From contig WAOQ01000017.1 of NCBI GenBank assembly GCA_015521205.1, positions 1 through 39,810 of the forward strand: a DNA stretch of 39,810 nt. Reading direction: 5' to 3'. Both the position numbers and the translations under genes were made by a program. The DNA comes from Desulfurococcales archaeon (GTDB lineage: Archaea > Thermoproteota > Thermoprotei_A > Sulfolobales > Acidilobaceae). The notes under the pieces are model-generated. The model saw only the letters and a program-made list of their open reading frames with translations. It ran no database searches and was not told the DNA's origin. Below are positions 1-39,810 of this stretch, piece by piece (positions within the stretch are counted from its first letter, which is position 1; each line of letters begins with the position of its first letter).

Positions 1-375
1 TATATGTTTAATGTCTGCTATTTGTTTTGTAAGATATTCTACAGTAATGGGATCTCCGTAAACATATCTGTGGTATGAAGCGATATATCTTGCAACATCC
101 GCTAAGCGGCGTCCGTCGGAACCAAATCCCGCAAAAGTGGCTCCAATGTGTGTATCGATTACGACAACTTTCTCTATGCTATCGATCTCCATTAGTTTTA
201 CCTGCTTCTTTTTCTCCGAGAGCAAGACAATAGCGTTCCTCGTCCTCACACCTATGCTTGTCCAGCCTTGCTTAACAGCTTCGAAAGCATATTCTACTTG
301 GTATAATTTACCGTCTGGCGAAAATATGTTAATAGCCCTATCATATCCCATAGCGGGTCCTGCTAATCCTGCCAT
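1..375 (-). CDS. psmA: Proteasome subunit alpha (partial, runs off the window start)
   Basis: Reverse-strand translation from ATG at 375: MAGLAGPAMGYDRAINIFSPDGKLYQVEYAFEAVKQGWTSIGVRTRNAIVLLSEKKK..., the classic alpha-subunit N-terminus; GGTGTGAT Shine-Dalgarno-like sequence upstream. Confidence 0.96.
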   Translation of the reverse strand, partial: MAGLAGPAMGYDRAINIFSPDGKLYQVEYAFEAVKQGWTSIGVRTRNAIVLLSEKKKQVKLMEIDSIEKVVVIDTHIGATFAGFGSDGRRLADVARYIASYHRYVYGDPITVEYLTKQIADIKHI

Positions 376-484
376 GAATCACACCCGACCGAAACATGGG
401 TTTTTCCAGCCTAAACACTCATGAAAGCGATGTTAAAAGAGGCGGGTATTAACACTTTACCCATATAATGTGCTAGTCTGGTGA

Positions 485-498
485 GAGTTAAAAACAAC
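485..498 (+). promoter_or_regulatory. TATA-like element upstream of putative sRNA 1
   Basis: gagTTAAAAACaac centred about 27 nt before the GGCC terminal stem at 519. Confidence 0.4.
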
Positions 499-518
499 TT
501 AGTAAAAAGGTTATAGAT

Positions 519-587
519 GGCCGATGAGGACGAGTCCGACCACGAGCCTAGTAGGGGTTATGACGTGATCTTCTCTCTGCCGAGGCC
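519..587 (+). ncRNA. Putative box C/D-like sRNA 1
   Basis: Terminal stem GGCC(519-522)/GGCC(584-587); C-like box ATGAGGA (524-530), D-like box CCGA (580-583), internal C'-like ATGACGT (560-566) 13 nt before D. Fits the k-turn pattern with G-C replacing U-U at 3b:3n. Confidence 0.6.
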
Positions 588-607
588 CAATAAAAATACA
601 AAATAAC

Positions 608-622
608 AATTTAGAATTTAAG
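608..622 (+). promoter_or_regulatory. TATA-like element upstream of putative sRNA 2
   Basis: caatTTAGAATTTaagg centred about 25 nt before position 639. Confidence 0.4.
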
Positions 623-638
623 GCAAAAGATAATCATC

Positions 639-698
639 GGGGATGAAGATGTCGCTCCAGGGGAGCTATGCGATGACTGCCTCACGACGAGCCGACCC
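639..698 (+). ncRNA. Putative box C/D-like sRNA 2
   Basis: Terminal stem GGG(639-641)/CCC(696-698), C-like box ATGAAGA (643-649), C'-like GCGATGA (670-676), D-like CCGA (692-695). Segment CTGCCTCACGACG (677-689) is complementary, with one mismatch, to the conserved 23S rRNA motif CGUCGUGAGACAG recalled from general knowledge. Confidence 0.68.
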
Positions 699-699
699 C

Positions 700-710
700 T
701 ATTTAAAAGG
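700..710 (+). promoter_or_regulatory. TATA box for the Pop5 gene
   Basis: tATTTAAAAGG immediately after sRNA 2; purine-rich SD gaggaggga at 741-749 and TTG start at 758. Confidence 0.5.
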
Positions 711-757
711 TAGACTCATACGCCGCGTGTAACGGATTAAGAGGAGGGATCTATGTT

Positions 758-1216
758 TTGGCTTGGGAAACAATAATAGCAATAGTAGCCTTGTTGATTT
801 CTATCATATCTTTAACATATGTTATTAAACTCTACAAAAAACTTCCTTACACACTTGACAACAAACGAGAAACAAATACAATAAACTATCTCCGCGATGT
901 CAGAGAGAAGCCGCGGAAAAGGTATATTGTTTTACAACTAGTACCCATACCTAGAGAGAACACAAAGGAATTTGTCCGGAAAACGGTTGAGACGGGTCTT
1001 CGAAGGATTTTAGGGGATACCGGGCTTGTAAAGATGGGATTCGCTTTCATCGAGTACGAACCGATGAGCGGTAGGCTTATCTTGCAAGTCTATCATAAGT
1101 ACCTAGAACATTTCTTAGGTTCGCTTGGGATACTCAACAGTAGGAGCGAGTATTCGTTCGTCCCACTTAGTGTAAGTGGGACACTACAAAAGGCTCGGAG
1201 AGTAGCAAAGAGGTAA
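758..1216 (+). CDS. rnp2: RNase P protein component 2 (Pop5/Rpp14 family) with N-terminal hydrophobic extension
   Basis: RYIVLQLVPIPRENTKEFVRKTVETGLRRILGDTGLVKMGFAFIEYEPMSGRLILQV resembles the Pop5 family; neighbourhood with psmA and Rpp30; TTG start. Confidence 0.85.
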   Translation: MAWETIIAIVALLISIISLTYVIKLYKKLPYTLDNKRETNTINYLRDVREKPRKRYIVLQLVPIPRENTKEFVRKTVETGLRRILGDTGLVKMGFAFIEYEPMSGRLILQVYHKYLEHFLGSLGILNSRSEYSFVPLSVSGTLQKARRVAKR

Positions 1217-1224
1217 ACTAGTTC

Positions 1225-2436
1225 CTATTTTGCAGAAACTATCTTGATCACATCGCCGTTCTTCAATACATGGTTTTCCCCGATCCTTTGTTTTGTTTTA
1301 GCGTTTATTGCATAGAGGAAGCCCTTACCGATATCAGTGTGTATCATAAATGCTAATTCCTTTGCCGTAGTACCTTCTGGTACCAGATAAGCGTCAGGTA
1401 AGATATTTCCTTTACTGTCGGTGAACTTGTTGTGATCTTCTACGGGGTAGACAACTATCATTTTCAATGAATCGAAAATAGCAGTGTTTATGGCTTGTTG
1501 TACACCTGTACCGTTCCATGCTTTCAGTAAATCCCTTATTTTCCGTAGTGCCTCCGCCTGCTTAGTATCCGGGTTGCCTATTATCTCGAAATCCTGATCT
1601 CCCGGTATGTACTTTATCAATCCCCTTTTTGCCGCGGTTCGTAACGCCAGTTCGGCAATAGCTATTGTCGGAACAACAGGATACTGGGAAAAGCTCTCCT
1701 TTAGCCTTTTATAACCATCCTCACCATATGGTTTGTCTACTTTGTTTGCAGCTATAACAATAGGTTTCGAGACTTCCCGTAAGGTACGTATAAATGTTAA
1801 AAGATCATCATCGCTCCATGTTGTTAGTTTATCTGTAGTCCGCCCTAACCTTTTAAATGTATTAACAACATGTTCTTTTCTTATATTGAAACCGGAAAGT
1901 CGTTGGGCGATAAAAGCATACTTATCTGTTATACCCCCAGAATCTAGTGTACGAGAGAATTTATCCCAGTCGCGCTTTATTTTTGTAAACATCCACAAAT
2001 CTATTTCGTTCAGAATTGTTTCCACCTCCTCGACGGGGTCAAACATTCCTGGACGCGTTGGACTTCCTTCAGGATCAGTAGAACCACTCGCATCGACAAC
2101 AAGAATAATTACGTCAGACTTCCTAATATCGTCCAAAAATTTGTTTCCTAGACCTCTACCTTCATGAGCTCCCGGGACAAGTCCCGCTACGTCGACAAGT
2201 CGTACCGGGATGAACCTATTGCCTTCTATACAGAGTGAATTTTTAGGATCACATTTTGGGAGTCCTAACTCCACGTGAACACATTTTGTCCTAACATGTG
2301 TAACGCCTATGTTCGGGTCTATCGTTGTAAAAGGCCTATTAGAAATCTCGGCCGGTAACAATGTTGCTGCAGCGAAGAAGGTTGATTTACCGACGTTGGT
2401 CTTACCTACCAATCCTATATCAGGCATTGACACCAA
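1225..2436 (-). CDS. YchF/OBG-family GTPase with C-terminal TGS domain
   Basis: P-loop GLVGKTNVGKSTFFAA, switch region VDVAGLVPGAHEGRGLGNKFL, C-terminal TGS-like FMIHTDIGKGFLYAINAKT...VLKNGDVIKIVS. Confidence 0.95.
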   Translation of the reverse strand: MVSMPDIGLVGKTNVGKSTFFAAATLLPAEISNRPFTTIDPNIGVTHVRTKCVHVELGLPKCDPKNSLCIEGNRFIPVRLVDVAGLVPGAHEGRGLGNKFLDDIRKSDVIILVVDASGSTDPEGSPTRPGMFDPVEEVETILNEIDLWMFTKIKRDWDKFSRTLDSGGITDKYAFIAQRLSGFNIRKEHVVNTFKRLGRTTDKLTTWSDDDLLTFIRTLREVSKPIVIAANKVDKPYGEDGYKRLKESFSQYPVVPTIAIAELALRTAAKRGLIKYIPGDQDFEIIGNPDTKQAEALRKIRDLLKAWNGTGVQQAINTAIFDSLKMIVVYPVEDHNKFTDSKGNILPDAYLVPEGTTAKELAFMIHTDIGKGFLYAINAKTKQRIGENHVLKNGDVIKIVSAK

Positions 2437-2568
2437 ACCATCTCACCGCCTGTTACATAATTTTCCCTGGACTACAACCATAACGTTTGGAAAGGGAAGG
2501 TAAAGTATTATTAGCCGTACCTCCTAACCCCGCCTCATTGTGAAGGGATGTGGATGGGTGAATAAGTA

Positions 2569-3246
<678 letters not shown>

Positions 3247-3291
3247 AGAAACGTCCACTCCAACTCATTACCCCTTTCTAGCTTCGGATAA

Positions 3292-3309
3292 CCGCTATTT
3301 TCTTAGCGG
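3292..3309. terminator. Short inverted repeat between L15e and the exosome-associated gene
   Basis: CCGCTA-ttttct-TAGCGG hairpin in the intergenic gap. Confidence 0.35.
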
Positions 3310-3350
3310 CAAATCCCGTATAAACACCAGATAAACCGGGTGCAACATGT

Positions 3351-3800
3351 ATGGATAGACCAGTACGCTCTGTAACCCTAGCGGTAATCCAGCATTTCAC
3401 AGAACTCCAAGACAGGATCGTTAAGGCTCTTCAAACGCTCATCCCGGAGAGAATCTCACAACAATATTCAAAACAAATCTCGTCGCTCACGTACAAAGGC
3501 TTTCATGGAAACATAATCATAAGACTAGAGCTCGTTATAAACAAGCGCAAAGACGCAACGGAAACATTTGAACATATAGTTTGTTCTCTAAGCGACGGTG
3601 AGCAAAAGATTCTCATAAACACTATGGAAGATAGAATAGACGATTCTGGAAACCTTTACCTGCGGATATCTAAACAAGATGCGTACTTAGGAGAAATACG
3701 TCTGGCCGAAGGAGATGAAACTATCAGAGTAGTAGTAAAACCAGTTCACCCCAGCGTTGACTGGAAACAGGTGATCCAAGAACTATGCAAAGAAAAATAG
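3351..3800 (+). CDS. RNA-binding / predicted exosome-associated protein (COG1325-like)
   Basis: 149 aa; located between L15e and Rpp30 as in other archaea; HPSVDWKQVIQELCK C-terminus. Confidence 0.65.
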   Translation: MDRPVRSVTLAVIQHFTELQDRIVKALQTLIPERISQQYSKQISSLTYKGFHGNIIIRLELVINKRKDATETFEHIVCSLSDGEQKILINTMEDRIDDSGNLYLRISKQDAYLGEIRLAEGDETIRVVVKPVHPSVDWKQVIQELCKEK

Positions 3801-4453
3801 TAGAACCAGGTATTAGAGCACCAAACTGTGAATCTCTCAAACAAATGATAGATATGGCATTTCACTTCAGATATACGACTATATTCGTCGATCATGGGCT
3901 CATTCGATGCGTCGAAGAGACGGAATCCAATGACCAAGTAGACATATTGTTTAGGATAGACGTAGATGTAGGATCACCGGGGGAGATTAAGAAGGCAGTG
4001 CGTGGGGCATATTCTTTAAAAAGAAAGGTCATAAGCAGGGGTTTCAGGGCATTGCTTTCACTCAAGCCAACAAATCTACAGGCGTTACGTGCTACACCTC
4101 ATCTTCACGGTTTCGAAATGGTTCGTATAACACCTCAGGTTTCCCGATATATGGATCGCAGTCAGGCGAGATTGTTGGCTTCTCGGAATGATGTGACTAT
4201 AGATATCCCGCTTCCACCATTTATGTCTAATAGGAGGAGTTTCCACCAACTTTATGTTACATTAAAAAAGATGTATGCGTACGATGTCCCATTCGTGCTC
4301 TCCAGTGACGCACGGGTTCCCGGAAAATTATGGTCCCCGCGTATGAAAGTCGGGTTAATGCTGTTGATGGATGTACCAAAGGAACTGGCTTTAGTTCCTG
4401 TTTATTCCTATCCTCATCGTTTGCTTCAAAACTTGCGTAGCAATTCGACATAA
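3785..4453 (+). CDS. rnp3: RNase P protein component 3 (Rpp30)
   Basis: TIM-barrel PHP-like Rpp30 pattern: FRIDVDVGSPGEIKKAVR..., HGFEMVRI, VPFVLSSDAR, LWSPRM; 16-nt overlap with the upstream gene. Confidence 0.88.
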   Translation: MQRKIVEPGIRAPNCESLKQMIDMAFHFRYTTIFVDHGLIRCVEETESNDQVDILFRIDVDVGSPGEIKKAVRGAYSLKRKVISRGFRALLSLKPTNLQALRATPHLHGFEMVRITPQVSRYMDRSQARLLASRNDVTIDIPLPPFMSNRRSFHQLYVTLKKMYAYDVPFVLSSDARVPGKLWSPRMKVGLMLLMDVPKELALVPVYSYPHRLLQNLRSNST

Positions 4454-5952
4454 ATTGTATAGGCACGTGAGAGCAAGTCTACTGAATTGAACCGATCCCT
4501 GACAACTTTATGCCAAGGAGGAACAAATCCGGGATCCCAATGCTTCAGATAATACTCCTCGTTTAACCCTGTCTCTCTAACAGCTCGCCGCCATCCCGAG
4601 AGATATCCACCCCCGGAACCCCAGGCAATTATGGCAAGAGTTATCCGCTCGTCTCCTCGAGAAAGTATAGTCTGTAATCGGGCATAGCGAGGATTATAGC
4701 TATCTATTTCGACCCCCAGTCTTCGAACTTTCTTTCGAATTTGGTTTAAACGCTGTTTGAAGAGCCCGGGTTCTGTTGCGCCATGCCATTGTAAAGGTGT
4801 ATGTGGCTTTGGAATTAAGGGATTCACGGTTACACGTAATTTGGAGCCCCCACGCTTCGCTATTTTTGCAGATTCTTCTATCATACTCAAAGTCGAGTTA
4901 AACATATCGTCTGTTTCTATAGAAAAACCAGTCATCACATACATTTTTATCGTTGGAAACCCGAGCTCGACGGCGTCCTCCACAATCGGAATAGTATTAG
5001 TTGCACACAGATGCTTATTGATCGCCTTGGCCAGCGAACAGCTACCCGTTTCAGGAGCTATAGTTAACGTGTTTTGACCCGCTTGACGCATTAATTCCAA
5101 TTTCTTCCTATCCAGCGTGTCTACCCGCAAACTTGGCACAGAAGCCTTTAAGCCTTCAGAAACAGTTTTTTCCAGGACTTTTTCCGCCGCAGGATTGTCG
5201 AAAAAGGATAAACTATAAAATGATACCTTCCTATACCCAGTAGCCTCCAATCCTTTTTCCACTATATTACTTAATGATGAATAGCTTCTATGCCGGGCAG
5301 GGAGGAATATTCGTCCCTCCATACAGAAGAAACACCCACGAGAACAGCCTCTACTCGCCTCAACAAGCAATGAGCGACCCCAGATAGGTGTTATGTCCTT
5401 TTCGACTATTTGCTTAATCGGGTGATATGAAGTGTCTAGGTTCTTTACATATGTTCTCTCAACTTCTTCACTATAAGCGTGTACGTAAACGCCAGGAATT
5501 TCCGCTAATCGTTTGAGTTTTGACGCTCGCGAGTAGTCTGATTCGAGTATGGAAACAATTTCTTCTAGGTGATCCTCTGGTTCCCCGACAACAATTGCAT
5601 CAAGAATTCCAGACGTTGGTAGGGGGTTAGCTGTAACTGCTGGTCCGCCGCCCAGGATTATGGGATGATGCTCCTCACGTTGGCTATTTAGGACAGGGAT
5701 TTTCAAATCTTTCAACAAAATAACTAAGTCTCTATAAAGTATCTCATAGGGGATACTAATCATATATGCAGAAAACTTGTTGGGTTGAAAAAATCTTGCA
5801 TCATGGTCTCTAATCATAGGTAGTGGACTGGTTTGTTCGAGTGTTATACGATGAACCGGTATCTCCAATTCTTTAAGGTATGTATAAAGTGTGTGAAAAG
5901 CTAGACTTGAAAGTGCTACATTGTAGCTAGCTAAATACGCTATACCTATCAT
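4426..5952 (-). CDS. Radical SAM protein with N-terminal B12-binding-like domain
   Basis: SRGCSRGCFFC cluster motif (CxxxCxxC) and HHPIILGGGPAVTANPLP; APETGSCSLAKAINK. Confidence 0.9.
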   Translation of the reverse strand: MIGIAYLASYNVALSSLAFHTLYTYLKELEIPVHRITLEQTSPLPMIRDHDARFFQPNKFSAYMISIPYEILYRDLVILLKDLKIPVLNSQREEHHPIILGGGPAVTANPLPTSGILDAIVVGEPEDHLEEIVSILESDYSRASKLKRLAEIPGVYVHAYSEEVERTYVKNLDTSYHPIKQIVEKDITPIWGRSLLVEASRGCSRGCFFCMEGRIFLPARHRSYSSLSNIVEKGLEATGYRKVSFYSLSFFDNPAAEKVLEKTVSEGLKASVPSLRVDTLDRKKLELMRQAGQNTLTIAPETGSCSLAKAINKHLCATNTIPIVEDAVELGFPTIKMYVMTGFSIETDDMFNSTLSMIEESAKIAKRGGSKLRVTVNPLIPKPHTPLQWHGATEPGLFKQRLNQIRKKVRRLGVEIDSYNPRYARLQTILSRGDERITLAIIAWGSGGGYLSGWRRAVRETGLNEEYYLKHWDPGFVPPWHKVVRDRFNSVDLLSRAYTIYVELLRKF

Positions 5953-7256
5953 TGTCGGTCCAACCGTTCTAGTATTTCAGTGGATCGTTGTTGATCGCAT
6001 TTTAGAATGGTGTTATCGGGAATGTCGCTTGAAACAATGCAGCCGGGGTATATCCATGAGTTGACACCTATTTTAACTCCTGGAAGCAATGAAACGTTTA
6101 TTCCTGTTCTAACATTAGCACCTATTATTGCACCAAACTTTCTTAACCCTGTCTCTATTTTCTTACCTTTTACAACTGATTTTACTTGTCGACCATCGAA
6201 TCTGAAATTTGCTGTTATAGTGCCTGCTCCTAGGTTTGCGTTCTCCCCGATCACACTGTCACCGACATAGCTCAGGTGTGGTACCTTTGAACCCTCAAGT
6301 AATATGCTTGCCTTGACTTCTACGTGGGAACCAACTAAAGAGTCAGGCATGAGGCTGTTATATGGACGTAGGAAGGCATAAGGACGTATTGTTACGCCCT
6401 TACCTATATATGCGGGGCCCTCGATTACGGCACGCTCATCTATTTTCTTTGGCATTCCAGAATACAATATTGATGGAAAACCATAGGTGTCGTTCATTAC
6501 TTTGCATTCCCTATCACTACAGTTATTTTCCATTGCTTCCTCGAGTGCATGTTTATTAGCAGTTAATAGATCCCAGGGACGTCCTACATCTATCCATTTC
6601 TCAAATAAATGGTAACTCAACCCACGTTTCTTCGCGATGTCTTCTATAACATCTACTATCTCTATTTCGCCGCGGGGACTGGGTTTGGCATGCTTTAATG
6701 TTTCAAAGGGATCCTCTTTAAGACGAAGAATTCCAGCATAGATAAGATTGCTGGGCTCTGTTCCTCTTTTAGGTTTCTCGACTATATGTCTTACTAAACC
6801 GTTTTTTATTTCTAGCACTCCATAATTCCATGGTTCATCGACCGAAGCCACTCCTATTTCAGCATTCCCTTCTAAGAAGCCTACATAATCAGACTCTGAC
6901 AAATAGGTATCTGCATAGATTATAAGGAGTGATTTCGCTTTTTCCCTTATTTTTGGCAATGCAGTGAGAAGGGCATGTCCTGTGCCCTTTTCTTCTTCTT
7001 GTTTTATATATTTTATGGAAAGGTTAAGCGTGTTACACGAATTTATGGTATTGATTAATTTCTCGCTCATGTACCCTACCACAACAGTTATCTTTCTATA
7101 GTATCGTGCAAGGATGCGTAGGTGACGGCAAATAAGGGGTTCGCCCCCAACAGGTAATGTTGGTTTTGGTCGGGACGACGTTAAAGGCCACATCCTTGTG
7201 CCTTTACCGGCTGCCAGTATGATCGGATTCTCCTCCAATTTCATCCACCCATTCAT
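5949..7256 (-). CDS. Bifunctional sugar-1-phosphate nucleotidylyltransferase / left-handed beta-helix acetyltransferase (GlmU-like)
   Basis: ILAAGKGTRMWPLTSSRPKPTLPVGGEPL; hexapeptide-type C-terminus VGDSVIGENANLGAGTITANFRFDG. The start may be Met5 rather than Met1. Confidence 0.93.
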   Translation of the reverse strand: MNGWMKLEENPIILAAGKGTRMWPLTSSRPKPTLPVGGEPLICRHLRILARYYRKITVVVGYMSEKLINTINSCNTLNLSIKYIKQEEEKGTGHALLTALPKIREKAKSLLIIYADTYLSESDYVGFLEGNAEIGVASVDEPWNYGVLEIKNGLVRHIVEKPKRGTEPSNLIYAGILRLKEDPFETLKHAKPSPRGEIEIVDVIEDIAKKRGLSYHLFEKWIDVGRPWDLLTANKHALEEAMENNCSDRECKVMNDTYGFPSILYSGMPKKIDERAVIEGPAYIGKGVTIRPYAFLRPYNSLMPDSLVGSHVEVKASILLEGSKVPHLSYVGDSVIGENANLGAGTITANFRFDGRQVKSVVKGKKIETGLRKFGAIIGANVRTGINVSLLPGVKIGVNSWIYPGCIVSSDIPDNTILKCDQQRSTEILERLDRQ

Positions 7257-8301
7257 AGAGTATAGTGGAGATGGCTATCAATCCGGCCGCAAGCGCATAT
7301 TCTGTTGAAAGTGTTATACCGGGGGCTATATCTATGACAGCGTCAGCTACACGATATATGCCTGAAGGTATCCCTTCCCTCGAACCAGCAAGTAAATTGA
7401 TGCGTTTATGCTTTTTGAACAAACGTAAAAGTTCGTCCTTCACATCGCTAACAAAACGTCCTTCCGGTTCCAGTACTATTATGGGTTCATTATATCGTGT
7501 TCGTACAAGCTGGAATATATCATACACCCTAACCGGCACCTTCCTTGCACGTCTGCCATAACTTTTTACCTGAATACGATATCTACTTTCGATCCCCTCC
7601 TCCACTCCATCTATAAAATCCCGAAGTTGGAAGGCATCGACAGGCTTGTCAAACGCTATAACAAGTTCTTTTACTTCAAAGTTTTGTACCTCCCGTCCTA
7701 TGCGAATCCCCATTCTCTTTGTAGCTTCTGGATCTGGTGAAAAGTATGGCATTTGTATAGCTGATATTTTTGACATCATGCGCGGCAAAAGCTTTTTCCC
7801 TACATATTTCTTCTTTATCGAACTCCCAGGATACAGTGTTATGAATGCTTCATCGTCTATTATCTCTACTCCGATAACCACGTCCGGTGAATCCAGGTTA
7901 ACACACGCGCCTGTAGACTCTTTTATCGCTGCACCAACGGCTACGTTGACATCTAAGCTGGTAAAATCGTGTCTGCCGCGTCTCACGGTTCTTACGGCAA
8001 AACATTGTCCGGGTTTTATCAATTTTGCAATGTTTTGACTTACTGAAACTATTTTTTTAATATCTGCTGGAGTCGAATATAGTATTCTATAACCGTTCTC
8101 TACTTCTATTACGTTGACGAGGATTTTTTCTAGTTCATTTACGGGTTCACGACAATTCTTTACTAGTACTAATCCTTGGAACCCCTTTGGCGAAGGAGAA
8201 ACTTCTAAGTAATGGAAAAGTTCTTTCACCCTGTTAGCCACTATCTTTTCCAGACCTAATCTTGTCTTCAATACGATACAGGCGTCGCCGGGCCCTTCCA
8301 T
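7204..8301 (-). CDS. THUMP/SPOUT-type RNA methyltransferase-like protein (COG1818-like)
   Basis: THUMP-like central region and SPOUT-like C-terminus (LLAGSREGIPSGIYRVADAVIDIAPGITLSTEYALAAGLIAI). Confidence 0.75.
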   Translation of the reverse strand: MEGPGDACIVLKTRLGLEKIVANRVKELFHYLEVSPSPKGFQGLVLVKNCREPVNELEKILVNVIEVENGYRILYSTPADIKKIVSVSQNIAKLIKPGQCFAVRTVRRGRHDFTSLDVNVAVGAAIKESTGACVNLDSPDVVIGVEIIDDEAFITLYPGSSIKKKYVGKKLLPRMMSKISAIQMPYFSPDPEATKRMGIRIGREVQNFEVKELVIAFDKPVDAFQLRDFIDGVEEGIESRYRIQVKSYGRRARKVPVRVYDIFQLVRTRYNEPIIVLEPEGRFVSDVKDELLRLFKKHKRINLLAGSREGIPSGIYRVADAVIDIAPGITLSTEYALAAGLIAISTILYEWVDEIGGESDHTGSR

Positions 8302-8409
8302 ATCAGTATCCCCACTACACTATTACTACAATTGGTTCGAGCTGATCAAATAGTTATTATAGGATTTAAAGTGGATAAGAGAGGTTAGCTTAAGAGAAAA
8401 GGTCGTTGC

Positions 8410-9054
8410 CTATGCAAATGGTGGTACTATGACAGCCTTTTCTAATTTACCATCTGGAGTAGGTACGTAGAGTAGTTTTGATTTGTAGATTTCTACTTTT
8501 CTTATAGCGTAAAACCTCTTAGCTTCTTTCTCTATTTCACGGACAAGACTATTTTCGTTCTCGCTAAAGATCATTGACTGTATAAACTCGTCTAGAGAAC
8601 TGTTAGCTGCATGTTCTTCTATTACTTTTTTCATAACCTGTCTAATCGCTCGCTTCTGGCTTGTCTTACATCTTGAAGGTGTAAACACTATACCTGTCAC
8701 CCTTAGTACGTACCCATCCTTTGTCTTTACATCGAAGATGCCTTGGATCTTGCTGCTCTTTCGACGTGTCAGACTTTTGATATAGTCTCTGAGAAGTTCG
8801 TGTCCCTTGAAACGTGTATAGGCTATCTCCCCTTCTACACGTTCTATCTGGAAATACAATTTTATGTGTACATGGTTGAAATCGCCTGTAAGGTCATAGA
8901 GTGTTACCTCCATTACCCGGCCAATAAGTTTATCTGGATCATCGCTAGGGGTTGTACCTATTTCTGCATTTCCAAAGAGTGGAGGTGTAACTACCTTGTA
9001 CCACTTCTTAGTTTTCCATTTGTCTCGAACAGCTGTTCTTCTAGGCCTTGGCAT
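8410..9054 (-). CDS. rps3ae: 30S ribosomal protein S3Ae
   Basis: KWKTKKWYKVVTPPLFGNAEIGTTPSDDPDKLIGRVMEVTLYDLTGD is characteristic of S3Ae. Confidence 0.95.
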   Translation of the reverse strand: MPRPRRTAVRDKWKTKKWYKVVTPPLFGNAEIGTTPSDDPDKLIGRVMEVTLYDLTGDFNHVHIKLYFQIERVEGEIAYTRFKGHELLRDYIKSLTRRKSSKIQGIFDVKTKDGYVLRVTGIVFTPSRCKTSQKRAIRQVMKKVIEEHAANSSLDEFIQSMIFSENENSLVREIEKEAKRFYAIRKVEIYKSKLLYVPTPDGKLEKAVIVPPFA

Positions 9055-9061
9055 GTTTTCT

Positions 9062-9102
9062 CCCCGCTACCTTCAATCCTTGGTCCCGAAAGAATAGCGG
9101 GG
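9062..9102. promoter_or_regulatory. Inverted repeat upstream of rps3ae
   Basis: CCCCGCTA (9062-9069) / TAGCGGGG (9095-9102), perfect 8-bp arms; the proximal arm contains the SD-like GGGGAG. Confidence 0.55.
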
Positions 9103-9154
9103 AAGTTATAGTTTTTAAGCGTTTAGAGTCTAGTCTCGAGTTTCTCGCCTAGCG

Positions 9155-9418
9155 CTACTTGTTCAAAATCTTAATGGCTTCCATAGCAACTTTAAGGTTC
9201 AGTAGAATATCTAATATTGTATTCTTCATAGACAGTACATGACAGTTTTTGCAAGTAACCTTTATTCTTAGAAACTCATCCTCACAGGTTACCTTTATGT
9301 CGAGGTTTTCAGGTAGCCCTAAATTATCGGGCTCTAAACTAGTAGCCAACCCGATACATTCTTTCTTGTCACCGACCTTGATGCGCAATATGTATTCTAT
9401 TTCCACGCCGGATCCCAC
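9155..9418 (-). CDS. pcc1: KEOPS complex subunit Pcc1
   Basis: 87-aa small alpha/beta protein with C-terminal helix NTILDILLNLKVAMEAIKILNK and Pcc1-like size; upstream of rps3ae. Confidence 0.75.
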   Translation of the reverse strand: MGSGVEIEYILRIKVGDKKECIGLATSLEPDNLGLPENLDIKVTCEDEFLRIKVTCKNCHVLSMKNTILDILLNLKVAMEAIKILNK

Positions 9419-9420
9419 GA

Positions 9421-10734
9421 CTATGATACATTTAATCTTATCTTTAACCCGTCGATCTTACCAGCATCAACACGCTCTAAACGACTTATAACTTGTTTGC
9501 CCACTGTTCTCTCTATTTCTGGTAACGTGGTGTAGAGTCCATGTTCGTCCTCTGAAGCTACAAAGGCGTCTGATGGGATCAGTCCGTAGAAGCGTAGGTT
9601 ATATCCTATAATATGAAGGGTTTCCGGGCTGTTTGTGTTTACTTTATATATGGAAAGCCATCGGAGGACATCTAGGCGTTCATGCCTAGCCATCGTCCTT
9701 CTCACCTGCTCAGCTATTTCTGCCATATCCTTCTCGTATTCTCTCATATAGTGTTCCGTAAACAGGATTGGTTCTTCAAGAAACCTATAGAAAGGTGTAA
9801 AACTATTCTCTTTGATCGTCGTATAAACGAGTACTTTTGATGCTGTTAACAGGTCATGCCCGCTTGGGTAATAGTAAAGTATACCTGATAGCGTTTCTGC
9901 GCTAATTTTGCTTTTTGCATGTTCTGTTATCCGAGTCATGATTATGTCTAAAACCTCTTTCTTCTCATCAAATTCCATGTTTTCGGCATTTTTACCCGCT
10001 AAGACTTGTTTGTTTCTATAACGGAGCTCGTCATATACGTTTTTAGGAGTGCCCGTGAATCCTGGCAGATAAGGTTCAAGTGTATTAGAGATGCTGTTTA
10101 CCACATCATACGCTATTGGTGCATAGGTATAGTAGGATTCTATCCTCTTTAGAAGCTTGCTTGAAACGGCATCTTCGAGAAACGCTTTATCTATATCCCA
10201 GAAACTCGACGGATTCACGAATAGTCCACTAGTATAGGGGGCTATATAAGAAGCGCGTAGCAACTGTTCATTAAAGGGCAAACGTCCAGACAATACTGCT
10301 GCCACGGCCGTCCCTATACTTGACTTAACTTCGATACAAGTACCATTGGGCGGAGGCGGCTCTATCACAGCATCCCCTATGCAAACTAGGACATCTGATA
10401 CTGAGACCTTTTTCTTGGTCCATATTTTCGAGTATCCTATGAGCAGAGTGGGTTCATCTATCTTCTCGGGCAAAGCACTAGAAGAATGGACGGATACATT
10501 GACTCCATAACGCTCAACATTCCTGGCCAGTATTAAAGCTGCATGAGCTGCCTCTATACTGGGATAGAATAACACTCTTAATATTCCGGCATCCACAGCG
10601 CTTTTCACAAGCGAATCTATCACAGCGTCCAGCTGTCCTGCTCTTATGCGTAGTTCTGCTGGATCCTGTATTCTTATTACCATCAATGTCATCTTCCTCC
10701 AAAATTTAGCGGCTGTCCTTACATTGAATATCAA
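9421..10734 (-). CDS. Degenerate DHH/RecJ-superfamily protein (archaeal Cdc45/RecJ-like)
   Basis: N-terminal VLFYPSIEAAHAALILARNVERYGVNVSVH aligns by eye with the RecJ motif I region but lacks its Asp/His residues; flanked by S15 and Pcc1, as I recall for crenarchaeal RecJ-like genes. Confidence 0.65.
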   Translation of the reverse strand: MIFNVRTAAKFWRKMTLMVIRIQDPAELRIRAGQLDAVIDSLVKSAVDAGILRVLFYPSIEAAHAALILARNVERYGVNVSVHSSSALPEKIDEPTLLIGYSKIWTKKKVSVSDVLVCIGDAVIEPPPPNGTCIEVKSSIGTAVAAVLSGRLPFNEQLLRASYIAPYTSGLFVNPSSFWDIDKAFLEDAVSSKLLKRIESYYTYAPIAYDVVNSISNTLEPYLPGFTGTPKNVYDELRYRNKQVLAGKNAENMEFDEKKEVLDIIMTRITEHAKSKISAETLSGILYYYPSGHDLLTASKVLVYTTIKENSFTPFYRFLEEPILFTEHYMREYEKDMAEIAEQVRRTMARHERLDVLRWLSIYKVNTNSPETLHIIGYNLRFYGLIPSDAFVASEDEHGLYTTLPEIERTVGKQVISRLERVDAGKIDGLKIRLNVS

Positions 10735-10833
10735 CTAGGTAAGTTAAGATATGTTTAAGGAACTATTTAAGATAAGGTAATCGTTACCCTTAGGTTTCTA
10801 GAAGTAGACAGGCTGAAAGTGGAGGGATAAGGG

Positions 10834-11298
10834 TTAGATGCCCACATACTGGGCGATGAGATATTTGGCTTCTTCTGGACGATACTTCCAGTCCTTTGGT
10901 AGTTTACCTACGCGTTTGTAGTATTTGGAGAGCCGGTGGATCTTGCTTTCAATCTCTATTAGACCCCTCTTGCTGTGGTAGTCTTTAGGATGTTCCTCTA
11001 AATGCCTACGTAGGTTCACAGCCCTTTTTATCAGGTTTAGCAGATCCTCAGGTAGTGGAGGTGCTAGACCCTTCTCTTCGAGTACTTGGGTTATCTTCTT
11101 GCCTAATACTGGTTTCACTAGTGGTATGGCAAATTGATCTCTCAGAATTATCCCTATCATGGAGGGGCCATAACCCTTCTTGGCCAAGCTCTCGATGATC
11201 AATTCTATTTCTTCAGGCCTATATGTAACCCAGGCTGGAGGCACTAGAGACGCTGGTCTCGTTGAATGCGATTTACCTTTGTCTCGTCTCTTATTCAT
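10834..11298 (-). CDS. rps15: 30S ribosomal protein S15
   Basis: [50 protein letters not shown]...[40 protein letters not shown]. Confidence 0.97.
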
Positions 11299-11368
11299 GG
11301 TTATACCACCCTACTCCGTTAACTTCACCATTCACTATTCTCCGCGTCGATAACTGGCATTTATAGGT

Positions 11369-11965
11369 TTATCCTTGACGTATATTGATTAGACCCGTTT
11401 CATGTAGCCAAGTTGCCATTGATTTGAATGCTCTTGCCCTATGGCTTACCTGATTCTTAATTTCTTCACCGAGTTCGGCGAAAGTCGAGCTAAACTTATC
11501 TGGGATAAATATTGGATCAAAACCAAAGCCTTTACCTCCTTTTGGCTTGTCAGCTATCTTGCCATGGACTATACCAGTAAACACACGGATGTATGGTGGA
11601 CAAATACATGCGAGCGCTGCTTTGAAATACGCCTTCCGCTGTTCGGGCCTCTTCTTTTCTAATAGTTCAATGATTCCGTTTAGTCCGATCGTTTTATACA
11701 CGAAAGACGAATATGGACCGGGGAACCCGTTTAGACTTGGTATGAAAAGTCCCGAATCCTCCACGACGAGTGGGATCTTTAGTTTCTTATACGCTTGGAC
11801 AGCAGCATGCTTGGCTATGTCCTCGATATTATCCGACTGAATCTCTTGTTTATATCCGGATATCCTATAAAGTTCAATGTTTTGCCCAGAAAGTATCTGG
11901 TTTGCTTCTTGTACCTTGTGCTCGTTACCTGTCAGAAACGCGAGTCGATAAACGCCTTTCTTCAA
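11369..11965 (-). CDS. XTP/dITP diphosphatase (HAM1/RdgB family)
   Basis: AFLTGNEHKVQEA, VVEDSGLFIPSLNGFPGPYSSFV, GFGFDPIFIPD, SHRARAFK. Confidence 0.96.
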   Translation of the reverse strand: MKKGVYRLAFLTGNEHKVQEANQILSGQNIELYRISGYKQEIQSDNIEDIAKHAAVQAYKKLKIPLVVEDSGLFIPSLNGFPGPYSSFVYKTIGLNGIIELLEKKRPEQRKAYFKAALACICPPYIRVFTGIVHGKIADKPKGGKGFGFDPIFIPDKFSSTFAELGEEIKNQVSHRARAFKSMATWLHETGLINIRQG

Positions 11966-12617
11966 CGTATCTCCCTCTTAACATTATTTCTTCTAACCTT
12001 TCCTTTACGGCATACCATTCATTGAAAACCGATGAATACGCCTTTAAGAAAATCCCAAAATAGTCTTCGGCAATTTCGGGGGGAAGTATAGAATTAATGG
12101 ATTTGAGGAAGAGGTAAAGATCCATTGCCCTGTCCTCGGGATCCGTGGAGAACTCGGATAGACCAAAATCTATTATACACGTATCTCCTCGGTTTGTCAC
12201 TATCATGTTGTTAACCGTATAGTCCCCATGTATAACGCCGACATTATGTATTAGTCCTAGATATCTCCCGGCCAACTTTATGTTCTCCTGGCTACACCGG
12301 TCTTTCAAACACTGGGAAAGCGGTTGCCCTTCAATAGCTTTCATGACTAATGCCCATTTGCTAAAGAATGCTGCATAAAGGGTAGGAACACATACGCCTG
12401 TTTTTGCTAGTGTTACGAGGATCTTAGTTTCTCTCCTCATACGTTTCACGTTAATCTCGTCTAGTAGCTGTGGATGTAGATATTTTTTCCTTCTTCTTAC
12501 CTTTATTATAGCAGGGTAGCCATACCAGGAAGCTTTCCATATCTGGGCTTCAGCCCCTATGGCTACTAGTTCCTGCTTTGACCTTTCCAGGATTTCTTCT
12601 AAGATGCTGTGTTCCAT
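11925..12617 (-). CDS. bud32: KEOPS kinase Bud32
   Basis: Small RIO-like kinase: GAEAQIW, IIKVRRRKKYLHPQLD-like, VIHGDYTVNNMIV, CIIDFGLSEFSTDPEDRAMDLYL. Confidence 0.94.
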   Translation of the reverse strand: MEHSILEEILERSKQELVAIGAEAQIWKASWYGYPAIIKVRRRKKYLHPQLLDEINVKRMRRETKILVTLAKTGVCVPTLYAAFFSKWALVMKAIEGQPLSQCLKDRCSQENIKLAGRYLGLIHNVGVIHGDYTVNNMIVTNRGDTCIIDFGLSEFSTDPEDRAMDLYLFLKSINSILPPEIAEDYFGIFLKAYSSVFNEWYAVKERLEEIMLRGRYVEERRLSTRVSDR

Positions 12618-13687
12618 GGAACCTCCACCTTATCAAGCCGCCATCTCTGTTTTATATATGCGTTCATGGGAGGAACGGTAACTCCATAGATATATGAAAG
12701 AAAACCGGTCCAAGCAATCATAACCCCGTTATCCCCTGCATATCGTTTAGGCACACGACAATAGGAACACCCTCTTTCTTCGGACATTACCTGTAGTTTT
12801 CTGGAAAGTTCATCATTGGCGGCCACCCCGCCCACAAGTAAAACTTGTCTTTTCCCTGAAACCCCTAAAGCCCTATCAGCTGCTTCTGCTAGCTGACTAA
12901 ATGCTATTTCCCGGTATGTAAAACAGAGATCTTCAAGTTTAACAGCTCCCTTCTTAAAAAGCCTTAGTGCCGCTGTTAGGAGTCCCGAATAAGACATGTC
13001 CTGGCCTTTTACAGTGTATGGTAGTATTCCTTTCACGTATTTCCCGTTTTTCGAGCACAGATCAACTGCATGCATGCCATTTACTATGTATGGGGGAGCT
13101 ATTCCTATTTCACGCGAAAAAACATCTAAGGCATTACCTAAAGCTATATCCATGGTTTCCCCTATTACCAAATATCTTTGATAGCCTGTGATCGCGATAG
13201 TAGTATTCCCTCCCGACACATATACTACCAAAGGATCATTCATACCACATAGAACCTTCCCAATCTCGATATGAGCGACTGCATGGTTGACCGGGATTAG
13301 AGGCTTATTATAGTAAGAGGCAAGGGCGCGCCCTAAAGTAGCACCAACGCGTAAAGTAGGTCCTAGCCCGGGTCCCAGGGCAACTGCTACGGCATCTATC
13401 TCATCTATCTCCAGTCCAGCCTCACGAAGCGCCTCTTCCAGTGTTTTAGGAGCATTTTTGACCATATGTTCTACTGCATCCCGGGGCTTTATACCGCCAC
13501 TAGGCGGGACATACTTTGATCTTTTGTCGGCCAATATACGAAAGGGCGGGCTTCTAACTATTCCTACACCAAAAGTATGAGCAGTAGACTCTATTCCAAG
13601 GATGGTTACTGGTTTGGAAGGAAGAGGTATGGATGGATAAATCGTGTAGAGGTTAATCGAGGAATTCCGTGTAGCCACAGTTTCCAC
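12599..13687 (-). CDS. kae1: tRNA N6-adenosine threonylcarbamoyltransferase Kae1
   Basis: [56 protein letters not shown]-terminal ~26 residues may be an extension. Confidence 0.97.
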
Positions 13688-13814
13688 AGTGCCACCTCTT
13701 CCTTGGTTTTTTATGGAATCCCATTATGCTACCACACCGAGGACACTTCTTATTTTTCAGTTTTATCGTCATATTCTCATAATCGTATTCATACAGTTTG
13801 TGAACCCAGGACAC
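13653..13814 (-). CDS. rps27ae: 30S ribosomal protein S27ae (not in the supplied ORF track)
   Basis: Reverse translation from [56 protein letters not shown]; zinc ribbon CxxC-CxxC typical of S27ae; located next to S24e; upstream GGGGTGAACATGC acts as SD. Confidence 0.95.
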
Positions 13815-13837
13815 GCATGTTCACCCCACGCCATGCT

Positions 13838-14173
13838 TTACTCTTCGAACCCTTTAACGCCTCCGTTCCGTTCGATTACAAATTTGGGCTCGAATTGTAA
13901 TGCTCGTTCTACATTATCGTAAATATGTACGATTGCTGTTGACTCTCCTTTTCCATATTCGGTGAAAATATTCCGTATATAGAGGCGTTCCATGTCAACA
14001 CCGAAGGCCTCTGCTAACGTCATCCTTAGCATTATTCTCATAGGTGTCCCTTCATTAGGATGATGTATCTTCAGGACGATCTTCCTTCGTTTTATCAGAG
14101 GGTTGTATTCGTCTTTTTCAACTTCAGCGTATGAAGTATCTGAGAGCTTCACGATCTTCTTTCCATCACTCAT
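13838..14173 (-). CDS. rps24e: 30S ribosomal protein S24e
   Basis: YNPLIKRRKIVLKIHHPNEGTPMRIMLRMTLAEAFGVD...YIRNIFTEYGKGESTAIVHIYDN. Confidence 0.95.
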   Translation of the reverse strand: MSDGKKIVKLSDTSYAEVEKDEYNPLIKRRKIVLKIHHPNEGTPMRIMLRMTLAEAFGVDMERLYIRNIFTEYGKGESTAIVHIYDNVERALQFEPKFVIERNGGVKGFEE

Positions 14174-14261
14174 AGCCTTGCCACCTTTACAGACTCACCA
14201 TCTTGCTTCGCCTTCCAGTTGGGATCAAGTTTTCCGTTTAAAATGTTGACCATAAGGAATA

Positions 14262-14798
14262 TTAGGAATCATCGCATTCGCCGGGTTTTAGAGACAAGAT
14301 ACGAGACGATGCCGTGTACCGTTCAGTTTCTCCTACTTTGATCACGGCAGCGCCGACTCCGGGAACGCCATAGACGACGCAATACCCTATTGGGCTACAT
14401 GCGATCGATGGTAATGCTAACATGTCTTCTTCTCCGTCAACTACTATAAGCGTTCTTTTGTTTTTTCCGTAGCTAAGCTTCTCGCAGATAACTTCAATTG
14501 CTTCCTGTGTTATAAGTCCGGGGGGATTATGGAGGTTCAATATCTCATCAAAATGGCTCGATACAGTATTTGTTTCGATCCCTCTTCTCGTATGTCCATC
14601 TATTATAGCAAGTGCAGGGATTAACATATTCTCTAGGAGGGTCTTTGTTACAACGTCTCCGACCGCAATTGTCTTTTTACAGTTGGTTTTTAGGTAAGAA
14701 ATTAGCTTCTCCCCTGATAACACCGTACCACGTGGTATCGCAAAATCTATTCGAATGTTAGATGGGAGTTTGAGACATTTTGCCTTGTTTATCATCAT
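14262..14798 (-). CDS. GTP-dependent dephospho-CoA kinase (DUF359 family)
   Basis: KKTIAVGDVVTKTLLENMLIPALAIIDGHTRR, LIVVDGEEDMLALPSIACSPIGYCVVYGVPGVGAAVI. Confidence 0.93.
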   Translation of the reverse strand: MMINKAKCLKLPSNIRIDFAIPRGTVLSGEKLISYLKTNCKKTIAVGDVVTKTLLENMLIPALAIIDGHTRRGIETNTVSSHFDEILNLHNPPGLITQEAIEVICEKLSYGKNKRTLIVVDGEEDMLALPSIACSPIGYCVVYGVPGVGAAVIKVGETERYTASSRILSLKPGECDDS

Positions 14799-15028
14799 TT
14801 TAATACTACCTTTCCAGCTACTTTTATGGCGTATATCCCCGGTTTTTCTTTCCTGTTAATTATAGATGCAACTAACGAGTGTTCCGGGTCTCGTATAATT
14901 ATCATCCCGCTCCAGTCTTCGCTAAACGAATTTGAACCACAGTAGGGGCAAACGTTGACGTCTAGCTTTACCAAACCACCGCATTTTCTACATGCTTTAA
15001 AAATAGGCCTACGGGTTCTCCTGCTCAT
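14795..15028 (-). CDS. spt4: Transcription elongation factor Spt4 (RpoE'')
   Basis: FKACRKCGGLVKLDVNVCPYCGSNSFSEDWSGMIIIRDPEHS. Confidence 0.95.
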   Translation of the reverse strand: MSRRTRRPIFKACRKCGGLVKLDVNVCPYCGSNSFSEDWSGMIIIRDPEHSLVASIINRKEKPGIYAIKVAGKVVLK

Positions 15029-15599
15029 CCTCTCTCACCTCTCGTTTACGATGTTCCTCGATCCATTCCTCTTTCCCTAAATATGGCTGCCTCATCGTTA
15101 AACCAATCCTTATCCCTTTTGGCCCTCTAGTCGAGATTTGCACGATTCTAGCTCGCACGATGTCTCCTATTTCGACTATTTTCTTCGTTTCTGGAGAATA
15201 GAAAGCCCCCCTAGTAGGATCAAATAACACCTTTTCACTCATTATCTGTGCTTTATGGACTAGCCCTTCTACAGGTCCTAGGGAAACGAAAAGTCCAAAC
15301 TGTTTTGCATCGACTACTTCGCCACGTATAACCTCGTTTTGGACTGGTTTAAAACTCAGGGCGTCAAACTCTACTTCTATGTAGAGTCTTGGATCCCCTG
15401 GGATGATCATGGCATCAGAAAGTATCTTAAGGTTATCTACAGCAATTACCAAACCCAAATCCGCATACATGTGGTTTTCGACGCCCTCCATAAAGTCCTC
15501 ACGAAGCATTCTAAGCGCTATATCTTCTAGAGGTTCACCTGTTCCCAGCATATGGGGCGGTATTTTCATCACTTTCCTTACTCGAGACACATAATACAA
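15009..15599 (-). CDS. rpoE1: DNA-directed RNA polymerase subunit E' (Rpb7 homolog)
   Basis: MYYVSRVRKVMKIPPHMLG..., S1-like VVDAKQFGLFVSLGPVEGLVHKAQIM. Confidence 0.95.
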   Translation of the reverse strand: MYYVSRVRKVMKIPPHMLGTGEPLEDIALRMLREDFMEGVENHMYADLGLVIAVDNLKILSDAMIIPGDPRLYIEVEFDALSFKPVQNEVIRGEVVDAKQFGLFVSLGPVEGLVHKAQIMSEKVLFDPTRGAFYSPETKKIVEIGDIVRARIVQISTRGPKGIRIGLTMRQPYLGKEEWIEEHRKREVREDEQENP

Positions 15600-15707
15600 C
15601 CGCTTAACCCCCCTACACTCTTACATGAGCCGCCATATTAACCGCGATAGTGTGAGTCTCCCCTTATTAACCCTATATAATCTTGTGCGTACTAACCGTT
15701 CTAAATG

Positions 15708-16166
15708 TTAGAATTGGTAGTCAGAGTAGAATCGTAGCTGTGTTTCCCTAAGAAACACCGTAGGTATTCCTATCATTCTACATCGTCTTCGTAGCGCTTT
15801 ATCAGATGTTGCTACTGCTACTCTACACTTTGCTGAAGCTAGCTTCTTAGCTATGAGGAATACCTCGTCATCTGCGTGTGAGCTTATACTCTCGTTGAGA
15901 AAAACAACCTTACATAGTTTTGTTTCACGCAAAACCTTCAGTGCAGTAATTGCTTTCAGCTTCGTCGACGGGCGTGACTCCGCGGTTAGATTTTCTAGTT
16001 CGGCTAAAACAGCACGGGGAATGATAAGTACCGGTAGAGTTCCAGTCGCGTCACACAAATTTTCCAGTGAAGGACGACCAGAGCCTATATTCATTAAAAC
16101 ACTTGTGTCAAGTATAAGATAGAATCCCTCACACGATTCGAGGACAGTGGATAAAGAAGACATCAT
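15708..16166 (-). CDS. PIN-domain ribonuclease-like protein (FCF1/Utp24-like)
   Basis: LILDTSVLMN, AVLAELENL, DDEVFLIAKKL, VAVATSDKALRRRCR acidic PIN motifs; upstream neighbour aIF2-gamma. Confidence 0.87.
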   Translation of the reverse strand: MMSSLSTVLESCEGFYLILDTSVLMNIGSGRPSLENLCDATGTLPVLIIPRAVLAELENLTAESRPSTKLKAITALKVLRETKLCKVVFLNESISSHADDEVFLIAKKLASAKCRVAVATSDKALRRRCRMIGIPTVFLRETQLRFYSDYQF

Positions 16167-16209
16167 TTTGTGCGAGCACCCAGGATATTTATTCGCTCGT
16201 AATTTGATC

Positions 16210-17445
16210 CTAGTCTTTAATCACGCCCCAACCTACTAGTCTCCAACGCCCGTGTACTTGTCTGCTTATAGCGACGCGGGCACCGGGCCAGCCAACCACA
16301 GGTCTTCTCAACGTGATCTCAAACTCATCGCTTTTTACACGAGTTGTGACTCCCAGCGTTATAGCTGTACCCACAGTTAACATTAATGGCTCTCGCGCCT
16401 TTAGTGGTTCTACCTTTACTAATTCACGTACACCAACAACACGTTCGAGAAGTTTATACTCAACACGCATTGTCGTATAAGTTGGAGGTAATCGTCCTGG
16501 TTTCCCTATCATATTGCCTACTAGGCTATCGGCCTTAGTTAGGGAAGGATCGAGTTTTGTTCCTATAGCAACAAGCCCTCCGGGCCTTGCTTCGTCAACT
16601 TTAACATTGCCAAATCTAAGGCTTTCAATAGTTGTGGTTAATGGTTCATATACTATCCTTCCACCTTTCCGTATTCGTATACCGGGTCTTATTTCGATCT
16701 CGTCACCTATCCTGAAAATCCCTTGTATTATGCTACCTCCTATAACACCTCCTACCAGCTTTTCTGGAGGCGTGCCTGGCTTGTTTACGTCGAAACTACG
16801 TGCGATATACATTAAGGGGTCTTTGGAGAGGTCCCTCTCCTTCGTAGGGATTAACTTTTGCATAGCCATAAGAAGAACGTCAATGTTAACTTTATGCAAC
16901 GCACTTACAGGGATTATAGGCGCGTTTTCAGCCCATGTACCCTTAACGAATTCCCTTATCTCTTTATAGTTCTCTCTTGCACGCTCTTCGCTTACCGCAT
17001 CAACTTTGTTTTGTACGATAATGATGTTTTTGACACCAATTATCTCAAGTGCCTTGAAATGTTCGTATGTCTGCGGTTGAGGACACTTCTCGTTAGCCGC
17101 TATAACCAGCAAAGCGCCATCCATAAGTGCCGCGCCAGAAAGCATTGTAGCCATTAATATCTCGTGGCCAGGAGCGTCTACATAGGAAACACGGCGTAGT
17201 AGTTTTGGCTCACCTTCCCCGCAGGGACATGTTTTTTCTGGGGAATAGCCTTCCGGTTCGCCACATTCCTCGCAGAACCATATGTCCCCATCAGCATATC
17301 CCAGTTTAATTGTCATTCCTCGTTTTAGCTCCTCACTATGACGAGCAGTCCATATGCCAGTTAAAGCTTGAACTAACGTTGTTTTACCGTGGTCTACATG
17401 CCCTACTACCCCTATATTTACCTCCGGTTGAACCCTCTTTGCCAT
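16210..17445 (-). CDS. eif2g: Translation initiation factor aIF2 subunit gamma
   Basis: [72 protein letters not shown]. Confidence 0.97.
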
Positions 17446-17528
17446 CTCTGCTACCCCTCAAGAATGATCAGTATGGCGATACCTGCATTATATAGTATTG
17501 CCTACCCTGCTGAACACATATCTCGAAA

Positions 17529-17580
17529 AAGCGTTTTGGTAGAATGGTTATGGGTGATAACCAACGATTGAAAAACGCTT
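17529..17580 (-). terminator. Two-tier stem-loop at the rps6e 3' end
   Basis: AAGCGTTTT (17529-17537)/AAAACGCTT (17572-17580) outer stem and TGGTTAT (17545-17551)/ATAACCA (17557-17563) inner stem; on the minus strand it is followed by a T run (CTTTTTC). Confidence 0.6.
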
Positions 17581-18292
17581 ACTTCTTATCGCCGTAGTAT
17601 ATAGCAACGTTCAACTGCGCTAATGCAGTTTTTCTCCGTTCACCCCTGGGGTCTGGTATAACTTTGCCTCTAACCATTTTTCTTCGTCGCTCTCCTCTTT
17701 CTCGTGGCAAGAAGCCCGGCGGCCCTGAAAGGAGTAATCTGTATCTGGTGGCTCCAGGCAAGTCTGATCTCATAGGTATACCCGTTGCATCGGTACCTCC
17801 AGTAATTACGAATTTAAGGCCTGGCATTCCGATAAGCTCGCCGTTTATAATATCCTTTATTTTATATCCAGCAAGTTTTATTGCAACGCCCTCGTCAACA
17901 GCTATTTGCCAAGCTTTAGCCCTGAAGGCTTCAGCCTCTGCTTCGAGCTCACCTACTGCCTCACCCAAAAGCTCCATGTTTATCTTAACTGTATCTTCTG
18001 GGATATCTTCTTTCGCTATAACACGGAAGGGTATGTTTATCTTCTTCTCATCCTTCCTAAATCTGAGTGTCATAACTCCGATTTCATCAAGTGACAGTTC
18101 TTTTACTAGTTTAGGATTAACTAAAGCTATAGGAAGTTCTTTCCTTTCCTGATCTTTTTTCTTTATCATTGTTGGTTTGAGTTCAAGCTCCGCTTCGTCT
18201 CCTCCTACTACTTTCACCTTGACTATTTTTTCTCCTGCCCGTGGATCAGAGATCACTATCCTAAGTGGAGGTCTCTCCATATCTATAGGCAT
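17579..18292 (-). CDS. rps6e: 30S ribosomal protein S6e
   Basis: IGMPGLKFVITGGTDATGIPMRSDLPGATRYRLLLSGPPGFLPRERGERRRKMVRGKVI; ~110-aa N-terminal region precedes the conserved part. Confidence 0.93.
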   Translation of the reverse strand: MPIDMERPPLRIVISDPRAGEKIVKVKVVGGDEAELELKPTMIKKKDQERKELPIALVNPKLVKELSLDEIGVMTLRFRKDEKKINIPFRVIAKEDIPEDTVKINMELLGEAVGELEAEAEAFRAKAWQIAVDEGVAIKLAGYKIKDIINGELIGMPGLKFVITGGTDATGIPMRSDLPGATRYRLLLSGPPGFLPRERGERRRKMVRGKVIPDPRGERRKTALAQLNVAIYYGDKK

Positions 18293-18306
18293 CGCATTAC
18301 ACCCCC

Positions 18307-18332
18307 GGTTCCCACTATTTCGCGCGGGAACC
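18307..18332. promoter_or_regulatory. Inverted repeat in the rps6e 5' leader
   Basis: GGTTCCC (18307-18313)/GGGAACC (18326-18332), between a TATA-like AGTTAAATAC (about 18370-18384, minus) and the rps6e SD GGGGGTG. Confidence 0.5.
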
Positions 18333-18472
18333 AGTCTTCTCGTATGCCTTCAACCGTAAATTCGGCCGTATTTAACTATTTAGCACGCTCCTTGGCCGTG
18401 CTTCAGGAGATTCCAAAAACTTATACCATACCATTTCAACGTGTTATCCTAGAGGTTTGGTGGTGGCATATA

Positions 18473-20317
18473 ATGGAGCAACCGGTAAAGAAAAGATTGA
18501 GGCAGCCCATTGTTACAGTGCTAGGGCATGTAGACCACGGTAAAACAACGTTGCTCGACAAAATTAGAGGTACGGCTGTAGCGGTAAAGGAGGCTGGCGG
18601 GATAACCCAACATGTAGGGGCTAGCATTGTTCCTGCCGACGTTATAGAGAAAATCGCTGAACCCCTGCGGAGCGTCATCCCCGTGAAACTGGAGATCCCC
18701 GGGTTATTGTTTATAGATACACCCGGACACGAGCTTTTCACTAACCTAAGAAAACGAGGAGGAAGCGTGGCTGACTTTGCAATATTAGTTGTAGATATAA
18801 TGGAAGGATTCAAAAACCAGACCTATGAGGCTATCGAAATACTGAGACAGCGAAAGGTTCCTTTTATCATCGCAGCCAACAAGATTGATAGAATACCGGG
18901 ATGGAAACCACACCCTGATACGCCGTTCATCTATAGCCTTAGAGACCAGGATCCGCGGGTTAAGGAGATCTTGGAGAACAAGGTTTTCGAGATTATAGGA
19001 CAAATGTATGATCTAGGGCTTCCAGCCAATATATTCACGAAAATCAAAGACTTCACGAAAAGCTTCGCCATCGTCCCAGTATCAGCCAAGACCGGCGAGG
19101 GCATCGCCGAGCTTCTCACCGTTTTAGCTGGACTGGTACAGCAGTACCTTGCCCAAAGACTCGTATACGTTGAAGGGCCAGCGAAAGGTGTTGTTCTAGA
19201 AGTAAAAGAGCATACAGGTATAGGAACAGCCATGGACGTTATAATATATGATGGCATTATCAGGAAAGGAGACGTAATAGTTACTGCAGGATTGGACGGC
19301 CCGGTTATAACTCGTGTAAGGGCATTACTAATGCCGAAACCCTTACAGGACATGAAAAGCCATGAAGTAGGCTTCAGAGCGGTAGGGGAAGTCGCCGCTG
19401 CCGCCGGAGTAAGAATAGCAGCACCAGATATCGAAAACGTAATAGCTGGAGCACCGTTATACGTAGCAAGAAACGAGGAAGAAGCTGAAATACTAGCAGA
19501 AAAGGTTGCAAAAGAAGTAGGAGAAGTCCTAGTAAGAACAGAAAAGGACGGCCTTGTAGTTAAAGCAGATACGCTAGGCACACTGGAAGCGATAACACTA
19601 GCCTTACAAAGAAAGAATATCCCCGTCCGCATAGCAGGTATAGGAAATGTAACCCGCAACGATGTTATCGACGCGAAGATAACAAGAAGGAAGAACAGGT
19701 ACTTGGGTGTGATCCTGGCGTTCAACGTGAAAGTAACCCCTGAAGCGGAGGAGGAAGGGAAGAAAGCCAAGATACCCATCTTTGTGGACAACGTCATTTA
19801 CCGTCTACTGGAAAGTTATGAAGAATGGTTGGAAGAAGAAAAACGTAGAGAGAAACTGGAACAGCTGGCTAGACTAGTTCTACCCGGGAAAATACGTATA
19901 TTACCAAAACACGTGTTCAGACGAACTAATCCTGCAATAGTAGGCGTAGAAGTTATCTCGGGAACCATTAAACCCGGGTACGGGCTTATGCGTAGTGACG
20001 GGCGAAACATAGGAGAAATCATGAGTATTAGAGATAGAGATCAAACGCTTAACGAGGCAAAACGGGGGATGGCTGTGGCTATCTCTATTAAAGGTAGAGC
20101 CAATGTGGGAAGAAACATACATGAAGGCGACATCCTATACACTGATATACCGGAAGATGATGTACGTGAACTACTAGAAAAATTTGTCGATGAGTTGAGT
20201 ATTGACGACTTAATGACTCTCAAAGAAATCCTTGAAATAAAGCGTGGTGAAGGACCGATCTATGGTATATTAGCAAAGAAGGTTCAAAAACTGATCGAGA
20301 AAAGATCAAAAAGTTAG
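18473..20317 (+). CDS. infB: Translation initiation factor aIF5B (infB)
   Basis: [59 protein letters not shown]. Start moved from 18344 to ATG at 18473 because the upstream ORF part covers promoter-like AT-rich sequence. Confidence 0.96.
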   Translation: MEQPVKKRLRQPIVTVLGHVDHGKTTLLDKIRGTAVAVKEAGGITQHVGASIVPADVIEKIAEPLRSVIPVKLEIPGLLFIDTPGHELFTNLRKRGGSVADFAILVVDIMEGFKNQTYEAIEILRQRKVPFIIAANKIDRIPGWKPHPDTPFIYSLRDQDPRVKEILENKVFEIIGQMYDLGLPANIFTKIKDFTKSFAIVPVSAKTGEGIAELLTVLAGLVQQYLAQRLVYVEGPAKGVVLEVKEHTGIGTAMDVIIYDGIIRKGDVIVTAGLDGPVITRVRALLMPKPLQDMKSHEVGFRAVGEVAAAAGVRIAAPDIENVIAGAPLYVARNEEEAEILAEKVAKEVGEVLVRTEKDGLVVKADTLGTLEAITLALQRKNIPVRIAGIGNVTRNDVIDAKITRRKNRYLGVILAFNVKVTPEAEEEGKKAKIPIFVDNVIYRLLESYEEWLEEEKRREKLEQLARLVLPGKIRILPKHVFRRTNPAIVGVEVISGTIKPGYGLMRSDGRNIGEIMSIRDRDQTLNEAKRGMAVAISIKGRANVGRNIHEGDILYTDIPEDDVRELLEKFVDELSIDDLMTLKEILEIKRGEGPIYGILAKKVQKLIEKRSKS

Positions 20318-20321
20318 GATA

Positions 20322-20741
20322 TTAGAGAATATCATTCTCCGTGAAGAATACTTTATGTTCCCTTTCAAAACTCTCTTTTGAGTCGCTTGCATGGACGATA
20401 TTGTTCTGTATGGAAAGTGCGAAATCACCGCGAATAGTGCCTGGCGCGGCTTTCCTGCCATCAGTCGCACCTATCATCAACCTAACAACATCTATTGCAC
20501 TGTCCCCCTCTAATATCATGGCAACCACTGGACCGCTAGTTACAAATTCTACTAGATCATTGAAGAACGGCTTATCTTTGTGAACACTGTAAAGCTCTTC
20601 TGCCTTTTCCCGGGTTAAACGAACCATCTTTAACGCTTTTAGTTTGAGTCCTTTTCTTTCGAACCTAGAGATAACTTCCCCAATCAACCCACGTGAAACA
20701 CCGTCAGGCTTTATCATTACAAACGTTTTCTCGATCGCCAT
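20322..20741 (-). CDS. ndk: Nucleoside diphosphate kinase
   Basis: [66 protein letters not shown]. Confidence 0.97.
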
Positions 20742-20757
20742 CGTCTACACCCCTCGT

Positions 20758-20952
20758 CTACCGCATCCGGGTATATGATTTCGTCCACTTCAATTTACGC
20801 GGGTTCCGCCGTAGCTCTAGGTAATTCTTCATACATTTACTAGAGCAAAACCAGTATATCGAACCTCGCCTGGTGACATACATTATTCCCGTTCCTGGCT
20901 CTACCCGTTTACCACAAAACGCGCATACCTGCTCCTTAGGCATACTCTCCAC
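20758..20952 (-). CDS. rpl24e: 50S ribosomal protein L24e
   Basis: [51 protein letters not shown]. Confidence 0.95.
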
Positions 20953-20976
20953 CCCTTCATGCCAAACTTTAATCTC

Positions 20977-20995
20977 ATTTGGGCGGTCCCCAAAT
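20977..20995. promoter_or_regulatory. Palindrome overlapping the inferred rpl24e-ndk transcription start
   Basis: ATTTGGG-cggtc-CCCAAAT; TATA-like element (minus ATAAAGTTTAATTAAC, about 20998-21013) lies about 26 nt upstream. Confidence 0.45.
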
Positions 20996-21114
20996 CTGTT
21001 AATTAAACTTTATCTGACACCGATCCCGCGTAGTCTGCTGGGAAATCCATATTAATCCGGTTTTCCAGTAGCAACCCATAAGAAGAAAACGCGGACATGG
21101 AATGGTGAGTAGAC

Positions 21115-21384
21115 GTGTCGGAGGAGAGAAAAGAAGAAGCGCACGTAATGGTCAACAAGTCAAACATCATTGAAGAGTTTGGCTTTCCCGCAGAAGTGAT
21201 CCAGATCATAGGTCGGACGGGCGTCTCGGGAGAAGTTACACAGGTAAGAGTACGTGTTTTAGAGGGGCGTGACCAGGGAAGGATCATAACTAGAAATGTT
21301 ATGGGCGCCGTTAGAATTGGAGACATTCTAATGTTAAGGGAAACTGAACGTGAAGCCAGGAAGCTAGGAAGAAGACGTCGATAA
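21115..21384 (+). CDS. rps28e: 30S ribosomal protein S28e
   Basis: [61 protein letters not shown] start after GGTGAG. Confidence 0.96.
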
Positions 21385-21828
21385 CCCCCTATCTTTTCCA
21401 CTACTACAATACTTTGCATATTCGTTTAATCCTTGCCAAACGGTCACGCAAACTTTTCCAATTAACTCATATTGAGGACTCCTTAGTTCCTGAGAGATTC
21501 TGGCGACAAAATATCTAGCTAAAGCCTCCATTGTTACTTGGGGTACATCTTCGAAGATAACGCATGGATACTCTCCTATTCTTTCTTCTAGCTGCAGCCC
21601 TCCCAATAATAATTTATGATCTAATTCCCTCGCTATTTTAGAAACTATCTTCTTCAAAACTGTTATGTCCATTACCATATGATAATCATTAAGTTCGCTC
21701 GAACAAATCTCAACGTCGACCCTATACGTATGGCCATGAAGACCGTATTCACCAGACTCGGCTGAACTAGTGATATGGGCCGCCTCGAATGATACCCCCG
21801 TGACACCAATATAATATACACAACTCAT
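21364..21828 (-). CDS. 6-pyruvoyl-tetrahydropterin synthase / QueD-like protein
   Basis: [38 protein letters not shown]. Confidence 0.9.
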
Positions 21829-21933
21829 ACTAGATGACCACCCGGTAGATCATTACTTTATACTGCTAAGACAATTTGTATATAACGAAGATAAAAATCA
21901 TGGAAACATGATGTTCTCGGAGGTTGTAATGCT

Positions 21934-23160
21934 ATGGATTTCCGTCTCTCGGAAGACGAGCAACTATTCGTCGAAAGCGTCAGAGAATTTCTTGCCAAAG
22001 AACTTTCACCTCACTGGATAACAATGGATGAACAACATAGGATCCCTACAGAAATAATACACAAACTAGGAGAACAAGGACTCTTCGCGATTCCTGTGCC
22101 CGAAGAATATGGTGGACAAGGCGGAAACATGTTGCTCACAACTCTCGCCGTCGAAGAGGTCGCCTATGCCGACCCAGCCGTTGCCACAGCGGTTTTCACT
22201 CTACTGAATAACGCTTGGCCATTCATACTTTATAAGTACGGTAACGAAGAAGTAAAACAAGAAATACTTCCTAAAGTTGGTAGTGGCCAGGGCTTCTTCG
22301 GGATAGCTTCTACCGAGCCACACGGCGGTAGCGACGTAGCCGGAACCAGGACCCGAGCAGTAAAGGATGGAGACCTATACCGTATAACAGGAGAAAAAAT
22401 CTACATAAGCGGCGTTAGAGAGTCTATGGAGCAACTTAGCCTTGGCTCATGGTTTACAATAACAAGAACTGGGACACCAGAATCTAGGCACCGAGGAATA
22501 TCAGCGTTCGCGTTTATCGGAAACAAGGATGGCAAAGTACCAGAAGGCTTCCGATATTCCATACTTAACACAGTAGGACGGCATGGAATCTCGACTGGAA
22601 TGCTCGAGTTCAACGATGTCGAGATCCATAAGAAATACCTTATAGGCGAAGAAAACAAAGGATTTTATCTAGCAATGCAAGGTTTTTCTATAGCCAGAAT
22701 ATTTGTGTCAGCAGCAAACATAGGAGCAGCCAGATGGGCTTTAGAGCAAGCTATAGAATATGCACGAAACAGAAGAATGTTCGATGATAGACCAATAACT
22801 AGCTTCCAGGGCGTAAGCTTCCCCCTGGCCGAACTTGCTGTCAAGATAGAATCAGCGAAACTACTCGTATACAAGGCAGCCCAGATAGCAGACAGAATCT
22901 TCATAGAGCAAGAACCAGGATTAAGACCCCACGATCTAAACTTCTATGCGGCAGCATCTAAGATCGCTTCAGTAGAAACGTCGAAAGAAGCATTTGAAAC
23001 TCTGATGAAGACTATGGGGGCATACTCCTATACAAAGGAAGCCCATGTTTACCGTGGACTGCTCGGCGTCCTATCCTACCTGGTGGGAGCCGAAGGTGCA
23101 CAGAACATCATGAGGTATATAGTTGCAAGAGAGATTATTGGAAGAGAGTATGTGAAATAA
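21934..23160 (+). CDS. Acyl-CoA dehydrogenase
   Basis: GIASTEPHGGSDVAGTRTRAVKDGDLYRITGEKIYIS; GRHGISTGMLEFNDVEI; C-terminal GAEGAQNIMRYIVAREIIG. Confidence 0.95.
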   Translation: MDFRLSEDEQLFVESVREFLAKELSPHWITMDEQHRIPTEIIHKLGEQGLFAIPVPEEYGGQGGNMLLTTLAVEEVAYADPAVATAVFTLLNNAWPFILYKYGNEEVKQEILPKVGSGQGFFGIASTEPHGGSDVAGTRTRAVKDGDLYRITGEKIYISGVRESMEQLSLGSWFTITRTGTPESRHRGISAFAFIGNKDGKVPEGFRYSILNTVGRHGISTGMLEFNDVEIHKKYLIGEENKGFYLAMQGFSIARIFVSAANIGAARWALEQAIEYARNRRMFDDRPITSFQGVSFPLAELAVKIESAKLLVYKAAQIADRIFIEQEPGLRPHDLNFYAAASKIASVETSKEAFETLMKTMGAYSYTKEAHVYRGLLGVLSYLVGAEGAQNIMRYIVAREIIGREYVK

Positions 23161-23250
23161 GATAATCCCCCTAATTTTTTCCTTCATTCGCTATTCTGAA
23201 CTAACCAGGCACCGAATCTCATAACGAGGAATACCTAAATAACAAACAAG

Positions 23251-24645
23251 ATGACAATCTCCCCCTGGTGGCTAGAATTGCCGCATCCATGGATACCCTC
23301 ATCTACACCTGATGAAATACAAAAGATGTTGGAAAAAATAGGGATCAAGGACCCCATAGAACTCTTTGCCGATGTACCATCCGAACTCATCATAAAACGC
23401 TCTTTACCCAGCGATCTCCAACCAGAACCTCTTCCCTACTGGGAAGCCGAGCGACATGTTGAAACCCTGACTAACATGGATAAACGGTACCCTCCCCATA
23501 ACATATTTACTGGGGGCTCTTGTCCACACTATATACACCCGCTAGTAGACGAGATCCTGGGAAGAGCCGAGCTTTACACTAGTTACACGCCCTATCAACC
23601 CGAGATCGCTCAAGGACTATTACAAATCTTCTTTGAATACCAAAGCATGATTTCCGACTTATTCGATATGGACGTTGTTAACGCCTCACATTACGATGGT
23701 GCTGTTGCATTAGCAGAATCAGTTCTAATGTCCGCACGCATAAACCGTAGAAAAAAGATCCTAATAGCTACTCCCCTTTACGATTCTTATATACAAGTAC
23801 TAAAGACCTACCTTTACGGTCCAAACATTGAACTGGAAACGGCTAGTTCGCCAGAGAAAGTATTAGAGGATAATTATAACTTGAAAGAATACGCATCCGT
23901 GATAGTCGGAAACCCTGATCACACGGGGAGAGTTTGGCAAAAAAACATGCTTCAGGAGATTTCTCAGGAGGTAGAAAAAAGCGGGTCTCTTCTAATATCT
24001 GTAACCGAACCCCTGGCATTGGGAATCATCGCGCCACCGGGCGAATACGGGGCACATATAGCAGTGGCAGAAGGACGTTCCCTTGGTGTAGGCCTTAACT
24101 ATGGTGGAAACGGGCTAGGGATAATAGCCGTTAAATGGGATAGGCGACTGGTTAGACAGATGCCGGGTAGAATAATCGGATTAGCAGAGGATTTAGATGG
24201 AAACCCGGCTTACACTATGATTCTACAAACTCGCGAACAACACATACGGAGAGAAAAAGCTACAAGCAATATAACTACAAACGAAGCCTTAACCACGGTG
24301 GCAGCCGCCGTACAGATGGCACTATTGGGGAAGACTGGTTTCAAGCGAATAGGAAGTATCATATTGAAAAACACGTTTCTCGGACGTCAACTGTTATCTA
24401 AACATAAATGTGTAAAGCTGGATAACAACTCTCTATACTTCAGGGAACTCCCGGTGTTCGCGCCAGGATACGGGGAAAACGCGTTTCTAAGCTTAGCATC
24501 GCAGGGGTTTCTTGGACCGACACCGGCTACCCGGTTATGGCCTAATAATCATTGGTTTAATGCACTCTTCTGCTTCAATGAAATGCATACAAGAAGAGAC
24601 ATAGAAACAGCAATACAGGCGTTCTTGGAGGTGACCGGGTGTTGA
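23251..24645 (+). CDS. gcvPA: Glycine dehydrogenase (decarboxylating) subunit 1
   Basis: FTGGSCPHYIHPLVDEILGRAELYTSYTPYQPEIAQGLLQIFFEYQSMISDLFDMDVVNASHYDGAVALAE. Confidence 0.97.
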   Translation: MTISPWWLELPHPWIPSSTPDEIQKMLEKIGIKDPIELFADVPSELIIKRSLPSDLQPEPLPYWEAERHVETLTNMDKRYPPHNIFTGGSCPHYIHPLVDEILGRAELYTSYTPYQPEIAQGLLQIFFEYQSMISDLFDMDVVNASHYDGAVALAESVLMSARINRRKKILIATPLYDSYIQVLKTYLYGPNIELETASSPEKVLEDNYNLKEYASVIVGNPDHTGRVWQKNMLQEISQEVEKSGSLLISVTEPLALGIIAPPGEYGAHIAVAEGRSLGVGLNYGGNGLGIIAVKWDRRLVRQMPGRIIGLAEDLDGNPAYTMILQTREQHIRREKATSNITTNEALTTVAAAVQMALLGKTGFKRIGSIILKNTFLGRQLLSKHKCVKLDNNSLYFRELPVFAPGYGENAFLSLASQGFLGPTPATRLWPNNHWFNALFCFNEMHTRRDIETAIQAFLEVTGC

Positions 24646-26156
24646 AAAAATGGAAACAAGCAACTTGGCGGGAACCACTTATCTACGAGCTAGGTAGCCA
24701 AGGACGAGAAGGGATAGTGCTACCTAATATTGATATAGAAATAGATGAAAAATACGCCAGAAAAACCCCTTTGGAACTACCACAGCTAAGCGAAGTTGAG
24801 GTAGCCAGACATTATACAAGGCTATCACAAATGGCCTACGGAGTTGACCTAGGACCCGTCCCTCTGGGAAGCTGTACTATGAAGTATAACCCGAAATTGA
24901 ACGAGCGCGTGGTTAGAAAGCTTAGACTAGAATATATTCCCCCCCAAACACCAGAAGAATACCTCCAAGGACTTCTTACAATAATCTATAAGTTAAACAA
25001 GTGGTTAGCAGAGATCACCGGTATGGATGCCTGTACTTCGACATTACCCGCAGGTTCATCAGGAGAGTTCGCTGGAGCACTAATAATTAGGAAGTTCTAC
25101 GAGGAGCTTGGGGAACGACGTGATGAAATGCTGATCCCAGACACCGCACACGGAACCAACCCAGCCAGTGCTAAAATGGCCGGGTTCAAGGTCATATCAT
25201 TACCATCTAATAATGAGGGACTAGTTGATATAGACGCTCTAAAAACTGTTCTAAGCGACAGAACCGCTGGGCTCATGCTAACTAATCCCAATACCCTAGG
25301 CATTTTCGAGGAGAACATAGTTGAAATAGCTAACCTTATGCATGAAGCGGGGGCTCTACTATACTATGACGGTGCTAATTTGAATGGAATACTGGGAATA
25401 GCCCGCCCAGGAGACATGGGCTTCGACGTCGTCCATCTCAACTTACATAAAACATTTTCCACCCCCCATGGAGGCGGCGGTCCGGGAGCCGGGGTTCTAT
25501 GTGTAAAAGAGAAACTTGTGAAATACTTGCCAACTCCAAGATTAGTACAAGGCGATAATGGGTTAAAATGGAGCAATCACTGTGATGGACATTGTATAGG
25601 AAGGATGCACTCATTTTATGGAAACATTCCAGCACTGGTAAAAGCGTATACCTATATATTATCACTGGGGAGTCAGGGCCTCAAAGAAGTTGCAACGCAA
25701 AGCGTCTTGAACACCAATTACTTTATAGCACTAATACGTGGCACTAAAGGATATGAGCTACCCTACAGTAAGACTAGGCCTAGAAAGCATGAAGTAGTTA
25801 TTAGCGCATCTCCTCTAAAAAAGGAAACCGGGGTAACGGCTAACGATGTTTCCAAATATCTACTCGACCATGGGGTTCACGCACCCACCGTTTATTTCCC
25901 GTTAACAGTCCCTGAAGCTCTCATGATAGAGTTCACAGAATCGGAGCCTCTGGAGAATATAGAAGAATATGCTACCATCCTGGCTAACGCATACAAAGAC
26001 GCTCTCCAAGAACCCCAAAAACTAACAGACGCTCCAACAAACACTAGTGTAAAAAGGATTGACGCCGTCAAGGCAAACAGACCCCACTGGATCATACCAA
26101 CATACCGTGTTCTCAGAAAGAAAAGAACCGGAGAAAGGAAGTACGAAAAACTCTAG
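24639..26156 (+). CDS. gcvPB: Glycine dehydrogenase (decarboxylating) subunit 2
   Basis: LGSCTMKYNPKLNE, PDTAHGTNPASAKMAGFKV, HLNLHKTFSTPHGGGGPGAG; SD ggaggtga overlaps the end of gcvPA. Confidence 0.97.
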   Translation: MLKKWKQATWREPLIYELGSQGREGIVLPNIDIEIDEKYARKTPLELPQLSEVEVARHYTRLSQMAYGVDLGPVPLGSCTMKYNPKLNERVVRKLRLEYIPPQTPEEYLQGLLTIIYKLNKWLAEITGMDACTSTLPAGSSGEFAGALIIRKFYEELGERRDEMLIPDTAHGTNPASAKMAGFKVISLPSNNEGLVDIDALKTVLSDRTAGLMLTNPNTLGIFEENIVEIANLMHEAGALLYYDGANLNGILGIARPGDMGFDVVHLNLHKTFSTPHGGGGPGAGVLCVKEKLVKYLPTPRLVQGDNGLKWSNHCDGHCIGRMHSFYGNIPALVKAYTYILSLGSQGLKEVATQSVLNTNYFIALIRGTKGYELPYSKTRPRKHEVVISASPLKKETGVTANDVSKYLLDHGVHAPTVYFPLTVPEALMIEFTESEPLENIEEYATILANAYKDALQEPQKLTDAPTNTSVKRIDAVKANRPHWIIPTYRVLRKKRTGERKYEKL

Positions 26157-26229
26157 AAGAGACAGCGGATACTAATATAAACCCGCGAACAATCATCTAC
26201 ATCTTCGATTTGAGACCCCCGAACGGTAT

Positions 26230-26317
26230 GCGGGGGTGCCCGAGCCTGGTCAAAGGGGTCGGGCTTAGGACCCGATGGCGTAGGCCTGCGTGGGTTCAAA
26301 GCCCACCCCCCGCACCA
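26230..26317 (+). tRNA. tRNA-Leu (TAG)
   Basis: Acceptor GCGGGGG/CCCCCGC, anticodon arm TCGGG-CTTAGGA-CCCGA, T-arm GTGGG-TTCAAAG-CCCAC, long variable arm, encoded CCA. Confidence 0.96.
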
Positions 26318-26323
26318 CATGGG

Positions 26324-26444
<121 letters not shown>

Positions 26445-26447
26445 CCC

Positions 26448-26461
26448 ACAATCGCGATTGT
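26448..26461. repeat. 14-bp perfect palindrome immediately 3' of tRNA-Val
   Basis: ACAATCGCGATTGT followed within a few bases by TTTTT. Confidence 0.6.
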
Positions 26462-26571
26462 CCATGTTTTTAGTTGAGGGTTTAACGCCTGGTTTTTATG
26501 ATATACATTTAAATGTGATAACTTCTCTAGGTAAACAGTGACCCCAATCGTACCTTTTAAGGTGATAAATC

Positions 26572-29500
26572 ATGAATATGGGGAACAAGATAATAGCCCT
26601 ATTCCTACTGACCTTCTTCATAGCTACGGTCTTCTCACCACTAGCAGTACACGCCAACAGTCCATATAACTGGAGTAAAATAGACCCCAGACTCGCAGAA
26701 ATGGTGAAGAACCCAAGCCAAAAATACGAAGTCATAGTCAAACTAAAGGATGTACCGAAATACATGCTTATCGGAAAAACACACGACATGGTAGTCTCCA
26801 CATTAAAGGAATACGCGAGAAGTACACAAGCCCCGATAGAAAGCATCGTTACACAAAGAGGTGGAGAAGTACTCCATAGCTTCTGGCTGATGAACGCTAT
26901 ACTAGTAAAAGCAGACTTCAACACAATACTACTCCTAACAACATTCGATAACGTTGAGAGAATATTCCCCAACTACAGAATAACCATTGAAGAACCGCTC
27001 TCGAGGACACCAATCAATCCAGACCAGAGCGTGGAAAGCTGGGGAATCTTCAGGATACATGCGCCCGACGTTTGGGCCATGGGATACACTGGTGAAGGAG
27101 TAAGAATAGCCGTACTAGACACCGGCGTAGATATTACTCACCCTGCACTAGCAGGCAAAATGCTAACACTAGACCCCACAGATCCACACTACCCAGGCGG
27201 ATGGATGGAATGGGACAGTGATGGGAACCCAATATGCTCTACACCCCACGACACTGATGGCCACGGAACACATACCAGCGGAACAGCACTGGGAGGCGAT
27301 ACTGAAGATATACTAATCGGTGTAGCACCAGGAGCAACACTAATGCACGGACTAGTACTCCCAGGCGGGAGCGGAAGCTTTGCCCAGGTAATGGCTGGGA
27401 TGGAATGGACAGTAGATCCATACGACTGTGATGGAAACCCGACCGGGCTCCCAGCCCACGTCGTAAGCATGAGCTGGGGCGCGTCAGGATACTATGACAA
27501 TGACCTGCTCCCGGCTATAGAAAACATGTTGCTAGCTGGGATCATACCAGTAGCAGCAATAGGAAACGATGGACCTGGAATCACTAGCAACCCTGGAAAC
27601 ATTTGGGGCGTCTTCGGCGTAGGAGCAACAGACGAGACTGATAATGTAGCATGGTTCAGCAGTGGAGAGGTGGTAAACTGGCCAAGCCCGCCGGCCTCAT
27701 GGCCATTCTTCGGGGGCTACCCGAGCACCTATATGAAACCAGACTTCTCAGCGCCAGGAGTAGATATAGTTAGCTCTGTACCAGGCGGAGGCTATGAAGC
27801 CTGGATGGGTACAAGCATGGCGACACCTCACGTCACCGGTACGGTCGCACTAGTACTGCAAGCCATGGGTGCACTAGACTATCAATCACCTGTACCGGAA
27901 TTCTCATTGCCAGAACTGGTTTACCTCATACTTAACCAGACAGCAGAGGACTTCGGTGATCCCGGACAAGATATAGGATACGGCTGGGGCATCATAAACG
28001 CCTACAATGCTGTAGAAACAGCCATGACGTATGCAAAGAAGAGCGGTGTTACAGGATTCGTCTCAGACGCCGAAACGGGTGAACCCATTGTTTGGGCTTC
28101 GGTATTTGTACAAGAGATAAACAGAACCTTTGGTGTAAACGAGTCCGGTGGGTTCAAGATACCACTTGACCCCGGAACCTATCACCTGACATTCCAAGCA
28201 TGGGGATACCAATCGGTAACGGTTGAAGTGAATGTAACTGCTGGCAACGGCACGCTCGTGGGCGTAGTTACAGACGCACTTACCGGGATGCCTATAACGA
28301 ATGCCACGGCAACAATAATAGAACTCGGTCAGTCATTCTTAACCAACGCCAGCGGCATCTTCACGGCAACCATGCCAGCCGGCACCTACACTGTCATAGT
28401 ATCAGCCCCAGGATATGAGAATCAGACAAAGAGCGTCACAATAAACGAGAATGAGACCACCATCGAGTTCTTCGAACTATTACCAGCTGGCAACGGCACA
28501 ATATCCGGCTACGTGTTCGACTCTAATACCTCGGCTCCAATACCAAACGCTACAATAGCAGCGGTAAGCGCCACTAACGTATTCGTCACCTTCACAGATG
28601 CATCTGGATACTACGAGTTATCCTTACCTGCCGACATATACGATGTAATCGCATCAGCACCTGGATACCTGCCTCAAAACGTGAGCGGAATAATGGTACT
28701 ACCTAACACTACTACTATTGTAAACTTCACTCTAACAACTTTCGCAGGTAGCATCGTAGTCCTAGGAGACGCATATGGCCACATACCCACCATCCTAGAA
28801 AGCTATGGAATACCAAGCGATCTAATAGTCACCTACAACGACTCTGACACCTTGATTAACGACTGGTCCAACGGCACAGTAATGCCTAAGGTACTAGTAA
28901 TAGACCACTGGTACGCTGACGAATCCACGCCCGACAACACCACGGTACTAGCAATTATAGGCTTGGCGGAGCTTTCGGGTACAGAAATAGTCTTCCTAGA
29001 TACCCCATATAGTGGTGCTACGGGAGGAAAAGGCCTCTACTATTATGACGACGAAATAGAATCTTATGGTTACCCTGCACCTGACGACTACATATACGGT
29101 TGGCCAACTCCAGATTATGTTAAGGTAACCATGCTAGATCCCACTCACCCAATATTCAATGGTGTAGTACCAGACAATGACAGCTGGTTCTACCTTGCAG
29201 ACCTAGCCAATAGCGATTATGCAGATTATATAGCATTCTACTTCTATGACGACGACTTCGCAATGCCATTATACCTGGCCAACATAACAGACGACTCTGC
29301 CGGGGAAGCCGGCACAGGTATAGCGGCGTTCATGACGCCAGCTGGTAACGCGTGGATATTCCTAGCCAGCTGGGCCGAGAGTGACTGGATGCAATACCTA
29401 GAACCAGGAATTGATGGAATGTACTCGAACAACACAGCGACGGTACTGTTCAATGCTGTAAACCTAACATATACCATGTCTTCTCTGGTAACCAGTCCAG

Positions 29501-31563
29501 AAGCGATAGCAACAGCGCTGTCCATGCTAAAATCCGCGAGAACATCGATAACGGGCACACCCGAATTCGGAAAGACGAACTATACAGTAGTCAACGTTAG
29601 CCTAGAAAGACTACCCTATGGATACATAGCTGGCGCCGTCACGGACACGGCTGGAAACCCAATAGCAGGAGCTACCGTGGCCATCTCAGGTGCACCCTTC
29701 ACTCTGACAACCGATGAGAATGGTACATTCACCACTTGGCTACCTGCAGGTAACTATACAGTATTCGTATCTGCGCCAGGATACAAGAGTGCAACGGCAA
29801 ATGTCACTATAAACGTGAACGAGACCACCACGGTGTCCTTCGCTCTAGAGGAGGCGCCAAGACTTGCTATACTATACGACTTCAATGGTGAACTAAAATC
29901 ACTCATAACATCATTCGACCCGGAGATATACGTAGAAGACTTCAACAGTATAGACGAGTTCACCGACGCTATAGCCTCAGGGTTCTTCTGGGGTGCAATA
30001 GTATCAGGATACTATGCCGCACCTATGCCCACCGAAGACCAGTTCTTCGCCATGCTGGACGCGATAGAATCACAACAAATGAGTGTAGTGTGGCTCGGCA
30101 ACTGGTATGTTGAAGGAGACCCCGATTTCGGATACGGTATAAGGATGCTACACGAGTATCTAGGGGATCCGGGTACACTAGTCACCGGCTGGGGCACCGG
30201 CGCCGTTTACTATGGGATCCTACAGTCAAGCCCGATATTTGATGGGTACGGGCCTGGAGACGTTGTCGGGATAGTATGGGATACTGCAGCCGACTGGCTG
30301 GCATTCGATGACTTCAGCGGTGAATTACTAGCAACCGTCTCAACTGATTCTACCGGCACTATCGCTGGTGGTGTAGGAGTAAAGTACACTAGCTATGGAA
30401 GCGTGTGGATCCTGATGGCTTCCCTCGCCCCAGAGGAGTGGACCGATACTTATTACTGGACGGAAGATGCTATGATGTTCGTGTTCAACGCCGCGAAACA
30501 AGTACTTGTAAAGAGGATAAATCTAACTCTCAACGAGACCCTAGTGCATGTCGGAGATGCTATAGAAGCAACTATATCTGATGCACCCGCTAATACCACG
30601 TTTACTATAGCAGTGGCGGGAACACCGCTAGCCAATGTAACTACAGACGCGAATGGTACGGCTACGTTCGTGTTTACAGTTCCAGCATTGCCTATGGGAG
30701 ACTATGCGGTCACGGCGACTTCACTCGATATGACGTATCTTGGAGCTGCCACTTTCACGGTAGTCCCGGAGATCATTATAGGCACGGAGCAGATAGCGCA
30801 GGGAGCATTAGCTACTTTCATGGCGACCGGTCTTCCTGCTAACGAAGTGTTCTTCTTCTTGATAGACAGTAACGTTATAACCACGTTTATGAGCGGCTCT
30901 GACGGCACTGCAACATTATACATCAACATACCGTTATACGTCGAAGCTGGTGTTGAACACGCTTTCAATATAGCCTACGCCGACAACGGGACAGTACTAG
31001 TATCAACCGCGGCAAACGTGTATCCAGGCTATATCATTGAACTTCTACAAGAGATAGCGAATGGAACCAATGCAAGTGCTGGACTAACAAGTGAAGTGTT
31101 ATCCCAGTTAAACCAGCTAGGGCTTCTAATCAACACAACAGCAAGTGATCTCGAGACTATGATTAGCAGCGGTAAAGCCGACATAATAGGGCTCCTCAAC
31201 ACTAAGAGTGGTGATATACTCGCAGTCCTAGACACTATGAACGGAACAATACTAGCAAGACTTACGGACATAGAGACCGGGCTTGGAGGAATTAATGCTT
31301 CCATACAATCCAGCACTCAGACGATAAACTCTAACATTGAAACGGCGAAGGGCGAGATCATAAACACGTTAAGCGGCAATATTGATAGTGCCAAGAACGA
31401 GGTTTTAGACGCTATTACATCATTGAATCAGAGCCTATCGTCTACAGCAGAGGATATCAAGCAGAGCGTGCCCAGCAGTACATCGACTAACGCGGCTGCC
31501 GGCATGGCGACATTAGCGTTTTTGGCAAGCCTAGGAGCTATAGTTGTGTCGAGAAGAGGTTAG
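26572..31563 (+). CDS. Secreted, cell-surface-anchored subtilisin-like (S8) protease, multidomain
   Basis: Signal peptide MNMGNKIIALFLLTFFIATVFSPLAVHA; triad VAVLDTG-like RIAVLDTGVDITHP, DGHGTHTSGT, AAIGNDGP, GTSMATPHVTGT; four carboxypeptidase-regulatory-like repeats; coiled-coil-like C-terminus and terminal TM GMATLAFLASLGAIVVSRRG. Confidence 0.95.
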   Translation: MNMGNKIIALFLLTFFIATVFSPLAVHANSPYNWSKIDPRLAEMVKNPSQKYEVIVKLKDVPKYMLIGKTHDMVVSTLKEYARSTQAPIESIVTQRGGEVLHSFWLMNAILVKADFNTILLLTTFDNVERIFPNYRITIEEPLSRTPINPDQSVESWGIFRIHAPDVWAMGYTGEGVRIAVLDTGVDITHPALAGKMLTLDPTDPHYPGGWMEWDSDGNPICSTPHDTDGHGTHTSGTALGGDTEDILIGVAPGATLMHGLVLPGGSGSFAQVMAGMEWTVDPYDCDGNPTGLPAHVVSMSWGASGYYDNDLLPAIENMLLAGIIPVAAIGNDGPGITSNPGNIWGVFGVGATDETDNVAWFSSGEVVNWPSPPASWPFFGGYPSTYMKPDFSAPGVDIVSSVPGGGYEAWMGTSMATPHVTGTVALVLQAMGALDYQSPVPEFSLPELVYLILNQTAEDFGDPGQDIGYGWGIINAYNAVETAMTYAKKSGVTGFVSDAETGEPIVWASVFVQEINRTFGVNESGGFKIPLDPGTYHLTFQAWGYQSVTVEVNVTAGNGTLVGVVTDALTGMPITNATATIIELGQSFLTNASGIFTATMPAGTYTVIVSAPGYENQTKSVTINENETTIEFFELLPAGNGTISGYVFDSNTSAPIPNATIAAVSATNVFVTFTDASGYYELSLPADIYDVIASAPGYLPQNVSGIMVLPNTTTIVNFTLTTFAGSIVVLGDAYGHIPTILESYGIPSDLIVTYNDSDTLINDWSNGTVMPKVLVIDHWYADESTPDNTTVLAIIGLAELSGTEIVFLDTPYSGATGGKGLYYYDDEIESYGYPAPDDYIYGWPTPDYVKVTMLDPTHPIFNGVVPDNDSWFYLADLANSDYADYIAFYFYDDDFAMPLYLANITDDSAGEAGTGIAAFMTPAGNAWIFLASWAESDWMQYLEPGIDGMYSNNTATVLFNAVNLTYTMSSLVTSPEAIATALSMLKSARTSITGTPEFGKTNYTVVNVSLERLPYGYIAGAVTDTAGNPIAGATVAISGAPFTLTTDENGTFTTWLPAGNYTVFVSAPGYKSATANVTINVNETTTVSFALEEAPRLAILYDFNGELKSLITSFDPEIYVEDFNSIDEFTDAIASGFFWGAIVSGYYAAPMPTEDQFFAMLDAIESQQMSVVWLGNWYVEGDPDFGYGIRMLHEYLGDPGTLVTGWGTGAVYYGILQSSPIFDGYGPGDVVGIVWDTAADWLAFDDFSGELLATVSTDSTGTIAGGVGVKYTSYGSVWILMASLAPEEWTDTYYWTEDAMMFVFNAAKQVLVKRINLTLNETLVHVGDAIEATISDAPANTTFTIAVAGTPLANVTTDANGTATFVFTVPALPMGDYAVTATSLDMTYLGAATFTVVPEIIIGTEQIAQGALATFMATGLPANEVFFFLIDSNVITTFMSGSDGTATLYINIPLYVEAGVEHAFNIAYADNGTVLVSTAANVYPGYIIELLQEIANGTNASAGLTSEVLSQLNQLGLLINTTASDLETMISSGKADIIGLLNTKSGDILAVLDTMNGTILARLTDIETGLGGINASIQSSTQTINSNIETAKGEIINTLSGNIDSAKNEVLDAITSLNQSLSSTAEDIKQSVPSSTSTNAAAGMATLAFLASLGAIVVSRRG

Positions 31564-33275
31564 AGGCTGATATACCCGAAATACACCTTTTCTTTTTTAA
31601 TGTATATTTTTTCCATTTGACTTACCTTCCCCGTTGAATATTCTTCTGGTAAAATAGCGCAGTTAACATATCCCTGTTCCAACAGGATCTGGGACGTTTT
31701 GAATCTGGGGGTGAGAAGAACTTTTGTCTCTCCACTGACTACGCTCCTAGAAGATTCCATGTACCCCTCGCGGATCGCCATTTTAGAGCAACTAGATGAC
31801 GGATCTCTTACTAAAAATAACTTCCTTTCGGCGATTACACTTAAATCGACGGCTCTCGTTTCTACATATTTTTGATCTTGAGAAAACACTAAAGGCGTCA
31901 TCTCGTCCGCAGATCTAGTTTCTCCCAGATCAATAGTATATGGTACATATATTATTCTATAGGGTTTCTCAACAGGCAACTCTACCTCTCTATAATCTAT
32001 ATCTGTAAACGACAAAACTACTGTTCTATCCTGTTGCCTCTCGAACGACACTGTTACCTGGTTTCCAGCTTGTAACGGAGTATGTCTTTCGCCGGAGATG
32101 AAGAGTGTGGCATCACTGTTTGCCTGGGAGACTATCATATAGCTCTCACGAGCCAATGGGTATGCCACATCATTATATAATGCAACAGGTATGAAAGTTG
32201 CCCTTCCAGGAGTCCCATAAATAGTGTATGCTAAACGTGCTTCGGTTTCCCTACAAGGTTTGTCCAGTATGATACCACCCCTACTAAACCCGGGGATAAT
32301 GATCTTTTCCAGTACATTAGCAGCGCTTCTCGGATTCCCGGGCAACCCGAAAAACGGTTTGCCCTGTATCTCGCCTATCACCGTGGGCTTTCCGGGTTTG
32401 ATCCTTATGCCATGTATGTGTAGTACACCAAGATCTTCTACTACCTGGTATACCAAATCATCGGGTCCGGCACTGGTCCCGCCACTAAGCATTATTATGT
32501 CCGCATCTGGTAGTGTTTTTTGTATGAAATTTTCTAGTTCCTCCCGATCGTCAGGAATAATGCCTGCATCAATGACTTCTGAGCCAAGCTGTGTTAGGCG
32601 GGAGATGATATAATGCCTATTGGAATCATAGATTTTCCCCATGCTAAGGGGTTCTGAAACTTCTATCAACTCGTTCCCGGTAGAAGCTACGGCCACGCGT
32701 ATTTTTCTTGTTACATGTAAAGTTTTCATTCCGAGTGATGCTATAGCTGCCACCATTCTAGCGTCGAGAAGCGTGTATCGTGATAGAACAAGGTCTCCTT
32801 CCGCCACGTCGGTAGCCGGAAGAGCAAAATTCTGTCCTATGCCAACGCTTTTGTAAATAAGCACATCCTCGTCAATCAAATCGACGTGCTCGATAGGTAC
32901 TACCCCATCGGCACCTAACGGTATCCAAGCCCCGGTGTCTACTTCTATGCATTCTCCTTTGGAAAGGCTACGTTTCGGTTTTTCACCTATCTTAACCCTT
33001 CCACCATACTTTAGCTTGACAGGACTATCTTCCCCTGCGGTTGCGACATCCTCTGAAATAACAGCACAACCGTCGACAAGGGAACGTGGATAATAAGGGA
33101 GAGAAAACGGGGCATAAACGTCTTCTAGGAGTACACGTCCTACGGCGTTGTCAATAGTCGTTATCTCCGGAGGTTCTTGTATGAGGTTTTTCCTTACCAT
33201 TTCTGAGAGTCTAGATGATATTAGCAATATAGCCTTTGAGGGTTCTTCTAAGCGTTTAAAGACTCCGCGGGGCAT
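31560..33275 (-). CDS. moeA: Molybdopterin molybdenumtransferase MoeA paralog 1, with C-terminal extension
   Basis: PRSLVDGCAVISEDVA, VASTGNELIE, GKIYDSNRHYI, MLSGGTSAGPDDLVYQV, HGIRIKPGKPTVIGEIQGKPFFGLPGNPRSA; ~150 aa beyond the MoeA core. Confidence 0.94.
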   Translation of the reverse strand: MPRGVFKRLEEPSKAILLISSRLSEMVRKNLIQEPPEITTIDNAVGRVLLEDVYAPFSLPYYPRSLVDGCAVISEDVATAGEDSPVKLKYGGRVKIGEKPKRSLSKGECIEVDTGAWIPLGADGVVPIEHVDLIDEDVLIYKSVGIGQNFALPATDVAEGDLVLSRYTLLDARMVAAIASLGMKTLHVTRKIRVAVASTGNELIEVSEPLSMGKIYDSNRHYIISRLTQLGSEVIDAGIIPDDREELENFIQKTLPDADIIMLSGGTSAGPDDLVYQVVEDLGVLHIHGIRIKPGKPTVIGEIQGKPFFGLPGNPRSAANVLEKIIIPGFSRGGIILDKPCRETEARLAYTIYGTPGRATFIPVALYNDVAYPLARESYMIVSQANSDATLFISGERHTPLQAGNQVTVSFERQQDRTVVLSFTDIDYREVELPVEKPYRIIYVPYTIDLGETRSADEMTPLVFSQDQKYVETRAVDLSVIAERKLFLVRDPSSSCSKMAIREGYMESSRSVVSGETKVLLTPRFKTSQILLEQGYVNCAILPEEYSTGKVSQMEKIYIKKEKVYFGYISL

Positions 33276-33281
33276 ACTTCA

Positions 33282-34544
33282 TCACCCATACAATCTTGTG
33301 GATAATAGATTCACTATTTCGCCTTCGTTATACCCGGTGACATCTGGTGGCACTATTATCATTGAATCACCGTATAATAGCGTCGACAATATGCCACTAC
33401 CAGTTAATCGTAGTGGAGAAACAAGTATCTTACCGTCGACTATGCGTGTCCTGGCACGTACATAGTTTGTCATGCCGGGTCTCGAGACGAGCTTCCTCTC
33501 TAATACGCCTTGGAACTCCCTGAAAATTCTCCTATTTCTACCCAAAACTTTGGAGAGGGCTGGCTCCACGACGGCTATAATTTCAGTATACGCTGCGACC
33601 GGCATCCCGCTAAGAGAGAGAATTAACCTGTCTTTTCCATCATAACTCGTTATCCCTATACCCATGGGGCGGCCGGGGGTAAGCGCTATACCGTGTAGGA
33701 AACCTTTATCCGAAAATTTCTCTTTGACAACCCGTATGACTAGATCCTTCTTACCCACGCTCGTACCTCCAGTCGAAATAACAATGGGACATCTTGAAAG
33801 TAGGAACTCAAATTTCCTCATAACCTCTGTTCTAGAATCTCCGACTAACCCGTGGTATTCTACCTTGAATCCGAGTTTTTCAAGGAGAGCCTTTACAAGT
33901 CGTGCTGTAGAAGCATATAGCTTTCCCGGGTCTTTCTCCGAGCCTGGTTCTACTAATTCGTCTCCCGTCGAGAAAATACATGCTCTTGGTAGTTTCCAAA
34001 CCTTTATCTTTGAATATCCTAGTGTGGCTAGCAATCCTATGTGGAAATCGTCTATCCTATCGCCGATGGAAGCTATATTGGTGCCTTGCTTGAGATCCTC
34101 TCCACGGGTGGCAACACCGTACCCGCTACCGAACCCTTTCGTCACTATGACTTCGTTTCCTCTAACCGAAATATATTCTGCGGGTATAACGACATCAGCA
34201 TTAACCGGTAGTTTAGAGCCCGTAGCTACCTCAACACATTCTCCCGGTCGGAGAAGATACTCTATGTCTCTATCGACCGGGATCGCGCCCTTTTTAATCA
34301 AGAATGCGGGAGACTCTGGAGAAGCGCCTCCAACGTCTACTGAGCGTGCAGCACAGCCATCCAGAACACTCTTATTATAGGGTGGAATATCCTGTGAAGA
34401 ATAGATATCAGCTGCAATATACCGTCCTAATGACTCGTTTATACCGGACTCTTCTACTACGACTAGCCTCCTTAATACGCTGTATACGAGTGAAACTGCT
34501 TCATCGACCGGGTGGAGCCTTTCCATAAATCTATACACGTCCAT
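33282..34544 (-). CDS. moeA: Molybdopterin molybdenumtransferase MoeA paralog 2
   Basis: PPYNKSVLDGCAARSVDV, IFSTGDELVEPG, STGGTSVGKKDLVIRV, HGIALTPGRPMGIG, LSLSGMPVAAYTE. Confidence 0.95.
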   Translation of the reverse strand: MDVYRFMERLHPVDEAVSLVYSVLRRLVVVEESGINESLGRYIAADIYSSQDIPPYNKSVLDGCAARSVDVGGASPESPAFLIKKGAIPVDRDIEYLLRPGECVEVATGSKLPVNADVVIPAEYISVRGNEVIVTKGFGSGYGVATRGEDLKQGTNIASIGDRIDDFHIGLLATLGYSKIKVWKLPRACIFSTGDELVEPGSEKDPGKLYASTARLVKALLEKLGFKVEYHGLVGDSRTEVMRKFEFLLSRCPIVISTGGTSVGKKDLVIRVVKEKFSDKGFLHGIALTPGRPMGIGITSYDGKDRLILSLSGMPVAAYTEIIAVVEPALSKVLGRNRRIFREFQGVLERKLVSRPGMTNYVRARTRIVDGKILVSPLRLTGSGILSTLLYGDSMIIVPPDVTGYNEGEIVNLLSTRLYG

Positions 34545-34624
34545 CCCCTACGCATCCACTGTTGGTTAAAGAATACGGTTAAGGGTACATCTATTAACAA
34601 CATTACGGTATAAAACATGATATA

Positions 34625-34669
34625 TCTAAAAAGAAAAGAGGTTTCGGGGAAGGTTTATCCGAGATAAAC
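34625..34669 (-). terminator. Stem-loop plus pyrimidine tract downstream of the SSB gene
   Basis: GTTTATC-cga-GATAAAC (34653-34669) just past the SSB stop, followed on the minus strand by CTCTTTTCTTTTTAG. Confidence 0.6.
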
Positions 34670-34672
34670 GTC

Positions 34673-35101
34673 CTAATACCTTCTACCACGATATCTATTG
34701 CTCCCAGAACGACGATAACCCGAGCTTCTACGATAACCATATCCTGAACCACTACTTTTCGGGATATCCTCCGGGATCTCCTCAGTAGACGGAACCTCCT
34801 CATCCGGGATACGCTCTATTTCTCCTCTTTGACCAACATTAAGCTGTACATCGCCCCTGTAACTTGTAGTCCAAGCACCCTTAACCTCTATGGCTTCTCC
34901 CTCCTTCAAAGTCCCGGCATGTCGACCCCAAAGGGTAAGCTTCACTCTTCCAGTTTCATCCCCGACCATGGCCTCACTTATCGTCCACTCGCCACGCCGG
35001 GTTTGAACAGTTCGCTCTTCCCGAGTCTCAATAACCCTAACCTTTACATTAACATTATCAAGATCCTCTCGAAGTTCACCAACCTTCTTGGTTTCTCCCA
35101 T
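34673..35101 (-). CDS. ssb: Single-stranded DNA-binding protein (crenarchaeal SSB, OB fold)
   Basis: VGELREDLDNVNVKVRVIETREERTVQTRRGEWTISEAMVGDETGRVKLTLWGRHAGTLKEGEAIEVKGAWTTSYRGDVQLNVGQRGEIERI; start chosen at MGETKK (35101) not 35209. Confidence 0.88.
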   Translation of the reverse strand: MGETKKVGELREDLDNVNVKVRVIETREERTVQTRRGEWTISEAMVGDETGRVKLTLWGRHAGTLKEGEAIEVKGAWTTSYRGDVQLNVGQRGEIERIPDEEVPSTEEIPEDIPKSSGSGYGYRRSSGYRRSGSNRYRGRRY

Positions 35102-35276
35102 CTTATTCTCGTGGTAACTCAAATGAAGCACACCACCAGCCTCGCCGCACCTTTCTAGTACATAGAGACCAGAACCCTCCTTTAGAGCCGGGGGTATTAA
35201 ACCTTGCAATCATGATATAGAAACTATCAAAACGCCCTAGTAGTAAAAACAAGATAATCCGTACAGGGGATAAGGC

Positions 35277-36284
35277 ATGGTTCAACTAAAGGTGGGTAAA
35301 CTTCCATTAAACCTTCTCAGCGAAATGCTAGAACTCATGAAAGGTGCAGATGATGAAGCAGTCATCGTCGGGCCCAGAATAGGGGAAGACGCTGCCATAA
35401 TACGGGTTGGACCCAGCATAATGGCGGTACACGTCGATCCTATAACTGAAGCTAGTGTTGGATCAGCTAGGCTATCAATGATAGTAGCCTCCAACGATAT
35501 AGCAGTTACAGGCGTAAAGCCTAGATGGGCATTGATAACTATGTTGCTTCCAGAAAACATCAACTGGAATGAAATCCGCTCGATTGCAGACAAGATAGGG
35601 GCTGAGGCAAAAAAACTTGGGATAAGTGTGGTAGGAGGGCATACCGAGGTATCACCCGGTATAAACAAACCAATAATAGTAACTACCGTGATAGGTGAAT
35701 CATCGGCAGGCAAATTTATCCCCACAAGTGGGGCGATGCCGGGAGACTACGTCATTCAGGTGAAACCCGCGGCATTAGAAGGAACCTATATACTGGCTAC
35801 CGATTTTAGGGAGAAACTTCTAGAACTTGGTGTCAAACGCGATATTATTGTACGTGCTTCACAATTCATCAACTATCTCTCAGTTATAGATCCGGCGTTA
35901 CGGTTAGCAGGTCTAGAGGGGATCCATTCAATGCATGACCCTACAGAAGGCGGTTTAATAGGCGGGCTACTCGAAATGGCCTTATCGTCAGACACCACCC
36001 TACGTGTAGAGATGAAACGTTTTATCATACGATCTGAAACTCTTGAAATATCACGTGCTCTAAACATAGATTGGGCGAGACTAATATCCAGTGGAACCGT
36101 GATAGCCACGATAGCTCCTGACTCGCTTAATATGCTTGACGAGATATTGGAAGACTATGATTATGCGGTCATCGGCAAGGTTGAAGCACAAGGAGAATGC
36201 CCCCTAATAATCGAAGATACTGGTGAATGCATCGCGAATGTCCCACAAGACGAGATTTCGAGATTTTGGAGTAGTACAAATTAA
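35277..36284 (+). CDS. AIR synthase/HypE-related protein
   Basis: GPRIGEDAAIIRVGPSIMAVHVDPITEA...ASNDIAVTGVKPRWALITMLLPE...VVGGHTEVSPGI...MHDPTEGGLIGGLLEMA. Confidence 0.9.
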   Translation: MVQLKVGKLPLNLLSEMLELMKGADDEAVIVGPRIGEDAAIIRVGPSIMAVHVDPITEASVGSARLSMIVASNDIAVTGVKPRWALITMLLPENINWNEIRSIADKIGAEAKKLGISVVGGHTEVSPGINKPIIVTTVIGESSAGKFIPTSGAMPGDYVIQVKPAALEGTYILATDFREKLLELGVKRDIIVRASQFINYLSVIDPALRLAGLEGIHSMHDPTEGGLIGGLLEMALSSDTTLRVEMKRFIIRSETLEISRALNIDWARLISSGTVIATIAPDSLNMLDEILEDYDYAVIGKVEAQGECPLIIEDTGECIANVPQDEISRFWSSTN

Positions 36285-36322
36285 GAATACCTCATTGTCG
36301 ATCATGGGTAATGGTGAGAACG

Positions 36323-36583
36323 ATGCCTGGAAAATTCGATAAACAGTTTGAATGCGATGAACTTCCTTGTATACACGTAGTCAGCGATGTTAGACGCAAA
36401 CGCATAGCAGTGTTCGTAGAAACAAGTGATGGCGTTGTCTATATGCCACTGAAAAAAATTGAGGATGCCTGTTCAAGGATTGCAGAGCTCCGGAGAATAC
36501 ACTATAGAGAAGCAGATTACCATGAAATCGATGAACTTGCAAGGAAATATTTGGATCTAGAGCCTGTCGAAGATTACGACTAA
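36323..36583 (+). CDS. Small conserved-looking hypothetical protein
   Basis: MPGKFDKQFECDELPCIHVVSDVRRKRIAVFVETSDGVVYMPLKKIEDACSRIAELRRIHYREADYHEIDELARKYLDLEPVEDYD; SD GGTGAG 6 nt before ATG 36323. Confidence 0.7.
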   Translation: MPGKFDKQFECDELPCIHVVSDVRRKRIAVFVETSDGVVYMPLKKIEDACSRIAELRRIHYREADYHEIDELARKYLDLEPVEDYD

Positions 36584-36603
36584 AAAGAAAGGTAAAAGAA
36601 GGA

Positions 36604-37530
36604 TTACCCGAGGTATTCCTTGGGTATCTGAGCTATGTTAGCCCGTATAGCCTCAACACTCTCCAGGAATCCTGCCTTTTCCTCGTCGTTTAATGGTAAC
36701 TCGATTATCCTCTCAACGCCGTTTCTACCAAGTATAACTGGTACGCCTGCAAATACGTCTGAGATTCCATACTCGCCGTCTAAATATACGCTCGCTAGGA
36801 ACATCGATTTTTGATCCTTGAGTACGCTCTCGGCCATTACAGCCAACCCTGATCCTGGGCCGAAGTTGCTGCTGTATCCTCTTAGGTTGGTAATAGTTGC
36901 ACCTGCTTTAATAGTCTCCTCTACCACCTTGTCTATCTCCTCTTTGGAGAGCATCATTGTTAGGGGCGCGCCACCTACGGTTGATAGTCTCGGTACGGGG
37001 AACATCTGCTTTCCATGCATACCTAGCACTATAGGAACTATACTGGCGGGGCTTACACCAAGTTTCCTGCTGGCATAGTATGCTAGTCTACCTGAGTCGA
37101 GTACACCACTAAAACCTATCACCCTAGATCTATCCCAGCCGAGTCTCTTGTACATCAAGTAGGCCATGGCATCCAACGGGTTCGTCGTCAGCATTACTAT
37201 AGCATCAGGTGCATACTTCTTGATCTTCTCGGCAATGTCGACTATCACACCAGCGTTTTTCCCTACGAGTTCCTCTCTAGTCATACCAGGTTTTCGGGGG
37301 AACCCGGCAGTTACTACTACGAGATCGCTACCCTTCATGTCCTCAAAGTTCGTGCTCCCAGTTATGTTGACGTTAATGCCTAGTATAGACATCGCGTGAG
37401 AAAGATCTAATGCCTCACCCTGTGGTACTCCCTCCCTAATATCTAGTAGAAGGATATCGTCTAGCTTCTTGAGCGCCATGAAGAGCGCGGCTGATGTGCC
37501 GACCTTACCAGATCCAATTATGGTTATCAT
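36604..37530 (-). CDS. mdh: Malate dehydrogenase (LDH/MDH family)
   Basis: MITIIGSGKVGTSAALFMALKKLDDILLLDI, VVVTAGFPRKPGMTREELVGKN, MLTTNPLDAMAYL, SGVLDSGRLAYY, GMHGKQMFPVPR. Confidence 0.94.
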   Translation of the reverse strand: MITIIGSGKVGTSAALFMALKKLDDILLLDIREGVPQGEALDLSHAMSILGINVNITGSTNFEDMKGSDLVVVTAGFPRKPGMTREELVGKNAGVIVDIAEKIKKYAPDAIVMLTTNPLDAMAYLMYKRLGWDRSRVIGFSGVLDSGRLAYYASRKLGVSPASIVPIVLGMHGKQMFPVPRLSTVGGAPLTMMLSKEEIDKVVEETIKAGATITNLRGYSSNFGPGSGLAVMAESVLKDQKSMFLASVYLDGEYGISDVFAGVPVILGRNGVERIIELPLNDEEKAGFLESVEAIRANIAQIPKEYLG

Positions 37531-37634
37531 TTTGCTTTACACCTCCATTCTTATGAAAACCGGAGAACCATATACTAGTCTCCGACCATCATGTTTTTAC
37601 GATATTCTATTGTTTTTCATAGACAAATATATGC

Positions 37635-38189
37635 TTATTCAACCACTTTTCTACGAAGAAACATCATGGATGACTGTGAAGCAACCATATGGGCTACTCG
37701 AAGCGGCTCCGGAATTCTAGAAAAAAACTGATACCTTTCAATCCAGCTCCTAACTTCGAGGGGACCCCGGAAACTATCTACCGAATAAACTGTCCCACGC
37801 CCAGTTTCCACTTCACGAAACCATTCCAGCTGGCTTAGAAGCCTCAACCTTAACCTAGCATTTGAAAGATGCTTTCTTATCGGTTCTGCCAGCCTCTCAT
37901 ATGAAGGTTTGTACGGGTAAAACGCTATTACTTTGCTTCCAATCAGTTTCTTTAATCCTGGAATAGAGACTATGTTAAACCCTGCATAGATTAGTGTATC
38001 CAGAAAAACGACATCGACATCCAAACCTAACAGTGCAGCGAGAATCGAGGTTACATCGAGTCCGTCTATCCTTACTAGGCCCAATCTTACATACCGTGGT
38101 AAGCGCTCGTCATAAAAAACACAGGCTACTACAGTATATTGTCTGCTTTTATCAACGAAACCGTCATCGCACCCAGCTACAAGAGTCAC
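37635..38189 (-). CDS. DUF99-family protein
   Basis: GCDDGFVDKSRQYTVVACVFYD...DVVFLDTLIYAGFNIVSI...PEPLRVAHMVASQ. Confidence 0.82.
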   Translation of the reverse strand: MTLVAGCDDGFVDKSRQYTVVACVFYDERLPRYVRLGLVRIDGLDVTSILAALLGLDVDVVFLDTLIYAGFNIVSIPGLKKLIGSKVIAFYPYKPSYERLAEPIRKHLSNARLRLRLLSQLEWFREVETGRGTVYSVDSFRGPLEVRSWIERYQFFSRIPEPLRVAHMVASQSSMMFLRRKVVE

Positions 38190-39433
38190 ATCGTTACACC
38201 CAACTCCCTAGCAAGAAGTTCAACTATCCCACTATCATCGATCATGGGATCCTCTCTAGATGCAGTTAACAGGGCCTTGACATCAGTCTCAAGAAGAACC
38301 ATTCGTGTTTTACCATATCTTCCACGACTTACTATCCTAGCTGTTATCAACCCGAGCATATCTAGTTCAGAAAGTATATCGCTCACCCTTCTCATAGTTA
38401 CTGGAGACAACCCTATCCTCCTAACCAGCCCTTTATAATGATCATAAACCTCGCCTGTAGTACTCATCCTCCTACCACCAACAGTGGATGCTGCAACAGC
38501 TAACAATACCAGCTTAGCATGTAAGGGAAGTCCACGAACAACCTCGGCAACACGGTTCCTTTCGATCTCCCTGACAGCCATGTCCACGTGAGATATTGTG
38601 ACGCGTGTATCACCATTTCTGTCAGCGATCTCGCCGGCAACCCTCAACAAATCCAAGGCCCTTCTAGCATCACCGTGATCTCTTGCAGCTAGAGCTGCAC
38701 AATATGGTATAACATCATCATCAAGAACACCTGGCTTAAACGCCAGTTTCGCCCGCTCGTTCAATATGTCTCGTAGTTGTCCCGCGGTATATGGTGGGAA
38801 TACCATTTCCTCTTCTCCTAGACTACTCCGTATTCTTGCGTCAAGGGCGTCTATGAAGTAAACACTGTTGGTAATCCCCACTATTGAAAGCTTTGATGAT
38901 TTTAATTCCTCGTTGATTCTCACTAATTTATAAAGGACGTCATCACCATGCCTCTTAACAAGAAAATCTATTTCGTCGAGAACAACGATGACAACCATGT
39001 CCCTCATCTGGTTTAAACGCTTCACGATCCTTGAGAAAACCTCGCCTGTAGAAAGACCAGTAAAAGGAACCTTCAATCCGATCCCTTCCCCTATATCAGC
39101 AAGAACCCTATATGGTGTATCTCGATGCCTCGTATTAACATAGATATACTTGAACGACGCGCCTATACGCTGACTATGCTGGAACACCCTATCCATAACA
39201 TACCTTGTAACAGCAGTCTTACCAGTACCAGTAAGCCCATAAATAAACACGTTACTAGGTCTCTCACCCCTCAAAGCGGGTGCAACTATCATCCCAAGCC
39301 TCTTGATCTGTTCATCCCTATGATGCAGTACCGGTGGCACATAATCAGGCAAGAGGACATTCCTATCCGTGAACACGCTAGACTTCAAGGCTCTCTCCAA
39401 AATACTATCTAGAATATCCAAGACTCCCGGCAC
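38186..39433 (-). CDS. orc1: Orc1/Cdc6 replication initiator
   Basis: VFIYGLTGTGKTAVTRYV, VVIVVLDEIDFLVKRHGDDVLYKLVRINEEL, SLGEEEMVFPPYTAGQLRDIL, DHGDARRALDLLRVAGEIADR, winged-helix C-terminus; GTG start. Confidence 0.96.
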   Translation of the reverse strand: MPGVLDILDSILERALKSSVFTDRNVLLPDYVPPVLHHRDEQIKRLGMIVAPALRGERPSNVFIYGLTGTGKTAVTRYVMDRVFQHSQRIGASFKYIYVNTRHRDTPYRVLADIGEGIGLKVPFTGLSTGEVFSRIVKRLNQMRDMVVIVVLDEIDFLVKRHGDDVLYKLVRINEELKSSKLSIVGITNSVYFIDALDARIRSSLGEEEMVFPPYTAGQLRDILNERAKLAFKPGVLDDDVIPYCAALAARDHGDARRALDLLRVAGEIADRNGDTRVTISHVDMAVREIERNRVAEVVRGLPLHAKLVLLAVAASTVGGRRMSTTGEVYDHYKGLVRRIGLSPVTMRRVSDILSELDMLGLITARIVSRGRYGKTRMVLLETDVKALLTASREDPMIDDSGIVELLARELGVTM

Positions 39434-39558
39434 ACCCCGTTCTCCATATGTTCCATAAGAAGTAATGGTTCAAAACAGATATAAGGGGTAGGATCAACGG
39501 GGATAAATCTAAATTACACTCAACCAACGGGTCACCATACAAATAGGATAAACGGTAT

Positions 39559-39635
39559 GGGCCGGTAGCTCAGCCTGGAAGAGCGCTCGGCTTGCACCCG
39601 AGAGGCCCCGGGTTCAAATCCCGGCCGGTCCACCA
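39559..39635 (+). tRNA. tRNA-Ala (TGC)
   Basis: GGGCCGG/CCGGTCC acceptor with the G3-U70 alanine identity pair, anticodon arm CTCGG-CTTGCAC-CCGAG, T-arm CCGGG-TTCAAAT-CCCGG, encoded CCA. Confidence 0.97.
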
Positions 39636-39753
39636 CTACATCCTTTCAAGCAATCTGGTTTATACCTCGCACATAGACAGTTAGATAGGAAACATAACTA
39701 GAAACATATTTAGCCCATTGTATACATTATATTATCATAGCTAGCGTAACTAT

Positions 39754-39810
39754 CCCGAGGAGTATCCTCGGGGAGTCCCCGCGTCTAAAGCCTATTCAGG
39801 AGGCTAAGGC
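39754..39810. other. Structured GC-rich sequence truncated by the window end
   Basis: Hairpins CCCGAGGA-gta-TCCTCGGG (39754-39772) and AGCCT-attcagg-AGGCT (39789-39805); TATA-like gtatacattatattatc about 25 nt upstream. Confidence 0.35.

Follow-up and report, generated by a model that had tools for sequence, protein, structure and literature searches.

Which RNA, if any, is encoded between the proteasome gene psmA and the RNase P protein gene pop5 of this Desulfurococcales archaeon, and which ribosomal nucleotides would it address? We examined this question in the window, i.e. the entire 39,810-nucleotide stretch of DNA analysed here, which is a contig (C17) of a 768,821-base assembly that is 55% complete and does not include a 23S rRNA gene. 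The original prediction placed a single box C/D sRNA at positions 639–698 within this intergenic region, enclosed by a GGG/CCC terminal stem. All of the proposed stem and box motifs are present in the sequence, but the feature extends to position 699 and its stem is GGGG/CCCC, and a tandem neighbour sRNA at 519–587 had been overlooked (hereafter element 1 for the neighbour and element 2 for the predicted sRNA; Table 1). Given its layout and homologs, we hold with high confidence that element 2 is a double-guide box C/D sRNA gene, with predicted 2′-O-methylation at U2593 and in the P-loop of 23S rRNA. As judged from sequence comparison, it very probably directs methylation at two sites of the ribosome catalytic centre.

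Table 1. Features of the window, with guide targets in E. coli 23S numbering
Feature	Position	Strand	Sequence or target	Basis or remark
Element 2, box C/D sRNA, whole	639–699	+		Sequence, profile match and homologs
Element 2 terminal stem	639–642 / 696–699	+	GGGG / CCCC	Sequence
Element 2 C box	643–649	+	ATGAAGA, 3b = A	Aligns with ATGATGA/ATGAGGA of homologs
Element 2 D′ guide	650–660	+	TGTCGCTCCAG, to 23S P-loop CUGGGGCGGC, 2248–2256
Element 2 D′ box	661–664	+	GGGA	Alignment; Acidilobaceae homologs have 1 nt more between guide and box
Element 2 C′ box	670–676	+	GCGATGA	Sequence and homolog alignment
Element 2 D guide	677–691	+	CTGCCTCACGACGAG, 9 bp with 23S CGUCGUGAG, 2591–2599	N+5 nucleotide A687 opposite U2593
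Element 2 D box	692–695	+	CCGA, 3n = C	Sequence and homologs
TATA-like element	~20–25 nt upstream of element 2		TTTAAGG	Spotted by eye
Element 1, second box C/D sRNA	519–587	+	Stem GGCC/GGCC	Sequence; homologs upstream of pop5
Element 1 C box	524–530	+	ATGAGGA
Element 1 D′ guide	531–541	+	CGAGTCCGACC, 10 bp with 23S GGUCGGACUC
Element 1 D′ box	542–545	+	ACGA
Element 1 C′ box	560–566	+	ATGACGT
Element 1 D guide	567–579	+	GATCTTCTCTCTG, 9 bp with 23S GAGAGAAGA	N+5 = G2056
Element 1 D box	580–583	+	CCGA
Proteasome alpha subunit (psmA)	1–375	−		PF10584/PF00227
pop5 (RNase P protein)	758–1216	+		PF01900, E 2.4e-9; downstream neighbour fixing conserved gene position
YGR210/Obg-like GTPase	1225–2436	−
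Ribosomal protein L15e	2569–3246	+
tRNA gene	26326–26441	+	~42-nt insert in anticodon arm	Rfam yes, ARAGORN no; directly after tRNA-Leu at 26230

Conservation of element 2 and the role of chance

Taken by itself, the 9-bp match of the D guide is not significant, as 406 of 3,000 guide shuffles (13.5%) also matched the 16S and 23S rRNAs of the nearest relative with rRNA (genome G023) over 9 bp or more with the N+5 nucleotide included. Single-sequence folding of element 2 was likewise not better than that of shuffles (z −0.27), and sigma-70 and terminator scans, both designed for bacteria and applied here to an archaeal host, were empty. A strict scan requiring a C box, a D box, a stem of at least 3, a C′ box, and at least 9 bp covering N+5 yielded element 2 as its sole match across both strands of 274 kb of the same genome, with none in the reversed control. 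In a relaxed C/D sRNA scan of the same 274 kb, 13 structural candidates stood against 7 from the reversed control, a margin too near noise for an estimate of how frequent CCGA boxes are in this genome.

The support beyond chance lies in conservation rather than in any single guide match. Of 214 genomes in the order, 171 matched the element 2 profile at E up to 0.01; of 127 in the class, selected by completeness, 97 did so at E up to 0.001, most of these belonging once more to the order. Element 2 matches this own-family profile with an E-value of 2.9e-14, the sequence itself being among the training set. With a degenerate pattern, element 2 was also recovered in records named Metallosphaera, Aeropyrum, Thermogladius, Ignisphaera, and Thermofilum, while the few matches elsewhere, e.g. 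in one Arthrobacter contig, are probably due to chance. Across genera, all boxes and both guides are conserved, including at the position upstream of pop5, and the original call of a box C/D sRNA is backed by homologs throughout the class.

These observations bear on the most sceptical reading, namely a chance cluster of motifs or a decayed intergenic pseudogene without any functional RNA. The nonconsensus C and D boxes, the ease with which shuffled guides reach a single match, and the absence of 23S from the assembly would all fit such a reading; conservation of both guides, the boxes, and the gene position across genera, along with the unique strict-scan match, argues against it. We consider it exceedingly improbable for this locus, and chance is nearly excluded for the element 2 family as a whole.

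Two predicted guide targets near the ribosomal P-site

The original prediction directed the D guide to the 23S peptidyl-transferase region, at a site that lies in helix 93, and counted CGTCGTGAGACAG as positions 2591–2603, a numbering that we confirmed on rrlB of E. coli MG1655 and from which U2593 follows as the N+5 target. Because the assembly contains no 23S, complementarity was judged on the 23S of the closest available relative, where the guide forms 9 bp, and the target sequence does not vary among the nine 23S sequences compared. Homologs class-wide bear out this assignment: the N+5 nucleotide is an A opposite U2593 in 62 of 62 distinct parsed homologs, within a contiguous helix of 7–12 bp (G-U allowed), a count that is partly selected since the parser accepted only guides with CGAC or GAC and three nucleotides ahead of the D box, and that leaves aside a few unparsed profile matches, part of which were examined. 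Outside of Acidilobaceae, D guides mostly read GCGACG instead of ACGACG, which turns an A-U pair into G-U. Literature searches on U2593 and on the homolog sequences returned nothing relevant. As a side observation, two homologs from an Ignicoccus-like genus (L284 and L165, genus g19) retain the P-loop D′ guide along with a different D guide, as if one guide of this sRNA had been swapped.

While the assignment of the D guide to 23S stood, the D′ guide to the P-loop had been overlooked. This guide reads GCCGTCCCAG or GCCGCTCCAG in most homologs and GTCGCTCCAG in element 2, all facing the P-loop CUGGGGCGGC; if the D′ box is spaced as in relatives, its N+5 target is G2251. The P-loop is a known target site in archaea, and G2251 a predicted methylation site in three of them (PMC4644070). 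In element 2, the D′ box GGGA is 1 nt closer, and the strict N+5 target thus becomes G2252, opposite a U; guide-end indels have been reported to shift targets in exactly this manner (Dennis et al., PMC4644070). This shortening, by 1 nt between D′ guide and D′ box relative to Acidilobaceae homologs, is shared by both sRNAs of the window (boxes at 542–545 and 661–664), and by strict counting their D′ targets therefore shift to G2607 and G2252, respectively. The D′ guide of nearly all homologs follows GCCGTCCCAR or GCCGCTCCAR, with one G-U pair each, and the fully Watson-Crick form GCCGCCCCAG never occurs.

By analogy with known C/D biology, the RNA of element 2 would fold on L7Ae and then recruit Nop5 and fibrillarin. 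The D guide would pair with CGUCGUGAG of helix 93, allowing fibrillarin to 2′-O-methylate U2593, while the D′ guide would pair with the P-loop of helix 80, addressing G2251 in relatives and either G2251 or, strictly, G2252 here. L7Ae-family genes are present in this genome, and a search for fibrillarin in the available 55% gave no match. U2593 and the P-loop sites both fall within the peptidyl-transferase/P-site portion of domain V, so that element 2 may also join the two regions during ribosome assembly, and this double pairing may aid the folding of domain V.

Such bridging of helices 80 and 93 could also be the chief role of a genuine C/D RNP RNA that acts as an rRNA chaperone and does not methylate both sites. 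The two guide sites are ~340 nt apart and both at the P-site, and a chaperone role has been suggested for double guides with distant sites (PMC4644070). In addition, the D′ box is 1 nt short, every homolog retains at least one G-U or weaker P-loop pair, and the D′ site of this genome may be unmethylated because the shifted D′ box makes the strict N+5 pair a G-U. A pure chaperone, however, would have no need for the strict N+5 spacing to U2593, and we consider this explanation unlikely. Counting against the preferred double-guide reading are the lack of element 2 in several genera of the same family, the off-by-one D′ spacing at this locus, the 9-bp match that is not significant alone, the parser's demand for part of the guide core, and the absence of 23S and fibrillarin from the 55% assembly. 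The double-guide reading yields a testable prediction, i.e. 2′-O-methylation of U2593 and G2251, at the ribosome P-site, across many Thermoproteota.

A linked neighbour sRNA and a shared gene neighbourhood

Element 1 lies ~50 nt upstream of element 2 and is present in 61 of the 214 genomes of the order. For its D′ guide stretch GAGTCCGACC, the match in the 23S of G023 is GGUCGGACUC, with an N+5 target of C2606 by the spacing of relatives and G2607 by strict count, and its D guide CTTCTCTC stands opposite G2056. Element 1 would be expected to act like element 2, here on C2606 and G2056. C2606 is methylated in all six thermophiles of PMC4644070, and the archaeal sRNAs described there for 23S C2880 (= E. 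coli C2606), Sac sR13, Iho sR6, and Pca sR30, target the same nucleotide as the element 1 D′ guide when the spacing of relatives is used. Their partner guides differ, the D guide of element 1 facing G2056. Identity of element 1 with sR-tMet (RF02163) was considered and rejected: the D guide of sR-tMet, judged by its consensus, fits the CAU anticodon, whereas that of element 1 does not.

Among compared genomes having both sRNAs, the two are no more than 10 kb apart in 32 of 45. For element 2 and pop5 the same distance limit holds in 17 of 23 genomes. Element 2 often lies beside a pop5/YGR210-like GTPase gene cluster, and, as the original prediction suggested checking, it is found upstream of pop5 in other genera with boxes and guides intact. 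From this position, on the same strand as pop5 in Acidilobaceae, the RNA might instead act in cis, as a k-turn leader through which L7Ae regulates pop5, and not as a guide in trans; L7Ae is known to regulate via 5′ leader k-turns (PMC6298567; PMC5539422). Yet the guides are conserved and not the k-turns alone, and element 2 is located away from pop5 in six family genomes having both genes, which makes a leader function very improbable in our view. Within the same family, genera g5, g8, g11, g12, and g14 are mostly without element 2, an absence that represents lineage-specific loss; g8 and g14 retain element 1 just upstream of pop5.

Returning to trans-acting guides, we tentatively raise the possibility, itself rather doubtful, that this class-wide and often linked pair of C/D sRNAs, which Rfam has not curated, constitutes a module devoted to methylating and folding the P-site (G2251 and U2593, C2606 and G2056) beside RNase P and proteasome genes, in which both D′ targets have moved by 1 nt here (G2252, G2607) and k-turns switch between 3b:3n classes, including A-C.

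Joint variation of the k-turn 3b:3n pair

The k-turn 3b:3n pair joins the fifth nucleotide of the C box to the second of the D box. In element 2, ATGAAGA/CCGA retains the G3-A4, A4-G3, and G6-C1 pairs required of a C/D k-turn, with A-C instead of U-U at 3b:3n; the internal boxes GCGATGA and GGGA both align with those of homologs, the D′ box being degenerate. The original prediction singled out this A-C combination as unusual. It is indeed present, yet not as an isolated oddity but as one state in a coupled series: the 62 homologs display U-U (45), G-C (6), G-U (4), A-U (3), C-C (3), and A-G (1), and element 1 homologs G-C, G-U, and U-U. None of these 62 homologs has C at 3n opposite U at 3b (Fisher p 2e-7, relatedness ignored), and with one entry per genus and state, using genus labels assigned by hand from the profile-search results, the association was reached in 5 of 20,000 shuffles. 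The nearest relative has A-U (ATGAAGA/CTGA), placing the A-C of the window one step off. The CCGA D box appears to be a tolerated variant, with the 3b:3n pair having changed jointly with the C box.

Watson-Crick and G-U pairs at 3b:3n fold poorly in metal ions alone, A-G readily (PMC4382518; PMC5689011), and by these rules the Watson-Crick and G-U k-turns of the family would depend on L7Ae. The element 2 family offers natural data on the 3b:3n pairs accepted by a C/D k-turn, with G-C, G-U, A-U, A-G, C-C, and A-C besides U-U. This variety bears on k-turn folding rules (PMC4382518, PMC5689011) and on uridine-demanding sRNA finders such as SnoReport 2.0, which requires uridine at 3b:3n according to PMC7994747. 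Some homologs with CCGA boxes (L107, L111, L175, L049) have C boxes ATGGCGA or ATGCGGA, whose fourth position is not the A that normally takes part in the tandem G-A pairs.

Relationship to known families

At gathering score, Rfam reported only tRNAs in the window. The best scores were 17.2 bits for element 2 (sR15, RF01146, cut-off 40), 20.0 for element 1 (sR-tMet, cut-off 50), and 34.7 for homologs (snoPyro_CD, RF00095, cut-off 45); the likeness to these families and to sR5 (RF01304), all below gathering score, reflects the common C/D frame. Element 2 and its tested homologs belong to the box C/D sRNA class and are claimed by no Rfam family at gathering score.

Yeast snR67 guides Gm2619 of 25S, the equivalent of G2251. 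Its family (RF01177) matches element 2 weakly (13 bits) through the snR67 guide UGUCGCCCCA, which fits the same P-loop, whereas its second guide is unlike that of element 2. This similarity would arise from the shared target alone, with or without common ancestry. Compared to archaeal box C/D sRNAs (e.g. 489 RNAs in Dennis et al. 2015, PMC4644070), element 2 has the same C-D′-C′-D order, terminal stem, two guides, N+5 spacing, and rRNA targets at the peptidyl-transferase hotspot, but carries CCGA and ATGAAGA instead of CTGA and ATGATGA, and a D′ box 1 nt nearer to the guide. A 2.2-Mb Sulfolobaceae-like genome contains a weak candidate homolog whose boxes are intact; published RNA-seq catalogues may therefore already list the family, and Sulfolobus homologs in particular may already have been catalogued in this way. 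Elsewhere in the window, the insert in the anticodon arm of the tRNA gene that follows tRNA-Leu is probably an intron.
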